A stretch of DNA of 64,000 nucleotides, from NCBI GenBank assembly GCA_017428325.1, contig JAFRRA010000002.1:186001-250000 (forward strand). Reading direction: 5' to 3'. The notes under the pieces were generated by a model that searched no databases, was not told the DNA's origin, and saw only the letters and a program-made list of their open reading frames with translations. The DNA comes from Bacteroidales bacterium. GTDB taxonomy: Bacteria > Bacteroidota > Bacteroidia > Bacteroidales > UBA932. The translations under genes were made by a program, and so were the position numbers. This document shows positions 1 to 64,000 of the stretch, piece by piece (the first letter of the stretch is position 1; each line of letters begins with the position of its first letter).

Positions 1-1
1 T

Positions 2-211
2 TTCTTCCAGGCCTGCCAGAGAGCAGGTGTCTTCGGTACTATGAGAGTAAGGGAATATCAGACCGCAGCCAGAAATTTCCCTCTGAAAAAGATAATGGGA
101 ATAATCTCGCTTATCAAGGACACAGATCTCAAATCCAAGAGCAACTACGGCGGAAACGCCACGGACGGCGCCCTTCTGAACGCCCTCCTGACAAAACTTT
201 TTGTCCTCTAG
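2..211 (+). CDS. holA: DNA polymerase III delta subunit, C-terminal fragment
   Basis: This is the last 69 codons of a gene that begins left of the window, open from base 2 and stopping with TAG at 209-211. The translation contains VREYQTAARNFPLKKI, then IISLIKDTDLKSK, and ends in LLNALLTKLFVL. This is the C-terminal helical collar pattern of Bacteroidota HolA, the clamp-loader subunit that opens the beta clamp. The call rests only on this tail, because the AAA-like domains are outside the window. It converges on alr, whose stop lies 14 bases further on, leaving little room for a terminator. Confidence 0.7.
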   Translation, partial: FFQACQRAGVFGTMRVREYQTAARNFPLKKIMGIISLIKDTDLKSKSNYGGNATDGALLNALLTKLFVL

Positions 212-224
212 CGGACAAGAAGCC

Positions 225-1334
225 TTATCTCTTTACGACAACGCGCTTTACTCTTCTTGCGATGGAGGTGTAGACTTCGTAAGGGATGGTTCCAAGGACC
301 TTGGCCTGGTCTATGGCGGTTGGCTTGTCTCCAAAGACGGTTACTATGTCTCCGACTTTTACATCCTTGACGCCTGTTACGTCTATCATGCACATATCCA
401 TGCAGATGTTGCCGATGGTTGGAACGAGCTTGCCGTTAACGCAGAACTTGGTTGCTCCTCTGCCCAGATGGCGGTTGATGCCGTCTGCGTAGCCTAGAGG
501 AAGGGTTGCGATCTTTGATTTCCTTGTAATCTTGCCGTGGCGGCCGTAGCCTACGGTGCCGTCTTCAGGAGTGAGCTCCTTGATCTGGAGGATGCGGCAC
601 TTCAGGCTTGCAACAGGCATCACATTCTTCTGGTTTACAGCGCTTACGCCGTAGATGCCGATGCCGAGCCTAACCATATCCTTCTGGAACTGGGAGAAGC
701 GCTCTATGCCGGCAGAGTTGAGGATGTGGTGGATAGGATGGTATCCGATAGCCTCGTCGATCTGGGGAGCCATCTTGTCGTAGAGGGCAATCTGGCCGAG
801 GGTGAACTTGTCCCACTTCTTCTCGTCTGAAGCGGCAAGGTGGGAGTAGATGCTCTGGACCTTGATCTCCTTGTGTGCCTTGAGGAACTTGAGGAGTTCA
901 GGAAGCTCCTTCTCCATAAAGCCCAGGCGGTGCATGCCGGTATCCAGCTTGATGTGGACAGGATAGGTGTCTACGCCGAGTTTCTTGACCATTGCGTCAA
1001 ACTTTTTCAGGGAGTAAAGGTTAGGGATGCCTGGCTCCAGTCCGTTTTCTATGATTTCCTTGTAGTAGTCTGTTCCGGTGGTGAGCACAATGATAGGGGT
1101 GGTGATTCCCCCTTCGCGGAGCTCGATGCCCTCGATCGGATGAGCCACTGCAAAATAGTTGGCTCCGGCCTTTTCCATCAGACGTGCAAAGTCAACGGCT
1201 CCGTGTCCGTAGGAGTTGGCCTTGATGAGGATGAGAAGTTTGGTTTCTTTCTTGAGATAGCTTCTGAAATACTTGAAGTTATGGAGAGCAGCCCTGGTGC
1301 TTATCTCCATTTGTGCAAAAGTCTCTTTTTCCAT
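225..1334 (-). CDS. alr: alanine racemase
   Basis: PLP-dependent racemase making D-alanine for peptidoglycan, cytoplasmic, 369 residues. The PLP lysine lies in KANSYGHGA near residue 41. The catalytic tyrosine of the C-terminal barrel lies in TVGYGRHGKIT, and NICMDMCMIDVTG is the conserved end-of-barrel motif. The reading frame stays open 38 codons further upstream, but those codons overlap the neighbouring epimerase and are not alanine racemase-like. I therefore start at MEKETFAQ (1334), one base after the epimerase stop. In many Bacteroidota Alr is fused behind MurF, whereas here it stands alone as the last gene of a minus-strand run. Confidence 0.93.
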   Translation of the reverse strand: MEKETFAQMEISTRAALHNFKYFRSYLKKETKLLILIKANSYGHGAVDFARLMEKAGANYFAVAHPIEGIELREGGITTPIIVLTTGTDYYKEIIENGLEPGIPNLYSLKKFDAMVKKLGVDTYPVHIKLDTGMHRLGFMEKELPELLKFLKAHKEIKVQSIYSHLAASDEKKWDKFTLGQIALYDKMAPQIDEAIGYHPIHHILNSAGIERFSQFQKDMVRLGIGIYGVSAVNQKNVMPVASLKCRILQIKELTPEDGTVGYGRHGKITRKSKIATLPLGYADGINRHLGRGATKFCVNGKLVPTIGNICMDMCMIDVTGVKDVKVGDIVTVFGDKPTAIDQAKVLGTIPYEVYTSIARRVKRVVVKR

Positions 1335-1335
1335 T

Positions 1336-2319
1336 TTACTGTATCTTATAAAATGCTTTGTACCAGTTATAGAACTCGGCGATGCCCTTTTCAAGCGGAG
1401 TGTCAGGGCGGAAGGCGTAATCCTCTTCAAGATGCAAAGTGGAAGCAAATGTAGTGTAAACGTCTCCCCGTTGCATCCCTTTCATGATTTTTTTAGCGTT
1501 TTTGCCGGTAGTTTTCTCTATGGTGGAAATGAAATCCATAAGCTGTACCGGGCGGCTGTTGCCGATGTTGTAGACAGGGCGTCTGGATTTGTTAGGGCCG
1601 TCAATTATCTCCGCGATGCCTTTGACGATGTCGTCAACATAGCTGAAGTCGCGGCTGAGGTTGCCGCGGTTGTAGACCTCGATAGGCTCATCGCCGAGAA
1701 TCTTCTTCATAAACTTGAAAGGAGCCATATCAGGTCTTCCCCAAGGGCCGTAGACAGTGAAAAAGCGCAGGCCTGTGCAGCTGAGGCCCCTCTGGTGCAT
1801 ATAGACGTGGGCCATCAGTTCGTTGGATTTCTTGGTGGCGGCATAAAGGCTCTGGGGATCGTCCGTGCGGTCATCCTCGCTGAACGGAACCTTGGCATTG
1901 TTGCCGTAGACGCTTGAGGAACTTGCATAGACAAGATGCTTGACCTTGTACTTGGTGCAGAGTTCCAGGATGTTGAAGAATCCGATGATGTTGCACCGGA
2001 TGTAGCTTTCTGGGTTCTCGAAGGAATATCTTACTCCGGCCTGGGCCGCCAGGTTGCAGACCTTGTCGAACTTGCCGGCCTTGAAAAGCTTCTCCATTGC
2101 GTCCAGGTCTGCGATGTCCTTTTGGGTGAAGGAGAAATTCTTTTCCTTGCCAAGTTGCTTTGCGGTTTTCCTTATGTGGGCCAGGCGGCCTTTTTTCAGG
2201 GCAGGATCGTAGTAGGAATTCATATTGTCCACTCCGAGAACCTTATGGCCTCTTCTGAGAAGCTCTATCGCGGTGTGGGCGCCGATGAATCCGGCTGCTC
2301 CTGTTAGAAGTATCTTCAT
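1336..2319 (-). CDS. UDP-glucuronate 4-epimerase-like NAD-dependent epimerase
   Basis: Extended short-chain dehydrogenase of 327 residues. It has the Rossmann motif TGAAGFIG at the N-terminus and the catalytic YAATK motif in SLYAATKKSNELMAH. The signatures NSYYDPALKKGRL, LAAQAGVRYSFENP and RFFTVYGPWGRPDMA are those of the LpsL/CapI group, which converts UDP-glucuronate to UDP-galacturonate. The exact substrate is inferred from these motifs. It overlaps the upstream ArnT-like gene by 4 bases and lies 1 base before alr, so it is probably translated from the same message. The context suggests it supplies a uronic acid donor for the lipid-glycosyltransferases next door. Confidence 0.85.
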   Translation of the reverse strand: MKILLTGAAGFIGAHTAIELLRRGHKVLGVDNMNSYYDPALKKGRLAHIRKTAKQLGKEKNFSFTQKDIADLDAMEKLFKAGKFDKVCNLAAQAGVRYSFENPESYIRCNIIGFFNILELCTKYKVKHLVYASSSSVYGNNAKVPFSEDDRTDDPQSLYAATKKSNELMAHVYMHQRGLSCTGLRFFTVYGPWGRPDMAPFKFMKKILGDEPIEVYNRGNLSRDFSYVDDIVKGIAEIIDGPNKSRRPVYNIGNSRPVQLMDFISTIEKTTGKNAKKIMKGMQRGDVYTTFASTLHLEEDYAFRPDTPLEKGIAEFYNWYKAFYKIQ

Positions 2320-3974
2320 TGCTGTGTGTTGTTTTCTTCCGGGTTGTTGTCTTTGGGAACTGAAAAGTCCGCATAGCAGACATTGTCTCCGAGTTTTATG
2401 TATTCCTTTCCCTCGAGGACGGCCCGGAGAGTGGAATCCCTCTTTATCCTCCTTTCCTTGAAGAACAGTATCCCGTTTGTGATGCTCTGGAGCCCATCCT
2501 TGTCTAGCTCTTTGATGGAAAGGCCTTCCTGCCTGAAGTAATAGTCCAGGTTAGGGGCTGCGCTGAAGTCATAGTAAAGTAGAGGGCTGTCCTTTTCCCT
2601 GGAAAGTTTCATCGCCTCAAGGCATCCGTCCTTGACACCTGTCATCCTGTTTATCTTGTCCATGGAGAAACTGCCCAGGAAGATGGTCACGAAAATGGAA
2701 GCTGAGATGACGCTTATGGCAAGCGGAGTGTTCCTGTCGCTGAGGAATTTGAGCCCAAGAAGGCCTCCCAGCACAACAGGAAGCAGGATAACCCAATACG
2801 GAGCCCAGAGTTCAGGAAGTGTTCCGGCAATCTTCTCCGGAATGATGAGCCTTTTGAAAATGGCGGCGATTCCGATAATGATGAATATCCAGGCGATAAT
2901 TGCAACTATGGCCTTGACCAGGCGGTCATCCTTATAGTATGGAAGCATAAGGGCTCCGGCATAGACGAACATCGGGACGGCCGGAAGAAGGTAGATGGCA
3001 ATCTTAGAACTCACGAGAGAGAGCATTATAAGGATAGTAAGTGCGCTGACAGTCATCAGCTTTATCCTGTTGCCGCCCAGCATACGGCCTCTCCAGCCCT
3101 TTATCAGTAATACAACTATAAGCAAAGACCACACTGCCACAATCCACCAGTACCCTGCCAGATAGTACCAGAACGGGGCCTTGTGATGGAAGGAATTTAC
3201 TCCGCGATCCACTGTCTGGTGGAAGAGGAGGTTGTTCAGATACTGCTTGCCGCCTTCCAGCCAGACGCCTGTCCACCAGAGGGCGCATAGGATGATCAGA
3301 ATGGCCCAGAATCTCCAGCCCAGATATTTTCCTATCCTCAGATCTTTATCAGCGATAAGGAAAACCAATATGCATATGACAGGGGCTAGGAATCCAACTG
3401 CCCCCTTGGAGAATATTGCAAGGAATACATATATCGGAAGAAGGATCCTGTTCCTTTTGAAGAGTTTTGCCTCGTGGGAAGGGGTTCCGTCCTTAGCGTC
3501 CCTGGCGCCTTTCTTGTTGCCGTACATCTTGCCGAAGGTGTATAGGGCAAGGGTGATGAACATGCACATAAGCATATCCATTCTCAGCACTATGGACGCT
3601 GCAAGGAACATCACGCTGCCGTGCAGCATAAGAAGGGCGGCTGTGCTCTCTCCGGCATCCAGCTTGTTCTGGGTCCAGCGGTCCATAATCCAGCCGGTGA
3701 CGAATGCGGGGACAAGGCTCAAAAGGGTGGCCAGAAGGAACATCGAGTGGCATCCGAAGATTTTCTTCAGCAGCATTGCCATCCAGAAATAAAGAGGCGG
3801 CTTGTCTGCGTAAGGCTGCCCGTGGTCGTAGAAGGTGAAGATGTTGCCGTTGGCTATGGCATCGTCAACGATATTTAGGTACCTGAGCTCGTTGCTGGGG
3901 GTGTACTCCCTCATAATCAGAAGAGGCAGCAGCATCGCGAAGATGAAAAGGAATATGACCGTCCTTCTTTTCAT
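2316..3974 (-). CDS. ArnT/PMT-family membrane glycosyltransferase
   Basis: Integral membrane transferase of 552 residues and about a dozen hydrophobic segments. The first periplasmic loop carries the metal and donor motif of GT-C enzymes, seen as REYTPSNELRYLNI followed by HGQPYADKPPLYFW. This family takes a sugar from a polyprenyl-phosphate carrier and attaches it to lipid A or another envelope acceptor on the periplasmic face. It overlaps its neighbours by 4 bases on each side. The adjacent GT2 enzyme could make the polyprenyl-phosphate sugar and the epimerase the nucleotide sugar. The transferred sugar (for example aminoarabinose or galacturonate) cannot be read from the sequence. Confidence 0.85.
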   Translation of the reverse strand: MKRRTVIFLFIFAMLLPLLIMREYTPSNELRYLNIVDDAIANGNIFTFYDHGQPYADKPPLYFWMAMLLKKIFGCHSMFLLATLLSLVPAFVTGWIMDRWTQNKLDAGESTAALLMLHGSVMFLAASIVLRMDMLMCMFITLALYTFGKMYGNKKGARDAKDGTPSHEAKLFKRNRILLPIYVFLAIFSKGAVGFLAPVICILVFLIADKDLRIGKYLGWRFWAILIILCALWWTGVWLEGGKQYLNNLLFHQTVDRGVNSFHHKAPFWYYLAGYWWIVAVWSLLIVVLLIKGWRGRMLGGNRIKLMTVSALTILIMLSLVSSKIAIYLLPAVPMFVYAGALMLPYYKDDRLVKAIVAIIAWIFIIIGIAAIFKRLIIPEKIAGTLPELWAPYWVILLPVVLGGLLGLKFLSDRNTPLAISVISASIFVTIFLGSFSMDKINRMTGVKDGCLEAMKLSREKDSPLLYYDFSAAPNLDYYFRQEGLSIKELDKDGLQSITNGILFFKERRIKRDSTLRAVLEGKEYIKLGDNVCYADFSVPKDNNPEENNTQQ

Positions 3975-4684
3975 TGTTCCGCCTCCTGTCCAGAATTTTG
4001 GGCTTCTCTCTTTTTCTGCTTCTGAAGGATCATCAGGTTCCTTGTGTAGGAGATGAATCCTGTACTTTGTCCAAGGGCCAGGACAGGGTCTTTCCTAATG
4101 ATGGCGTAAGAGACTATACAGGCGCTGCCGATCAGGCTTATGATCCAGAATCCGGCAGGAAGATGGCTCTCGTTTCTTTTCTTGGAATAGAAGAACTGGT
4201 AAACGAATCGCAGAGTAAAGATTACCTGGCCAAGGGATCCGAATATCACCAGCCACATCGGGATATTGCTGTTCTGGAATACCTGCTGCTTGAAGCCTTC
4301 AAGGTCTGTAAGTATGTAGCCGATTCCCACAACCGGGGTTATCAGGAGAATAGTGAGAAGAGGGGCTTTCCACCAGATGTTTCCCTTTGAACCTTCAATC
4401 CGCCCGTCTTTGGATATGCTCCAGACACCCTTGATTTTCAGGTTCCACATATAGATGTAGTAGGAAATCACCTGACCGAACATTATGGCAAAGTCGTTCC
4501 TGAGCCATCCGTAAATGAAGAACAGGTATGACGCTACGAGGCTGAGTACCCAGAAGATGGTAGGGGAAACCACCTTCTTTTTCCTCTCGGACATAATCCA
4601 CTGGACCAGTATCCTGGCGGAGAAGAGTCCCTGCGCCAGGAATCCGATGCCGAATATGATCCATTGGCTTAGTGTCCGTTCCAT
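3971..4684 (-). CDS. membrane protein with two LAB_N (lipid A biosynthesis N-terminal) domains
   Basis: A 237-residue polytopic protein that is visibly an internal duplication. Residues near 20-80 (ARILVQWIMSERKKK, then SYLFFIYGWLRND and MFGQVISYYIY) are echoed near 160-230 (LRFVYQFFYSKKRNES, then VSYAIIRKDPVLALGQ). This is the LAB_N domain found at the N-terminus of some LpxB proteins and as separate small membrane proteins. It has no known catalytic residues. It lies between the ArnT-like and GT2 genes, overlapping one by 4 bases and ending 6 bases after the other, so it probably works with them as a membrane partner or flippase-like factor. That role is inference from context. Confidence 0.8.
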   Translation of the reverse strand: MERTLSQWIIFGIGFLAQGLFSARILVQWIMSERKKKVVSPTIFWVLSLVASYLFFIYGWLRNDFAIMFGQVISYYIYMWNLKIKGVWSISKDGRIEGSKGNIWWKAPLLTILLITPVVGIGYILTDLEGFKQQVFQNSNIPMWLVIFGSLGQVIFTLRFVYQFFYSKKRNESHLPAGFWIISLIGSACIVSYAIIRKDPVLALGQSTGFISYTRNLMILQKQKKREAQNSGQEAEQ

Positions 4685-4690
4685 CTGGGG

Positions 4691-5425
4691 CTAAAGGTTA
4701 TTGTCTTTGAAGGAATAGTTGATATATCTCTTTTTCATCCAGCGATAGGCAAAGCAGTCTTTCATAGGGCCGATGAGCCTGTTCCAGACATTGTACTTGG
4801 AAACTCCGGCAACCCTAGGGAAGTGCCTTACCGGAACCTGCTTCATCTTGCCGCCATCCTGCAGCTGGATGAGGGCCGGGAAGAAACGGTGCATGCCCGT
4901 GAACATCGGAACTCTCTTGGCGTAATCCGTATGGAGAATCTTGAGAGGGCAGCCTGTGTCTGTGGCCCCGTCGTGGGTGAACATCTTGCGGAAGCCGTTG
5001 GCAAACTTGCTCTGGAAGTTCTTCCATGCGGAATCCTTGCGGTTTGCCCTGATACCCATAACCAGAGGATATTCGTCTGCATATGGGAGCAGCAGGTCAA
5101 AGTCCTCCGGAGTTGTCTGAAGGTCCGCGTCTATGTATCCCACAAGAGGGGAGAAGGTGTTGTCGAACCCGGCCTTGATGGCTCCGCTGAGCCCCGTGCG
5201 CCTTTCCAGGGAGATATAGTAGAAATTCTTCTTTTTCGAGCACTCGTCCTTTATCATTTCCAGAGACTTGTCCGCACTTCCGTCGTTGACGAAAAGCACG
5301 CAGAAATTCCTGTCTTCTGATAAATTGATATACTTGTCCAGGGTATCTGCAAGCCTTGCTATATTTCCCTCTTCGTTATATACCGGGGAGATGATGGTGA
5401 ATCTGTAACCTGCCGTTTTGTTCAT
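4691..5425 (-). CDS. GT2 family glycosyltransferase, polyprenyl-phosphate sugar synthase-like
   Basis: Family 2 glycosyltransferase of 244 residues. The nucleotide-binding start is IISPVYNEEGNI, the DxD-type metal site is YIDADLQTTPEDF, and RTGLSGAIKAGFD is typical of dolichol/undecaprenyl-phosphate sugar synthases. It lacks the two C-terminal membrane helices of ArnC, so it is probably peripheral at the inner face of the membrane. It is the first gene of the minus-strand cassette. A TATATTTG box lies at 5432-5439 on the minus strand, only about 7 bases from the ATG, which would give a very short leader. I see no good -33 element. Confidence 0.83.
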   Translation of the reverse strand: MNKTAGYRFTIISPVYNEEGNIARLADTLDKYINLSEDRNFCVLFVNDGSADKSLEMIKDECSKKKNFYYISLERRTGLSGAIKAGFDNTFSPLVGYIDADLQTTPEDFDLLLPYADEYPLVMGIRANRKDSAWKNFQSKFANGFRKMFTHDGATDTGCPLKILHTDYAKRVPMFTGMHRFFPALIQLQDGGKMKQVPVRHFPRVAGVSKYNVWNRLIGPMKDCFAYRWMKKRYINYSFKDNNL

Positions 5426-5458
5426 AACTCACAAATATAACAAATCTCTTTCAATAAG

Positions 5459-5492
5459 GTAAAAGAAAAGGGATGACCGCTGGGGTCATCCC
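5459..5492 (-). terminator. intrinsic terminator of the histone-like gene
   Basis: On the minus strand a perfect 9-bp stem (GGGATGACC with GGTCATCCC, 5-base loop) is followed by TTTTCTTTT. It sits 24 bases beyond the stop of the small histone H1-like gene. Confidence 0.85.
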
Positions 5493-5515
5493 TTTCTGAT
5501 CTTCGGATCGGTAGA

Positions 5516-5692
5516 TTACTTCTTTGCAGCCTCTACGGAAGCCTTTCTGAAGTCCTTCATCAGCTTGGTGATTTCCAGAGCAGCCTTTCTTGCGCGTGTT
5601 CCAGCAGCCTTGTTGCCCTTTACGATCTGAGCCTCAGCGTCCTTGTTGAAAGCCTCGAACTGAGCCTGAATGTTCTTGAATATTTTTTCCAT
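5516..5692 (-). CDS. histone H1-like small basic protein
   Basis: A 58-residue protein starting MEKIFKNIQAQ and ending ASVEAAKK. It is rich in Lys, Ala and Glu, with the GTRARKAALEI and LMKDFRKAS pattern of the Hc1-like histone family, which is widespread in Bacteroidota. It would be a cytoplasmic DNA-binding, nucleoid-associated protein. The strong terminator immediately downstream, and roughly 110 AT-rich bases upstream, support a separately transcribed and probably abundant small gene. Family assignment is by composition and motif; the DNA-binding role is known only for relatives. Confidence 0.8.
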   Translation of the reverse strand: MEKIFKNIQAQFEAFNKDAEAQIVKGNKAAGTRARKAALEITKLMKDFRKASVEAAKK

Positions 5693-5802
5693 AATAAAAA
5701 TGTTAAAAATTGATTATAGTGTTAAATCGTTCTCAAATTCAAACATAAAAATAGCAAGAATTCTTACAATGTCCAAATAAATCGCAAAAATTCGCGTTCA
5801 AG

Positions 5803-7161
5803 CTATTTCTTTATGTATGCACCCTTGAACCCGTCGCTGAGGAATATTTCCTTGCCCGTGGATGTGGTTGCCTTGGTTGTTGATGAAATGTCAGGCAGGC
5901 CAGGATAGCTTCCGTTGGCAATGTAGTACAGGCAGGCGGATATAAGGTCTTCCTGCGCGGAGAAATCGTGATACAGGTCGTCGTACCTCTTGTTCTTTGG
6001 GGCTATACCGTTATCATAGTCTGCCTTGCCGTCCACGTTCTTGCAGTAGAAGCATATAGGCAGGAAAGCGTAATCTATGTTTGCCCCCTTTGCCTTCTGA
6101 GGGTAGACGAAGACATACATTCCGTTAGGCTTGCCATAGGTCTGTCCGCCCACTGTCTGGACATCCATATAAGGTGTCAGGCAGTTGACCATGCTCTCCG
6201 ATGCGGAAGCCGTTCCTTCTCCGGTAATGATGAACAGCCTCTTCAGGTCTAGTGAGTTGCTGGTTCTCTTGATAGTGTAGGACTGGTCCTCCTTCTGGTT
6301 TGCGAGGTTGTGGGAAAGGGTCACGAAAGTCTTTCCGTCTGCTGATGCAGGTGCCAGCAGGCTGGCTATGTCCACACACAGGCTGAGGTCACCTCCGCCA
6401 TTGTACCTGAGGTCCAGGATAAGGTCTGTGATGCCCTGGCCCTTCATCTGGCTGAGAACGCTGGTAATCTCGTTCTTCATATTTGAGTTGAAGGTGGTGT
6501 AGAGTATGTAGCCTACCTTGGCGCTCTTGGAAAGAAATTCATAGTCGGATGCCGTGAAAACTCCGGATGCAGTCACAGAATTGCTGTGGAATGTTGTCTG
6601 GCTTAGGTCCAAAGTTATGCTGCCTCCCTTGGTGTCCTTGAAAGTAAAACTGTTGGAAGGCTTGTCAATCTCATCGTAGAACCGGTCGTTCTGGATAAGG
6701 GTCCTCACTTCAGTCCCGGCTATGTGGGTCAGCTGATATCCCCTTGTCACTCCGGCTTTCGCCAGAGGAGATTCCTTGTCCACATATTTGATGAAAACAC
6801 CATAGTCGTTATAATAGTCTATCGGCTGACCGATATGGAATCCGTAAGAACCTGTGGATGTTCCTGTTTCCATGTCGTTGTAGCTCTGGCCGTTCATCAT
6901 CCAGCTCCATCTGTCCCTTGCAACAAGGTGAGACTCGAAGTAATCGTTTACTCTCTTTCCTTTCTTGATTATGGATGATGGCATCTGGTCTGCCCAGTAG
7001 TAATACTGTTTCATAAAGAGGTCCACATAATCCTTTACTTCTGTGGAATCCTTGTCCGAACTGCTGCTTCCCCAATCGAAGAAACAGGAATTCAGACTGA
7101 AAGACAGGCCGAGAAAAACTGCAATCAGCGCAATTCGTGCGCCCTTGAAAATATTCTTCAT
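5803..7161 (-). CDS. S41 family (C-terminal processing) peptidase, lipoprotein
   Basis: Serine protease of 452 residues with a lipoprotein signal: a hydrophobic segment then SLNSC, Cys at about residue 26, so anchored in an envelope membrane. An N-terminal helical region is followed by a PDZ-like segment (residues about 110-180) and the tail-protease core. The nucleophile is the first Ser of GTASASES (about Ser319). The general-base Lys is in GGQTYGKPNG (about Lys344), giving the 25-residue Ser-Lys spacing of this family. The substrate is unknown. It is transcribed alone from the promoter at 7182-7211. Confidence 0.9.
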   Translation of the reverse strand: MKNIFKGARIALIAVFLGLSFSLNSCFFDWGSSSSDKDSTEVKDYVDLFMKQYYYWADQMPSSIIKKGKRVNDYFESHLVARDRWSWMMNGQSYNDMETGTSTGSYGFHIGQPIDYYNDYGVFIKYVDKESPLAKAGVTRGYQLTHIAGTEVRTLIQNDRFYDEIDKPSNSFTFKDTKGGSITLDLSQTTFHSNSVTASGVFTASDYEFLSKSAKVGYILYTTFNSNMKNEITSVLSQMKGQGITDLILDLRYNGGGDLSLCVDIASLLAPASADGKTFVTLSHNLANQKEDQSYTIKRTSNSLDLKRLFIITGEGTASASESMVNCLTPYMDVQTVGGQTYGKPNGMYVFVYPQKAKGANIDYAFLPICFYCKNVDGKADYDNGIAPKNKRYDDLYHDFSAQEDLISACLYYIANGSYPGLPDISSTTKATTSTGKEIFLSDGFKGAYIKK

Positions 7162-7181
7162 AATATGACCGTTTGATTCTG

Positions 7182-7211
7182 CAAAATTATCAAAATACTT
7201 CCTGTATGCAA
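7182..7211 (-). promoter_or_regulatory. Bacteroidota-type promoter for the S41 peptidase
   Basis: On the minus strand TTG (7211-7209), a 19-base spacer and TAATTTTG (7189-7182) match the primary sigma factor consensus of this phylum. Confidence 0.65.
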
Positions 7212-7216
7212 AAACA

Positions 7217-7245
7217 TTGCCTTTGACTCTTTTTTGCTAAATTTG
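7217..7245 (+). promoter_or_regulatory. Bacteroidota-type promoter for the alanine symporter
   Basis: TTG at 7217-7219, an 18-base spacer and TAAATTTG at 7238-7245, 38 bases before the symporter ATG. It is divergent from, and almost adjacent to, the S41 peptidase promoter. Confidence 0.6.
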
Positions 7246-7282
7246 TTCCCATAGGGCCGGAGCCCGCACAAAATTATCAGAT

Positions 7283-8716
7283 ATGGAAGCCATAGACAAA
7301 ATAATATCGGACGTCAGTTCATTCATTTGGGGCTGGCCGATGATCATTCTTCTTCTTGGAACCCACATTTTCCTGACAATACGCCTCAGATTCCCCCAGA
7401 AATCCATTTTCAAGGCAATCGGCATCTCTTTCCGCAGAGACAGGAACGCGGCCGGGGACGTTAGCCAGTTCGGTGCGCTTACAACATCCCTGGCGGCAAC
7501 GATAGGAACGGGAAATATCATTGGAGTCGCCACTGCAGTTTCCCTTGGAGGCCCGGGTGCGGTGCTGTGGTGCTGGCTGACCGGCCTTCTGGGTATTGCC
7601 ACCAAGTACGGAGAGGGCCTTCTGGCAATCAAATACAGGGTCAAGACAGCCAAGGGCACGATGCTGGGCGGCCCTATGTACGCCCTTGAGAGGGGATTGG
7701 GCAGCAAGTTCCTGGCTGTGCTGTTCTGCGTTTTCGCGGCTCTTGCCGCATTCGGCATCGGAGACACTGTTCAGGCAAACGCCATCTCGACCCTTCTGGA
7801 CCAGGAGGGGCTGTTCGGACCTTCGTTCACCGGTATTCCAAAGGAATATACGGGCCTTGCCGTGGCTTTTCTTGTGATGCTGGTAACCTTCTTCGGAATC
7901 AAAGGAATCGCCCGTGTGTGCGGCTTTCTGGTGCCGTTTATGGCGATTTTCTATATCCTGGGCTGTCTGATAATCCTGGGAATGAACTGGGGTGTCCTCG
8001 GCGATACTGTATCGCTGATCTGCCGGTCTGCATTCTCTGCAAAGGCAGGGCTGGGAGGCCTTGCCGGAGCCACGGTAATGATGGCCTGCCGCTACGGTAT
8101 AGCCAGGGGACTGTTCTCAAACGAGTCAGGTATGGGTAGCGCTCCAATTGCGGCTGCTGCGGCACAGACAAAGAATCCGGTCCGCCAGGCACTGGTTTCC
8201 TCTACCGGAACTTTCTGGGACACTGTAGTGGTTTGTGCCCTTACGGGCCTTGTGCTTGTTTCCAGCATCATTTCCAATCCTAGCATCGACTATAAGGACG
8301 GAGCCAAGCTCACCCAGCTGGCATTCGGACAGATACCATATGTGGGGTCCATAGTGCTTACCGTGAGCCTTGCCACGTTTGCCTTCTCCACAATCCTGGG
8401 CTGGAGCTACTATGCCGAGAGGAGTGTGGAATATCTTGCCGGCAGAAAGACGGTGTTCTTCTACCGCATTATCTGGGTTGTCCTGGTGTATGTGGGTGCG
8501 GTGGTGAACCTCTCCGTGGTATGGAACTTTGCCGATATCCTAAACGCCCTTATGGCGGTTCCAAATATCATTGCCCTTATCCTTCTTAGCGGCGTAATCG
8601 TTTCGGAGACCAGGAAATATCTTTGGAACAACCAGCTCGACAGGGAGTCGGATGAGGAGATACCGATTATTACGGGCCGCAGAGCCGAGGATGCAGAGTT
8701 GACACAAAACAGCTAG
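7283..8716 (+). CDS. sodium:alanine symporter family (AGCS) transporter
   Basis: Inner membrane secondary transporter of 477 residues with about ten membrane helices. Family hallmarks include TIGTGNIIGVATAVSLGGPG near residue 75 and SNESGMGSAPIAAAAA near residue 280. The second is the conserved sodium and amino acid binding segment of the AGCS family, whose members import alanine or glycine with Na+. The length is normal. It is monocistronic by layout, with its own promoter upstream and a short gap before a plus-strand lipoprotein gene. The precise amino acid cannot be told from sequence. Confidence 0.92.
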   Translation: MEAIDKIISDVSSFIWGWPMIILLLGTHIFLTIRLRFPQKSIFKAIGISFRRDRNAAGDVSQFGALTTSLAATIGTGNIIGVATAVSLGGPGAVLWCWLTGLLGIATKYGEGLLAIKYRVKTAKGTMLGGPMYALERGLGSKFLAVLFCVFAALAAFGIGDTVQANAISTLLDQEGLFGPSFTGIPKEYTGLAVAFLVMLVTFFGIKGIARVCGFLVPFMAIFYILGCLIILGMNWGVLGDTVSLICRSAFSAKAGLGGLAGATVMMACRYGIARGLFSNESGMGSAPIAAAAAQTKNPVRQALVSSTGTFWDTVVVCALTGLVLVSSIISNPSIDYKDGAKLTQLAFGQIPYVGSIVLTVSLATFAFSTILGWSYYAERSVEYLAGRKTVFFYRIIWVVLVYVGAVVNLSVVWNFADILNALMAVPNIIALILLSGVIVSETRKYLWNNQLDRESDEEIPIITGRRAEDAELTQNS

Positions 8717-8772
8717 TTTTTCCTTCGGTGAGATTTTTGCATATTGAATAAAAAACAGATTTAGTACCAGCC

Positions 8773-9267
8773 ATGAAAAAATTCAAAATCGCTTGTATTG
8801 CTCTTTCAGTTTTGGCTTTGCCGTTTATGATGTCATGTTCAAAGAGCTCCTCCTCTTCTGAAGAAGAACAGATTGAATCTTTCAATACCATTAACGCCAG
8901 ATTATATTATACCAATTCTTCCCTGGTTCCAGAAAGCGTGGAGATGGGAATAGGGGAAACTATACAGATTTATGCCGGTAACGGCTCGACAAAGGCTCCT
9001 TTCAACGGTACCGTAAAATGGACGGCTGTCGGTTCAGGAGAATTGGCACTGAGTGCAGTTCAGAGAAACGCGGCTGCCGCAGGAGTGGCTCCGGGGACCA
9101 AAGCCGGATATGACTATTCCACTTCGACAGCTACGACCAACGCCAACTATAATCTGAAAATCACGGCGAAAAGCGATGGAATCGTAGCCTTGACAGCAAA
9201 GGACCCGATAGGCAGCACCAGGAATATAGTGATAACCATATTCCCTGATGACGAATCAGAAGATTAA
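8773..9267 (+). CDS. small lipoprotein with bacterial Ig-like domain
   Basis: A 164-residue protein with a lipoprotein signal ending PFMMSC and a Ser-rich, acidic linker (SKSSSSSEEEQ). The single domain after it starts near residue 50 with VEMGIGETIQIYAGNG and ends ALTAKDPIGSTRNIVITIF, which resembles a Big_2-type immunoglobulin fold as found in cell-surface proteins. No catalytic residues are visible. I cannot assign a specific role. The gene sits between a transporter and a convergent metallohydrolase, ending at a shared hairpin terminator. Confidence 0.7.
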   Translation: MKKFKIACIALSVLALPFMMSCSKSSSSSEEEQIESFNTINARLYYTNSSLVPESVEMGIGETIQIYAGNGSTKAPFNGTVKWTAVGSGELALSAVQRNAAAAGVAPGTKAGYDYSTSTATTNANYNLKITAKSDGIVALTAKDPIGSTRNIVITIFPDDESED

Positions 9268-9281
9268 GCCTGTTGAAATGC

Positions 9282-9302
9282 AGGGCGGTTTCTTTCCGCC
9301 CT
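9282..9302. terminator. hairpin between convergent genes
   Basis: AGGGCGG (9282-9288) and CCGCCCT (9296-9302) form a 7-bp stem with a 7-base loop. Short T-rich stretches flank it in both directions, so it may stop both the lipoprotein gene and the MBL-fold gene. Confidence 0.6.
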
Positions 9303-9305
9303 TTA

Positions 9306-10439
9306 TCAGTTAGAACGGTAGAGGTAGAGTTCTACCCATTCTCCCCATGCCATCACAAGGGAAGGGATACCCGTTGCAATCTTGTCAAATTTGTATTGCG
9401 TGAGCCAATAGGCTTCGCGATGGTCTATGGAGTGGCCGATCTCGTTTTCGTGGCCAGAGATTACGTAGGCCGGGGCGAAAGCCTTGATCATAGCCTCCAG
9501 CTGCATGGCCCAGCAATCGATAATCAGAACATCTACAGTCTTGTCCACTTTCTGCTTTATGTCTTTCAGCCATTGAACATCTTCTTTCTTCCACTGGTCT
9601 CCGAAGTGGACGACTGTCCTCTTTTCCGGCAGGGTAATCATCCAGATATTGTTCTGAAGCTCATCCTGATGCCCGGGAATGGCTATCGCCTCAATCTTCT
9701 TTCCGGAATTCAGTGTCAGTTCTACCTCAGAGAAATCATCTGAGCGATAGCCCTTGACATAATCAAATCCAGTATCTTGCGGGCCATAGACAGGCACTCC
9801 CAGCCGTTTGGCAATCTCTATAACGTTCCTGTCGCAATGGTCCGGATCCTTGTGGGAAATGAAAAGGGCGTCGCAGAGACCTATGAACTTCTCCATATTT
9901 CCATCTGATATCATCTTATGGTCTTTGATTATATCCTGGTTTCTGGTTCCGCACAGGTCAAAGCCAAGGGTAACGCTCTCGCTGCGGACAATGAAGCCAT
10001 CGTTGTAGAGCTTTACAACTTCTACGGCCTCAGCTTTGGCGTGCTGGTGAGGGCTCTGGTCAGGATGCACTACTGGTCCGTTTGCCAGATGGTCCAAAAC
10101 TTTCATCCATCGGAAAGACATGAACACATTCAGAAAAGTCATACTGCTGCGGTCATCGTGTACTGCCGCATCAATGGCAGCCAGAGCCAGGTTTCTGGCA
10201 TCTGACGGCTTTGCTGAGGGACCTTCCTGGTCCAGAATGTTGTCCGCATAGTTCAGCAATGTTGCATTCTGGTAAAACAGGTATTTGTCGGTGTTGCCCC
10301 AGTATTCACGGATAACTCCGTTCTCCTTTATTGCAGGCAGCGAATCAATTGGCTGCCCTCCAATATTCTGGGCTTGGCATATTGTGCAGGACACCAAGAC
10401 TGTCATCGCCGAGGCGAAAAATAACCTGAAAGATTTCAT
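9306..10439 (-). CDS. exported MBL-fold (UlaG-like) hydrolase
   Basis: A 377-residue protein with a signal peptide (FFASAMTVLVSC, cleavage probably after CQAQ). Residues about 150-370 form a metallo-beta-lactamase-like domain: SHKDPDH at 195-201, then IPGHQDE, VVHFGDQW and ISGHENEIGHS, which supply the later metal-site histidines and aspartate. The usual HxHxDH motif reads HxDxDH here, with Asp replacing the second His. That may alter metal binding, or be normal for this subfamily. The substrate is unknown. It follows the esterase gene by 1 base, so the two are likely co-translated exported enzymes. Confidence 0.75.
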   Translation of the reverse strand: MKSFRLFFASAMTVLVSCTICQAQNIGGQPIDSLPAIKENGVIREYWGNTDKYLFYQNATLLNYADNILDQEGPSAKPSDARNLALAAIDAAVHDDRSSMTFLNVFMSFRWMKVLDHLANGPVVHPDQSPHQHAKAEAVEVVKLYNDGFIVRSESVTLGFDLCGTRNQDIIKDHKMISDGNMEKFIGLCDALFISHKDPDHCDRNVIEIAKRLGVPVYGPQDTGFDYVKGYRSDDFSEVELTLNSGKKIEAIAIPGHQDELQNNIWMITLPEKRTVVHFGDQWKKEDVQWLKDIKQKVDKTVDVLIIDCWAMQLEAMIKAFAPAYVISGHENEIGHSIDHREAYWLTQYKFDKIATGIPSLVMAWGEWVELYLYRSN

Positions 10440-10440
10440 G

Positions 10441-11739
10441 TTACTCAGATTGCATGTTGAACTGTGATTTCAGCCATTTGAGGGCTTCTTCGCTTTGCCA
10501 AGGGTAAAGCCAGTGGCCGGTATCGCGGGCCAGGCACAGTTGTTTAGGAGCTGTTATGACATTGTATGCCGAGAATGTGGAGGACGGGCAGCAGACTATA
10601 TCGTTGAACCCCCAGGCGTAGAAGCCAGGCTGGGAAAGGAAGCGCGCAAAGTTGACTACATCATAGTATTTGGATACGGCAACTTTCTTTTCGATCAGAG
10701 GGTCGCTCTTGTCCAGGAAAAGATGCGGCCAGCCTCCGCTACGGCCATAGTAGTAGCCGGTTACATCACAGAATGCAGGGAAATAGGCAAATAGGGCGCT
10801 GATCCGCTTGTCCAGGGCTGCTGTCACTATAGAGAGCATTCCGCCCTGGCTGCCTCCGTAGCAGGCAATGCGGGAAGCGTCCACATCATCCCGGCTGCAC
10901 AGATAATCCACAGCCCTGACGCACCCAAGATATGTCCGCTTGTAGTAATAGCTGTCGCGATTCTCAAGGCCCTTAAGCACATATCCGGACATCGCCCCGT
11001 TTTCCAGCTGACGGTAAATCTCGCTGTCCTGGTCAACAGGAATGCCGTGGACTCCGATATTCAGAACCACAAAACCTTCGTAAGCCAGCGGGTCAGGACC
11101 GCTGAACTTGCGCACTGCGGCACCCGGCAGACGGAGAATGGCCGGTTTCCTGCCTTCCGTATTTGGAACTGTCAGCACGCCATAAACGTAATTGCCGGCT
11201 TTGTAGGACTGGATACGGATGTAATAGACATCCACTTTGTCGTTGCTCTCCTCCTGGGAATATCTGACGCGGGTAAGCATCGGTACTTTAGCCGCCTTTT
11301 CCTTGGCGTTTTCCCAGAAGGATTCGAAATCTTCAGGAAGTGAAGTGGTCGGTTCTATTTTGTAAGGGTCAAAGCCGATGTTGGTCTGGCTGCTGTAGCG
11401 CTTGCCGTTGTAGGTTACGCTTACATTTACCGTTGTAAATCCCGGGACTTTGCGTCCTGGCACTGTAATTCTGGCAAAGCCGTCCTTGCCGGTGGTTACG
11501 GTTCCGGACTTTTCCGCCTTAAGTTTTTCCGGGCCGTAGCTGTAGGTGATTTCCGTCAGAGGCATCCTCACATTTTCCTTTACGGCATAGAGAGTGAACA
11601 CCGCCTTTTCTCCGCAGGAATAAGTCCAGTCTGAATGGTCAGGTTCGGCATAGACCGTGATAAACTGTTTGGACGGTTGCCCAAAAACAGAAGTAATTGC
11701 CAGCAGCGTGGCAGCCAGTATGCAAATTGCTTTTTTCAT
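10441..11739 (-). CDS. acetylxylan esterase / cephalosporin-C deacetylase family esterase, exported
   Basis: Alpha/beta hydrolase of 432 residues with a signal peptide (ILAATLLAITSVFG). Residues 25-125 look like an added beta-rich domain, and the AXE1-type catalytic domain follows. The nucleophile is Ser297 in GGSQGG, the acid is probably the Asp of GFNDIVCC, and the base is the His of RDTGHWLYP. The family removes acetyl groups from xylo-oligosaccharides and similar substrates. It is the middle gene of a run starting with DPP III (start and stop codons share a base) and followed by the MBL protein. The substrate is inferred from family only. Confidence 0.85.
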   Translation of the reverse strand: MKKAICILAATLLAITSVFGQPSKQFITVYAEPDHSDWTYSCGEKAVFTLYAVKENVRMPLTEITYSYGPEKLKAEKSGTVTTGKDGFARITVPGRKVPGFTTVNVSVTYNGKRYSSQTNIGFDPYKIEPTTSLPEDFESFWENAKEKAAKVPMLTRVRYSQEESNDKVDVYYIRIQSYKAGNYVYGVLTVPNTEGRKPAILRLPGAAVRKFSGPDPLAYEGFVVLNIGVHGIPVDQDSEIYRQLENGAMSGYVLKGLENRDSYYYKRTYLGCVRAVDYLCSRDDVDASRIACYGGSQGGMLSIVTAALDKRISALFAYFPAFCDVTGYYYGRSGGWPHLFLDKSDPLIEKKVAVSKYYDVVNFARFLSQPGFYAWGFNDIVCCPSSTFSAYNVITAPKQLCLARDTGHWLYPWQSEEALKWLKSQFNMQSE

Positions 11740-13757
11740 TATTCAAATGAGTATTTCTTGCCGTATTCCATCATCTGATTCAGGTAGTCGTCGTTGTACA
11801 CAATCTTATAGTCAACCACCTTGCCGTTCTTCTCGACCGGAACGATGTCCGGGTTGATGAAGCCCTTGTAAGGCTTGAGGTTGAGGGAGGCGTAGCGCTC
11901 CAGAACCTCCTTGTGGAGGACAGGGTCAATGTCAACGGCATATTTCTCTATCAGAGCCTTGCCGGCCTTGTAGTCTCCCTCCGACTTGATTCTCTGGATC
12001 TCTGCGAGGAGTTCTCCGAACAGGCCCCTGAGTTTCTCAAAATCGTTGATAACGAAATAGGTCTTGCCGTCTCTTGTCCTTTTCTCGATGACATTGTCCT
12101 TTGCTCCGTGTTCGTATGCCCATTCGGCTACAAGCTTGCGGTTCTGCATATGGGCCTCGGTGTTCTTCTTGCCGAGCTCGATGCGGGTGAACTGGGTGAA
12201 GAGGCCGTTGCGGATGTAGGTCATGTATTCTGCCTTGTAGGCGTCGCCATCCGGAAGAAGGCCCATCTCGACCAATTTAGGGTCTGCAAGATAGTAGAGG
12301 GCGAACAGGTCTGCCCTTGCCTCTTCAAGAGCGGAATTGAACTCCTTTAGGGCATTCTCCTTTACGTTTGGAAGAAGCTGTCCGGAAGCGTGTCCCAGGC
12401 ACTCATGGAGGTCTGTGTGAAGATTGTCTGTCATGACACCGTACTTCTTGCACATGTCTATCTCGGCCTGGTCCCAGGCAAATTCAGTTAGGATGCTCTT
12501 AGGCATCTCGTCGGCGGCCTTGTCATATGCCTCGGTGATGTTGTTGATTGTCACGCTCTTGGAACCGTACTCCTTGCGGATCCAGTTGGCGTTTGGAAGG
12601 TTGATGCCGATAGGGGTTGAAGGGTAGCAGGCTCCGCCCAGGGCGGTTACGTTGATAACTTTTGCGCTTACGCCCTTCACGTTCTCCTTCTTGAAACGCT
12701 TGTCAACAGGGGAGTTGTCCTCGAACCACTGGGCCTGTGCACTGATAGCCTCGGTCCTGCGGCTGGCGCCCAGATCCTTGAAGTTGGCGATACCCTCCCA
12801 GGTGGCCTTCCTTCCAAGAGGATCGTCATAATCCTCGATGAATCCGTTGGTGAAGTCCACAACCTTGGCCCCGTCATCCACCCACTGGATGTTGTAGGCG
12901 TCCCAGTCGCGCAGATCGCCTGTAGTGTAGTACTTTACAAGAAGCTCGATGGTCTTCTTCTGACCGTCAGTCTCGGCGTATTCTTTTGCCTTGTTAAGGT
13001 TCTCAATGATCTTCTCTATGGACTTTGAATAGAGACCGCCAACTTTCCAGACTTCCTCGGTGATAGTTCCGTCCGGATGCTTTACGAGCTTGGAATTCAG
13101 GCCGTAGGAGATTGGATGCGGATCCTTAGGGTCCTCCATCCTGTCATAGAAATTGTTGACTTCCTTCTGGGTGAGGCCGCCTTCGTAGAAGTTTACGGCG
13201 GAGTTGGCCACCATATCAACCTTGGTGTCGTTGCAGCGCCTCATCGGGAGTATCCAGGTCTCGTACATCACAGGCAGAAGCTCATCGCAGAGTTCCCCCT
13301 GGCCGGTAGTCTCCATCAGGTTCCTGAAATAGTCAGGCTGGCATGCCGGATAGAACTTGTCTTCGGCATAATGATGGTAGATTCCGTTTGAGAAGAAAAC
13401 CCTCTTGGCATATACCAGAAACTCTTTATAGTCTTGGCATTCAGTGTCTCCCTTATACTCGTCGATGATCTTTTCAATGACTTTGCGGATGCGGAGGTTG
13501 TATTTTCCCATCTGGTCGAACATAATGTCACGCCCGCACTTTGCCGCTTCGGAAGTGTAGTAGAGGAAGGCCTTGTTCTCAAAGCTCAGCGAATCCCAGT
13601 CCGGAATCTGGTAGCGCAGGATCTGAAGGTCCGCGAATTCATCCACGATATATGTGAAAGGCTTGTCGGTCTCAGCCTTTTTCTCTTCCGTACAGCCTGA
13701 TGCCAGAGCTGCAGCGCAGATTGTCAACATAATAGTCAGTTTTTTCATATTGTTCAA
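11739..13757 (-). CDS. dipeptidyl peptidase III (M49), lipoprotein
   Basis: Zinc exopeptidase of 672 residues that removes dipeptides from N-termini. The zinc site is HECLGH near residue 450, with the second motif EEARAD about 27 residues later. HECLGH rather than HELLGH is the Bacteroides form. The N-terminus has a lipoprotein signal ending LASGC, so the protein is probably envelope-anchored. I keep MNNMKK as start, but the internal MKK three codons on is equally possible. It lies first in a three-gene minus-strand run with the esterase and the MBL protein. Confidence 0.93.
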   Translation of the reverse strand: MNNMKKLTIMLTICAAALASGCTEEKKAETDKPFTYIVDEFADLQILRYQIPDWDSLSFENKAFLYYTSEAAKCGRDIMFDQMGKYNLRIRKVIEKIIDEYKGDTECQDYKEFLVYAKRVFFSNGIYHHYAEDKFYPACQPDYFRNLMETTGQGELCDELLPVMYETWILPMRRCNDTKVDMVANSAVNFYEGGLTQKEVNNFYDRMEDPKDPHPISYGLNSKLVKHPDGTITEEVWKVGGLYSKSIEKIIENLNKAKEYAETDGQKKTIELLVKYYTTGDLRDWDAYNIQWVDDGAKVVDFTNGFIEDYDDPLGRKATWEGIANFKDLGASRRTEAISAQAQWFEDNSPVDKRFKKENVKGVSAKVINVTALGGACYPSTPIGINLPNANWIRKEYGSKSVTINNITEAYDKAADEMPKSILTEFAWDQAEIDMCKKYGVMTDNLHTDLHECLGHASGQLLPNVKENALKEFNSALEEARADLFALYYLADPKLVEMGLLPDGDAYKAEYMTYIRNGLFTQFTRIELGKKNTEAHMQNRKLVAEWAYEHGAKDNVIEKRTRDGKTYFVINDFEKLRGLFGELLAEIQRIKSEGDYKAGKALIEKYAVDIDPVLHKEVLERYASLNLKPYKGFINPDIVPVEKNGKVVDYKIVYNDDYLNQMMEYGKKYSFE

Positions 13758-13765
13758 TTTAATTC

Positions 13766-14395
13766 TCAGAATTGGTTAGCCTGATAGTTCCCATCGTCAG
13801 GAGCATTGCTGCCGTTATCCTTGCCGTCCGGAGATATGTCCGTTGTGCCGGTGGAGTCCTCGTCGTCTGTCTTGCCGCGGAAAATATCGCGGAGCTTATC
13901 CACAACCAGGCCGACATAGTGCAGAGGATTGAGCATTTTCTTGAGCATCTGGTACTCGATGGCTATATCCTCTTCCTTGTCCTTGATTTCAGTTTCCACA
14001 AACTGCTGCTTGAGATTGAGTTCCTTCATGCTGGAAAGTTTCTCGTCGCCGAGCAGCATTCCGGTGTAGAACCGGGCCATCTGGTTGGCAAACATCTTCT
14101 TGCGCAGCAGCCAGATAACCAGTCCCAGAATCAGGACAATGCCGGCGGCACAGAGGAATCCGAGGGCGTTGTTTCCGAAAACATCGCCGAGGAAAAAGCC
14201 GGCTGCAAGACACAGCATCATCAGGACGATGGTTCCGGTCAGGAGAAGTATAGTGATTACTATTACCCGGTTTGAGACTACGGACATTTTCTCGGCGCCT
14301 TTGAGGGCGGCTCTGTCCACCTGCATATACAGGTATTTGCGGATAGAGGAACCGAGGCCCTCGTCTACCGGTCTTGAAAAATTGCTCTTTTCCAT
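13766..14395 (-). CDS. two-helix membrane protein of unknown function
   Basis: A 209-residue protein. A conserved-looking cytoplasmic N-terminus (SSIRKYLYMQVDRAALKGAEKM) is followed by two closely spaced membrane helices at about residues 45-70 and 75-95. A charged helical tail (KQQFVETEIKDKEEDIAIEYQML) and an acidic Ser/Asp-rich end follow. The arrangement resembles the holin-superfamily III/YqjE-like small membrane proteins of Bacteroidota, but I cannot assign a function. It starts with a TATCTTTG box at 14424-14431 on the minus strand and ends 9 bases before DPP III, so it may be the first gene of that operon. Confidence 0.65.
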   Translation of the reverse strand: MEKSNFSRPVDEGLGSSIRKYLYMQVDRAALKGAEKMSVVSNRVIVITILLLTGTIVLMMLCLAAGFFLGDVFGNNALGFLCAAGIVLILGLVIWLLRKKMFANQMARFYTGMLLGDEKLSSMKELNLKQQFVETEIKDKEEDIAIEYQMLKKMLNPLHYVGLVVDKLRDIFRGKTDDEDSTGTTDISPDGKDNGSNAPDDGNYQANQF

Positions 14396-14489
14396 TGTCA
14401 GTTCAGTTTATTGTTCCTTTTAGCAAAGATAGCAATCTGCTGGTATGGAATATGCAGCATTAAGGAAAAAAGTGTAATTTTGCCCCGTC

Positions 14490-15743
14490 ATGAAGATTTG
14501 GAAATACTTAGCTGTCTGCAGCACAATCATAATCGCGGCCCTGACTTCCTGTTCCAAAGTAGAGCCTAAGGATGTTGTCTTCGAGGAAAAGGACAAGACT
14601 ATCCTCCTGTACTTTGCATCTCACAACAACCTGTATATGGATGCTGCGGCCAACATAAACAAGATAATCGGAGGGTATGTTCCGGATAACGGGAACATTG
14701 TGCTTTACTGCAACAACTTTGACCTTACCTCAAGGCAGATGAAAGATACCCTTACGCTTCTTGTCAATATCTTCAAGGACAAGGATGGAGTGGTCAAGAC
14801 AGATACCATCTACAGGTTCTCATACATGAACTCCTGCACCAAGAACGCAATGAAGTCCGTGATAAACATCACAAAGACAATGTGTCCTGCAAAGGAGTAT
14901 GGACTGGTGCTCTGGTCTCACGGAACCGGCTGGCTGCCGGAAGGTTACTATAAGCAGTACGCTTACGCGTCCGCAACTTCCGCCCAGATGTCCAGCAACG
15001 AGAGGTCCATGTTCCCGACACGTCCGGGAGGAATAGACCCTTACGCTCATATGGTCAAGTCTTTCGGAAGCGAGCTGGGTGTGGAAATGTCCGTATTCGA
15101 TATCAAGGAAGCGATAGGGGACACCCATTTCGATTTCATCGCGATGGATGCCTGTTTCATGGGAGGCATAGAGATTGCCTATCAGCTGAGAGACTGCTGC
15201 GACTATTTCATCGGTTCTCCGGCTGAAATCCTGACAGACAGTTTCCCTTACGACAAGGTAATCGAGAGTATGTTCAAGGCTGATTATACGGGGGTTTCAA
15301 AGAACGTGTATGATTATTACAACGCACAGACCGGGGATTATCAGTCCGTTACCATAGCCACCGTAAAATGCTCGGAACTTGGAGAGGTGGCCTCACAGGC
15401 AAGGCTGCTTTTCGACCAGTATCGCGACGGCATCCCTTCTCTTGACGTAACTGCTGTACAGAGGTATTTCCGTTACGATGACCACTGGTTCTATGACCTA
15501 AACGATTTCCTGGTGAATCTTTGCGGAGCATCAGCTACGGCTAATTTCACGGCGGCCCTCGAGAAAGCGGTTATTGCCAAGTACACTACTGGCAAGATGA
15601 TAAACCTTGAGATTAATCCGGCAAAGTTCTCCGGCCTCAGCTGCTACATTAACAACCCGGAAGAAGCTACGCTGATCACCTACTACAGGAAATACGACTG
15701 GAACACGGACGCGGGAATGATTCTGCCGGTCACTTCGGAATAA
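14490..15743 (+). CDS. clostripain-family (C11) cysteine peptidase, lipoprotein
   Basis: A 417-residue lipoprotein (signal ending AALTSC). The catalytic dyad is readable: His144 in LWSHGTGW and Cys222 in MDACFMGG, the normal order and spacing for family C11. Relatives cleave after Arg or Lys, are often self-processed, and act on host or bacterial surface proteins. The gene has a TAATTTTG box at 14475-14482, leaving a leader of only about 5 bases. It is monocistronic, and a minus-strand terminator for the convergent rubrerythrin gene lies just beyond it. Confidence 0.88.
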   Translation: MKIWKYLAVCSTIIIAALTSCSKVEPKDVVFEEKDKTILLYFASHNNLYMDAAANINKIIGGYVPDNGNIVLYCNNFDLTSRQMKDTLTLLVNIFKDKDGVVKTDTIYRFSYMNSCTKNAMKSVINITKTMCPAKEYGLVLWSHGTGWLPEGYYKQYAYASATSAQMSSNERSMFPTRPGGIDPYAHMVKSFGSELGVEMSVFDIKEAIGDTHFDFIAMDACFMGGIEIAYQLRDCCDYFIGSPAEILTDSFPYDKVIESMFKADYTGVSKNVYDYYNAQTGDYQSVTIATVKCSELGEVASQARLLFDQYRDGIPSLDVTAVQRYFRYDDHWFYDLNDFLVNLCGASATANFTAALEKAVIAKYTTGKMINLEINPAKFSGLSCYINNPEEATLITYYRKYDWNTDAGMILPVTSE

Positions 15744-15767
15744 TCCGGAAAATATCTGAGATACAAT

Positions 15768-15794
15768 AAAAAAGGGGTGCCGTCATGACACCCC
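15768..15794 (-). terminator. intrinsic terminator of the rubrerythrin gene
   Basis: On the minus strand GGGGTG and CACCCC form a stem around an inner GTCATGAC palindrome, followed by TTTTTTATT. It lies 25 bases past the rubrerythrin stop. Confidence 0.8.
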
Positions 15795-15818
15795 TTAACC
15801 GTGCTTGCGCATCCAGTC

Positions 15819-16373
15819 TTATTTCTTGAACAGACGGTTGTAGATTCCTTCGAATCCCTGGCCGTGACGTGCCTCATCCTTGCACATCTCGTGAACAGTG
15901 TCGTGGATGGCATCGTAGTTGAGCTGCTTTGCCTTGGTGGCAATCTTCTTCTTGCCCTCGCATGCGCCTCTCTCAGCCTCGATTCTCTTCTCCAGATTGG
16001 TCTTGGTATCCCAAACCATCTCGCCGATGAGTTCGCAGAATCTTGCTGCGTGGTCAGCCTCTTCAAAAGCATATCTTCTGAAGGCGTCGGCTGCTTCAGG
16101 ATAGCCCTCGCGGTCTGCCTGGCGGCTCATTGCCAGATACATTCCGACTTCGGTGCATTCTCCGATGAAGTTTGCCTTCAGGCCGTCCATTATTTCAGGA
16201 TCGCATCCCTTGGCTACGCCTATTACATGCTCGTCTGCCCAGGCTTTCTTGTTCTGGTCCTCGACAACCTCGACGAATTTCTCTCTAGGCTGCTTGCACT
16301 GCGGGCATCTCTCTGGAGGTTCTGGTCCTTCGTGGATATATCCACAAACGGTACATCTGAATTTCTTGATCAT
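15819..16373 (-). CDS. reverse rubrerythrin (N-terminal rubredoxin, C-terminal diiron domain)
   Basis: A 184-residue cytoplasmic protein that reduces hydrogen peroxide in anaerobes. The rubredoxin-like iron site comes first, with Cys7, Cys10, Cys23 and Cys26 (CTVC and CPQC). The four-helix diiron domain follows, with [32 protein letters not shown] and [11 protein letters not shown] supplying Glu and His ligands. In classical rubrerythrin the order is the opposite. It has its own consensus promoter and terminator, consistent with a stand-alone oxidative stress gene. I see no obvious PerR/OxyR box, but I could not search for one thoroughly. Confidence 0.92.
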
Positions 16374-16442
16374 AAAAAGGTAATTTGTAATTGTTATTGT
16401 TTATTGCCGTTTTTCCCGGAAATGTTTTCCGATGTTCAATAT

Positions 16443-16472
16443 CAAAGATAGGAACATTTTCGGTAATGGCAA
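16443..16472 (-). promoter_or_regulatory. promoter of the rubrerythrin gene
   Basis: On the minus strand TTG (16472-16470), a 19-base spacer and TATCTTTG (16450-16443). The leader to the ATG is about 65 bases. Confidence 0.65.
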
Positions 16473-16484
16473 TATGGAGCTGAT

Positions 16485-16514
16485 TTGCACGAGAGACAAA
16501 AATGTTTATATTTG
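16485..16514 (+). promoter_or_regulatory. promoter of rplY
   Basis: TTG at 16485-16487, exactly 19 bases, then TATATTTG at 16507-16514. It diverges from the rubrerythrin promoter and leaves a leader of about 85 bases before rplY. Confidence 0.7.
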
Positions 16515-16603
16515 CACCCGCATTTCGCCCGACGCGATTCGGGCTCGGTGCAATGGGGTCCCCATAAAGGGCGGACTGAGTAACACTTAAAAATTTTAAA
16601 ATT
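16512..16603 (+). promoter_or_regulatory. candidate structured leader of rplY
   Basis: The GC-rich stretch between promoter and start codon contains nested inverted repeats. GCCCGA (16527-16532) pairs with TCGGGC (16539-16544), enclosed by TTGCACC (16512-16518) with GGTGCAA (16547-16553). The palindrome TGGGGTCCCCA (16554-16564) follows. The outer arm overlaps the promoter, so only the inner hairpins are surely transcribed. It could be an autoregulatory ribosomal protein leader, but I do not recognise it as a named family. Confidence 0.4.
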
Positions 16604-17197
16604 ATGCAGATTATTACACTGAACGCTTCCGAGAGAAAGATCGGAACAAAGCAGGATCTCAAGAAGATCCGCAGAGCCGGTAACGTTCCTTGCATCATCT
16701 ACGGCAACGGAACCCAGCATCTGGACATTGCCATTCCACTGGCAGACATCAAGAAGATTACAGACACTCCGAAGTCTTACATTATCCACGTAAACATCAA
16801 CGGTGAGATTCATCCTTGCATCCTTCACGACGCACAGTATGACCCTATCACTGACGACGCTATCCACATCGACTTCCTCGCTATTTCCGAGGACAAGCCG
16901 GTTGAGATCGCAGTTCCTGTAAACGTTTTCGGTAACGCCGAGGGTGTTAAGCAGGGTGGCCGTCTGAGGATTGGCGTAAGAAAGGTAAAGGTTTGCGGTC
17001 CTATGGACAAGCTTCCTGACCAGATTGACGTGGACATCACCACTCTGGGAGTAGGCAAGGCTATCTATGCAGGAGAGCTCAACGTGGCAGAATGCAAGAT
17101 TACTTCTCCTAAGAAGCTGATGGTTTGCGAGATCAAGCGTACCCGCGCCGCCGCTGCAGCTGCAGCAGCAGAAACTGAGAACGCCGAGGCAAAGTAA
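16604..17197 (+). CDS. rplY: ribosomal protein L25 / general stress protein Ctc
   Basis: 5S rRNA-binding large-subunit protein, 197 residues in the long two-domain Ctc form. The N-terminal RNA-binding domain includes RKIGTKQDLKKIRRAGNVPCIIYG. The C-terminal beta domain contains HIDFLAISEDKPVEIAVPVN. The protein ends in an Ala-rich tail (AAAAAAAAETENAEAK), common in this phylum. It has a consensus promoter, a GC-rich leader with hairpins, and a strong terminator before pth, so it is mainly an independent unit, although rplY-pth adjacency is widely conserved. Confidence 0.95.
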   Translation: MQIITLNASERKIGTKQDLKKIRRAGNVPCIIYGNGTQHLDIAIPLADIKKITDTPKSYIIHVNINGEIHPCILHDAQYDPITDDAIHIDFLAISEDKPVEIAVPVNVFGNAEGVKQGGRLRIGVRKVKVCGPMDKLPDQIDVDITTLGVGKAIYAGELNVAECKITSPKKLMVCEIKRTRAAAAAAAAETENAEAK

Positions 17198-17219
17198 TCG
17201 CAGACAGGAGTTCTTTCTA

Positions 17220-17264
17220 AAAGTGGATGTCCGAAACCTTTTGGGCATCCACTTTAACTTTTTT
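17220..17264 (+). terminator. intrinsic terminator of rplY
   Basis: A 13-bp stem (17220-17232 with 17243-17255, one G-U pair) is followed by AAC and six T residues. It sits 22 bases after the rplY stop. Confidence 0.85.
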
Positions 17265-17285
17265 ATTACCTTTGAATGGTAGAAA

Positions 17286-17987
17286 ATGGCTGGAAAATAT
17301 CTCATAGCGGGTCTTGGAAACATTGGTGCCGAATATGCCGGCACCCGTCACAACATTGGCTTCATGGTTGTGGATTTCCTCGCTGAGGAGGCCGGAGCCG
17401 TTTTCAAGACCGGGAGGCTGGGCAGCACCGCGGAGATTTCTTATCGCGGAAGCAAACTCATCCTCCTGAAGCCTTCCACCTATATGAACCTCAGCGGAAG
17501 GGCTGTAAACTACTGGATGCAGGAGGAGAACATCCCTGTAGAGCATCTTCTTGTCATCTGCGATGACCTTGCCCTGCCTCTGGGAAGCGTACGTATGCGC
17601 AAAAAGGGCAGCGACGGGGGCCACAACGGCCTTGCCCACATCAATCAGACGCTCGGAACCTCGGATTATTGCCGTATCCGTGTCGGAATCGGCAACGGTT
17701 TTCCTAAAGGAGGCCAGGTGGATTATGTCCTTGGGAAGATCGAGGGGGAAGAAAAGGAGCAGCTTCCTTCAATCCTCAAGCGTGCCGCCCAGGGAGTCAA
17801 GGACTTTACATTCATGGGTCCGGACAGGGCTATGAACATTTGCAACACGGACCCTAAGAAAGCAGATCCGAAGAAAACAGAAGTCCCTCCGGCAGAACCT
17901 GTCGCTGAGGAAAAGCCAAAAGAAAAGGAACTCTCCTTCAAGGAAAAACTCCGGAATTTTTTCGGAATCAATAAAACAGAATTTTAG
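17286..17987 (+). CDS. pth: peptidyl-tRNA hydrolase with charged C-terminal extension
   Basis: Recycles peptidyl-tRNA released from stalled ribosomes. Active-site residues are visible: His22 in TRHNIGF, Asn68 in YMNLSG, Asp93 in ICDDLALP and Asn in GGHNGL. The catalytic domain is complete at about residue 188. The protein then continues for about 45 residues of Lys, Pro and Glu-rich sequence ending in LRNFFGINKTEF, longer than the usual 190 or so residues. The tail role is unknown. The stop codon overlaps the convergent Hsp15-like gene by 4 bases. Confidence 0.94.
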   Translation: MAGKYLIAGLGNIGAEYAGTRHNIGFMVVDFLAEEAGAVFKTGRLGSTAEISYRGSKLILLKPSTYMNLSGRAVNYWMQEENIPVEHLLVICDDLALPLGSVRMRKKGSDGGHNGLAHINQTLGTSDYCRIRVGIGNGFPKGGQVDYVLGKIEGEEKEQLPSILKRAAQGVKDFTFMGPDRAMNICNTDPKKADPKKTEVPPAEPVAEEKPKEKELSFKEKLRNFFGINKTEF

Positions 17988-18361
17988 AAACCGTCTATCA
18001 GGCGGTCGATATCGCGGCGTTCCTTCTTTGTAGGACGTCCGCTTCCCCTTTCCCTTTTCAGGAAAAACGTTTCTACCGGAGCCACAAGTTTGTCCAGCTC
18101 GCTTTGCGGGGTGGTGTTTTCCGCATACTGGTCCACGAGCTTGGCTCCCTGACGCTTGTCTATTGGCTCGATTACGGTATAGCTGAAGTGGACTGCACCC
18201 TTGCGGACTTCAATGGAGTCTCCGGCCTTTATTTCCCTGGAGGACTTGGCCTGGGCGCCGTTTACGATGACCTTTCCGGTACGGCAGGCTTCGGCGGCTT
18301 CGCTGCGTGTCTTGAACACTCTTATAGCCCAGAGGTATTTATCTATCCTTACGTTATCCAT
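17984..18361 (-). CDS. Hsp15-like S4-domain RNA-binding protein
   Basis: A 125-residue protein with an N-terminal S4 domain (RIDKYLWAIRVFKTRSEAAE, then GKVIVNG) and a basic C-terminus (RERGSGRPTKKERRDID). Relatives bind 50S subunits carrying stuck peptidyl-tRNA. I start at MDNVRIDKYL. The frame is open 52 codons further, but that part is out-of-frame reading of the neighbouring His-rich tail. It overlaps the upstream gene by 8 bases and ends on the pth stop, so two ribosome-rescue genes converge here. Confidence 0.88.
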   Translation of the reverse strand: MDNVRIDKYLWAIRVFKTRSEAAEACRTGKVIVNGAQAKSSREIKAGDSIEVRKGAVHFSYTVIEPIDKRQGAKLVDQYAENTTPQSELDKLVAPVETFFLKRERGSGRPTKKERRDIDRLIDGF

Positions 18362-19325
18362 TGTGGTGGTGATGGTGTCCGCAACCGCAGTCTTCGTCAT
18401 CGTGGTGGTGATGGCCGCATCCGCACTCGTCCTCCCCGTCTTCATCTTCTTCCGGTTTCGGAGGCTCGGGGATGTTGCACATATAGATGCGGAGGAAGGA
18501 TGATGTAGGATTATCACCCTCCTGGCTAGGGGATATGGTCAGTTCCTGGATGTCGTGAGGCACGAGGGCCAGAGGGGATTTACTGTCAAGCGTAATATAA
18601 GTCTCTTCGGAGATTTCCGTGTATCCTCTCAAGTCTTTTACCTTCAGCGATGTCTGGTTGTCCAGGTTGAAGATTGCCATGAAACTTTCCGTCTGGTCCG
18701 GGGCGATTGTCTGGGGCTTGGTGATGGCAACCCTTTCCATCCTGAAAAGGCAGGATTCCGGAGCCACATATTCCGGATTGGAGGCGCTGAGGTTTATGAA
18801 GTCGAGAGCTTCCACGAGCTGGTCCGTTTCCTCTATGTTGAAGTCGCAAGGGGAATTCTGGGCCACTTCCACATATCTTACGCCTTCTCCGATGCGGAAC
18901 GGGACTCCGGGGCGGATGTAGAAGGTCTCGCCCTCTTCCGGCCCTATCTCGTTCATTGTTTCCAGTATGCTTCCTTCCAGGCTTCTTTCATAGATGTCCG
19001 TTGCGGAAATATCCTTCTTGAAACCTATCCAGATGGACGAATCCTCCTCTGCGGAAAGTATGTAGAGCATTCTCTCCTTGCCCCAGCAGCCGTAGCGCGG
19101 CAGAGCGGTCTCGTCGTCCGGAGAAACGGTTATGTGTCCGCTCTCGTCGCAGAGCTTCACCGTTATTGGCAGGTTGCCCTGGAAAAAGTTGAATGTCTTG
19201 TCGCCGAGCAGATTGCCCATATAGGTCTCAATGAGATCGTCTATGGAATTGTCCTTAAGGAAGCCGTTGAGGGCTGTGCTGTCAGGAGTCAGGCTGTTCA
19301 GCAGAAGAGGGTATATCTTTTTCAT
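18354..19325 (-). CDS. mannose-6-phosphate isomerase-like protein lacking metal ligands, with Cys/His-rich tail
   Basis: A 323-residue protein. LIETYMGNLLGDKTF, VSPDDETALPRYGCWGKERM and IGFKKDIS follow the class I mannose-6-phosphate isomerase pattern. The zinc ligands of that family are changed: Gln and His of QVHP become Thr66 and Ser68, Glu of KTE becomes Arg85, and the later His becomes Phe143. It also lacks the N-terminal part of the enzyme. The last 30 residues hold two copies of a CGCGHHHH unit separated by acidic residues, which looks metal-binding. It overlaps the CPBP protease gene by 4 bases. I infer a non-catalytic, sensor or metal-carrying role. Confidence 0.7.
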   Translation of the reverse strand: MKKIYPLLLNSLTPDSTALNGFLKDNSIDDLIETYMGNLLGDKTFNFFQGNLPITVKLCDESGHITVSPDDETALPRYGCWGKERMLYILSAEEDSSIWIGFKKDISATDIYERSLEGSILETMNEIGPEEGETFYIRPGVPFRIGEGVRYVEVAQNSPCDFNIEETDQLVEALDFINLSASNPEYVAPESCLFRMERVAITKPQTIAPDQTESFMAIFNLDNQTSLKVKDLRGYTEISEETYITLDSKSPLALVPHDIQELTISPSQEGDNPTSSFLRIYMCNIPEPPKPEEDEDGEDECGCGHHHHDDEDCGCGHHHHHNG

Positions 19326-20281
19326 TGCAAAGTACCTGTGCTGTTAGGGTTGATGGCGTCTGCCAGGATTACTGTTGCGGGTCTGAAACTCTTCGGTTTC
19401 CTAGGCAGGAACTTGTGCAGCAGGATGATGCCAAGAATTACAACCAGTATGCCTCCGCCAACCAGCACCCAGTACCACATGTCGGTTCCTGTGAGCTGGA
19501 TCATATTCTCCCTCGATGTTGCATCTGCATCCATATCCGGGAATGCCCAGAACAGCATTATGGATGAGAAATTATTTACAAAGTGCATGAAGATAACGGC
19601 CCAGATGCTGTGGCTCCTGTAATAAACCCATCCGAAAAGGCAGCCGAGGACGAATGCCGGGATAGCCTGCCAGAGATTCATGTGCATAGCTCCGAAAAGC
19701 AGGGCTGACCAGAGTATGGCCACAACTGCGGAACCCTTTGAAAGCAAGCCTCTTTCTATGGTGCCCCTCATAATGAACTCCTCGAACAGCGGAGCCATTA
19801 TGGCAACTGAGACAATGGTGTCTACAGGTCTGGTGGCTATGCTCTCGAACATGTCCTTGAAGTTGTCCGGAATAGGGAAATTGCTCGTCACCGGATCCAG
19901 CGCCCAGCTGAGTCCCAATGTCATGAGCAGAAGCAGAATGCCCAGGGTCAGGAAGTTGAATTTCCCAAGATGCGGAGCGTCAACCTTTACCGGAGCGTTC
20001 AGCGGATTCTGGCTGTTGCTGTTTCCCACCAGCCAGATGAACAGCACCGGGATAATCATCTGGGTAAAATACACAAGACTCAGTTTCCCGGAAAGTATGC
20101 CGGCAAGTCCTACAGGGTCAGATGTTGCCTGTGCCACCGCAGACAGTTCTCCGCTGATGGCAGCCGCAATAAATGCCGCAACTACAGAAACGACACTGCC
20201 CAGAAGAAACATGACAAGCAGGATCAGGAGGCTGCCTCCGAATCCCGGCCTGTAATATTTGGGTTTTGAAAAAATGTTCAT
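19322..20281 (-). CDS. CPBP family intramembrane metalloprotease
   Basis: Polytopic protein of 319 residues and about eight membrane helices. CPBP (Abi, Rce1-like) motifs are present in order: EEFIMR with Glu167, Glu168 and Arg172, FGAMHMN with His200, and FMHFVNN with His233 and Asn237. Relatives cleave prenylated or membrane proteins, or act in bacteriocin immunity. The target here is unknown. It lies 24 bases after the nucleotidyltransferase gene and overlaps the isomerase-like gene by 4 bases. Confidence 0.88.
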   Translation of the reverse strand: MNIFSKPKYYRPGFGGSLLILLVMFLLGSVVSVVAAFIAAAISGELSAVAQATSDPVGLAGILSGKLSLVYFTQMIIPVLFIWLVGNSNSQNPLNAPVKVDAPHLGKFNFLTLGILLLLMTLGLSWALDPVTSNFPIPDNFKDMFESIATRPVDTIVSVAIMAPLFEEFIMRGTIERGLLSKGSAVVAILWSALLFGAMHMNLWQAIPAFVLGCLFGWVYYRSHSIWAVIFMHFVNNFSSIMLFWAFPDMDADATSRENMIQLTGTDMWYWVLVGGGILVVILGIILLHKFLPRKPKSFRPATVILADAINPNSTGTLQ

Positions 20282-20305
20282 GACTGTTTTGCTCTGCGAT
20301 GTTGT

Positions 20306-21211
20306 CTAGAACAGAGGGGAAGGATAGGTCCCGTCCTCCGCCATTTCCTTCAGACGGGCAACGACCTTTTCCCTGTCTTCCTTGTAAGTAACGCCAAACC
20401 AGGCTGATGGGGTGGAAAGAACCTTGACCTTGGCCTTTCCTTCCTCTATCATTCTGCTGACCACGGAAGGAACATAAAACTCCTTCTTAGGCTCGTCTAT
20501 GTTCTGCTTCAGGAATTCCTTGAAAAGGACTTCGGACTCTTCCATATAGTCCGGAGTGAAGCCCCACATATTCATCGATGTGCAGGTCTTTGACGGAAGC
20601 GGATGCTCCACGCCCAGGAGGTTCTCTCCCAAAATCCTGCGGCCCTCCTTACGGATGTTGGAGTGTTCTTCCACCTTGACCAGATGGTCCTTGCTGTCCA
20701 GGGTGCATATCCCTCTGGAAACGCTTCCGGACTCGGACAGGGTATTGTTCAGATAGAAACCCACCATGCAGAACCTGCCCTTCTGACCCTTCCTGATACG
20801 GTTCAGGTAGTCTGCCAGGCACCTGAATGATTCCCTTCCGTAGAAATCGTCCGAGTTGATAACGGCAAACGGTCTGGTAATCACTTTCTTTGCGGAGAGA
20901 ACTGCCTGCCCTGTGCCCCATGGTTTCTCCCTCGGAACCTTTGGAACGAACCCTCTTGGAAGTTTATCCGGTTCCTGGGTTACTATGGAGTATTTGACTT
21001 TGCCTTTGAATTTGGAAGCAACCTTCTCTTCAAACTCCTTTCTGAACTTTTCCCTAACGACGAAAACCACATCCGCAAACCCTGCAAGCATAGCGTCGTA
21101 GATGGAGAAATCCATGATTGTCTCACCCTTAGGCCCCACGCCGTCAAGCTGTTTGAGGCCTCCATACCTGCTGCCCATTCCGGCAGCCATGATCAGAAGT
21201 GTAGGTTTCAT
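20306..21211 (-). CDS. NDP-sugar nucleotidyltransferase family protein
   Basis: A 301-residue protein with the pyrophosphorylase start LIMAAGMGSRYGGLKQ, the GPKGETIMDFSI phosphate segment, WGTGQAVLSA and the metal-binding INSDDFYG. These are features of sugar-1-phosphate nucleotidyltransferases, but there is no acetyltransferase or left-handed helix domain behind them. The sugar is not evident. It is the first gene of a four-gene minus-strand run with CPBP, the isomerase-like protein and Hsp15, under the promoter at 21244-21272. Confidence 0.82.
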   Translation of the reverse strand: MKPTLLIMAAGMGSRYGGLKQLDGVGPKGETIMDFSIYDAMLAGFADVVFVVREKFRKEFEEKVASKFKGKVKYSIVTQEPDKLPRGFVPKVPREKPWGTGQAVLSAKKVITRPFAVINSDDFYGRESFRCLADYLNRIRKGQKGRFCMVGFYLNNTLSESGSVSRGICTLDSKDHLVKVEEHSNIRKEGRRILGENLLGVEHPLPSKTCTSMNMWGFTPDYMEESEVLFKEFLKQNIDEPKKEFYVPSVVSRMIEEGKAKVKVLSTPSAWFGVTYKEDREKVVARLKEMAEDGTYPSPLF

Positions 21212-21243
21212 TATTTTTTGTAAATTTGTAAAGTTTCGAGGTG

Positions 21244-21272
21244 CAAAGATAATGTAAATCGAGCTTAATCAA
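21244..21272 (-). promoter_or_regulatory. promoter of the nucleotidyltransferase operon
   Basis: On the minus strand TTG (21272-21270), an 18-base spacer and TATCTTTG (21251-21244), about 32 bases before the ATG. Confidence 0.65.
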
Positions 21273-21289
21273 AGTAAAAATCTACGGCA

Positions 21290-21625
21290 GTGAGCTTCTT
21301 TGGCAGACTAAGTGAAAAACCCGGATTCAGGCAAGTCTTCAAGGTATTGAAGAACAAGTATTTCATAGTCACGGCAGCGTTCCTGATATGGATATTCTTC
21401 TTCGATACAAACAATCTGGTTTCCTGGTACAGGGACCTCAAGCAGCTGGCCTGGCAGAACCGCCAGAAAGTCTATTATCAGAATGCCATAAAGCAGGCGG
21501 ACGAGAAGCTCAACGAGCTGACATCCAACAAGGATTCTCTGGAAAAGTTTGCCAGGGAGCAATATCTTTTCCACGAATCCGGAGAGGACGTTTACGTTGT
21601 GGAAGGTTCCGGATCAGAAGACTGA
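21290..21625 (+). CDS. FtsB/DivIC-like septum formation initiator
   Basis: A 111-residue bitopic protein: short basic N-terminus, one membrane helix (YFIVTAAFLIWIFFF, residues about 25-39), a coiled coil (NRQKVYYQNAIKQADEKLNEL) and an acidic end. This is the FtsB/DivIC architecture, acting with FtsL and FtsQ at the division site. The start is GTG, because no in-frame ATG precedes the membrane helix. A TAAATTTG box lies at 21221-21228, without a clear -33 partner. It is convergent with purB, with 1 base between the stops. Confidence 0.82.
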   Translation: MSFFGRLSEKPGFRQVFKVLKNKYFIVTAAFLIWIFFFDTNNLVSWYRDLKQLAWQNRQKVYYQNAIKQADEKLNELTSNKDSLEKFAREQYLFHESGEDVYVVEGSGSED

Positions 21626-21626
21626 C

Positions 21627-22976
21627 CTAAACCCCCGTATAGTTCTGAGGCGTGACGGAAAGCATTTCTTTCTTCACGCTTTCTTTTATTTTCAGACCCT
21701 TTACAAACTCGGCGATGCTTTCTTTCGTTACCTTGGTGTTGACCCTTGTCAACTCTTTCAGGGTTTCATACGGATGAGGGTAACCTTCCCTTCGGAGAAT
21801 GGTCTGAAGAGCCTCAGCCACCACAGCCCAGTTGTCTTCCAGGTCTGCATCCAGCTTCTCTTTGTTGAGTATCAGCTTGCCAAGTCCTTTTCTCAGCGAT
21901 TTAAGAGCTATCAGGGTATGGGCCAGAGGAACTCCCGCGTTCCTGAGCACCGTTGAATCAGTAAGGTCTCTCTGCATCCTGGAAACCGGAAGCTTTGCGC
22001 TCAGATGCTCGAACACTGCATTTGCCACGCCTAGGTTGCCTTCAGCGTTTTCAAAGTCGATAGGGTTTACCTTGTGAGGCATCGCGGAGGATCCGACTTC
22101 TCCAGCCTTGATCTTCTGCTTGAAGTATTCCAGAGAGATGTATGTCCAGACATCGCGGCAGAGGTCTGTCAGTATTGTGTTGATTCTCTTGAGATTGTCG
22201 AACAGGGCGGCAAGGTTGTCGTAATGCTCTATCTGGGTTGTGGGATAGGAGCGCACCAGACCGAAGGCATCTTTCTGGAAGGCGGCGGCAAACTTGTTCC
22301 AGTCTATGTCAGGATAAGCGACCTTGTGGGCGTTCATTCCACCGGTAGCACCACCGAACTTCGAGCAGTAAGGCACTGTCTTCAGGAGCTTGAGCTGTTT
22401 GTCCAGTCTCTCCACGAATACCTTGATTTCCTTGCCCAGGCGGGTAGGGGAAGCCGGCTGTCCGTGAGTGTGGGCTAGCATCGGGATGTCCTTCCATTCC
22501 CTGGCTATAGCCTCCAGCATCTTCTTAACTTCCAGCAGCTCAGGCATATATGAATTTTCAATTCCCTCCTTCAGGCTGAGTGGAACGGCCGTGTTGTTTA
22601 TGTCCTGGCTGGTAAGTCCGAAGTGCACGAATTCCGAGTATTTCTCAACCTTCAGCCTCTTGAATTCCTCCTTTATGAAATACTCCACAGCCTTGACGTC
22701 GTGATTGGTGATCTTTTCTATATCCTTCACCCTCTGGGCCTGCTCTACAGTAAGATCCCTGTATATCTTTCTCAGCGATGCGAACTTGCCCTTAGGGAAA
22801 CCCTTAAGCTGAGGCAGCGGTATGTTGCAGAGTGCGATGAAGTATTCAATCTCCACCCTTACGCGATACCTTATGAGCGCATACTCGGAAAAATAACCGC
22901 TGAGGATTTCTGTCTTGTCGTGATATCTCCCGTCTATCGGGGAAACTGCCGTAAGTGCCTGGAATGCCTTATCCAT
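21627..22976 (-). CDS. purB: adenylosuccinate lyase
   Basis: Acts twice in purine synthesis, splitting fumarate from SAICAR and from adenylosuccinate. At 449 residues it follows the E. coli-type sequence, from SPIDGRYHDKTEIL at the N-terminus to the family signature SSAMPHKVNPIDFENAEGN near residue 300. The latter holds the mobile catalytic loop. LAHTHGQPASPT with the catalytic His is present near residue 170. It follows folP by 11 bases on the same strand and is probably co-transcribed with it. A minus-strand TAAATTTG box at 23004-22997 could add expression. Confidence 0.95.
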   Translation of the reverse strand: MDKAFQALTAVSPIDGRYHDKTEILSGYFSEYALIRYRVRVEIEYFIALCNIPLPQLKGFPKGKFASLRKIYRDLTVEQAQRVKDIEKITNHDVKAVEYFIKEEFKRLKVEKYSEFVHFGLTSQDINNTAVPLSLKEGIENSYMPELLEVKKMLEAIAREWKDIPMLAHTHGQPASPTRLGKEIKVFVERLDKQLKLLKTVPYCSKFGGATGGMNAHKVAYPDIDWNKFAAAFQKDAFGLVRSYPTTQIEHYDNLAALFDNLKRINTILTDLCRDVWTYISLEYFKQKIKAGEVGSSAMPHKVNPIDFENAEGNLGVANAVFEHLSAKLPVSRMQRDLTDSTVLRNAGVPLAHTLIALKSLRKGLGKLILNKEKLDADLEDNWAVVAEALQTILRREGYPHPYETLKELTRVNTKVTKESIAEFVKGLKIKESVKKEMLSVTPQNYTGV

Positions 22977-22987
22977 AAATATGATTT

Positions 22988-23839
22988 TTAGCCGTGCAAA
23001 TTTAATGTTTTTTCAAATAGCCTGACAGTCTGGACGGCCTCTTTGACGTCGTGTACCCTGAGTATGGCGGCTCCTTTCTGCAGAGCCCTGAAGTTCAGGA
23101 CGCAGGTGGCCGGGAGGCTTTCTTCCGGAGTAATGTCCAGCAGCTTGTATATCATCGATTTTCTGGAAAGCCCCGCCAGGACCGGACGGCCCAGGCTCTG
23201 GAACTGGTCCAAGCCTTCCAGAAGCTCGTAGTTCTGCTCAATGGTCTTGGCAAATCCGAATCCGGGATCAAGAATCCAGTCTTCTATCCCGAACTTTTCC
23301 GCTTTCTCCGCGAATGCCTCAAAATAACGCTTGACCTCAGCGACAACTCCCTTGGGATAATCTGTCATAGCCTGCATCGTATCCGGTGTCCCCCGCTTGT
23401 GCATTGCAATGAACGGAAGTCCGTAATCTGCCACAGTCTCAAGCATTTCAGGATCATCTTCCCCGGAGGAAATATCGTTGACAATTATTGGCCCGAGAAT
23501 GTCGCAGGCCTTTTTTACGATTTCGCTCCGGAATGTGTCTATGGAGATTTCGGGAACGGTTTTACCCTCGCAGAATCTTTCGGAGGCCACTTCCGCCAGC
23601 CTTTCCAGGGGCTTTTCCAGATATTCCCACTCCTGCCTCTGGCTTACGGGAGTGCTCCCGGGACGGGTGGAGCAGGCTCCGATATCAATGATATCCGCCC
23701 CGTCTTCAATCATTTGCAGGTAAGCTTTTTCAACATCTTCAACTGTTATCCTGCGGCTTTTTCTGTAGAAAGACTCGTTGTTGATGTTTATGATTCCCAT
23801 CACCCGGATGGGTTCTGATTCGCGTTTATTTCTTGCCAT
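22988..23839 (-). CDS. folP: dihydropteroate synthase
   Basis: Folate pathway enzyme joining p-aminobenzoate to the pterin diphosphate, the target of sulfonamides. At 283 residues it has DIGACSTRPGS, EISIDTFRSEIV, IIVNDISSG, ILDPGFGFAKT and GLSRKSM, all family landmarks. The first substrate loop, normally MGILNVTPDSF, reads MGIININNESF here (residues 14-24), so Thr-Pro-Asp is replaced by Asn-Asn-Glu. That could be lineage-specific or affect pterin and sulfonamide binding. The enzyme is otherwise intact. It is the first gene of a folP-purB pair. Confidence 0.93.
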   Translation of the reverse strand: MARNKRESEPIRVMGIININNESFYRKSRRITVEDVEKAYLQMIEDGADIIDIGACSTRPGSTPVSQRQEWEYLEKPLERLAEVASERFCEGKTVPEISIDTFRSEIVKKACDILGPIIVNDISSGEDDPEMLETVADYGLPFIAMHKRGTPDTMQAMTDYPKGVVAEVKRYFEAFAEKAEKFGIEDWILDPGFGFAKTIEQNYELLEGLDQFQSLGRPVLAGLSRKSMIYKLLDITPEESLPATCVLNFRALQKGAAILRVHDVKEAVQTVRLFEKTLNLHG

Positions 23840-23922
23840 AGGCTCTTTTGCTTCTGCTACAAAGATAATCTATGGGGGAAAGGAATGCAATATTGAAAAC
23901 AGATTCGTAAATTTGTAGAGTT

Positions 23923-24597
23923 ATGCTGATAGTTATAGAAGGACTGGACGGTGCAGGAAAGAGCACCCAGGTCAAAAAACTCAAGGAATACATCGTTGAA
24001 AAAGGATATGATCTGGAATACCTCCACTTTCCGAGGTATGAGGCTCCGGTTTACGGAGACCTGATAGGGGAGTTCCTAAGAGGGGGATTCGGAGACCTGA
24101 ACCAGGTTCACCCGAAACTGGTGGCCCTGCTCTATGCGCTTGACAGGCAGGATGCTGCCGCATCGCTGAGGAAGGCCCTGAAAGCTGGAAAGACAGTCCT
24201 TCTGGACAGGTACGTGTATTCCAATATCGCATACCAGTGCTCCAAGATCACAGACCCTGAAGAGAGAGAGAAGCTCCGCAGCTGGATATTCTCCCTAGAG
24301 TATGAATTCTACAAGATTCCACGGCCGGACGTGAACATTTACCTTAACGTTCCGCTGGACTTTATCGCTTCCCGCCTGGCTTCTTCCCGCAGCGAGGATT
24401 CCGACCGCGACTACCTTAACGGGCAGAGGGATATCCATGAGGAGAGGATCAGCTTCCAGGAAGGCGTAAGGAAAATGTATTTGGAAGAGTGTGAGAGGGA
24501 TGCTGATTTCCAGGAAGTTGAATGTATGGCTGAGGATGGCTCGATGCTTCCTCCAGACGAGATATTTGAACGCATAAAAGAGAAGCTTCCTTTGTAA
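23923..24597 (+). CDS. tmk: thymidylate kinase
   Basis: Phosphorylates dTMP to dTDP. The 224-residue protein has the P-loop EGLDGAGKST at residues 6-15, the DRY motif in LLDRYVYSNIAYQ and the LID region FIASRLASSRSEDSDRDYL. It is a little longer than the usual 205-215 residues. A TAAATTTG box at 23908-23915 ends 7 bases before the ATG, which would make the message nearly leaderless. It is followed after 1 base by a DoxX-like gene, so the two are coupled. Confidence 0.94.
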   Translation: MLIVIEGLDGAGKSTQVKKLKEYIVEKGYDLEYLHFPRYEAPVYGDLIGEFLRGGFGDLNQVHPKLVALLYALDRQDAAASLRKALKAGKTVLLDRYVYSNIAYQCSKITDPEEREKLRSWIFSLEYEFYKIPRPDVNIYLNVPLDFIASRLASSRSEDSDRDYLNGQRDIHEERISFQEGVRKMYLEECERDADFQEVECMAEDGSMLPPDEIFERIKEKLPL

Positions 24598-24598
24598 G

Positions 24599-25933
24599 AT
24601 GTTCTGGAAGTTGTTGAGAAAAACTGCCCGTTACCTGGTGGGAATCGTGTTCATCGCTTCGGGTTTCCTGAAGGGAGTGGATCCGGTCGGCACATCGCTG
24701 AAGGTAAAGGAATATTTCCACGCCTTCCTGGGGATGGATCCGGGGTACTGGGCTTTGTGGCTTGGGATCGCGCTCTGCGTAGTGGAGTTTCTGACAGGAG
24801 TCTGCATTCTCAAGGTCATCAAGTTCCGCTTTTTCTCGCTGATAGCTCTCCTTATGAGCCTGTTCTTTGCGGGAGTTACACTCTATTCCGCCATTACCGG
24901 GAAGGTTGAAGACTGCGGCTGCTTCGGGGACGTGATTCACCTGGAGCCCTGGCCGTCTTTCTACAAGAACATTGCGCTTGTGGTCCTTACCGCTTACCTC
25001 TACAGCCAGAGGCACAGGGCCCGTCCGATAGCCGGCAACTTCTGGCAGTGGGCTTTTATGCTGGGCTATGCAGTCTTCATCGTTGGCCTGGCAGTTTACT
25101 CGATGAGGGAACTCCCTCCGGCAGACCTGTCTGATTTCCGCCCTGGAAGAGACCTCTTCAAGGGAGATTCCACGGCTCTGGTCAAGTATAAGACAGAGAT
25201 AATCTACTCCAAGGACGGAGTGCGCAAGTCTTTCAGCCTCAACCACCTTCCGGATTCTACCTGGAAGTATGAGGAAACAGTCTCCACCGTTGTTGAAGGC
25301 AGCGAGAAGGTTGCCAGGCAGATGCCATTCATCCTGAAAGATTCATTTGGGGACGATGTGACTGAAACTGTCCTCAAGTCAGAGTCTCCGGTAGTTTTCA
25401 TCTCCTTCTACGATGCTTCAGGAATCACTCACGAAGATCTTGGCAAACTCAAGAATCTCGGCGATTCCCTCAACTACGGCCGCCACCGCGCAGATGTCTA
25501 TGTGCTCAGCGCTATGACTGAGGACGAAACCCTGAGGAGCCTCCAGCCAATCTCCGATGCCATTGAAAAAGAGGCAATATCAGATGTCTTCTCTTCTTCC
25601 TACTCGCAACGGGGCCTGCCGTTCCAGATAGTGTATTCGGACTTTAAGTCCATAATCACCTTCAACCGCTCCAACGGCGGGGCCACTTACGTGAACAGGG
25701 GCATCATCGTGAAGAAATGGAGCGCCACCAAGTATTCCAACGGCAGGATTATCTCCGCCATAACCAAAGATCCTTATCTGCTGACAAGGGGCAGCGAGGG
25801 ACATTCAAGGGTATTCCTGATAGTCTCCCTGGCGATAATCATCGGTATGGCTATGATAATAAGGTTAATATTCAAAGCCCTCTACAAGACCGTCAAGGGC
25901 ACCGTGGACGTTCTTGAAGATATGGGCGAATAA
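24599..25933 (+). CDS. DoxX/MauE-type membrane protein with extracytoplasmic thiol-related domain
   Basis: A 444-residue protein. An N-terminal DoxX-like four-helix bundle (ASGFLKGVDPVGTSLKVKEY, residues about 20-40, then CGCFGD with three-residue cysteine spacing near 105) is followed by a further helix and a large periplasmic region (about 175-410). A C-terminal membrane helix closes it (VSLAIIIGMAMIIRLIF). The middle part resembles thioredoxin-fold domains fused to MauE-like proteins in Bacteroidota, but I see no CxxC there. It may handle quinone or disulfide electron flow. This is inference. It sits between tmk and the NAGPA lipoprotein in a plus-strand run. Confidence 0.72.
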   Translation: MFWKLLRKTARYLVGIVFIASGFLKGVDPVGTSLKVKEYFHAFLGMDPGYWALWLGIALCVVEFLTGVCILKVIKFRFFSLIALLMSLFFAGVTLYSAITGKVEDCGCFGDVIHLEPWPSFYKNIALVVLTAYLYSQRHRARPIAGNFWQWAFMLGYAVFIVGLAVYSMRELPPADLSDFRPGRDLFKGDSTALVKYKTEIIYSKDGVRKSFSLNHLPDSTWKYEETVSTVVEGSEKVARQMPFILKDSFGDDVTETVLKSESPVVFISFYDASGITHEDLGKLKNLGDSLNYGRHRADVYVLSAMTEDETLRSLQPISDAIEKEAISDVFSSSYSQRGLPFQIVYSDFKSIITFNRSNGGATYVNRGIIVKKWSATKYSNGRIISAITKDPYLLTRGSEGHSRVFLIVSLAIIIGMAMIIRLIFKALYKTVKGTVDVLEDMGE

Positions 25934-25950
25934 TCCTACAAGCTCCTTTT

Positions 25951-26751
25951 ATGAAAAAATCTTTATTACTGCTTTTGTGCGTTCTGTTCGCGGTCTCCTG
26001 CGGAGTTAACGGAAAACTGGCGTCTTATCATTTGCATTACGACGACCTCTTCGGTTCCCCACAGGATATTTCTTTCGTTGAGATTAATCCGGGGAAGTAC
26101 AAGTTTGTGGTGATTGACCACAAGGCTCTGAAAAGAACCTCAGAAGTGGCTGCGGAGGCTGGAGCCGCCGCGGCAATCAACGGAACGTTCTACAACATGA
26201 AGAAAGGCGGAAGCGTATGCTATCTGCAGATAGACGGCATTGTTGCGGACACCACAAAAGGCGATGACATGAAGTTAAGGACAAACGGTGCGGTTGTAGT
26301 TAGAAAGGGGAAGCTTTCCGTAGTGCCTTGGAGTCAGGAAAAGGAAAAGAGATTCATTAGGAAACCTGGCAGGCATACATCAGTTATGGCTACCATGCCT
26401 CTTCTTATAAAAGACGGATATGCCGTGGAATTGCCTTATTACAAGGGCTTTTCAGACAAACGTCATCCCCGCAGCGTGGTCTTTGAGAAAGACGGAAAGA
26501 TCTGCCTTATGGTAATAGACGGACGCAGCAAAGGCAATGCCGAGGGAATGACTCTGGATGAAGTCCAGCGATACCTTCAGTCGATGGATGGCGGCAAGGG
26601 CTGCAAGAACGCCGTGAATCTTGACGGTGGCGGCTCCTCCACCCTCTGGACCGTAAAGGACGGAGTAATTAACCATCCTTCTGACAACGGCAAGTTCGAC
26701 AATAAAGGAGAAAGGCGTGTAGCCAACAGCATACACGCCCTTCAACGTTAA
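25951..26751 (+). CDS. NAGPA-domain (phosphodiester glycosidase-like) lipoprotein
   Basis: A 266-residue lipoprotein (signal ending FAVSC) with a single NAGPA domain. The domain includes AAAINGTFYNMKKGG near residue 75, RHPRSVVFEKDGKICLMVIDGRS, and the terminal hallmark AVNLDGGGSSTLW near residue 220. Relatives in this family remove N-acetylglucosamine from phosphodiester-linked glycans or act on exopolysaccharide; the substrate here is unknown. It lies 17 bases after the DoxX-like gene and is convergent with infB. Confidence 0.87.
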   Translation: MKKSLLLLLCVLFAVSCGVNGKLASYHLHYDDLFGSPQDISFVEINPGKYKFVVIDHKALKRTSEVAAEAGAAAAINGTFYNMKKGGSVCYLQIDGIVADTTKGDDMKLRTNGAVVVRKGKLSVVPWSQEKEKRFIRKPGRHTSVMATMPLLIKDGYAVELPYYKGFSDKRHPRSVVFEKDGKICLMVIDGRSKGNAEGMTLDEVQRYLQSMDGGKGCKNAVNLDGGGSSTLWTVKDGVINHPSDNGKFDNKGERRVANSIHALQR

Positions 26752-26765
26752 TCCTGAGATTCTTT

Positions 26766-29480
26766 TTATAAAGTTCTCTTGATTTCCTCGATCTTGTAGG
26801 CCTCGATAACGTCTCCTTCCTTGATATCGTTGAAGTTCTCGATACCAAGACCGCAGTCGTATCCGGAAGTGACTTCCTTGACGTCGTCCTTGCCTCTCTT
26901 GAGGGAAGCCAGAACGCCTTCCTTGATGACGATACCGTCTCGGATTACCCTGATCTTGGCGGTCCTTGTAATCTTGCCTTCCTTGACCATACAGCCGGCG
27001 ATCGTACCGACCTTGGAAATCTTGAACGTCTGCCTTACTTCCAGAGTTGAGGTTACAACTTCCTTCTCCACAGGGGCAAGCATACCCTCGATACCGCTCT
27101 TGACCTCGTTGATTGCATCGTAGATGACAGAGTAGAGGCGGATTTCGATCTCCTCCTTTTCTGCCATCTTCCTGGCGTTCATTGATGGACGGACCTGGAA
27201 TCCTATGATGATGGCCTCGGAAGCCTCGGCGAGCAGAACGTCGCTCTCGGAGATTTCTCCAACGGCCTTGTGGATGACGTTCACCCTTACCTCCTCGGTA
27301 GAGAGCTTGATCAGGGAATCGCTGAGAGCCTCGATAGAGCCGTCCACGTCTCCCTTGACGATAATGTTGAGTTCCTTGAAGTTGCCGATGGCGATTCTTC
27401 TTCCGAGCTCTTCCAGGGTGATGTGCTTCTGGGTTCTCAGGCCCTGGATTCGGAGAAGCTGCTCACGCTTGTTGGCAATCTCCCTTGCATCCCTCTCGTT
27501 ATCGAAGATGTTAAATGTGTCGCCTGCCTGAGGGGCTCCGTTCAGACCGAGAACTGAAACTGGGACAGAAGGACCGGCCTCCTTGATCTTCTGGCCTCTC
27601 TCGTTGAACATGGCCTTTACCTTACCGGTGTACATTCCGGAAAGCATAATGTCTCCGGTGTGGAGGGTTCCGCCCTGAACCAGAAGGGTGGCCAGATAGC
27701 CTCTACCCTTGTCCAGAGAAGATTCGATAACGGTTCCGACTGCTTTCTTGTTCGGATTTGCCTTAAGGTCGAGCATATCGGCCTCAAGCAGGACCTTGTC
27801 CAGAAGGTCGGAAACACCGATACCTTTCTTTGCGGAGATTTCCTGGCACTGGTACTTTCCGCCCCAGTCCTCAACGAGGATGTTCATCTGGGAGAGCTGC
27901 TCTCGGATCTTGTCAGGCATTGCACCTGGCTTGTCTATCTTGTTGATGGCGAAAATCATCGGAACGCCGGCAGCCTGGGCGTGGTTGATGGCCTCGATTG
28001 TCTGAGGCATAACGGCGTCGTCTGCGGCAACGATGATAATCGCAAGGTCAGTCATCTTGGCTCCGCGGGCACGCATTGCGGTAAACGCTTCGTGACCAGG
28101 AGTATCCAGGAAGGTAATCCTTCTTCCGTTAGGAAGCTTCACGTTGTATGCTCCGATGTGCTGGGTGATACCGCCGGCCTCTCCGGCAATCACGTTGGAC
28201 TGGCGGATGTAGTCCAGCAGCGAGGTCTTACCGTGGTCTACGTGGCCCATAACAGTAACGATAGGGGCCCTTGGCTCCATATCCTCAGGCTTGTCCTCCT
28301 CTGTCTCCTCCTTGATGGCCTCCTGGATCTCAGCGGAAACGAACTCGATCTTGTAGCCGAAATCCTCTGCCACGAGAGTCAGGGCGTCGGCATCCAGCCT
28401 CTGGTTGATGGAAACCATGAGTCCGAGGTTCATGCAGGCGCTGATTACCTTGGTAACCGGCTGGTCAATCATAACGGCCAGATCGTTGACCGTAACAAAC
28501 TCGGTGACCTTGAGGATGTTGCTCTCCAGACCCCTGCGCTGGATTTCTTCCTCTCTCTTTTCCTCGGCGATCTCTCTCTTTTCCCTTCTGTACTTGGAGC
28601 CCTTGGTCTTGCCCTTGCCCTCAACCATTCTCTGGTAGGTCTCCTTTATCTGCTTCTGTACTTCGTCCTCGTCTACCTCGTTGCGGATAGGCTTGAATCC
28701 CTTCTTGCTCTTCTTGTCCTTGCCCTTCTTGTTGTCGCGGTTCTGGCTGCTCTCCTTGGTTATGTCCACTTTCTCCTTGGTGTTCTTGGAGATTCTCTCC
28801 CTCTTTCCACCACTCTTCTTCTTAGGGGTCTCGAACTTGGAAAGGTCTATCCTCTGGCCGGTATCCTTAGGACCCTGAAGCTGCTCAACCTTAGTCTCGA
28901 TGAAGTTGCTTGGAGTTTCCTCTTTCTTCTGAGCCTCTACTGTTTCAGCAGGTTTTTCCTCTTTTTTCCCGGCGACAGCCTTTTCTTCCTTTACCGCCTC
29001 TTCCTTCTTCTTAGCAGATGCCTTTGGCGCCTTTTCAGCTTTCTTCTCAGGCTTCTTCTCCTCTGCGGGCTCTGCCTTCACCTCTTCTTTCTTAGGCTCG
29101 GCAGCCTTCTTCTCAGCCTTGGCCGCATCCGCTTTCTTTCCGGAAATCTTGTCCAGGTCTATCTTGCCTACAACGGTCGGTGCCTTAGGAGCTTCTACGG
29201 CAGTCTCTATAAAATTGTCCTTTGGCTTCTCTTCCTTCTCAAGCTGATAAGTCTTCTTGTCGTTTTCAGAGATTCTGAGCGTGCCGGCTATCTTCTTTGC
29301 GTCTTCCTTCACCTGCTGTTGAGGAAGGAACTCCTTCTGTACCAGTGCGTAGGTCTCCTCGTCGAGCTTCGCGTTAGGATTGGCATCCACACTCTTTCCC
29401 TTCTTCTCCAGGAAGTTTATGAGGGTGCTCATTCCTATGTTGAAGTCTTTGAGGACTTTACTTATTCTCATTCCTGCCAT
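26766..29480 (-). CDS. infB: translation initiation factor IF-2
   Basis: GTPase that places fMet-tRNA on the 30S subunit. 904 residues. An N-terminal IF2_N domain (residues 1-50) is followed by a long Lys, Glu and Ala-rich linker to about residue 330. The linker contains two related segments, [11 protein letters not shown] and [11 protein letters not shown]. The GTPase domain starts near residue 405 with [12 protein letters not shown], then DTPGHEAF and NKIDKPG, followed by the beta-barrel and C-terminal fMet-tRNA domains. The long antisense reading frame over the linker is a compositional artefact. It follows nusA by 27 bases. Confidence 0.97.
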
Positions 29481-29507
29481 TTGCGTCTCCTTTTTTTACG
29501 TTAAAAA

Positions 29508-30761
29508 TTATTCGTCCATAGGATCTTCGAACTCTGCCTCGAGGATTCTCTTCACTTCCTCCACGGTCTCGAGGTCGAGGTCAGCCCTGTCCATAATATC
29601 CTCGTTGCTCATCCTGAGGACATCCTTTGCGGTATCGAAACCAACCTTGCGGAGGGCGTCGATAACCCACTGGTCGATTTCGTCGTTGAACGAGCTCAGA
29701 AGCACGTCGTCGTCGTCAGCACCCTGGACATCCCTGAAGATTTCGATATCCATGCCGATCATCATCTCTGCCAGACGGATGTTGCTGCCGTTCTTGCCAA
29801 CTGCCAGGGAAACCTGGGATGAATCCATCGTGATGAGGGCCTTGTTCTCTTCCTCGTTGATCTTGATAGTGGAGATCTTGGCAGGGGAGAGGGCTCTCTG
29901 GATAAGGAGCTGGGTGTTGGTCGTCCAGCTGATCACGTCGATGTTCTCGTTGCGCAGTTCACGCACGATACCGTGGATACGGCTTCCCTTTACGCCTACG
30001 CAGGCTCCTACAGGATCGATGCGGTCGTCGTAAGACTCGACAGCAACCTTGGCGCGGTCGCCAGGCATACGCACGATCTTCTTGATGGTGATAAGGCCGT
30101 CGAAGATTTCAGGAACCTCCTGCTCGAAGAGCCTCTCCAGGAACACGCTTGCCGTTCTGGAAAGTATGATGCTAGGGGTGTTGTTCTTCATCTCGACCTT
30201 AGCCACGACAGCCTTTACGGAATCTCCCTTGCGGAAATAGTCTGACGGAATCTGCTCGCTCTTAGGCAGAACCAGCTCGTTGTCTGCATCGTCCCTTACG
30301 AGGACTTCCTTCTTCCAAACCTGATAAACTTCTCCTACCACTATTTCTCCAATCTTGTCCTTGTAGTAGTTGAAAAGGTTGGCCTTGTCTATGTCCATAA
30401 TCCTTCCTGAGAGATTCTGGCGGAGGTTGAGGACTGCCCTCCTTCCGAAAGAAGACAGAGGAATTTCCTCAGTGTAATCCTCGCCGATCTCGAAGTCGTT
30501 GTCCGGCTCCTTTGCGTCTATCTCAGCCTTGGAGATTTCCAGATTAGGATCCTCGACTTCCTCCACGATGGTACGGTTGCGCCATATCTGGAGGTCTCCC
30601 TTGTCGATGTTGATGATGATGTCGAAATTGTCAGCCGTGCCGTAAGTCTTGGCAAGCTGTGTGCGGAAAATGTCTTCCAGGACGCTCATCAATGTTGCCC
30701 TGTCGATGCCTTTGCCTTCTTTGAATTCTGCAAAGAACTGAGCTAAATTTAAACCTTCCAT
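29508..30761 (-). CDS. nusA: transcription termination/antitermination factor NusA
   Basis: A 417-residue RNA polymerase-binding factor. An N-terminal polymerase-binding domain is followed by an S1 domain (about 130-200), then KH1 and KH2 domains containing GACVGVKGSRIHGIVREL and LAVGKNGSNIRLAEMM. The C-terminus has one acidic helix-hairpin segment rather than the two AR repeats of E. coli. In most bacteria rimP lies directly upstream, but here the next gene is divergent lpxD. A promoter and a 9-bp leader hairpin precede the start. Confidence 0.96.
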   Translation of the reverse strand: MEGLNLAQFFAEFKEGKGIDRATLMSVLEDIFRTQLAKTYGTADNFDIIINIDKGDLQIWRNRTIVEEVEDPNLEISKAEIDAKEPDNDFEIGEDYTEEIPLSSFGRRAVLNLRQNLSGRIMDIDKANLFNYYKDKIGEIVVGEVYQVWKKEVLVRDDADNELVLPKSEQIPSDYFRKGDSVKAVVAKVEMKNNTPSIILSRTASVFLERLFEQEVPEIFDGLITIKKIVRMPGDRAKVAVESYDDRIDPVGACVGVKGSRIHGIVRELRNENIDVISWTTNTQLLIQRALSPAKISTIKINEEENKALITMDSSQVSLAVGKNGSNIRLAEMMIGMDIEIFRDVQGADDDDVLLSSFNDEIDQWVIDALRKVGFDTAKDVLRMSNEDIMDRADLDLETVEEVKRILEAEFEDPMDE

Positions 30762-30803
30762 ATTGTTGTATTTTTATAATTTTCTCATTTACAGGCAACA
30801 AAG

Positions 30804-30825
30804 AAGGGAACCGTCTGGTCCCCTT
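30804..30825 (-). promoter_or_regulatory. leader hairpin of nusA, possible attenuator
   Basis: In the minus-strand RNA AAGGGGACC pairs with GGUUCCCUU over nine positions (one G-U), four-base loop, followed by CUUUGUU. It lies between the promoter at 30849-30879 and the nusA start. It could be an autoregulatory site, but the following U tract is weak. Confidence 0.4.
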
Positions 30826-30848
30826 TCTCACTTGCCTTTTCTGGAGTG

Positions 30849-30879
30849 CAAAAGTATGTAATTTCACCCAGAATACCAA
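30849..30879 (-). promoter_or_regulatory. promoter of nusA-infB
   Basis: On the minus strand TTG (30879-30877), a 20-base spacer and TACTTTTG (30856-30849), about 90 bases before the nusA start. A plus-strand TATATTTG box at 30889-30896 for lpxD lies back to back with it. Confidence 0.6.
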
Positions 30880-30919
30880 AAAAATGAGTATATTTGAAAA
30901 TTATTAGACATTTTGTGTT

Positions 30920-31924
30920 ATGGAAGTTACAGCGGAAAGAATCGCCCAGCACCTTAAGGGAGAAATCATCGGCGATCCAAACGTGAAGGTCAGAATGGTG
31001 GCCAAGATCGAGCATGGCAAACCGAACGAGGTTTGTATCCTTCACAACGACAAATACAAGGAATATCTTCTCACAAGCAATGCCGGGATAGTTATAGTCA
31101 GCCGGCATCTGGTCCCGGAGCAGAAGGTTAAGCCTACCCTTATCGTCATGGAGGATGCGCATCCTGCCTTCGCTTCGCTTCTGGAACTTCTGAATACAAT
31201 AAAGAGAAGCCAGAAAAAAGGCCACAGCCTGTTGTCCTACAGGGCTTGGTCCAGCAAGATCGGCAAGAAGGTCTATATCGGAAAGTTCAGCTACATCGGT
31301 TCCAAGACCATTGTGGGCAACGGATGCCAGATTCATCCTCAGGTTTACATAGGAAACAACGTGAAGATTGGGGAAAACTGCATTTTCTACCCTGGAGTTA
31401 AAATCTATGATGACTGCAAGATCGGAAACAACTGCATACTTCACGCTAATGTGGTGATCGGATCGGACGGTTTCGGATTCGCCCCTGTCGAGGACGGATC
31501 CTACAAGAAAATTCCTCAGACTGGAAACGTGATTCTGGAAGACGATGTGGAGATCGGTTCCAACACGGTTGTGGACCGTGCCGCTATGGAGTCCACGATT
31601 ATCCGCAAGGGCGTTAAGCTGGATAACCTCATCCAGATTGCCCACAATGTGGAAATCGGGGAGAATACCGTGATTGCGGCTCAGAGCGGAATCGCCGGAA
31701 GCACCAAGATTGGAAAGAACTGCATGTTCGGAGGCCAGGTGGGAGTGGTCGGCCACATAACCGTTGGAGACGGGACAAAGGTCAACGCCCAGAGCGGGAT
31801 CCAGGGTTCGGTCAAGAGCGAGCTTGGCCAGAAGGGACTTATGGGAAGCCCGGCCATTCTGATGAGCCAGTATCTGAAATGCTATGCCAAGTTCCGTCAC
31901 CTGGCAGACCCCGAGAAGAAATAA
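30920..31924 (+). CDS. lpxD: UDP-3-O-acylglucosamine N-acyltransferase
   Basis: Third step of lipid A synthesis, adding the N-linked acyl chain. A 334-residue trimeric left-handed beta-helix protein. An N-terminal uridine-binding domain runs to about residue 105. More than ten hexapeptide turns follow (for example [20 protein letters not shown]), with the catalytic His in [12 protein letters not shown] near residue 242. It heads the operon lpxD-lpxC-fabZ-lpxA and faces nusA. A TATATTTG box at 30889-30896 is its probable -7 element. Confidence 0.96.
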
Positions 31925-31959
31925 TTTTCGTACATTTGTCGAATACGAAAACCACCTAT

Positions 31960-32904
31960 ATGTACACAAACCAGCACACTCTAAAGGGAAAATACGAGTT
32001 TGAGGGCAAGGGGCTCCATACCGGACAGAAAGTCCATATGATGGTGGAGCCGGCTCCGAAAAACTTTGGAATACAGTTCAAACGTTCAGATCTTGGAGAA
32101 AGCGCACCGCTTGTGGAGGCCTGCGTGGATTACGTAAGCGCCACGGCCCGCGGCACTACCCTTGACAAGCAGGGCGTCACCGTCCTTACACTCGAGCATC
32201 TGATGGGTGCCCTCTACGGAATGCACATAGACAACGCCCTCATCACTCTGGACGCTTCCGAGGTTCCGATCCTTGACGGCAGCGCCAAGCCTTACGCTGA
32301 CGCGTTCTCCAAAGACGGGCTTCAGGAACAGAACGCTCCCAGAAAATACCTGGTGCTGGACCGCAAGGTGGTTTGCCGCAACGAGAAGGGAAGCGAGATG
32401 GTGGTCCTTCCGGACGACCATTTCTCCATAGACGTGATGATAGACTATCACTCTCAGGTAGTAGGCTGCCAATATGCAAGATACGAGCACGACACGGACT
32501 TCGTGAAGGAGATTGCCCCTTGCCGTACCTTCGTGTTCCTGCACGAGCTGGAACCTCTGTTCAAGTATAACCTGATAAAGGGTGGAGACCTGGACAACGC
32601 GCTTGTGATTGTGGAGCATCCTGTCCCTCAGGAGGAACTGGACCGTCTGGCCGGCATATTCAACGTAAAGAGGCTGGAGAGGGTTCCGGAAGGATATCTT
32701 TCACATACATCGCTGAGATTCCAGAACGAGTGTGCAAGGCACAAGCTGCTGGATGTCCTCGGCGATTTCTCCCTGGTAGGCTATCCTATCAAGGGAAAGG
32801 TGATTGCCTACAAGAGCGGCCATTCCATCAACTCTACCATTGCCAGGGAGTTGCGTACACTGGCACTCAAGCAGTTCCGCCGCCGCTGGAACGAAGAACA
32901 GTAA
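31960..32904 (+). CDS. lpxC: UDP-3-O-acyl-N-acetylglucosamine deacetylase, not fused to FabZ
   Basis: Committed, zinc-dependent deacetylation in lipid A synthesis, 314 residues. Zinc ligands lie in TLEHLMGALYG near residue 80 and in HKLLDVLGDFSL near residue 250. The frame extends 27 codons upstream into lpxD, but MYTNQHTLKGKYEF is the family N-terminus and I start there. A TACATTTG box at 31931-31938 may give a second promoter. In most Bacteroidales LpxC and FabZ are one polypeptide. Here LpxC ends in a stop codon and FabZ begins 22 bases later with its own ATG. Confidence 0.95.
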   Translation: MYTNQHTLKGKYEFEGKGLHTGQKVHMMVEPAPKNFGIQFKRSDLGESAPLVEACVDYVSATARGTTLDKQGVTVLTLEHLMGALYGMHIDNALITLDASEVPILDGSAKPYADAFSKDGLQEQNAPRKYLVLDRKVVCRNEKGSEMVVLPDDHFSIDVMIDYHSQVVGCQYARYEHDTDFVKEIAPCRTFVFLHELEPLFKYNLIKGGDLDNALVIVEHPVPQEELDRLAGIFNVKRLERVPEGYLSHTSLRFQNECARHKLLDVLGDFSLVGYPIKGKVIAYKSGHSINSTIARELRTLALKQFRRRWNEEQ

Positions 32905-32926
32905 GAAACTTAAAATTTTGAACGAA

Positions 32927-33436
32927 ATGGATATCGAAAAAATCAAGGAAGTTAAGCAGAGACTTTCAGTTGCTCCGAAGTATGACCCGGATGCAGTACC
33001 AGTTTATGACGTTCTTGGAATCCAGAAACTTCTACCTCACCGTCCTCCATTCCTGATGGTGGACAGGATTACCGAGGTGGAGGATGACGCCATTGTTGGA
33101 ATCAAGACCATTGGCGTTAACGAGTATTACTTCAGGGGACATTTCCCTACGGAGCCGGTGGTTCCCGGAGTGTTGCTGGTTGAGGCTATGGCCCAGGTGG
33201 GTGGCATCCTGGTCCTCCGCAATGTAGACGAGCCGGAAAGATATTCAACTTACTTTGCCAAGATAGACGGCTTCAAGTTCCGCCGCAAGGTGGTCCCTGG
33301 AGACGTTGTAACCTTCAAGCTCATCATCACCCAGCCGCTGGAGCATTCCATTGTATGTATGAGAGGCAAGGCATGGGTAGGCAATTCCGTTGCCTGTGAG
33401 GGTGATATGGTTGCCCAGGTAATAAAGAACAAGTAA
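32927..33436 (+). CDS. fabZ: 3-hydroxyacyl-ACP dehydratase
   Basis: Hot-dog fold dehydratase of fatty acid elongation, 169 residues. The catalytic His is in RGHFPTEPVVPGVLLVEAMAQ near residue 65. The preceding LLPHRPPFLMVDRITEVEDD is also characteristic. An N-terminal stretch of about 25 residues (MDIEKIKEVKQRLSV) is left from the linker seen in fused LpxC-FabZ proteins of related bacteria. I start there rather than at an upstream in-frame ATG inside lpxC. Being in the lpx operon balances hydroxyacyl-ACP use between membrane lipid and lipid A. Confidence 0.95.
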   Translation: MDIEKIKEVKQRLSVAPKYDPDAVPVYDVLGIQKLLPHRPPFLMVDRITEVEDDAIVGIKTIGVNEYYFRGHFPTEPVVPGVLLVEAMAQVGGILVLRNVDEPERYSTYFAKIDGFKFRRKVVPGDVVTFKLIITQPLEHSIVCMRGKAWVGNSVACEGDMVAQVIKNK

Positions 33437-33453
33437 CCTCAAAAAGATATAGA

Positions 33454-34248
33454 ATGGAAAACGCAAATGTCCATCCGAATGCAAAGATCGGGAAGAACGT
33501 TGTCATAAGTCCTTTCTGCACCATCGCTGAGCACGTTGAGATCGGAGACAACTGCTGGATTGGCCCATGCGCCGCAATCAATGATTATGTAAAAATTGGA
33601 AACAACTGCAAGATCTTCAACGGAGCAGTGATCGGCGGCCTGCCTCAGGACCTCAAGTTCCAGGGTGAGGAATCTTGGGTCGAGATTGGAAACAACGTGA
33701 TTATCAGGGAGTACTGTACAGTAAGCCGCGGGACCGCAGCCAGCGGGAAGAACAAGACAGTGATTGGAGACGACACTTTCCTTATGGCTTATGTTCACGT
33801 AGCCCACGACTGCCGTATAGGAAACCACTGTATCCTCGTAAGTTATGTTGGCCTTGCAGGCGAGACTGACGTGGACGACTGGGCAATCATCGGCGGTTCT
33901 TCCGCAGTTCACCAGTTCACCCATATCGGAACCCACGCAATGGTTTCCGGTGGCTCTTTCCTCAGCAAGGATGTTCCTCCTTACTCCATAGTCGGAGACC
34001 GCCCTGTCACTTTTTCCGGAATAAATGTTGTCGGTCTGCGCAGGAGGGGCTTCACTATGGAGCAGATAGACAGGATGAGAGACGTTTACAGGATAATCTA
34101 CATGAACGGCCTGAACGTGTCCGACGCCTGCCGCGCTGCAGAGAGCGAACTCCCTGAATCTCCGGAGAAGAGAACTATACTGGACTTCATTGAGAACAGC
34201 AAGAGAGGTATCGTAAGGTACAATCCTCTCAAATCAACACAGGAATAA
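33454..34248 (+). CDS. lpxA: UDP-N-acetylglucosamine acyltransferase
   Basis: First step of lipid A synthesis, 264 residues, left-handed beta-helix trimer. Hexapeptide turns are seen from VHPNAKIGKNVVISPFCTI. The catalytic His lies in HVAHDCRIGNHC near residue 119, and the C-terminal helical part contains GLRRRGFTMEQIDRMRDVY. It follows fabZ by 17 bases. The WbqC-like gene starts on the very next base after its stop, so the two are translationally coupled. Confidence 0.96.
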   Translation: MENANVHPNAKIGKNVVISPFCTIAEHVEIGDNCWIGPCAAINDYVKIGNNCKIFNGAVIGGLPQDLKFQGEESWVEIGNNVIIREYCTVSRGTAASGKNKTVIGDDTFLMAYVHVAHDCRIGNHCILVSYVGLAGETDVDDWAIIGGSSAVHQFTHIGTHAMVSGGSFLSKDVPPYSIVGDRPVTFSGINVVGLRRRGFTMEQIDRMRDVYRIIYMNGLNVSDACRAAESELPESPEKRTILDFIENSKRGIVRYNPLKSTQE

Positions 34249-34881
34249 ATGCGGCTGTTGCTTAGCAGCGCTTACTTTCCTCCCGTGGAGTATTTTGCGG
34301 CAATTGCAAAATACGGCGGGGCATTGGTGGAGGCCTGTGAAAACTATCAGAAGCAGTCATACCGCAACCGTTGCACCATACTTACGGCCAACGGAAAGAT
34401 GAATTTGAATATCCCCGTCCTCCGTGGCGGGGAAAATCTTACCCACAGCATCCCGATAGCCGAGATAGGGATAGACTATCAGGAAAACTGGCCAATCCGC
34501 CACATAAGGGCAATGGAGGCGGCTTACAGGAATTCTCCTTTCTTCGATTATTATATAGATGATATCTCGGCGATTCTTTTGAAAAGGGAGAAATCCCTTT
34601 TTGCCCTCAACCTTTCCCTGACAAGGCTTCTGCTTTCTTTCTGCGGCATAAAGGCTGAAATAGGCCTTACGGAGGAATTTGTCGCCGATTATGAAGGGCA
34701 GGATGTGGCCGATTTCAGAAACCGCATCCATCCCAAGAGCAAGATGCCTTCTCTGCTCAAGGAGTGGGGAAAAGAAAAACCCTGGTGGCAGGTATTTGCG
34801 CCCCAGGGCTTTGTCTCAGATCTGAGCATCGTGGACCTCTTGTTCAACGAAGGCCCCAACGCCATCTCGTTCCTTGTCTAG
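34249..34881 (+). CDS. WbqC-like family protein
   Basis: A 210-residue cytoplasmic protein. AYFPPVEYFAAIAKYGGALVEACENYQKQSYRNRC at its start and the IPIAEIGIDYQENWPIRHIRAMEAAY middle are typical of the WbqC-like family found in polysaccharide clusters and, in Bacteroidota, next to lipid A genes. The biochemical role is not established, and I do not assign one. It ends the lpx operon, and its stop overlaps the stop of the convergent porin gene by 4 bases. Confidence 0.82.
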   Translation: MRLLLSSAYFPPVEYFAAIAKYGGALVEACENYQKQSYRNRCTILTANGKMNLNIPVLRGGENLTHSIPIAEIGIDYQENWPIRHIRAMEAAYRNSPFFDYYIDDISAILLKREKSLFALNLSLTRLLLSFCGIKAEIGLTEEFVADYEGQDVADFRNRIHPKSKMPSLLKEWGKEKPWWQVFAPQGFVSDLSIVDLLFNEGPNAISFLV

Positions 34882-36533
34882 AATCTCCAGCCGAACGTTG
34901 CCAGAACCTTCACGTTTGAACGATCCATTGTCGCGTACTTTGTGTCTCCCAGAACATAGTCTGCTGCAGACTCTGTATCCAGGAACGGAACAGTGCTCTT
35001 CTTCAGGCTGGCTGCAACTGCTAGGTCCAGATAGAATCCGCCGCCGAATGTCATTCCCACGCCGAAACTTCCGGTGTAATTCTTGATGGCAGTATTCATA
35101 ACGTCCTTCTTTATACCGTTATCCGCATACTGGAAACCGGCTCTCAGGGCAACATTCTGTACAGGATAAACTTCAGCCCCAATCCTGAGCTTGTTGCTCA
35201 TCTTGAAGTTGTCTGTCATCCAATTGTTCTCGTATGAGAAGTCAGAGTAATCATAGTGGTCTACATCCGCACGGTTGCGGAATCTGGTCTGGGAAACATT
35301 GCTCCCCTCGTAATCTACACTGATGCTTCCACCTTTGAATACGGTTGCAAAGCCGAGATTGTAGTGGAATGGGGTGTTGACGCGGTAGTCATAGACTCCT
35401 TCAGGAGAATGCAGGCTAGCCTTGTAGCCATCGTCGAATGATACGTTGGTATCCCAATAGTACTTGTCTGTCAGAGAATACCAGGTAGGGGTGGAAACGC
35501 TGGCTCCAACCCTGAAGTTATAGCTTGGCGCCCAGATGAAACCGAACTTGAGGTTAATACCGGCTCCGGTTGTGCGCTGGTTGTAATACTGGTCAACATA
35601 TCCGAAATGACCATCGGCATCTGAATAGGAAGTGGTGTTGTCTTCAGAGTAAACCTCTTCAACCTTGTTCCATACTGTAAACATTCCCAGGTTCATTCCG
35701 ACATAGAACTGGTCGCTGATATTCATACCGAAGTTCAGGTCATATTCTCCTATGGAACCATAACTCTTTCTGGAAAGCAGCTGGGAACTTGTGTAGTTTA
35801 TTTTGTTAAGCTCTTCATTTATAAACTTGGAGATTTGCTCCTTTGTATACCCTTTCCTAGCCATAGCTTTTGCCTCCTTAATTGCCTCTGTACCATTTAA
35901 GTGTGTCGGATAAAAAACGTCAACATCTTTTATTTTTGTCTGTATGGTGTCCAAAAGGCTGCCGTTCCATCCAAGAACCACTGGCCAGAAATAGCTTCCG
36001 TGGCTGAACGGATCAGGATTGGCGGTGTCGTCAAAATTAAATCCGGTTAATCCGCTCTTGTTTGCCATTCCAGTAAGTTTCCATATATAGCTATCGTCAA
36101 CGCCGTCAGCTCCGGCCTTGATGGCGGCATTGAAATTATTGTGCTTGTTGTATGTGAAACCGAAGGAAATGCTGCGCACTCCGCTCCTTTCACCTGTAGG
36201 TATGACTGCCACGCCGCCGATGTTGGCAAGACCGAAAGTCGTGCGGTTGGCACTGGTGTTCACTCCCAGGTACTTGGTGTCAGTGTTTACGCTCGTTATG
36301 GCCGGCGTGAAGGAGAATTCGTTGAATTTGAATACGGCAGACGCAGCCGGGTTGATGGCGATAGCGCCCATATCCCCGCCGAGAGCTGTCATTGCGTTAC
36401 CCATTGCAACACTTCTTGCCGTACCTTCTCTCTGGAAGTCAGACAACTCGAATGCAGTGGATATGCCCTGGCCGAAAACCTGGCCAAATGCAACTGTGCA
36501 AACAGCAATTGCTGTCAGAAATAACCTTTTCAT
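34878..36533 (-). CDS. FadL/OmpP1-like outer membrane protein
   Basis: A 551-residue beta-barrel with a signal peptide (FLTAIAVCTVAFGQVFG). The start of the mature part (STAFELSDFQREGTARSVAMGNAMTALGGDMGAIAINPAA) is the hatch-domain pattern of the FadL/OmpP1 family of hydrophobic-compound transporters and PorV-like proteins. The last strand ends in the aromatic F (FGWRF) expected for Bam-dependent insertion. The transported compound is unknown. The gene is monocistronic on the minus strand, next to the Trp/Tyr-rich lipoprotein. Confidence 0.87.
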   Translation of the reverse strand: MKRLFLTAIAVCTVAFGQVFGQGISTAFELSDFQREGTARSVAMGNAMTALGGDMGAIAINPAASAVFKFNEFSFTPAITSVNTDTKYLGVNTSANRTTFGLANIGGVAVIPTGERSGVRSISFGFTYNKHNNFNAAIKAGADGVDDSYIWKLTGMANKSGLTGFNFDDTANPDPFSHGSYFWPVVLGWNGSLLDTIQTKIKDVDVFYPTHLNGTEAIKEAKAMARKGYTKEQISKFINEELNKINYTSSQLLSRKSYGSIGEYDLNFGMNISDQFYVGMNLGMFTVWNKVEEVYSEDNTTSYSDADGHFGYVDQYYNQRTTGAGINLKFGFIWAPSYNFRVGASVSTPTWYSLTDKYYWDTNVSFDDGYKASLHSPEGVYDYRVNTPFHYNLGFATVFKGGSISVDYEGSNVSQTRFRNRADVDHYDYSDFSYENNWMTDNFKMSNKLRIGAEVYPVQNVALRAGFQYADNGIKKDVMNTAIKNYTGSFGVGMTFGGGFYLDLAVAASLKKSTVPFLDTESAADYVLGDTKYATMDRSNVKVLATFGWRF

Positions 36534-36573
36534 AGTATTCGTAAAATGATTTAATCTTGTTGGTTAAGTGTTA

Positions 36574-37989
36574 TTACCTTCTGGTGGAAGATCCGCCTGA
36601 ACGTGAACTTCCGCCTCCGCTGGAATGGCTGCCTCCGCCGGAAGAGTAGCTGCCGCCGGATGAACGGCTGCTGCCTGACGAGTAGCTTCCGCTGGAGCTT
36701 GAGCGGCTGCTTCCGGAAGAATAGCTTCCGCTTGAACGGCTGCTGCCGGTTGAATAACTCCTGCCGCTACTTGAACTTGGACGGGATGCAGAAGCCTTTC
36801 TGGAAGGAGTGGAACTCTGTCTGTAAACGGTTCCGGTACTTCCGCCAGCCCTGGACATAGATGGTCTGCCGGAGTTTCCGCTGCTTCTGTAAGTGCCGCC
36901 CTGGGCCGGCCTGTTAGATCCGCCGCTTCTTGTTGAGACGGCGTTGCGGTTTGTAGGGTTACCGTATCTTACGCCACCGTTGGAATTGCGGTTCATCGTG
37001 GCATTGCGGCCGGATGCAGCGTTGCGGCTGACTGCAGCGTTGCGGTTAGGGGCTACATTGCGGTTGGTAGTGGCGTGGCTTCTGGAAACAGTTCCTCTTG
37101 AGTATGAGTTACCTCTTACATTCCCTACGGTCGGGGTTCTGCGATAGGAACTGCCGACAGCCCTGTGGCCGTTTGCGCTTCTAGGAGTGACACCGGTTGC
37201 GCGGCCCATGTTTACGCCTCCCCTGTCGTTGATGCCGCCTCTGCGGGTGTAATAAACGCCAGGGCTGTGATGATTAGAACCAGGGCCATAATGGCGGCGA
37301 TGTCTGTCCCAATAGCCTCCTCCCCAATGATGACGGTATGGATAATAATAGCTGTATCCATAATACCATGGATCATGCCATCCCCAACTCCAGTTCCAGG
37401 AATACCAGTATCTGTCATACCAGTTCCATCCGTATCCCCACGGGTCTGTCCAACCCCATCTCCAGTTGTACCAGTCGTTCCACCATATTGAGCTGTGGTA
37501 GCCGTAACGGTATCTGTAGTAGTGGTAATTCCAGTTCCAGGCAAACGGATTGTACCATGCAAGGTCCCAAGGATCAACTACAACGTTTACTGTGTAAGTT
37601 GGACTGTCGAATTTTCTGAGTCTTGCCTCATAGCTCTCGTCGTCATCTGCAATGACGTAGGTAGTCTGAGGGTCGTATTCCACGTTTACAATGTTTTCGT
37701 CCCCGACAAATATTGTGTCTGTATAGGCGGACTGGCTTGAGAAGACATTGCTGTTGGTCTTCAGGACTGCCGTGGTCCGTGTCTTGAGCTGATTAACATC
37801 CTGATTGGATGAGACAGTCGTGTACTGCGGCTGGCTCACCGTTTCAGATGCACCAGGAACTGCATCGGAGGAGGCATAATAGATGCTGTTCATATATCCT
37901 CCGTTGCCGTTTGCAGAGTAGGTGCCTGTTCCGCAAGAAACAAGTGCCAGACTTACTGCAACTAAGATAGATACGCTAATGTTTTTCAT
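36574..37989 (-). CDS. Trp/Tyr-rich and Ser/Gly/Arg-rich surface lipoprotein
   Basis: A 471-residue lipoprotein (signal ending LALVSC). Three zones are visible. A Ser/Thr-rich N-terminal part runs to about residue 135. The zone from about 145 to 245 is built mostly of Trp, Tyr, His and Gly, such as WNWNYHYYRYRYGYH. A long low-complexity tail of Ser, Gly, Arg and Asn ends with repeated SSGSYSSG units. This matches the kind of Bacteroidota protein sometimes labelled vitellogenin-like. No enzyme motif is visible. A stress-linked envelope or adhesion role is only a guess. The downstream FadL-like gene is 40 bases away on the same strand. Confidence 0.75.
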   Translation of the reverse strand: MKNISVSILVAVSLALVSCGTGTYSANGNGGYMNSIYYASSDAVPGASETVSQPQYTTVSSNQDVNQLKTRTTAVLKTNSNVFSSQSAYTDTIFVGDENIVNVEYDPQTTYVIADDDESYEARLRKFDSPTYTVNVVVDPWDLAWYNPFAWNWNYHYYRYRYGYHSSIWWNDWYNWRWGWTDPWGYGWNWYDRYWYSWNWSWGWHDPWYYGYSYYYPYRHHWGGGYWDRHRRHYGPGSNHHSPGVYYTRRGGINDRGGVNMGRATGVTPRSANGHRAVGSSYRRTPTVGNVRGNSYSRGTVSRSHATTNRNVAPNRNAAVSRNAASGRNATMNRNSNGGVRYGNPTNRNAVSTRSGGSNRPAQGGTYRSSGNSGRPSMSRAGGSTGTVYRQSSTPSRKASASRPSSSSGRSYSTGSSRSSGSYSSGSSRSSSSGSYSSGSSRSSGGSYSSGGGSHSSGGGSSRSGGSSTRR

Positions 37990-38080
37990 TGTTACCTCCT
38001 GCGTTAAATAAATTTTGTATTTTTGTGCGGTTCAATTTAAAAACAAATGTAATCAAAAATTATTCCAAAGGTAGAAGGGT

Positions 38081-39559
38081 ATGGCAAAACAGATAACGTC
38101 AAGACAGGAAAACTACTCGCAATGGTATAATGATCTGGTCGTAAAAGCCGGTCTGGCAGAGAATTCTGCCGTCAGGGGATGTATGGTAATCAAGCCTTAC
38201 GGCTATGCGATATGGGAGAAGATGCAGCGTCAGCTGGACAAGATGTTCAAGGACACAGGTCACGAGAACGCATATTTCCCTCTTTTCATCCCGAAATCGT
38301 TCCTCAGCCGTGAGGCGGAGCATGTGGAGGGATTCGCAAAGGAATGCGCCGTTGTAACCCATCACCGCCTGATGACCAATCCGGACGGTCCTGGAGTGGT
38401 TGTGGACCCATCAGCAAAGCTGGAAGAGGAACTTGTCGTAAGGCCGACATCTGAGACAATCATCTGGAACACATACAAGAACTGGATCAGTTCGTACAGG
38501 GATCTTCCTATACTGGTTAACCAGTGGGCAAATGTGGTTAGATGGGAGATGAGAACCCGTCTGTTCCTCCGTACTGCGGAGTTCCTCTGGCAGGAAGGCC
38601 ACACGGCACACGCCACACAGTCAGAGGCAATCGCCGAGGCAGAAAAGATGGTGGGAGTCTATGCGGATTTTGCCCGCAACTATATGGCAATTCCGGTAAT
38701 CGTGGGGCACAAGACGGAAAGCGAGAGGTTCGCCGGCGCCATCGACACCCTCTGCATCGAGGCTATGATGCAGGACGGAAAGGCCCTGCAGGCAGGTACA
38801 TCCCATTTCTTGGGCCAGAACTTCGCCAAGGCTTTCGACGTGAAGTATCAGAGCAAGGATGGCGGTCTGGAATATGTCTGGGCCACTTCCTGGGGAGTTT
38901 CCACAAGACTTATGGGTGCGCTGATTATGGCTCACGGAGACGACAACGGACTTGTCCTTCCTCCTAACCTCGCTCCTATCCAGGTTGTAATGGTGCCTAT
39001 CTTCAACAAGCCGGAGCAGCTGGACGCTGTACTGGAGAAGATGCGCCAGATCAAGGAAGGGCTGGACAAGCTTGGCATCAGCGTAAAGATAGACGACAGG
39101 GAAAATGTCCGCAGCGGCTTCAAATTTGCGGAGTGGGAACTGAAGGGAGTGCCTGTAAGGCTGGCCATCGGCCCTCGTGACCTCGAGAACAACACAGTGG
39201 AGGTAGCCCGCAGGGATACTCTCACAAAGGAAAGCATGAGTTGCGACACCGTTGTGGAGAACGTAAGGGATCTGCTGGATGAGATAGAGAGGAACATATA
39301 CACCAAGGCCTTGACCTACAGGGATGAGCATATCTTCAAGGTTGACACTTGGGATGATTTCAAGACACAGATCGAGAAGGGAGGCTTCCTCCTCTGCCAT
39401 TGGGACGGGACCGCGGAGACCGAAGCGAAGATCCAGGAGGAGACCAAGGCGACCATCCGCTGCATCCCAATCGACTCCTGCGTATGCGAGGAGGAGGGCA
39501 AGTGCGTATACAGCGGAAAGCCATCCCATCGCAGAGTAGTGTTTGCAAGAGCATATTAA
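38081..39559 (+). CDS. proS: prolyl-tRNA synthetase, type 3 (archaeal/eukaryotic-like)
   Basis: Class II synthetase of 492 residues. [17 protein letters not shown]-like and [17 protein letters not shown] segments mark the type 3 branch, which is shared by eukaryotes, archaea and Bacteroidota and lacks the editing domain of E. coli ProS. Motif 2 ([16 protein letters not shown]) and motif 3 ([21 protein letters not shown]) are intact. A C-terminal zinc-like cysteine cluster is present (CVCEEEGKC). It has a TATTTTTG box at 38018-38025. Confidence 0.96.
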
Positions 39560-39582
39560 ACAGATAACCAATAAAATAGAAT

Positions 39583-40299
39583 ATGGACAACGACCAGCCT
39601 TTGTCGCCCAACAAGCAATTGGTTGAGGCGCTCAGTGGAAAATCCAACACCAAGTCCCTTATTTTCGACAGGGCCTTGGAAGTGTTCAACAGCCTCAAGG
39701 AACTTCTGGCAGAAATCAGCAACGACCTGGACGAGGCTCTTGACGAGATCAAGGATTCCGGCACAGTGCTCAGCCGTCGCGTAAAACTGGAGTACAGAGA
39801 CAAGGGAAAACTAGAGGCAGAAGTGAGGTTCGCCGATGACGTCCTGGTGTTCAGCCTTCTTCCTGACGTTTACCAGTTTGACAGAGACCATTCCGTGTGG
39901 AAGAACCCTTACTCCACGCAGGAGAAGTTCAATACATACTGTGGAGTGATAACTGTCCACAATTTCCTCTACGAGTCTGTCAAGCTTAACCGTGATTGCG
40001 ACCCTGGCTATCTGGTAGCCAGGCTGTTCATCAATCGCGAGGGCTATTTCTTCGTAGAGGGCAAGAGGCAGCCGAGGAACAGGATTTCCGATTTCGGAAA
40101 GGTACTCCTGGACAAGAAGGAACTCCGCGATTTTGTTGAGAGCGCGATGCTCTACGCCATCAGCTTTGACCTTCTGGTCCCTCCGTTTGACGATGTCAAG
40201 ACCATTACCGTAGGAGACAAGGATTCAGACGATTACAGGATCCCTACAGGAAAGCGCAACGGTTTCGGATACAATACCGATGATGTTCTGAATGACTAG
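39583..40299 (+). CDS. conserved Bacteroidales hypothetical protein
   Basis: A 238-residue cytoplasmic protein with no signal peptide or membrane helix. A coiled-coil-like segment (FNSLKELLAEISNDLDEALDEIK, residues about 35-60) is followed by a mixed fold containing VKLEYRDKGKLEAEVRFADDVLVF and a conserved-looking RLFINREGYFFVEGKRQ. I do not recognise a family function. It follows proS by 23 bases and its end overlaps the DUF3078 gene by 8 bases, so it belongs to a coupled operon running into tilS. Confidence 0.75.
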   Translation: MDNDQPLSPNKQLVEALSGKSNTKSLIFDRALEVFNSLKELLAEISNDLDEALDEIKDSGTVLSRRVKLEYRDKGKLEAEVRFADDVLVFSLLPDVYQFDRDHSVWKNPYSTQEKFNTYCGVITVHNFLYESVKLNRDCDPGYLVARLFINREGYFFVEGKRQPRNRISDFGKVLLDKKELRDFVESAMLYAISFDLLVPPFDDVKTITVGDKDSDDYRIPTGKRNGFGYNTDDVLND

Positions 40300-41326
40300 G
40301 AAGCTCAAAATATTCCTTTTGGCCCTGACTTTGGGCTTGTTCTGCCAGAGCGGGTACTCCCAGGTGAAGATCGGATTCTGGGGAGACACTATCCGCAACA
40401 AGAAGGTGGAACCTATCCAGAGCGGGCTCAGCAAGGAGCAGGAACTTGTGAGGCTGATCGGCCTGAATTTCCCGACTCCGGAGCCTGACTATGGTGGACC
40501 TTCTCCAAAGTTCTGGACCATAGGCCTTAATGATGAGCTTATTTTCTCTCAGGTCTCCCTTACCAACTGGGCTGCCGGCGGTAGCGGATCCATTGCCTTC
40601 AACGCTTACATGAACGGTATGGCCAACTATGCCAAGGGCAAGATATTCTGGGACAACAGGGCGCAGCTTGGATATGGATTTGTCCAGAATTATGATGTCG
40701 GATACCGCAAGAGCGAGGACCGCATCATCCTGGACAGCAAGTGGGGTTACCAGGCATACAAGAAGATATACTTCTCCGCCTTCATGAACTTCAAGAGCCA
40801 GTTCTCTCCAGGATTCGACTACAACAAGAACAACGAGGCCAAGATGAAGTCCAAGTTCATGGCTCCTGGTTATCTGACGCTCGGTCTCGGTATGGACTGG
40901 AAGCCTGGCAACGGAAAGGTGTTCTCCCTGAACTTTGCGCCTCTTACGGGAAGCATGGCGATAGTTGCAGCGGACAGCGCCCTGAGGGTCAGGTACGGTA
41001 ACAAGTACAACAGGCCTATCCGCTGGGAACTCGGTGCCCAGCTCAAGGCTGTTTTCTCCAAGGCCCTGACCAAGGATTTCAAGGTGGCTTCCCAGCTGTC
41101 TCTGTTCTCCGACTATATGAAGACCCCTTCCAACATAGTGGTTTACTGGGACGTGCAGGCAGACTACACTCTCAACAAGTATTTCAAGGCATCGCTGAGG
41201 ACAAACCTTATCTACGACGACAAGATCAAGATTGCCAATAAGGAAGGGCACGAGGCGGCCCGGGTCCAGTTCAAGGAGATTTTCGGCCTTAGTTTCTCCT
41301 ACACCATAGGCACTTACAAGAAATGA
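40292..41326 (+). CDS. DUF3078 outer membrane protein
   Basis: A 344-residue protein with a signal peptide (IFLLALTLGLFCQSGYSQ). It then shows an amphipathic beta-strand pattern such as FSQVSLTNWAAGGSGSIAFNAYMNG, which is the DUF3078 signature of outer membrane beta-barrels in Bacteroidota. Function is unknown. It overlaps the preceding gene by 8 bases and tilS by 4 bases, so all three are likely translated together. The link between an envelope barrel and tRNA modification seems coincidental but is conserved in layout here. Confidence 0.82.
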   Translation: MTRKLKIFLLALTLGLFCQSGYSQVKIGFWGDTIRNKKVEPIQSGLSKEQELVRLIGLNFPTPEPDYGGPSPKFWTIGLNDELIFSQVSLTNWAAGGSGSIAFNAYMNGMANYAKGKIFWDNRAQLGYGFVQNYDVGYRKSEDRIILDSKWGYQAYKKIYFSAFMNFKSQFSPGFDYNKNNEAKMKSKFMAPGYLTLGLGMDWKPGNGKVFSLNFAPLTGSMAIVAADSALRVRYGNKYNRPIRWELGAQLKAVFSKALTKDFKVASQLSLFSDYMKTPSNIVVYWDVQADYTLNKYFKASLRTNLIYDDKIKIANKEGHEAARVQFKEIFGLSFSYTIGTYKK

Positions 41327-42738
41327 ACGCTGCTGTTGAAAAAGTTGCTTCATTTCTGTCTCGGCACAAGATTTCAGGCTCTTTGCTTCTGGCAGTCAGC
41401 GGAGGTGTTGATTCTTCCGCGATGGCTCATGCCATTTATGAACTCCGTAAGGATTGCGGCAGGATAGGGGTTGCGCACGTGAACTTCCACCTGCGGGGAG
41501 AAGACTCTGACCGGGACCAGGAGTTTGTCCGCAATTTGGCTCAGCGATATGGCTTTGAGTTCTTTACCGCTGATTTTGACACTCTTGCATACGCCAAAGA
41601 ACATAAACTCTCTGTGGAGATTGCAGCCCGTGAACTGCGATACAACTGGTTCCGGGATCTTGCCCAAAAGGAAGGTTTTGTCTTTCTCCTTACCGCCCAC
41701 AATGCTAACGACAATGCGGAAACTCTCCTGCTGAATCTTGTAAGGGGAACCGGACGCCAGGGCCTTGGAGGAATCCGCCCATATGCTCCGCTTGGAGACA
41801 AACTGTATGTGGCTCGCCCTCTGCTTGAAGTTGAACGCTCTGAAATCGAAGAATATGCGCGGGAGAACAACCTTGAGTATTGTATAGACAGAACCAACTC
41901 CCAGAACGAATACTCACGCAACAAAATCCGTAACCAGGTAATTCCGCTCCTGCAGGAAATCAATCCGTCAGTAATAAAAACTCTGACAAAAGACATTGAT
42001 CGTTTCCGCGCACTGAACAAGGAAGTGGACCGTTTCTGCGGAGAACAACTTAAAGATTTGTCATCAGAGGAAACGGTAAGGAGATCCGTTCTCAACTCTC
42101 TGTCAGACAGATATATCGTTTGCCGTATTTCTCTGGAAAAACTGGAAAGGACCGGGAATCCTGAATTCTGGCTTTCGGAGCTTTTCCGTTTCCACGGTAT
42201 TCCTTTGAGAGAAGATGCTATTGACAATATCGTTTCTGCTTTACAGACGGCAGACGAGACCTCTCTGACAATTCCTATGGCTTCCCATACAGCTACAGTC
42301 GAGAGGGGAGAACTGATCATATACGATTCATCATACAAGGAGTTTGGTTTCGCTCCTGTTCAAGTTGACACTTGCGGCAAATTCTCTTACGGACCTTATT
42401 CAATTGAGATTGGAGAAACTGAAGCCGTAGGGTTTAATTTGGATTCGGCAATAAAGAAAGGATGCTCTCTTCTGGATGCTGCAAAAGTTTCTTTTCCGTT
42501 GACCCTAAGCACAATGCAGCCGGGAGACAGGTTCTCCCCGTTCGGGCTGAAGGGAAGCAAGAGCGTGGCTGATTTCCTCAACTCCAGAAAAGTTGACCTT
42601 CTGTTCAAGGACATCATACCTGTAATAAAAAACAAGGACGGAAAGATCATTTGCCTTCCGTCCCTGGAAATCGATGACCGCTTCAAGGTCACATCGCAGA
42701 GCAATAGAATCCTTATTGTTTCCGCTTCCTTAAGCTAG
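41323..42738 (+). CDS. tilS: tRNA(Ile)-lysidine synthase
   Basis: Modifies C34 of tRNA-Ile to lysidine so that AUA is read as Ile. 471 residues. The PP-loop SGGVDSS is at residues 26-32, followed by RVAHVNFHLRGEDSDRDQEFV-like residues with HVNFHLRG, and TAHNANDNAETLLLNLVRGTG. The C-terminal substrate domain follows. Essential in almost all bacteria. It overlaps DUF3078 by 4 bases and its stop overlaps the sppA stop by 4 bases on the other strand. Confidence 0.95.
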   Translation: MNAAVEKVASFLSRHKISGSLLLAVSGGVDSSAMAHAIYELRKDCGRIGVAHVNFHLRGEDSDRDQEFVRNLAQRYGFEFFTADFDTLAYAKEHKLSVEIAARELRYNWFRDLAQKEGFVFLLTAHNANDNAETLLLNLVRGTGRQGLGGIRPYAPLGDKLYVARPLLEVERSEIEEYARENNLEYCIDRTNSQNEYSRNKIRNQVIPLLQEINPSVIKTLTKDIDRFRALNKEVDRFCGEQLKDLSSEETVRRSVLNSLSDRYIVCRISLEKLERTGNPEFWLSELFRFHGIPLREDAIDNIVSALQTADETSLTIPMASHTATVERGELIIYDSSYKEFGFAPVQVDTCGKFSYGPYSIEIGETEAVGFNLDSAIKKGCSLLDAAKVSFPLTLSTMQPGDRFSPFGLKGSKSVADFLNSRKVDLLFKDIIPVIKNKDGKIICLPSLEIDDRFKVTSQSNRILIVSASLS

Positions 42739-44543
42739 TAGGAAATCTGGAATGTGTAAGGCATCCTGGCGTATGTCTTGACGCCCTTGCTGTTCTGGAA
42801 ATCCTCGATAAGTTCCTTGAGGTTTGACTTGCCGAAGAACTTGTTTATCAAAGCGTTCTCCTCGGATGAACCTCCGAAGCCCTCCATCAGCAGTTCCATC
42901 TGGGTCTTGACCTTAGGATATTCCACTACTTTGAATTCAGAGTAGTCGACATCGCGGTAGTTGTTGTCCGGATCCTTGCCGAGAGCGATGCATGCAGCGT
43001 ACTTTACGGCATCATCAAGGCCGCCGATCTTGTCCACGATACCGACTTCAACTCCCTGAGTTCCGGTCCATACCCTTCCCTGTGCAATTGAATCAACCTC
43101 GGCGATGCTCATCTTCCTTCCGTCTGCCACGATGCCCATGAACTTGTTGTAGATATGCTCGATGAAGTTCTGGTTGTAGGCGATTTCCTCTGCATCCAGA
43201 GGACGAGTTCCGCTTGACATAGTGGAATGGCGGTGAGTTCCAATCTCAACCGGATTGATCTTCAGATGCTTCTTCAGGCCTTCTCCGTAATTGATTGCAA
43301 GCGAGAAGACTCCGATTGATCCGGTGAGAGTGGTTTCGTCTGAGAAAATCTTCTGGCCCTGAGCGGAAATCCAGTATCCGCCGCTGGCTGCATACTCTCC
43401 ATAACTGCATACAAGAGGCTTTGCAGCGGCGAGCGCCTGGAGCTCTTCCCTTATCAGTTCGGCAGCCTGGGCGTCTCCACCAGGAGAATTGACCCTGAGG
43501 ACTACAGCATCAATCGAGTTGTCCTTGGCAATCTTCCTTATCTGCTTTACAATCTTGCTGGAAGCGATTCCGCTGCCGTTCTGGGCGATTTCTCCCTCGG
43601 CATAGAGGACGGCCACCTTTGCCTTTCCCTTCAGAGATGCCGGAACTGTCTTGGCGTAAGAAGCGAGAGTGATGACATTGAGGTCTTCCTCCTTCTCAAC
43701 CCCTGCGAGTGCGCAAATCTTCTGTACATACCTGTCTGTGGTAAGTGCTGAATCCACAAGGGAATAGGTCATTGCGCTCTCCCCGTCGCCGATCTTGAGG
43801 GAATCTATGGCATTGTTGAATTCCTTAATGTCTATTCCGCGGCTTTCGCAGATTCTTTCAGAGAAACTCTTCCAGATGGAATTCAGCATCTCCATATTCT
43901 GCTGACGGTTCTCAGGGCTGATATCGTTCTTGATATACTGCTCAGCGGCTGCCTTGAATTTGCCGTGGCGGATGAGCTGGAAGTTAACGCCCAGATTGTC
44001 CAGAGCGTCCTTGAAGAACAGCATGCTGCCTCCCATACCGATGAGGGAAAGGATTCCGTCCTGATGCATATAGACTTTGTCTGCTGCGCTGGCCACAAAA
44101 TATCCTCCGGTTGAGTAGTTCATGCCGTAGGCTATTACGGGCTTTCCGCTGGAGTGGAACTTGAGGATGGCGTTCCTGAGTTCTTCAAGAGCTGTTACAC
44201 TGCTTGTGCCGGTTCCCTTGTCGGTGATCAGGACCATTGATATCCTATTGTCTGTGGCGGCTTTATCAAGCGCCTTCACAGCATCGTAGATGCCCAGGGA
44301 TGCCTGCGGCATGCTTACGAAAGGAATGGACATATCGCCTCCCATTCCCTCCTGGGTCCTTTCTCCAATCGTCTCGGAAAGGTCTATCTTGAGAATTGAG
44401 TTGTTCTTTACCGTAGGGATGGTTTCTCCCCCGCCAGCCACTGCGGCGATGCCTGCTATGAAGAAGAAAAACAGCAGTACATACAGAATCAAAGCCACCA
44501 GGCAGCCGAGCAGGGCGGCAAAAAATGCTTTCCAGAATTTCAT
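42735..44543 (-). CDS. sppA: signal peptide peptidase SppA, 67 kDa type
   Basis: Membrane serine protease that degrades cleaved signal peptides, 602 residues and the two-repeat long form. An N-terminal membrane helix (LLGCLVALILYVLLFFFFIAG) anchors it. The catalytic Lys is in RHGKFKAAAEQYI near residue 195 in the first repeat. The nucleophilic Ser is in YGEYAASGGYWISA near residue 385 in the second. Both are present, so the enzyme looks active. It is convergent with tilS. Confidence 0.93.
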   Translation of the reverse strand: MKFWKAFFAALLGCLVALILYVLLFFFFIAGIAAVAGGGETIPTVKNNSILKIDLSETIGERTQEGMGGDMSIPFVSMPQASLGIYDAVKALDKAATDNRISMVLITDKGTGTSSVTALEELRNAILKFHSSGKPVIAYGMNYSTGGYFVASAADKVYMHQDGILSLIGMGGSMLFFKDALDNLGVNFQLIRHGKFKAAAEQYIKNDISPENRQQNMEMLNSIWKSFSERICESRGIDIKEFNNAIDSLKIGDGESAMTYSLVDSALTTDRYVQKICALAGVEKEEDLNVITLASYAKTVPASLKGKAKVAVLYAEGEIAQNGSGIASSKIVKQIRKIAKDNSIDAVVLRVNSPGGDAQAAELIREELQALAAAKPLVCSYGEYAASGGYWISAQGQKIFSDETTLTGSIGVFSLAINYGEGLKKHLKINPVEIGTHRHSTMSSGTRPLDAEEIAYNQNFIEHIYNKFMGIVADGRKMSIAEVDSIAQGRVWTGTQGVEVGIVDKIGGLDDAVKYAACIALGKDPDNNYRDVDYSEFKVVEYPKVKTQMELLMEGFGGSSEENALINKFFGKSNLKELIEDFQNSKGVKTYARMPYTFQISY

Positions 44544-44678
44544 ATCGTTGTGTTTTTAATATTTGTCGCTAATAAGACGTAAAGGTAGGGCAATTAACTA
44601 CAAAAACAAAGCCTTTTTCCTTTATGGCGATTAATTGTTATATTTGTATGATAGGATAAAATCATATCCCGGAAGATT

Positions 44679-47309
44679 ATGAAAAGAGTATTTCTCCTCC
44701 TTGCCTTTCTGGGCGCATCCGCCGCGTTGACAGCTCAGAAACATATCAGAATCAATTATGTGGGCTATCTCCCGAAGAGTGTCAAGGTTGCCGTTTATTT
44801 CGAGGAAAAGAGAGTGGACGCTCCGCTGACTGATGCGGAAAAGCTGGCGGTCCAGGTGAACGCCTCCGGACAGACAGCCTGGACAAGGAAGCCGGGATCC
44901 GTGTCCAAGGACAAGATCCCCGTTTCCGCAGATGCCGGCAATGAAGAGTTCGTTGTCTTTGACGCGGTGACAGACCTTCCGGCTTTCACAGGAAAAGCCA
45001 AGGCCGCAGATCCTTCCAAGTGGGTTATGAAAGAAGCGGCCCGTCTGGATTTCTCGGAACTTCAGAAGCCGGGCGGATATTATATCAGATACAAGGGCAC
45101 ATATTCCCCGGTGTTCAAGATAGGGGCGGACGTGTATGACGGGGCTGCGGATCTCCTGCTTTTCTATATGAGGCAGCAGCAGTGCGGCTACAACCCGTTC
45201 ACGGACACTCTTTGCCACCAGCTGGACGGTTACATAGTGGACCATCCTCAGAGAAGCGGGGAGAGGATAGATGTCCGCGGCGGCTGGCACGACGCTTCCG
45301 ATTACCTTCAGTATCAGACCACAAGCGCTACGGCAACCTATCATATGATGTTTGCCTGGAAGTGGATAGAGGACAAGAGCATATTCAGGGACCGTTACCA
45401 GGCAGACGGAAGGCCGGGAGCTAACGGAATTCCGGACATTCTGGACCAGGCCCGCTGGGGTCTGGACTGGCTGGTGAGGATGAATCCTGAGGACAGGGTG
45501 ATGTTCACCCAGATCGCAGATGACAGGGACCATATCGGATTCAAGCCGCCGCAGTTCGATACAGCTGATTACGGCTGGGGAGAGGGTAACGGAAGGCCTG
45601 TGTACTATCTTACCGGCAAGCCTCAGGGAATGGGCAAGTTCGGCAAGAACCGCACCACCGGAGTAAGCTCCGCCGCAGCCAAGTTCGCATCTTCATTTGC
45701 CCTTGGAGGAGAAGTTTTCTCAGCGATAGATCCGGACTTTGCAAAGAAGATTGCCGCCAAGGCTCCGGACGCTTACGAATATGCAAAGGAGTTTCCGGGC
45801 AATACCCAGACTGCTTGCTATGTTTCCAGATATTTCTACGAGGAAGACACATGGGTGGATGATGTGGAGCTTGCAGCAGCCACTTTGTATGAAACGACAA
45901 AACTTCCTGTGTACCAGGAAGAAGCTGATTATTATGGAGAGCAGGAGCCTGTCTCTCCGTGGATGGAACTCGGAAGGGGACGCCACTACCAGTTCTACCC
46001 GTTCATTAACCTCGGTCACTTCCTTCAGGCGGAAAGCGGGGACGAGGCCGTCCGCCGCAAATACACCGAGTTTATGAAGGAAGGTCTCCAGGACCTTAAG
46101 GACAGGGCCGGAGCAGAACCGTTTATGCACGGCATCCCATACCTGTGGTGCTCAAACAACCTTACCAGCGCCGCAGTAACCCAGGCCCAGCTTTACAGAA
46201 GACTTACCGGTGACACCTCATACGAGGAAATGGAAGCGGCTATGAGAGACTGGCTGTTCGGCTGCAACCCTTGGGGTGTTTCCATGATAATCGGCTATCC
46301 GAAGGGAGGTTTCCTGCCGACAGACCCACATTCAGCCTTCACTCTGGAACACAGGGAGATAACCGGAGGACTCATTGACGGTCCTGTATATAACTTCATC
46401 TTCTCGTCAAGAGCTGGCGGAGGTCTCCGTCAGCCAGACAAGACCCCATCGCTGAACAGAGGACTGGCAGTCTATCACAACGATATCGGAGACTATGCCA
46501 CCAACGAGCCTACAATGGATGGAACAGCAGGCTTGACATATTACTTCGCAACTTTGGAGCAGGAGGGGAACCGCCAGAAAAAGGAACTTGAACCGTCCAT
46601 CGCCAATGTGGTTAAGGACCGTTACGGCGCCATTCGCAGACTGGATCCGTCCAAGAAGGAAATCTACCTGATTTTCTCTGCGGACGATATGTTCAACGGC
46701 GGAGAAAAAATCCTCCAGTCGTTGAAGAAAGAAAAGATCAAGGGGTCGTTCTTCTTCACCGGCAATGCTCTCCGCAAGCCTGAGTTCCAGGATATTATCC
46801 GCCAAATTGTGGATGAGGGGCATTATGTTAGCGGCCACTCTGACAAGCATCTGCTCTACGCCCCTTGGGACGGCAATAGAGATTCAATGCTCATAAGCAA
46901 AGACAGTATCCTCGCCGATATCCGTCTGAACGCCAAGGAACTGGAGAAGTTCGGCATTCTTCAGAGCCAGTCCAAGTGGTTCCTCCCGCCTTACGAACAT
47001 TACAATACAGAGTCTGTAAACATCCTGTCCAGAGCTGGTTACAAGGTAATAAACTACACTCCGGGAACTGCTACTCCGGCAGACTACACCATTCCGTCCA
47101 TGAGCAGTTACACTACCGCCCAGACCTTGATAGACCGTCTCTACGCCTTTGAGCAGAAAAACACTCTCAACGGAGCAATCATACTTATTCATCCTGGCAT
47201 CGAGCCAACCCGTCCGGAAGGCGAAAGGCTCTACAACCGCCTGAGAGAAATAATCACGTACCTGAAGAAGAAAGGCTACACCTTCAAAACTTTCAAAGAC
47301 CTTGATTGA
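44679..47309 (+). CDS. GH9 glycoside hydrolase fused to a polysaccharide deacetylase domain, exported
   Basis: An 876-residue protein with a signal peptide (FLLLAFLGASAALTA). Residues 20-130 form the N-terminal Ig-like domain common before GH9. The (alpha/alpha)6 GH9 domain follows, with the catalytic Asp pair in GGWHDASDY near residue 200 and the acid Glu in NEPTMDGTAG near 608. From about 655 a NodB-fold domain appears: SADDM, then SGHSDKH near 718 with two metal His, and FLPPYEHYN near 768. GH9 cleaves beta-glucans, and the second domain removes N- or O-acetyl groups. The substrate is not known. A TATATTTG box at 44639-44646 precedes it. Confidence 0.88.
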   Translation: MKRVFLLLAFLGASAALTAQKHIRINYVGYLPKSVKVAVYFEEKRVDAPLTDAEKLAVQVNASGQTAWTRKPGSVSKDKIPVSADAGNEEFVVFDAVTDLPAFTGKAKAADPSKWVMKEAARLDFSELQKPGGYYIRYKGTYSPVFKIGADVYDGAADLLLFYMRQQQCGYNPFTDTLCHQLDGYIVDHPQRSGERIDVRGGWHDASDYLQYQTTSATATYHMMFAWKWIEDKSIFRDRYQADGRPGANGIPDILDQARWGLDWLVRMNPEDRVMFTQIADDRDHIGFKPPQFDTADYGWGEGNGRPVYYLTGKPQGMGKFGKNRTTGVSSAAAKFASSFALGGEVFSAIDPDFAKKIAAKAPDAYEYAKEFPGNTQTACYVSRYFYEEDTWVDDVELAAATLYETTKLPVYQEEADYYGEQEPVSPWMELGRGRHYQFYPFINLGHFLQAESGDEAVRRKYTEFMKEGLQDLKDRAGAEPFMHGIPYLWCSNNLTSAAVTQAQLYRRLTGDTSYEEMEAAMRDWLFGCNPWGVSMIIGYPKGGFLPTDPHSAFTLEHREITGGLIDGPVYNFIFSSRAGGGLRQPDKTPSLNRGLAVYHNDIGDYATNEPTMDGTAGLTYYFATLEQEGNRQKKELEPSIANVVKDRYGAIRRLDPSKKEIYLIFSADDMFNGGEKILQSLKKEKIKGSFFFTGNALRKPEFQDIIRQIVDEGHYVSGHSDKHLLYAPWDGNRDSMLISKDSILADIRLNAKELEKFGILQSQSKWFLPPYEHYNTESVNILSRAGYKVINYTPGTATPADYTIPSMSSYTTAQTLIDRLYAFEQKNTLNGAIILIHPGIEPTRPEGERLYNRLREIITYLKKKGYTFKTFKDLD

Positions 47310-47313
47310 CAAT

Positions 47314-48159
47314 ATGTTTAAGATAGTAGACAAGAAACAGCTAACGCCACTGATATATTCCTTGTGGGTGGAAGCTCCGAGGATTGCAGCAAGCGCAAAG
47401 CCCGGACAGTTTCTGATAGTCCGCACAGGCGAGAACGGGGAGAGAATTCCGCTTACCATCTGCGATTATGACACTGAGAAAGGAACAGTGAGAATTGTGG
47501 TGCAGATAGCCGGAGTCTCCTCAAACAAGATCTGCCATTTGGATGTGGGGGATTGCCTCACCGATGTAGCGGGCCCGCTCGGTAAACCATCTGACTTCAT
47601 GGAGATACCGGAGGAAGACCTTAAGGGCAAACGCTATCTGTTCGTTGCTGGTGGTGTAGGATCCGCTCCAGTTTATCCGCAGGCAAAATACCTGCACGAG
47701 AGGGGAGCCCACGTGGATGTGATAATCGGTGCCCGCAACAAGGACCTAATCATAATGGAAGACGAGATGCATAATGTCTGCACCAACCTCTACATCTGCA
47801 CAGACGACGGTTCCAAAGGTGAGAAAGGCGTTGTCACCCTCCTTATGGAACGCCTTGGGAATAAGTATGATATGTGCGTGGCGATAGGCCCTATGATAAT
47901 GATGAAGTTTGCAACCCTTACGGCAAAGAAGCTTGAGCTTCCAATTACCGTGAGTCTCAACACGCTGATGGTGGACGGAACGGGAATGTGCGGAGCCTGC
48001 CGTGTGAGTGTTGCCGGCAAGACAAAATTCGCCTGCGTGGACGGTCCGGAGTTCAACGGCTACGATGTGGACTTTGACGAGGCTCTTCGCCGCCAGACAC
48101 TTTATCGTACACAGGAACAGCAGGCAAACTCAGAAGCGGGCCTTGAATTCAGGAGATAG
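47314..48159 (+). CDS. nfnA: NfnA-like ferredoxin-NADP+ oxidoreductase FAD/[2Fe-2S] subunit
   Basis: A 281-residue flavoprotein related to PyrK and SudB. The FAD-binding barrel contains KPGQFLIVR and IPLTICDYD. The NAD-binding part starts FVAGGVGSAPVYPQAK. The C-terminal [2Fe-2S] cysteines lie in GMCGACRVSV and FACVDG near residues 226-241. I start at ATG 47314 rather than the TTG four codons earlier. The stop lies 4 bases before the NfnB-like gene. Together they match the electron-bifurcating NADH/ferredoxin:NADP+ oxidoreductase, although automatic annotation often calls this a dihydroorotate dehydrogenase subunit. Confidence 0.85.
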   Translation: MFKIVDKKQLTPLIYSLWVEAPRIAASAKPGQFLIVRTGENGERIPLTICDYDTEKGTVRIVVQIAGVSSNKICHLDVGDCLTDVAGPLGKPSDFMEIPEEDLKGKRYLFVAGGVGSAPVYPQAKYLHERGAHVDVIIGARNKDLIIMEDEMHNVCTNLYICTDDGSKGEKGVVTLLMERLGNKYDMCVAIGPMIMMKFATLTAKKLELPITVSLNTLMVDGTGMCGACRVSVAGKTKFACVDGPEFNGYDVDFDEALRRQTLYRTQEQQANSEAGLEFRR

Positions 48160-48163
48160 ATTT

Positions 48164-49642
48164 ATGGCAAACAAGATAGACAGAGTTCCGGTCAGGGAAC
48201 AGGCCCCGAAGGTAAGGGCAACAAACTTTGAAGAGGTATGCTACGGCTACAATGCGGAAGAGGCTCAACTAGAGGCTTCCCGATGCCTTAACTGTAAGAA
48301 ACCCAGATGCGTGGACGCGTGCCCGGTGGGTATAAACATACCGGCATTTGTCCATCAGGTTCTGGATGGAGACTTCAAGGGAGCTTACGATACAATCAGC
48401 CAGGACAGTTCTCTTCCTGCAATCTGCGGAAGGGTTTGTCCGCAGGAAACCCAGTGCGAGGGAAGCTGCATCCTGGGAGTCAAGGGCCAGCCTGTTTCCA
48501 TTGGCAAGCTTGAAAGATTTGTAGCCGATTACAATCAGGAACACCCGGAAAAAGATACTAGTGAAATACAATATTCTGAGGCACATCATAATAATTTCAG
48601 AGAAAGGATAGAGGAAAGACGGGAGTGTATAAGGCAAATGCGTTCGGGGTTTGTAAAAAGAGAGGGGGATGCGGCTGTTAAGGTGGCGGTGATAGGAAGC
48701 GGCCCTGCAGGCCTGGCGTGTGCATCGGATCTTGCAAAACTGGGCTACAGCGTTACTGTCTTTGAAAGCCTTCACAAGACGGGTGGAGTGTTGACGTATG
48801 GAATTCCTGAATTCAGGCTTCCCAAGAAGGCGGTCGTGGAGAAGGAATTGGATAAGCTCAAGGCTCTTGGAATAAAGTTCGAGACGGATGTTTTTGTCGG
48901 AAGGACAGTCACCATAGATGAGCTTATGGACAAGGAAGGATTCAAGGCCGTGTTCGTTGGAACGGGAGCCGGTCTTCCTCTGTTCCTAGGCATTCCTGGA
49001 GAGAACCTCAATGGAGTTTTTTCAGCCAACGAATACCTTACAAGGAATAACCTTATGCAGGCTTTCAGCAAGGAATCCGACACTCCAATCTTCCGTGCAA
49101 AGAAAGTCTGTGTGGTTGGTGGCGGAAATGTTGCAATGGACGCTGCACGCACGGCACTCAGACTTGGGGCTGAGGTGACAATAGTCTATCGCAGAACAGA
49201 AAAGGAACTTCCTGCACGTGCTGAAGAAGTGCATCATGCAATGGAAGAGGGGATAAACTTCCAACTACTGACAAACCCTGTTGAGGTGCTCGGCGACGAA
49301 AACGGATGGGTAAGGGGAATACGCTGCATACGTATGGAACTCGGCGAGCCTGACGAGAGCGGAAGGCGTTCTCCGATTCCAATCCAAGGCTCTGAGTTTG
49401 AGATAGAAACGGATGCGCTGATTGTGGCGCTTGGAACCAAGATTAACCGCCTGATTGCGGACACAACTCCAGGCTTGGAGACAGACCGCAAGGGAAGGCT
49501 TCTGACTACGGAAACCGCCACAAGCCGCAAGGGAGTATTTGCCGGCGGAGATGTTGTCACCGGCGCAGCAACAGTAATCCTCGCCATGGGTGAGGGCCGC
49601 AAAGCCGCAGCCGCCATCCACAAATATTTGACAGAGTCTTAA
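48164..49642 (+). CDS. nfnB: NfnB / GltA-like glutamate synthase family FAD subunit
   Basis: A 492-residue flavoprotein. N-terminal cysteine motifs [16 protein letters not shown] (near 40) and [15 protein letters not shown] (near 90) bind [4Fe-4S] clusters. The FAD site [17 protein letters not shown] and the NADPH site [17 protein letters not shown] follow. It is often annotated as the glutamate synthase small subunit, but no large GltS subunit is nearby and the partner NfnA precedes it by 4 bases. About 35 extra residues (charged, about 126-165) sit between the cluster domain and the FAD site. I start at ATG 48164, not in the frame extension overlapping nfnA. Confidence 0.85.
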
Positions 49643-49682
49643 AGCAAACTTTCATATCTTTGCAACCATAAATTATTCAGAG

Positions 49683-51047
49683 ATGGCACAAGTACAGAAA
49701 CCAAGCATTCCTAAAGGCACGAGAGATTTTTCTCCGGAGCAGATGGCCGGAAGGAACTACATATTCGACACAATCAAGAGCGTTTTCAAGCAGTTTGGCT
49801 ACAAACCGATTGAGACTCCTTCCATGGAGAATCTTTCAACTCTTCTGGGCAAGTATGGAGAAGAAGGGGACAAGCTACTCTTCAAGGTTCTTAACAGTGG
49901 AGAAGCATTTGCAGGTGTCTCAAACGAAGATCTTCAGAAAGGGAGCAATGCTCTGAGTATCAAGGTATGCGAGAAAGGCCTCAGGTATGACCTTACAGTT
50001 CCGTTCGCAAGGTACGTGGTTCAGCACAGAAACGAGATTACATTCCCGTTCAAGCGCTATCAGATTCAGCCTGTATGGAGGGCAGACCGTCCGCAGAAAG
50101 GCCGTTACAGAGAATTCTATCAGTGCGATGTTGACGTGATCGGCAGCAAGAGTCTTCTTAACGAACTTGAACTTGTCCAGATTGTAGACAAAGTGTTCGG
50201 AAAGTTCGGAATAAACGTTTGCATCAAGATAAACAACCGCAAGATTCTGGCTGGCCTGGCTGAGGTGATGGGCTTCCCAGAAAAACTCGTGGAAATCACC
50301 ATCGCGATGGACAAGATAGACAAGATCGGTCTCGAGGCTGTGAAGGAAGAAATGCTTGCAGAGGGCGTGGATGAAAAGGGCTTCTCCATCCTGGAGCCTG
50401 TGCTTGCTTTCAACGGTACCACAGAGGAGAAAATCTCCCTTATCAGCAATGTTGTAAGTGGCAGTGAAACAGGTCGTAAGGGTGTAGAAGAACTCCAGAC
50501 GCTTTTCAATTACATCTCTGAGGCAAACATTTCCCAGAAAGTGGAAATAGATCTTTCCCTTGCAAGAGGACTTAACTATTACACGGGAGCAATCTTTGAG
50601 GTAAAGGCCCTGGATTTTGCAATCGGAAGCATCTGCGGCGGCGGACGTTATGACAACCTAACCGGTATCTTCGGACTTCCGGATGTTTCCGGCGTGGGGA
50701 TCTCCTTCGGCGCAGACCGCATCTACGACGTTCTTACCGGCCTCGACAAGTTCCCTAAGGAAGCGATTGGCGGAACAAAAGTCCTGCTTTCAAACATGGA
50801 CGACAAGTCCGTTGCATATCTCCTTCCACTTGCAGAAAAACTTAGAAACAACAATATCAACTGCGAGGTTTATCCGGACTTCAGCAAACTCAAGAAACAG
50901 TTTGAATATGCGGAGAAGAACAGTATTCCGTTCTTTATAATCGCCGGAGAATCCGAGGCTCAGGCCGGAACTGTCAATATAAAGAACCTGGAAACCGGAG
51001 AGCAAACCACCCTCCCGATCTCTGACGTCCCGTCATTTTTCAAATAA
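49683..51047 (+). CDS. hisS: histidyl-tRNA synthetase
   Basis: Class II synthetase of 454 residues. Motif 2 appears as [20 protein letters not shown] near residue 140, and the histidine-binding signature as [14 protein letters not shown] near 295. The start [16 protein letters not shown] is the normal N-terminus. A TATCTTTG box lies at 49655-49662, with its possible TTG partner too far upstream for a consensus promoter. The initiator tRNA gene follows within 45 bases but has its own promoter. Confidence 0.96.
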
Positions 51048-51049
51048 AT

Positions 51050-51078
51050 TTGGAAATTCGGAAAATTGTGTATCTTTG
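51050..51078 (+). promoter_or_regulatory. promoter of the initiator tRNA gene
   Basis: TTG at 51050-51052, an 18-base spacer and TATCTTTG at 51071-51078, 12 bases before the tRNA 5' end. It lies just past the hisS stop. Confidence 0.6.
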
Positions 51079-51089
51079 CAGTCCAATAT

Positions 51090-51166
<77 letters not shown>

Positions 51167-51168
51167 TG

Positions 51169-51201
51169 ATGACGCCAGGCATTGTCTGGCGTCATTTTTT
51201 T
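51169..51201 (+). terminator. intrinsic terminator of the tRNA gene
   Basis: A perfect 10-bp stem (ATGACGCCAG with CTGGCGTCAT, 7-base loop) is followed by six more T residues. Confidence 0.9.
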
Positions 51202-51264
51202 GGCAAAATAATTGCATTCCTTACCAGGGCCTTTTTTTCGAAAAGCAATTTTTGGAAGAAAAAT

Positions 51265-51294
51265 TTGCATTTATATAATAAGTGTGTAAATTTG
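51265..51294 (+). promoter_or_regulatory. promoter of the fimbrial operon
   Basis: TTG at 51265-51267, a 19-base spacer and TAAATTTG at 51287-51294. It is the only full match to the consensus in the intergenic region. Confidence 0.65.
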
Positions 51295-51390
51295 CACTCG
51301 TTTACTGCTAATTTGGAGCATTTATAAAAAAGCCCATTTTATAATGCTAACAATGAGGATTCTACTTGTCGAATGAGTTGATTTTGTGAT

Positions 51391-51416
51391 GGATAAGATA
51401 AGTGTATCCTTTTTTT
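51391..51416 (+). terminator. weak terminator-like hairpin in the fimbrial leader
   Basis: GGATA (51391-51395) can pair with TATCC (51405-51409), followed directly by seven T. Five pairs make a weak stem, so it may be an attenuator or chance. Confidence 0.3.
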
Positions 51417-51451
51417 ATGCCCAGTAGTTCAGAACTTCGGAAATTTGATAT

Positions 51452-51460
51452 GGGGGGGGG
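51452..51460 (+). repeat. homopolymeric G tract (nine G)
   Basis: Nine consecutive G in otherwise AT-rich sequence, about 57 bases before the start codon of the first fimbrial gene. Such runs slip easily in replication and can vary expression between cells. Confidence 0.75.
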
Positions 51461-51516
51461 TAAACATCTGATCTCTAGGCGATTGATGAGAAAAATATAA
51501 TTATAGATTTAATATT

Positions 51517-52791
51517 TTGAAAAAGCTAGTATTAATTTTACTGCTGTCCCTCGGCGGATTGACGATGGCCTTCTCCCAGGAAAGGGAAATAGGTCATTTC
51601 GGCCGGCAGATATACTTCAAGAAGATGTATACTCTGCTGGATACGGCGTACAAAGACAATGCTAAGAATATTGCCTTCATTATGAATGAAGTAGGCCGTA
51701 TTCTCAAGGATCCCCAGATGGGCATTAACAAGATTTCTATTGTTTCATCCGCTTCTCCGGACGGATTCCATATCCGAAATGAGAAGTATTCCGATGAAAG
51801 AGCCGCAAACATCATTAAGGTGATCGAGGGGCGTTATCCGGAAACTAAAGATCTCTATGAGGTCAAGTCCCTGGGTATAGACTGGGAAGGAGCCATAAGG
51901 GTAGTTGAGGAGTCCGATGTGGTTTACAAGGACGAAGTTCTCAAGATCCTGAAGGAAACTCCTATCGAGGAAGAGAGGAATGGCCGCATGGTCTATCCTC
52001 GTCACGACCAGTTGTTTAAACTCAGAGGCGGTGTCCCGTACAAGTGGCTGACCGAGAATTCCTTCAAGGAGTTGAGAAAGACCGTTGTCGAGGTTTACTA
52101 CTGGAAGGAAATTCCTGAAGAGCCAATTGTAGAAAAAGACACTGTAAAGCCTGCTCCTGTAAAAGACACCGTTAAGTTTGTCGCACCGGTAATAGAGCCA
52201 ATGCCGCAGCCTTGCTTTGCAATCAAGACGAACGTTCTGTATGACTTTGCCGCAACTCCAAACTTTGGAATAGAGATACCTATTAAAAAGAAATGGAGTA
52301 TTGGTGCAAACTACACCTTCCCTTGGTGGATTTGGGCAGACAATGCAAGGGCTTACCAGATTCTTTACTGGGATGTCTATGCAAGACGCTGGCTTGGAAA
52401 CCGCGAGAAGAAAGACGTTCTTTCCGGATGGTTCGTTGGTCTGATCGGTGGTGGCGGCTACTATGATATCGAGCCTCACCGCGCTGTCCCTCACAGGGGA
52501 TATCAGGGTTGGGGCCTGACAGCCAGCCTGGAAGGAGGATATGCTTTCTATCTCAGCGACAGATGGAGCCTGGAGTTTTCAATTGCGGCAGGATATATGC
52601 ATACAGACTATGCCAAGTATAAAGCCGTGATGGGAGACGAGCACCTCGTTTGGCAGCACGACGACCACCGCGACTGGTGGGGACCAACCAAAGCAAACGC
52701 TTCTCTGGTTTACCTGATCTACCATAAGGGAGACAAGGCAAAGAGAAGACAAATTAGAGAACAAAGGAGGCACGAAAATGAGAATTACTAA
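51517..52791 (+). CDS. DUF3575 protein with OmpA-like periplasmic domain
   Basis: A 424-residue exported protein (signal LVLILLLSLGGLTMAFSQ). Residues 45-210 resemble an OmpA-type cell-wall-binding domain, including IVSSASPDGFHIRNEKYSDERA. Residues about 235-410 are DUF3575, a small outer membrane barrel starting CFAIKTNVLYDFAATP, with WYDVYARRWLG-like strands. The start is TTG, as no ATG is available before the signal peptide. DUF3575 genes commonly open Bacteroidales fimbrial operons. It overlaps the DUF5119 gene by 14 bases. The outer membrane position suggests a role in anchoring or export of the fimbriae. Confidence 0.85.
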   Translation: MKKLVLILLLSLGGLTMAFSQEREIGHFGRQIYFKKMYTLLDTAYKDNAKNIAFIMNEVGRILKDPQMGINKISIVSSASPDGFHIRNEKYSDERAANIIKVIEGRYPETKDLYEVKSLGIDWEGAIRVVEESDVVYKDEVLKILKETPIEEERNGRMVYPRHDQLFKLRGGVPYKWLTENSFKELRKTVVEVYYWKEIPEEPIVEKDTVKPAPVKDTVKFVAPVIEPMPQPCFAIKTNVLYDFAATPNFGIEIPIKKKWSIGANYTFPWWIWADNARAYQILYWDVYARRWLGNREKKDVLSGWFVGLIGGGGYYDIEPHRAVPHRGYQGWGLTASLEGGYAFYLSDRWSLEFSIAAGYMHTDYAKYKAVMGDEHLVWQHDDHRDWWGPTKANASLVYLIYHKGDKAKRRQIREQRRHENENY

Positions 52792-53878
52792 GTATATACT
52801 TTCACTAGCCGTTCTGATTGCGGCTTTTGGATGCGAGAGACGTCCATTGGAGTACTTCTACAAGCCGGAAGCCAGGATTATCCTGAATGTGGACTGGTCC
52901 GACTTCCCGGAGAAGCCTACAGGAATGACCATATTCCTGTTCAAAGAAGGTGATGCAGCCAGGTCTATCACCACATCCGTTGTGGACCAGACCGAGCTCA
53001 ACATCTCAGCTGGCCGTTACAAGCTCTTTGTAATGAACCAGTCCGTTACCGAGATTGGTGGTGTTAACTTCAAGGATATGGGATCATACGAGAATGCCGA
53101 GGCTGTGATTGCCAAGGTTGCTTCCAAGTGGTATGCGATAATGAAAGGCGTGATCGCTTCCAGTGAGGGAGAGGACCTGCCAGGTGTCGGTATCCAGCCG
53201 GATGACCTTGGTATTGCCATTGCACAGGAATTCACCATATCCGAGGAAGATATCAAGAACTTCCAGTATCAGTATGCGAAATGGCGTGAGGGTAAGGGCA
53301 AGAAGGATGGTGACGGAGAGGCACCGGACGACGCTCCTGTAGACAAGGACGCTCCTGCCATGAAGACCATCAACGTTGTTGCCCACAACGTGGTTTCCCG
53401 CCTCCACATCAAGATCAACTTCCAGAACATCCAGAACCTTGCTTCCGTGAGGGCTTCCATGGAGAACCTTGCCGAGTCTTTCTTACTGACCCAGGACAAG
53501 ACTTCCAGTGCAGAGGTTGCCCAGCTGATCGAGCAGTGGAGCCTTGTAAAGACAGGTGAGAAGGTTGGTTATGTTGAGGCTACCATCAGCACCTTCGCTC
53601 TTCCTAACGGTGTTACTTCAGTTTCAAACAGAAGTCCTCAGGCCAATGTCTTTACGGTTCAGGCTCTCCACGCAGACCACAAGACCATCACCTCAGAAGT
53701 TTTCAATGTCGGCGACAAGTTCAAGATAACTGTAAGACCTCAATACTACCGCCTCTTTATGGATCTCGAGGTTGGCCCTATTGTCCTTCCTGATATTACA
53801 CCAGCAGAAAATGGTGGAGGATTCATCACTACGGTTGTAGACTGGGACGAGTTGATTGATATTACTATTCCTATTTAA
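52778..53878 (+). CDS. DUF5119 lipoprotein, fimbrial accessory
   Basis: A 366-residue lipoprotein (signal ending AAFGC). The region YKPEARIILNVDWSDFPEKPTGMTIFLF near residue 30 is the DUF5119 hallmark, followed by a fimbrillin-type beta-rich core. A charged insertion (GKGKKDGDGEAPDDAPVDKDAP, residues about 172-193) is unusual. Relatives sit in Bacteroides fimbrial clusters and may act as anchor or minor subunit. It is translationally coupled to the DUF3575 gene through a 14-base overlap and lies 50 bases before the first fimbrillin gene. Confidence 0.8.
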   Translation: MRITKYILSLAVLIAAFGCERRPLEYFYKPEARIILNVDWSDFPEKPTGMTIFLFKEGDAARSITTSVVDQTELNISAGRYKLFVMNQSVTEIGGVNFKDMGSYENAEAVIAKVASKWYAIMKGVIASSEGEDLPGVGIQPDDLGIAIAQEFTISEEDIKNFQYQYAKWREGKGKKDGDGEAPDDAPVDKDAPAMKTINVVAHNVVSRLHIKINFQNIQNLASVRASMENLAESFLLTQDKTSSAEVAQLIEQWSLVKTGEKVGYVEATISTFALPNGVTSVSNRSPQANVFTVQALHADHKTITSEVFNVGDKFKITVRPQYYRLFMDLEVGPIVLPDITPAENGGGFITTVVDWDELIDITIPI

Positions 53879-53928
53879 TAATAAAGGAAACAAATTCAAT
53901 TATTAATAATTCCATTAATCATTTTTTC

Positions 53929-55080
53929 ATGAAAAAGTTTTTCTTAATTGCTGCAGCAGCTGTCGTTGCTTTTGCTAGCTGCTCCAAGAACGAGACACCT
54001 CTTGTTCAGGATCAGAACAAGGCTATCGGTTTTGGTACTTACACAGGTCGTGCCGTTACAAAAGCTGATCCTGATTTCTTCATTCCTAAGACTCAGACCT
54101 GGCTCCAGAAGCAGGCTTTCGGTGTTTACGCTTACAATACCGAGAATGTTGCTTTTGCCGGCTCTGTTGAAGATGCAAAGAAGTTCATGGTTAACGAGAA
54201 AGTTACTTTCTCCGGCGAATCTGCTTCAGATGCCACTAACTATGAAATGTACACTTATGAGAATAAGAAGTACTGGCCAAATGACGAGGCTAACAACCTC
54301 CTCACTTTCTGGGCTTACTATCCTTATGGCAAGCTGACCGGCGGCTATGGTGACAATACTTTCACCGCAGGTACCGATCCTACCAAGATGGTTGACCTTC
54401 TTGTTTCTGACGTTAAGGAGGATATGACTTACACTAAGGCTACGAAAGTTGGAACAGTAGGTGTTGTTCCTTTCACTTTCCATCATGCTCTTACAAGAGT
54501 TCAGTTCCTTGTTAAGGCTCAGGACGAATATGAGGGAGCTACAATTGTCCTTAACAGCCTTACCGTAAAGGGTGTTTATGACAATGGTACAATCACTCCT
54601 GCTTTTGCTCAGGGCAAAACCACTTATTCTTGGGCAACTCCTGTAGGTGGAGAGCCTGCAGTTTACGAAGTATGCGCTGGCGATGCTAACATCAACACTG
54701 ATGGTACTTATTTCCCAATCATCGTTGGAGAGGCTACTGGACAGGATGCACAGGCTGCCGCTGATACTATTAAGCACATTTACCTTATGATCCCTCAGAA
54801 CATCGCAGATGTAACTGCAGAGATCGAGTACACAGTCAAGAGTGATGACACTACTGTTGATCCTGTTGTCAACAAGGTAACTATTAACCTTGCAACCACT
54901 GCCGTTTCCGAGTGGGTTATGAACAAGAACATCCTTTACACCTTTGTTGTAGGTCTGAGGCCAATCGAGTTCACTGCAGTTGTTTCTGACTGGGATGATC
55001 TCACTGAAGTTGAGTTTATCATTCCTCCTGTAACAAATACAAGTGACAATGATAACCCTGCAACAGGAGAAGGAAACTAA
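53929..55080 (+). CDS. fimbrillin family lipoprotein, copy 1
   Basis: A 383-residue Mfa-like/FimA-type subunit with a lipoprotein signal ending AFASC (Cys about 18). The presumed processing site TGRAVTKAD is near residue 40-46. The C-terminal segment NKNILYTFVVGLRPIEFTAVVSDWDD, which is conserved in the copies, would carry the final strands used in polymer assembly. Codons are richer in T-ending forms than in the housekeeping genes, suggesting high expression. A 36-nt hairpin element follows its stop. The function as a structural fimbria subunit is inferred from family. Confidence 0.88.
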   Translation: MKKFFLIAAAAVVAFASCSKNETPLVQDQNKAIGFGTYTGRAVTKADPDFFIPKTQTWLQKQAFGVYAYNTENVAFAGSVEDAKKFMVNEKVTFSGESASDATNYEMYTYENKKYWPNDEANNLLTFWAYYPYGKLTGGYGDNTFTAGTDPTKMVDLLVSDVKEDMTYTKATKVGTVGVVPFTFHHALTRVQFLVKAQDEYEGATIVLNSLTVKGVYDNGTITPAFAQGKTTYSWATPVGGEPAVYEVCAGDANINTDGTYFPIIVGEATGQDAQAAADTIKHIYLMIPQNIADVTAEIEYTVKSDDTTVDPVVNKVTINLATTAVSEWVMNKNILYTFVVGLRPIEFTAVVSDWDDLTEVEFIIPPVTNTSDNDNPATGEGN

Positions 55081-55095
55081 TCAGTTTTAGTTAGA

Positions 55096-55131
55096 TTATC
55101 CGGGAGGGCCTGACCGCCCTTCCGGGTACCA
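55096..55131 (+). repeat. intercistronic hairpin element, copy 1
   Basis: A 36-nt block identical to the one at 56337-56372. It folds as CCGGGAGGGC with GCCCTTCCGG (10 pairs, one G-U). No T tract follows, so it is unlikely to be a terminator and more like an RNA-protecting or processing hairpin after the first fimbrillin gene. Confidence 0.85.
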
Positions 55132-55171
55132 AGAACAATGAAACAAATCATAATTATTAAACAACAACAAA

Positions 55172-56311
55172 ATGAAAAGAACAATTAAATCAATCGTTAA
55201 GCTGATGAGCTTTGGCTTCATCGGACTTGCACTGCTTTCCTGCAGCAAGAACGAGAATCCTGTTCAGGAGAAGGCTATCGGTTTCACCACCTACACAGGC
55301 CGTGCTGTTACAAAGGCAGACGCTTCTCTGATCGACAAGGGAAAAACCGAACTTCTCAGTGGTTCCAACTTTGTAGTTTACGCTTACAACACTGGTACTG
55401 CCAACTGGGCAAAAACCGTTTCCAGCGTATTTATGAATGGACAGACTGTAACTTATGCAGGTGGCGGAAAGACAGATCCTACCAAGTACACTTACAGCCC
55501 TCTCCGTTACTGGCCAAACGATGAGGCTAGCAACTTGCTCACATTCTTCGCATACTATCCAGAGGGTGGTACTGGCATCACTGCTCCTTCCAACGGTTGG
55601 GGTGCTTACACTTTCGAAGCTGAGACAGATCCTGCCGATATGATAGATTTCTGCCTTTCAGAGGTTGCAGCTAACCAGAAGTACAGCAGTACTAACAGCG
55701 GAACAGCAGGTGTAGTAAACATGAAGTTCTATCATACTCTTACTATGGTCAAGTTCCAGGTAAAGACAGACAAGGACTATAATGTTTACACAAATAACAG
55801 CACTACTCCAGATGCAGCTAATTCAACAGTCATTACTCTTAAGAGCATAAGCCTCGCAGCTGTAAAGACTACCGGTACTCTGACTCCAGACAACACTACC
55901 GCTGCTTGGAGCGCTCAGGCTGGAGCTACCGCTCTTGACGTATTCCCTACAGGAACCCAGGTCCTGACTAAGGATGCTGTATTCGTTCCTACAGGAACAG
56001 AGGCTGATGATGCATACCTTATGGTTCCTCAGGTTCTTGGTGACGACGTGATTGCTACCGTTACTTACACCGTTAAGACTGGAAATGACGCTGAGGTTAC
56101 AAATACTGCAAAAGTTCAGCTTAACTTGGCAAAAACCGCTGGTGATACTCCTACTGAAATAAAAGAGTGGAAGATGAACCAGAACATCGTCTACACCTTC
56201 GTTGTAGGTCTGAAGCCTATCCAGTTCATCGCTGAGGTTAACAAGTGGGATGATGAGACAGCCGCTGACTTTACTATCCCTACTCCTCCAGCAACAACTG
56301 TTACTCCTTAA
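55172..56311 (+). CDS. fimbrillin family lipoprotein, copy 2
   Basis: A 379-residue lipoprotein with signal LMSFGFIGLALLSC. The candidate processing site YTGRAVTKAD is at residues 41-50. The end segment NQNIVYTFVVGLKPIQFIAEVNKWDDE is near-identical in pattern to copy 1. Its signal peptide region is closely similar, even at DNA level, to copy 3, so copies 2 and 3 derive from a tandem duplication. The same 36-nt hairpin follows its stop. Confidence 0.88.
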   Translation: MKRTIKSIVKLMSFGFIGLALLSCSKNENPVQEKAIGFTTYTGRAVTKADASLIDKGKTELLSGSNFVVYAYNTGTANWAKTVSSVFMNGQTVTYAGGGKTDPTKYTYSPLRYWPNDEASNLLTFFAYYPEGGTGITAPSNGWGAYTFEAETDPADMIDFCLSEVAANQKYSSTNSGTAGVVNMKFYHTLTMVKFQVKTDKDYNVYTNNSTTPDAANSTVITLKSISLAAVKTTGTLTPDNTTAAWSAQAGATALDVFPTGTQVLTKDAVFVPTGTEADDAYLMVPQVLGDDVIATVTYTVKTGNDAEVTNTAKVQLNLAKTAGDTPTEIKEWKMNQNIVYTFVVGLKPIQFIAEVNKWDDETAADFTIPTPPATTVTP

Positions 56312-56336
56312 TTTCATATTAAGAGAGATAAAGTAT

Positions 56337-56372
56337 TTATCCGGGAGGGCCTGACCGCCCTTCCGGGTACCA
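56337..56372 (+). repeat. intercistronic hairpin element, copy 2
   Basis: Identical over 36 nt to the block at 55096-55131, again in the gap after a fimbrillin stop codon. The stem lies at 56341-56350 with 56357-56366. Confidence 0.85.
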
Positions 56373-56444
56373 GGGAACCGAGACGGTTCAAAAAAGAAGG
56401 GTTGAAACCTTCTCTGAGAAAGAAAAAATATAAGATTTAGAGAT

Positions 56445-57506
56445 ATGAGATTAAAAATCAGACAGATGATCAAGCTGATGAGCTTAGGCTTCATAGGGCT
56501 GGCACTGCTTTCCTGCAGCAAGGGAGACAGCGAGCCAGATTATCAGAAGCCAATGTCTTTTAACGGCTACACAGCTCGTTCTGCAACCAAGGCCAACGGA
56601 AGTTTCGTTACTGGAAACGAGCTTCCTGCAAACCAGGCTTTCGGCGTGTATGTTTACAACACGGGAACCAGTGAGACATTCGATCCTGAAAGCGTTTCCT
56701 CTTATGGAAGTTTCATGAGCGATGTTGCTGTAACCTATAATGGAGGCGGTGCTTCCGATGAGGAGAATTACACCTACAGCCCTCTCCGTTACTGGCCAAA
56801 TACCAAGGAGAGCAACCGACTTGCTTTCTTTGCCTACTATCCTTACAATGGTGCAGGCATAACAAGGACAGGTTTTGCAGATTTCACCTACACAGTTCAG
56901 GACACTCCTGCAAGCCAGATAGACTTCATGCTCAGCGATGTTGTTCCTAACCAGATTTATGGCGCTACAAATCACGGAACAGATGTAGTGAGCCTCAAAT
57001 TCTATCACATGCTTACCATGATCCGCTTCAAGGGCAAGACTGATGCTCCTTCTGGTGCCACTGTTAAGGTTGACGAGCTGAAGCTTATAGAGGTTTACAA
57101 CAAGGGAACTCTTGCTCCAAATGTTGCAGCTGCTTCATCTGAATGGACAGTGGACGATTCTCAGACCGCTGATTATGAGATTACTTTGAAAACATTAAAT
57201 CTTCCGAGCACTACGGTTGATCCGTCAGCCGAGGCTGCGCTTCTCGCAGAGGACAACCAGACATTGCTTCTGCTTCCTCAGACTATTTCTGACGAAAGTT
57301 TTATTTCAATAAAATATACCATCACAACAACAACTCCAGCAAGAACCATTAAAGAGACTGTTAACGTTACTCTTAAGGATCTGCTTGCAGAGTGGAAGAA
57401 GAATGCTCAGGTTGTCTATACGCTGAACATTGGTCTCCATCCTATCGAGATCAGTGCCAGTGCAGAAGACTGGCCGGTTGATGAGTATATAGTTATCGTT
57501 GAGTAA
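56445..57506 (+). CDS. fimbrillin family lipoprotein, copy 3
   Basis: A 353-residue lipoprotein with signal LMSLGFIGLALLSC, almost the same as copy 2. The processing-site equivalent is YTARSATKANG near residue 42-52. SYSPLRYWPN-like and FFAYYPYNGAG motifs in the body are shared with copies 1 and 2. The end segment NAQVVYTLNIGLHPIEISASAEDWP is more divergent. No hairpin follows, and the next gene starts 12 bases later. Confidence 0.87.
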   Translation: MRLKIRQMIKLMSLGFIGLALLSCSKGDSEPDYQKPMSFNGYTARSATKANGSFVTGNELPANQAFGVYVYNTGTSETFDPESVSSYGSFMSDVAVTYNGGGASDEENYTYSPLRYWPNTKESNRLAFFAYYPYNGAGITRTGFADFTYTVQDTPASQIDFMLSDVVPNQIYGATNHGTDVVSLKFYHMLTMIRFKGKTDAPSGATVKVDELKLIEVYNKGTLAPNVAAASSEWTVDDSQTADYEITLKTLNLPSTTVDPSAEAALLAEDNQTLLLLPQTISDESFISIKYTITTTTPARTIKETVNVTLKDLLAEWKKNAQVVYTLNIGLHPIEISASAEDWPVDEYIVIVE

Positions 57507-57518
57507 AAAATTTAGGAT

Positions 57519-59012
57519 ATGCGTATATATAGATTATTTGCAGTTTTGCTTCTGAGCGCCGGCCTGCTGGTTTCCTGCTCCAAGAGCGAGGGAATAGAAC
57601 AGCCTGTAATTCCTCAGGAGCCAGAAACTCCAACGGCAAAACTTCCGAACATTACATTCGGCAAGCCGGCGACCAAGGCTATGCTGAACGATGCAGATCT
57701 TAAGGAAATCGGAAGCAAGATTCATGTTTATGACATTCTGACTGGTTATACCGGAACAGTTATCGAAGGCTGGGACCCTGCTACTCAACCTTATATTGAT
57801 GAGGAAATCATCTACAATGGAGTAGAAGTATGGAAATATGCCTCCGAAGGAATCTATCCATGGACTGCAAACGGAATCCACAAATTCTTCGGATATCTGA
57901 CTTACGACAAGAAGTCTGACCTCAACGTTACAAGTCTGGTTAATCCAACGCTGAGCGGAACCACGATGACGGTTCCGGCCATTACATTCCTTCCGTCAAC
58001 AACTCAGTTTGACTTCCTGTATTCAAATCTTGTTGAAAGGGATGCCGCAGCAAAGGATTACAGCGTTGTTCCTTTGACTTTAAAGCACCTTTTCACAGCT
58101 TTCAGCGTTGTGGTCGAGAGTAAGACAGACACTAAAGTAAGACTTAACAGCATAACTTTCGAAGGGCTGAAGAACAAGAACAATGCAACTATCTCTTTTG
58201 CGGCAAATTCTGAGGTTACCCTCGGAACTTCTTCGGTAGACGGAAGTTTCTTCCCGACAATGTCATCTTATGTCGAGCTGGAAGAGGACGAGTCATATGA
58301 CGCTCTTACCAAGGTGAAGAATCCTGATTCCAAGACATTCTTCCTTCTCTGGCCTCAGAGCATCGATGATGTTGCTCCTACAAATCTTGAGACAGACCCT
58401 GCAAAGATCGCTCAGGGATATACTCATAAGTCATCAGACTCACTTATCGTTATTTCATATGATATGGAGGTTGCTGGAGTTTGGGAATCTCACTCCACAA
58501 GGATGAAGCTCCCTAAGATGGCATGGGAAGCCGGAAAGAAGACACACTTCATCATCCAGTTCTCCGACAAGCTCATCCAGCTTACCACAAAGGTTCTCCC
58601 TTGGGACTACAACGAGTATGACGTAGACTACTCCGAGGGAACAGTTGTGGTTCCTACCGGACTTAAGTTTGACGCATCAACCTGTAGCGTTTCAGGAAAT
58701 GTTGCAACTGTGGTTTCCGGTAAGAACCCTGTCGGAACATTCACCATCATGGCCCCTGTTGGCGGAACCTGGATGGTAGGAATGACTGGTGACACTGAAT
58801 ACTTTACCATTACACCTTCATCAGGCATTATCGATCCTAACGGAGCTGAATCCGGAAGAGTAACCCTGACTGTCACTCCGAACCTCGGCCTTGCAAGACC
58901 TACCGACAAGCAGATCAGACTGAAGTTCACTGTTACCGCCGCCGGAAGGGAAATTGATGCTCAGAGTGAAATCAACCGTGATGACTGGATTATATTACTC
59001 CCTAAGAATTAG
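57519..59012 (+). CDS. fimbrillin-like lipoprotein with C-terminal Ig-like extension
   Basis: A 497-residue lipoprotein (signal ending GLLVSC). The N-terminal two-thirds is fimbrillin-like, with FGKPATKAM as the processing-site equivalent near residue 48-54 and IQFSDKLIQLTTKVLPWDYNEY as the last strand region. Residues about 385-490 add a separate domain with WMVGMTGDTEYFTITPSSG and RVTLTVTPNLGL, which looks like a BACON or Ig-like fold and may bind a ligand. It could be an adaptor or minor subunit. Confidence 0.78.
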   Translation: MRIYRLFAVLLLSAGLLVSCSKSEGIEQPVIPQEPETPTAKLPNITFGKPATKAMLNDADLKEIGSKIHVYDILTGYTGTVIEGWDPATQPYIDEEIIYNGVEVWKYASEGIYPWTANGIHKFFGYLTYDKKSDLNVTSLVNPTLSGTTMTVPAITFLPSTTQFDFLYSNLVERDAAAKDYSVVPLTLKHLFTAFSVVVESKTDTKVRLNSITFEGLKNKNNATISFAANSEVTLGTSSVDGSFFPTMSSYVELEEDESYDALTKVKNPDSKTFFLLWPQSIDDVAPTNLETDPAKIAQGYTHKSSDSLIVISYDMEVAGVWESHSTRMKLPKMAWEAGKKTHFIIQFSDKLIQLTTKVLPWDYNEYDVDYSEGTVVVPTGLKFDASTCSVSGNVATVVSGKNPVGTFTIMAPVGGTWMVGMTGDTEYFTITPSSGIIDPNGAESGRVTLTVTPNLGLARPTDKQIRLKFTVTAAGREIDAQSEINRDDWIILLPKN

Positions 59013-59018
59013 TAAGAT

Positions 59019-61286
59019 ATGAAAAGATATATATTTCTGTTGGCAATCTCAGCCTTGGTTCTAGCTTCCTGCTCAAGGGAAGAGAACTCTCTTAAAGTAG
59101 AGGAAAAGAGCGGTATCGCGATTGATGTCGTATGTTCCACTCTGACTCCTTCTACCAAAGCCGGAATTTCCGGAACCAAGCCTGGTGAAGACGCATACGA
59201 TGAGAATATCATCAAGACAATTGACTACTATTTCTATCCGGAAGGTGCTACAGACGCAAATTCTGTACTTCACGCAAGGGTTGCTCCTAACCAGTTGAAC
59301 CAGTACACTGTCAATGTCAGCATAGACGAGGCCATGCTCAACACCATTCTGTTCCCTAGGCCTGTTAACACCTGCCAGGTTGCAGTTCTGGTCAACTATC
59401 CTGGCGAACACCCGGCTACAAACACCAAACTGGCAGACCTGGAGGCCCTCAGTCTGGTTATCCAGCTTACAGATGCGGGAAAGGGCAAGGACCAGTCCGA
59501 GTTCGTGATGTTCGGTGTTCAGCAGGTTGAGCTTATCAGCCGCAAGAACACTCTGATAGCAAATCCTATAGTTGATGTTCACAGGATTGCCTGCAAAATA
59601 ACCTTGGATGCATACGTGACCCCTAGCACCATAGCTCCTGTCAAACTGATAGACGGCGGTGTAGAATACACCCTGAACCAGGAGTGGCAGCCTATGATCG
59701 ACCAGATGTACATCTATCTTGAAAATGGTGTAAGCAACGCTATTGTCAGCGGAGACCCTGAAGCAACCAAGCCTTACAACTACTTCAAGTATTCACAGAG
59801 GGAGTTCACTGGTGAGATGGCAACCCATAACATTAACGGTCAGCCTTACCAGTTCCACAAGTCATATCCGTTCTACACATATCCTCAGACCTGGGCTACC
59901 GCTGATCCTAAGGAGCCGTTCCTGAAGCTTGTCCTTCCTTGGACCAGAATTGCAGGAGACGATCACGAGACCAACCCAGACTGGGAAACCAGGCCTCATA
60001 CCTGGGGAAGCATCCAGAAGCAGTTCTACTATCGTATAATGCTTCCTCACGATGCAACAGGTTTTGTAAGCAACAACTGGTATCACATCAATTTGGATGT
60101 GGCCATCCTGGGTAGCGATATCGACGATGCTTCTGTAGACATCGAGGGAACTTACTGGGTTGTTCCATGGGGTTCTGCAGACCCTGTTGAGGCTGACATA
60201 AAGGGTTCAAGATACCTTTCTGTATCCCAGCTCAGCCATACTATGTACAACACCACAACCCTGGCTATACCTTATGTAACCAGCAACAAGTGCTCGATTA
60301 CAAACCTTAGTGTAAGGCAGTATAACTTTGTTTCCGGTACATATACTAACTATACTTCTCAAGCTACAAGCGGCAACTGGGTTACCCTGGATGACAACAA
60401 TAATATCGTCATCAATCATACACTTGACAACAATATTTCAAGTGCCACATTCGATGTCGCCCCTTACGAATACTCGTTCCGCATCAGGCACGAGGATTCT
60501 GAAGGCGCCACCTACTATCGCGACATTACCGTAAAGCAGTATCCTGCAATGTACATTGAGGAGCATCTTTCCAACGGTTACGCCTTTGTAAAGGGTACTG
60601 GCAACGCAACGGCTTCAAGTACGATTTATGATAATAATACTTCGTTAGGCAATAACTTGCGCGATATGGGTACTATGGTTCAGCGTTCTACTGTTAATGG
60701 TCAGGGAACAAACAATAACCAGCACCAGTACACTATTCACGTTACCGTGCTTCCTGAAGGCTCCACCAGCTCTATCGGTGACCCTAGGTCTTCTACACCA
60801 AGCACCCTGAACAGCGGTATCACCGAGCTTGACAATTACAAGCCGGCGGCTGATGACACTCAGGATATAATTGCTCCTGTTTTCAGAATCGCTTCTTCAT
60901 ACGGTAAGACACAGAACATGACTTACGAAGGAGCACAGAAGAGATGTGCCGCATATCAGGAGAATGGTTATCCTGCAGGAAGATGGAGACTTCCGACTCA
61001 GGCCGAAATTGAGTATCTGATGACTCTTTCCAATGCCAACAAGATTCCTACCCTGTTTGACCCTGAGCCTACAGCCGGTTACTGGGCAGGAGGAAGGCTC
61101 TTTATGATTAGGACAAATGCGGGTCTCCTGCAATTCGTTAATGCAACCGGAATAACTCCGAACAACAAGTCTTACACAATTGGAGGTACAACTTACAATG
61201 TTTGGGCCCGTTGCGTATATGACGAGTGGTACTGGGGCTCTGAACAGGTTGATCCTACGGAGACTTGGGGAGGTTATAAAGACTAA
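59019..61286 (+). CDS. large fimbrial tip-like lipoprotein
   Basis: A 755-residue lipoprotein (signal ending LVLASC). The start contains STKAGISG, the same Thr-Lys-Ala position as the fimbrillins. The N-terminal half resembles fimbrial minor proteins (YYFYPEGATDANSVLHARV). Near residue 635 begins a module with YEGAQKRCAAYQENGYPAG, WRLPTQAEIEYLM and VWARCVYDEW, the pattern seen at the end of many Bacteroidales fimbrial tip and Fibrobacter-type surface proteins. A receptor-binding tip role is inference. It is 6 bases from the previous gene. Confidence 0.72.
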   Translation: MKRYIFLLAISALVLASCSREENSLKVEEKSGIAIDVVCSTLTPSTKAGISGTKPGEDAYDENIIKTIDYYFYPEGATDANSVLHARVAPNQLNQYTVNVSIDEAMLNTILFPRPVNTCQVAVLVNYPGEHPATNTKLADLEALSLVIQLTDAGKGKDQSEFVMFGVQQVELISRKNTLIANPIVDVHRIACKITLDAYVTPSTIAPVKLIDGGVEYTLNQEWQPMIDQMYIYLENGVSNAIVSGDPEATKPYNYFKYSQREFTGEMATHNINGQPYQFHKSYPFYTYPQTWATADPKEPFLKLVLPWTRIAGDDHETNPDWETRPHTWGSIQKQFYYRIMLPHDATGFVSNNWYHINLDVAILGSDIDDASVDIEGTYWVVPWGSADPVEADIKGSRYLSVSQLSHTMYNTTTLAIPYVTSNKCSITNLSVRQYNFVSGTYTNYTSQATSGNWVTLDDNNNIVINHTLDNNISSATFDVAPYEYSFRIRHEDSEGATYYRDITVKQYPAMYIEEHLSNGYAFVKGTGNATASSTIYDNNTSLGNNLRDMGTMVQRSTVNGQGTNNNQHQYTIHVTVLPEGSTSSIGDPRSSTPSTLNSGITELDNYKPAADDTQDIIAPVFRIASSYGKTQNMTYEGAQKRCAAYQENGYPAGRWRLPTQAEIEYLMTLSNANKIPTLFDPEPTAGYWAGGRLFMIRTNAGLLQFVNATGITPNNKSYTIGGTTYNVWARCVYDEWYWGSEQVDPTETWGGYKD

Positions 61287-61298
61287 TATCTTTGGATT

Positions 61299-63995
61299 AT
61301 GAAAAAGCTTATATATATATTCTTGATTCTGCTCGGCTTCACTTCCTGTATGAAGGAAGACAGGACAACTTTGGAGCCTGATGCAACAGACAAGGTTGAC
61401 ATTATCTTCGGAGTAAATCTTCCGGAGCCTCTCACCAAGGCCATGGCTGACCAACCTCAGGTCCAGAACCTCAGAGTAGCGGTATTCGGAGGATCAGGTT
61501 ACCTTAAGGAATATGTCCAGGCTGAACCTGTGGAATTGGCTACCACCAATACCACCAGATATGCATACAAGGTAAGACTGTCTCTGAGCGACAGCCACTT
61601 GAAGGTGCATTTTATTGCCAATGGTCCTCAGACCTTGCCTTTCAAGTATGAGGATGAAGTGATGTCTGTCCAGACCACTACCGGAAACCAGGATGCATAT
61701 TGGCAGAGAATAGAGCTTCCAAATGGTATTACCGCAAAGAAAGACGATGACGGTGTTTATATCAAGGTTAACGGAGAGTATGTGGTTTCTGACGAGACCA
61801 AGGCCCATTTCCAGGATATCCCTCTGATCAGAAACTTCGCAAAGGTTACTGTTACCAGTGAAACTTCTGATTTCGTTCTTGATTCATACGCTTTGGCTTA
61901 CAAGCCAACTGCTGGCAGTATTGCCGCATACAACAAGACTACCAGCCAATTCATAATGAACTACAAGAATCTTACATTTGCTGAGATCAAGAGTTCTTAT
62001 CCAGGAAACATTCCAGCCACGGCAACTATAGACAAGACCATCCCTGCGGCAGGTGATTTCTCTTCAAATCCTGCCTATATGTTCGAAAGGCCGATCCCTA
62101 CCGAAGACGCTACCTTCCTTCTGGTTTACGGACGTTACAAGGATGGCCACAACTACTATTACAGGATAGAGCTTCAGGATGCAGACGGCTATTATGCCAT
62201 CTACAGGAACTTCCAGTATACTGTAAAGATCAAGGGTATTCTAAGAGCGGGTTCTGACACTCCTACTGATGCTGCCAACTCAGCCGGTTCCGGTGACGTT
62301 TCAACCGACCAGAAGGCAGAGAACCTGACCGACGTTTCCGATGGTGTGGCCCGTATCTTCGTTGAATACACAGAAAAGACACTTGTAGGTCAGGGAACTG
62401 TAAGCCTCAAGTTCAAGTTCCTGCCTGACGCCTCTACAGATACTCCTGCCAACAATCAGGTTACAGTAACTGTAGGTGAACCGGGTGCTTCCGGAGCTGT
62501 AATTGACGGTGCAATCACCATTGCTTCTGCCGATGACGCTCAGGGTTGGAGGGAACTCACATTCACTTCAACTACTCCGAGTGAAGTTACCAAGACCCAG
62601 ACAATAAGGGTAACCGGAACTTATGGAAGCAATTCAAAGCTCTTCAGAAATGTAACCTACAAGCTGATGAGCATTCAGGATATGCAAGTTGTATGCGACC
62701 CTCATGATCTGCTTAAGGGCAAGGGAGAGAAGGTGGATGTCCTTATCAAGATACCTAAGGACCTTCCTCGTTCTATCTTCCCGCTCCAGCTCCAGATAGA
62801 GTCAAGTGCGCTCAGCATCACTCCTGACAACGATAACCTTCCTGTTCAACCAGGTAAGTCAATTATAAACGGTACCACAAGTTCTTACCAGTTTATTAAG
62901 ACCCTGGATTATAATGATTATCTCGCCCTTCAGGATGCATCAACAGATGAGTGGGTGACAGTCCGTACTCATTTCAAGACAACCAAGGAGTCCAGCGACT
63001 GTGATGTATATGTTGCAAATGAGTATTTCCACACAGCTCACGATAACTTCATTACTTACACTATGAAGTACTTCGACAATCTGCAGTTCGACAATTATAC
63101 CCAGAATGCCGCAGATATGCCAGTTGAATTCTCGTTCCAGATGGATGCTACGGATGTTCCTGAGAAAGTTACTCTCAAGCTGGTAGGTCTGAAGCCTGCT
63201 GCAGGCAGCACTCTCGTTCAGGTTGCAACCAACACTTACGAGTACACGACTACTGGTTCAACTGCTTCTGTCGATCTGCTCACATCAACAGATGACGGAT
63301 ACTACAGAGTCGATATCAGTGCGCCACATTACTATGACGCTAATTTGGATAATCTGCTAGAGTACATTAACCCAAGGCTTACTGGAACGACTGTTCCATT
63401 TGGAATAGGACAGAATGTTCCGTTTGCATTCAGCTATGTTTACGGTGCAGTAGAACCAGTGACATTCACATTGAGCAACCTTACCCCGCCAACAGGTGAT
63501 ACACGTTTCACTTCACTTGGCGGTAACAGATGGCTGTTCACTCCAAACAACAGCAATCAGGCTCAGTCATTTAACTTTGTAACAACAAGCTTTGCTGCAA
63601 ATGTTTCAGTTACTTCAATGGAAGGTGATCATTATAATTCAGCCGGTCCATTTAATCTGTCACCAGCTTTCACTTCAGTAACTGTTGTAGCTCAAGGTCT
63701 GAACTTTACAGGCACTAACAGACCAGGTAATAACCAGACAGTGACCTTATACACTTCTTCTGGACAGGTTGTCGGTACTTGTACAGTATCTCAGTATGGT
63801 AATATGTTGAACAGATCTTATAGGAATAATGCTGCTATAACCATTGATATGTCTAAGTTCACGACAGATGAGGAAGTTTACTTCGGTTATGGTAACTACT
63901 ACTCAACATCTTCATATACATTGACTCAGTTACGTAACGCTACCACAGGCAATAGGCTGAATATTAACAATTTCGGCACCACCAGGCCTTGGTAA
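61299..63995 (+). CDS. DUF4906-type fimbrial lipoprotein
   Basis: An 898-residue lipoprotein (signal ending LGFTSC), complete and ending 5 bases before the window edge. PEPLTKAMAD near residue 42-51 repeats the Thr-Lys-Ala position. The body has FERPIPTEDATFLLVYGRYKD and YYRIELQDADGYYAIYRNFQYTVKI near residues 265-310, which mark the DUF4906 family of fimbrial cluster proteins. Several Ig-like stretches follow. The end region is rich in Thr, Ser and Asn. It may be a second tip or adhesive subunit. The cluster may continue beyond 64,000. Confidence 0.75.
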   Translation: MKKLIYIFLILLGFTSCMKEDRTTLEPDATDKVDIIFGVNLPEPLTKAMADQPQVQNLRVAVFGGSGYLKEYVQAEPVELATTNTTRYAYKVRLSLSDSHLKVHFIANGPQTLPFKYEDEVMSVQTTTGNQDAYWQRIELPNGITAKKDDDGVYIKVNGEYVVSDETKAHFQDIPLIRNFAKVTVTSETSDFVLDSYALAYKPTAGSIAAYNKTTSQFIMNYKNLTFAEIKSSYPGNIPATATIDKTIPAAGDFSSNPAYMFERPIPTEDATFLLVYGRYKDGHNYYYRIELQDADGYYAIYRNFQYTVKIKGILRAGSDTPTDAANSAGSGDVSTDQKAENLTDVSDGVARIFVEYTEKTLVGQGTVSLKFKFLPDASTDTPANNQVTVTVGEPGASGAVIDGAITIASADDAQGWRELTFTSTTPSEVTKTQTIRVTGTYGSNSKLFRNVTYKLMSIQDMQVVCDPHDLLKGKGEKVDVLIKIPKDLPRSIFPLQLQIESSALSITPDNDNLPVQPGKSIINGTTSSYQFIKTLDYNDYLALQDASTDEWVTVRTHFKTTKESSDCDVYVANEYFHTAHDNFITYTMKYFDNLQFDNYTQNAADMPVEFSFQMDATDVPEKVTLKLVGLKPAAGSTLVQVATNTYEYTTTGSTASVDLLTSTDDGYYRVDISAPHYYDANLDNLLEYINPRLTGTTVPFGIGQNVPFAFSYVYGAVEPVTFTLSNLTPPTGDTRFTSLGGNRWLFTPNNSNQAQSFNFVTTSFAANVSVTSMEGDHYNSAGPFNLSPAFTSVTVVAQGLNFTGTNRPGNNQTVTLYTSSGQVVGTCTVSQYGNMLNRSYRNNAAITIDMSKFTTDEEVYFGYGNYYSTSSYTLTQLRNATTGNRLNINNFGTTRPW

Positions 63996-64000
63996 TCGCT

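Follow-up and report, generated by a model that had tools for sequence, protein, structure and literature searches.

Conserved intercistronic hairpins divide a predicted type V fimbrial operon in a Bacteroidales bacterium

Introduction

REP/BIME repeats are palindromic intergenic elements that follow genes and occur in many copies per genome. Structured RNAs of the malE–malF kind lack an intrinsic terminator, follow a more stable upstream gene and are proposed to resist 3′–5′ exonucleases (PMC5927463); in the parts of that source considered here, 17 of 26 such structures fall inside the following gene's coding region, and no common structural family is named. The same parts describe the papB–papA hairpin of Escherichia coli P pili, an unrelated pilus type in which unequal mRNA stability determines how much major pilin is made and the hairpin, lying 5′ of the downstream gene, shields it. 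Among fimbriae built from lipoproteins, the long fimbriae of Porphyromonas gingivalis contain FimC, FimD and FimE as minor components, according to the sections of PMC3647041 covered here. Here we analyze a 64,000-nucleotide stretch of a Bacteroidales genome (the window), in which two conserved hairpins divide a fimbrial operon, separating two codon-adapted fimbrillin genes from the tightly packed, less adapted genes 5–8.

Results

Eight open reading frames occupy the plus strand of the window between positions 51517 and 63995, in the order gene 1 to gene 8:

51517..52791, plus strand, gene 1: DUF3575 outer-membrane β-barrel with an N-terminal domain and a TTG start (PF12099, 1.7e-36; Autotransporter beta-domain, 2.8e-8)
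52778..53878, plus strand, gene 2: DUF5119 lipoprotein (PF17145, 1.1e-28)
53929..55080, plus strand, gene 3: fimbrillin (PF13149, 5.5e-23; codon adaptation, CAI, 0.747)
55172..56311, plus strand, gene 4: fimbrillin (PF13149, 6.5e-17; CAI 0.748)
56445..57506, plus strand, gene 5: fimbrillin opening the tightly packed downstream group (PF13149, 5.2e-26; CAI 0.664)
57519..59012, plus strand, gene 6: fimbrillin with an extra C-terminal domain (hhalign 98% to the fimbrillin profile, residues 3–367)
59019..61286, plus strand, gene 7: FimD-type tip adhesin (NF052322, 2.1e-99)
61299..63995, plus strand, gene 8: second large lipoprotein (residues 1–330, hhalign 95.5% to the FimD profile)

Consecutive genes are separated by −14, 50, 91, 133, 12, 6 and 12 nt, in agreement with the initial annotation, which had described eight same-strand genes with gaps of 6–133 bases or overlaps. 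The family identities it proposed are likewise recovered, by PF12099, PF17145, PF13149 and NF052322, giving an operon that encodes one DUF3575 protein, one DUF5119 lipoprotein and four lipoproteins of fimbrillin type, followed by two large products, a tip protein of the FimD family and a second lipoprotein that is FimD-like. Among the fimbrillins, hmmscan detects PF13149 in genes 3–5, and gene 6 has 34 bits against PF13149 in the genome search, no hmmscan match to it and a He_PIG match below cut-off (E 0.005). The same annotation named two large adhesin-like lipoproteins. Gene 7 passes the curated FimD-family NF052322 cut-off (334 bits versus 170). Its profile, searched against the Protein Data Bank (PDB), hits PG49 antigen chains (3e-4), and a weak Lcl_C match near its C terminus stays below cut-off (4e-5). 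Gene 8 does not reach the 170 bits of NF052322 and has no named family above cut-off; its N-terminal part is FimD-like, the approximately 570 residues beyond position 330 have no assigned fold, a Fimbrillin_C match falls below cut-off, and its profile aligns with genes 3–5 in the signal-peptide region only (hhalign, 36%). In sequence-profile searches of the PDB, genes 1, 6 and 8 gave no significant match and gene 2 a weak one only (5cag, E 0.031).

A fimbrillin profile built from genes 3–5 and their relatives matches the solved structures 4qb7 (E 5e-16) and 3ufi (3e-5), both labeled uncharacterised or hypothetical by their depositors and both of which we take to be fimbrillins. Two features place the locus with type V fimbriae: PF13149, the fimbrillin sequence family, lies above cut-off in genes 3–5, and genes 2–8 each encode a lipobox-type cysteine after a hydrophobic stretch, as expected of lipoprotein subunits and seen on inspection of the translations by eye. 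By sequence comparison, an S-C-S-K motif is invariant across ten fimbrillins, as is an arginine (R41 of gene 3, within YT-x-R; 10/10), a candidate site for the Arg-specific cleavage by which type V fimbrillins open their groove to an exchanged strand. The cluster adjoins hisS in seven Bacteroidales genomes. Gene order and the upstream neighbor are kept at high identity in five other genomes of the genus, and a truncated locus (L109) likewise supports conservation of the order, so the operon is not a chance arrangement. The proposed comparison of gene order with other Bacteroidales genomes thus finds it conserved within the genus and, together with the profile matches to solved structures, upholds the fimbrial reading of the locus; the evidence supports regarding that earlier interpretation as incomplete, not wrong. 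It did not mention the hairpin pair, the run of nine G or the TTG start of gene 1. No separate usher was seen at the operon locus. As judged from sequence, the locus belongs with the fimbrial operons of the FimA/Mfa1 type (type V), an already known kind, and is in itself ordinary; we infer that all eight gene products could belong to one fiber.

As in the P. gingivalis FimA/FimB/FimCDE system, the locus combines lipoprotein fimbrillins with a tip gene of the FimD family that follows the major subunit, and has several accessory genes downstream. It differs in having one or two codon-adapted fimbrillins together with two further fimbrillin-type genes, in opening with the DUF3575 and DUF5119 genes, and in encoding a second FimD-like protein. 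The window operon also carries two hairpins:

55097..55128, plus strand, RNA hairpin 1: 13-bp stem with loop CTGACC, the stem starting 16 nt after the gene 3 stop
56338..56369, plus strand, RNA hairpin 2: 36-nt core identical to that of hairpin 1, the stem starting 26 nt after the gene 4 stop

The two hairpins occupy the two long gaps of the operon and are identical across 36 nt, with folding energies of −25 kcal/mol for hairpin 1 (0 of 200 shuffles as good) and −24 kcal/mol for hairpin 2 (1 of 200). No further copies were found in the 88.9%-complete genome. At the seven hisS-adjacent loci, a hairpin is present at 9/9 boundaries read between fimbrillins upstream of gene 6, a count that includes one string common to genomes G029 and G003. 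A covariance model detects the hairpin in 136 of 398 genomes of the family, which carry 1–6 copies each, and in 6 of 392 other genomes sampled from the order; since 262 of the 398 family genomes have no match at the threshold and strict filters used, the hairpin is not required by such operons in general. Reverse-strand matches in an earlier search (8/39) reflect the palindrome itself and are excluded by the stricter threshold. Rfam 15 at gathering thresholds reports only a tRNA in the window, and searches of six hairpin loci up to E 10 returned six sub-cut-off matches, none over a hairpin.

The consensus comprises a 13-bp GC-rich stem, a YTGACC loop and a 3′ flank of CCAA (C in 112, C in 84, A in 107 and A in 78 of 113 hairpins), usually with no U tract. 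Across 74 distinct rows, 95.7% of cells are paired and all 13 base pairs show changes on both sides, amounting to 245 two-sided-change cells compared with 72.1 in shuffles (0 of 500 reach 245) and at most 57 in slid controls; because most matches are 41 nt long, these counts depend little on the alignment. The loop is conserved while the stem drifts, with TGACC missing in 11 of 102 strings, a conservation biased by the search in that the first covariance model partly fixed the loop.

The hairpin lies on the sense strand, a median of 7 nt past the stop codon and 18.5 nt ahead of the next start (94 same-strand neighbors on each side). Outside the genus locus, 102 of 106 distinct hairpins have a same-strand open reading frame ending within 60 nt upstream and 103 have one starting within 110 nt downstream. 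Neighbor contexts were taken from high-scoring matches, not a random sample, and many matches come from one genus (g22), with pairs that are not independent. Upstream families (51 scanned) include Mfa_like_1 (10), SusF_SusE (9) and TIG (9), and downstream families (52 scanned) include BACON (21), alpha-amylase (10), GH26 (10), Mfa_like_1 (10), SusG_CBM58 (7) and Mfa2 (6). A frequent order is a fimbrillin or SusE/F-type protein, the hairpin, and then a fimbrial protein or SusG-type enzyme. The element resembles the malE–malF kind in that a structured RNA lacking the features of an intrinsic terminator follows an operon's upstream gene, and is unlike it in forming one covarying family with a common loop in two unrelated kinds of surface operon.

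Like REP/BIME repeats, the hairpins are palindromic, intergenic and placed after genes, and they differ in being strand-constrained and in having two copies found in the genome. A reading as a plain fimbrial operon, with hairpins that have no function or represent a dispersed repeat, would suit the 36-nt identity of the two copies, as repeats can show, and the commonness of palindromes between genes. We consider this very unlikely given the few copies per genome, the two-sided changes in all stem pairs, the nearly invariant strand and position, and the tie to codon adaptation described below; we rejected the dispersed-repeat reading on copy number and strand.

Codon adaptation, our proxy for expression, was computed against 16 translation-cluster genes of the organism's own genome (one of which resembles rpoA), and this single reference was used for all genomes. 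CAI is higher upstream than downstream of the hairpin in 93 of 99 pairs (86 of 90 under stricter gene calls), compared with falls in 10/43 control pairs before the hairpin, 30/49 after it and 48/97 ordinary adjacent pairs. When matched for amino acids, the fall occurs in 76 of 82 hairpin pairs and in 18 of 48 non-hairpin pairs at the same loci; a rule that the hairpin follows the more abundant cistron would, by this proxy, describe those 76 of 82 pairs. Counted by clusters of upstream proteins, the fall is seen in 38 of 42 at 40% identity and 18 of 22 at 30%, the widest clustering. Tandem arrays are mixed: among four consecutive arrays, CAI falls after the second hairpin in L021 only and not in L198, L208 or L215. 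In the window operon, genes 3 and 4 lie at the reference mean (0.747) and genes 5–8 at 0.66–0.69, and CAI likewise drops past the last hairpin in the five other operons reaching gene 8. Real expression would be expected to fall across the hairpin as well. Gene 4, downstream of hairpin 1, equals gene 3 in codon adaptation, here and in G022, which is more in keeping with a hairpin that protects the gene before it than with one that lowers the gene after it.

A partial transcription terminator, or attenuator, reducing transcription into the minor genes would also stand between predicted high and low genes, and the hairpins are strong enough for such a role (−24 to −25 kcal/mol), with 12 of 113 satisfying the U-tract rule of the terminator scan. 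The remaining 101, including both window copies, fail that rule; the 3′ flank is CCAA, no T run longer than 3 lies within 20 nt in 94 of 113, and the window copies, neither of which joins a GC stem to a U tract as an intrinsic terminator does, are missing from the terminator list. Given the 101 of 113 copies that lack a U tract and the equal adaptation of genes 3 and 4, we treat partial termination as a rival reading, and a quite improbable one. A protein or small-RNA binding site controlling either downstream translation or signal-dependent decay is in our judgment rather unlikely: the YTGACC loop and CCAA flank are kept despite stem drift and the next start codon is close, yet part of the loop's conservation comes from the search model, and the partner genes are diverse with no obvious common signal. 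Such binding could be combined with 3′ protection.

Two further elements were read in the leader of gene 1:

51264..51294, plus strand, Bacteroidetes-type promoter candidate TTTG-N19-TAnnTTTG, read from sequence
51452..51460, plus strand, G9 run, candidate slippage (phase-variation) tract, 56 nt upstream of the TTG start

The promoter match that the initial annotation placed before the operon is recovered ahead of gene 1, although the scan overall does not rise above shuffles (25 matches versus 21.7). In the candidate TTTG-N19-TAnnTTTG, which we take to be the Bacteroidetes promoter consensus, TTG and TAAATTTG are conserved in 4/4 aligned leaders (that of the window operon and those of G022, G003 and G014). 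The TTG start of gene 1 is conserved in 7/7 leaders.

Separately from the hairpin question, the G9 run could act as a slipped-strand on/off switch of the operon, a candidate we retain for this leader only and regard as unlikely. It is the sole G9 or C9 in the genome, and G014 carries a G10, its own sole run of at least 9, similarly located 54 nt ahead of the start. Against this, the run is missing from 5/7 leaders, homopolymers are error-prone in metagenome assemblies and the tract here was read from an assembly, and 80 poly-G runs of the genus (after removal of three duplicate loci) sit in mixed contexts, 48 of them intergenic by our gene calls. Many of these runs lie 36–306 nt upstream of lipoprotein genes whose coding strand carries the G. 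Others are intragenic or near contig ends, and several belong to further repeat-like contexts; poly-G runs as a genus-wide switch were rejected.

Discussion

We give even chances to a reading in which the hairpin is a 3′-protecting intercistronic element that allows one mRNA to supply stalk or binding protein in quantity but only small amounts of tip protein or enzyme. One promoter would produce an mRNA common to the operon genes, with genes 3 and 4 as the predicted abundant shaft fimbrillins, genes 5–8 as a putative FimC/D/E-like complex of adaptor and tip made in small amounts, gene 2 as the probable base or anchor protein and gene 1 as a presumed outer-membrane partner. A conserved hairpin lies directly 3′ of each cistron predicted to be abundant; following cleavage in the downstream cistrons, it would stop 3′–5′ decay and shaft messages would outlive tip messages, making decay, rather than termination or translation, the presumed cause of the difference. 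The same role may apply in the carbohydrate loci of the family, where the hairpin lies between binding proteins of SusE/F type and enzymes of SusG type.

A broader proposal, which we hold tentatively and think somewhat more apt to fail than to stand, is that within one Bacteroidales family a sequence-recognized hairpin (YTGACC and CCAA, bound by a putative factor) is a general mark of high expression here and low expression after in fimbrial and carbohydrate-uptake surface operons, a modular stoichiometry signal not described before. Searches of open-licence PMC literature found no description of the hairpin in the portions covered, which included parts of PMC8040213, PMC9723704, PMC7366714, PMC10994844, PMC5927463, PMC3647041 and PMC11868660. 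In the portion of PMC8040213 covered, thousands of candidate structured RNAs are predicted, and the hairpin may be among them; its novelty in print is unproven.

These results bear on how lipoprotein fimbriae and Sus-type systems could keep shaft or binding protein in excess of tip protein or enzyme although one operon encodes both. The hairpin mark would predict the major subunits in unstudied operons and, if real, would offer a ready-made part for tuning gene ratios in Bacteroidales.

Operon organization and conservation

Open reading frames read in the window (contig 1, bases 186001-250000, of a 1.95 Mb host genome in 7 contigs that is 88.9% complete) bear out the positions and gaps of the eight fimbrial genes proposed in the initial annotation. 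Its family names also hold: a DUF3575 barrel (gene 1), DUF5119 (gene 2), fimbrillins (genes 3-6) and a FimD-family protein (gene 7), with gene 8 FimD-like in its N-terminal part. The description of the operon stands, and the operon is an ordinary member of its class; the part of the locus worth following is a hairpin element.

51452-51460: run of nine G in the leader
51517-63995, + strand: eight-gene fimbrial operon
55097-55128: hairpin after gene 3
56338-56369: hairpin after gene 4

The operon lies 3′ of a gene that we take to be hisS, a tRNA-Met and a terminator-like hairpin. It ends at 63995, and a DUF5106 gene starts ~150 nt further on. Beyond this come a second DUF3575 gene and one encoding a DUF3868/TPR protein, the central portion of which is similar to the N-terminal region of gene 1 (all three neighbors in L006, 2149-5300). 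Elsewhere, a fifth Mfa_like_1 match falls in a 714-aa open frame (L005; G000 C1 404464-405237), and window 44679-47309 encodes a single protein with a CelD_N domain, a GH9 cellulase and a C-terminal polysaccharide deacetylase domain.

Direct search found a gene 7 relative in 6/39 genus genomes, host included, and in all five others the operon lies 3′ of hisS; a DUF5106 gene follows within 2 kb in 4/4 relatives whose fetched stretch extends that far. A seventh genome with the operon, RUG12577 (L109), is cut by the contig end inside its second fimbrillin. All four named relative records come from metagenome assembly, with yak rumen the source of one and RUG names, presumably for rumen genomes, on the other three. 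Three PF13149-type fimbrillins precede gene 6 in the host and relative G022, and two in the four other operons reaching gene 8. Identity to the host is 94% for hisS versus 48% for FimD in G014, and 81% versus 85% in G023, a mismatch expected if species exchange operon segments. In relatives G029 and G003 (L020 and L022) the fimbrillin gaps are almost identical while hisS is 81% and 93% identical to that of the host, a pattern that on sequence comparison likely reflects species exchanging fimbrial segments. FimD-family proteins scoring above the cut-off are present in 32/199 genomes of the wider family, and this fimbrial kind is therefore common.

G runs in leaders

The G9 run, 56 nt before the start of gene 1, is the sole such run in the host genome. 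G014 carries a G10 (L023 5403-5412) 54 nt before the start, and no other G run in that genome reaches nine; the five other orthologous leaders lack such a run. The leader run may be a slippage switch, of a kind whose length variation assemblies cannot reveal. At many G9-G12 runs of the genus (L034, L055, L063, L073, L074, L075, L081 and L094), the sequence that comes next is TA-rich, with the pattern TAA..TTAATCA..TTACA. The runs lie mostly 5′ of lipoprotein genes, several with a terminator-like hairpin after the TA-rich text and sometimes a small ORF between, and the combination looks, from its sequence, like a recurring element. At L063 and L064 (G008 C24, 42440 and 49499) a gene and its G9-bearing upstream region occur twice, in opposite orientation ~7 kb apart.

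A conserved RNA hairpin between fimbrillin genes

A repeat search revealed a 36-nt sequence that recurs unchanged, once in the gap 3′ of gene 3 and once in that 3′ of gene 4; it folds into a 13-bp stem capped by the loop CTGACC (-25 and -24 kcal/mol for the two copies). The host genome holds no third copy at up to 3 mismatches. Across seven genomes the hairpin occupies 9/9 boundaries read between fimbrillins before gene 6 (two each in the host and G022; one each in G023, G029, G003, G014 and L109); the gap before gene 3 has none among the boundaries read, and a model search found no match between genes 5 and 6. Model R1, built from the 8 strings of these boundaries (G029 and G003 have the same string), gave 29 matches at E up to 0.01 in 24/199 family genomes and 8/25 genera. 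Model R2, built from 31 matches and used at E up to 1e-4, found the hairpin in 136/398 family genomes and 9/25 genera, at 1-6 copies per genome. It found the hairpin in only 7/393 genomes drawn from the order, the host among them, and a third model again gave 7/393, with the strict filters of these wide searches losing weak matches. R2 finds two matches in the host even at E up to 1, and Rfam 15 contains no match.

The element is an RNA structure. Two-sided changes occur in 11/13 pairs among 29 distinct rows and in 13/13 among 74, with covariation scores of 0.549 (0.203 shuffled) and 0.748 (0.209 shuffled) that 0/500 shuffles reach in either case and that slid controls fall far below. Genus strings by themselves show two-sided change in 2 pairs and are too similar to reveal covariation. 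The loop contains TGACC in 91/102 distinct strings, a loop that the first search model favors, and the 3′ flank reads CCAA (C 112, C 84, A 107, A 78; n=113).

Outside the genus locus, a same-strand ORF ends within 60 nt upstream of 102 of the 106 distinct hairpins, and one begins within 110 nt downstream of 103. A separate gene call placed 98/115 contexts between genes; the remaining 17, inside an ORF by a crude caller, most likely reflect spurious long ORFs. A lipobox-like motif occurs in 77/94 same-strand downstream genes. In a Pfam scan of about half of the contexts (51/102 upstream, 52/103 downstream), upstream families were fimbrillins, SusE/F and TIG proteins, and downstream families BACON, amylase, GH26, SusG CBM58, fimbrillin and Mfa2; at E 0.001 many upstream proteins, some truncated by the locus end, matched no named family. 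Carbohydrate-type loci (e.g. L142-L145, L156, L176-L178, L186-L192 and L225-L238) place the hairpin between a SusE/F- or TIG-type gene and a BACON-bearing or amylase, GH26 or GH5-type surface protein, families tallied across half of the contexts rather than assigned per locus.

Codon adaptation falls across the hairpin

Codon adaptation, a proxy for expression, was scored against 16 ribosomal-cluster genes of the host chosen by eye (15 ribosomal proteins and one gene that looks like rpoA). The reference genes average 0.747, which genes 3 and 4 equal at 0.747 and 0.748; both exceed 0.732, the 90th percentile among 39 genes of the window. Values are lower for gene 2 (0.709) and genes 5-8 (0.66-0.69). 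The five other operons extending to gene 8 likewise drop after the last hairpin. Family-wide, the gene upstream has the higher score in 93/99 hairpin pairs (86/90 with stricter gene calls; 38/42 or 18/22 when upstream proteins are clustered and each cluster counts once), compared with 10/43 pairs before the hairpin, 30/49 after it, where the fall is small, and 48/97 ordinary adjacent pairs. Amino-acid-matched comparison gave 76/82 hairpin pairs versus 18/48 non-hairpin pairs. GC3 was rejected as the cause of the fall, being higher upstream in only 25/82. Counting against an expression reading, 3/4 consecutive tandem arrays (L198, L208 and L215) show no fall after the second hairpin.

Two roles for the hairpin were weighed, transcription termination and protection of the upstream gene. 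Hairpins that shield an upstream cistron from 3′-5′ decay have precedent in malE-malF and programmed decay, and in papBA mRNA decay sets the pilus subunit ratio (PMC5927463). Because 101/113 hairpin copies have no U tract and genes 3 and 4 are equally adapted astride the first hairpin, we favor protection over termination: the hairpin would shield the upstream gene's mRNA from 3′-5′ decay.
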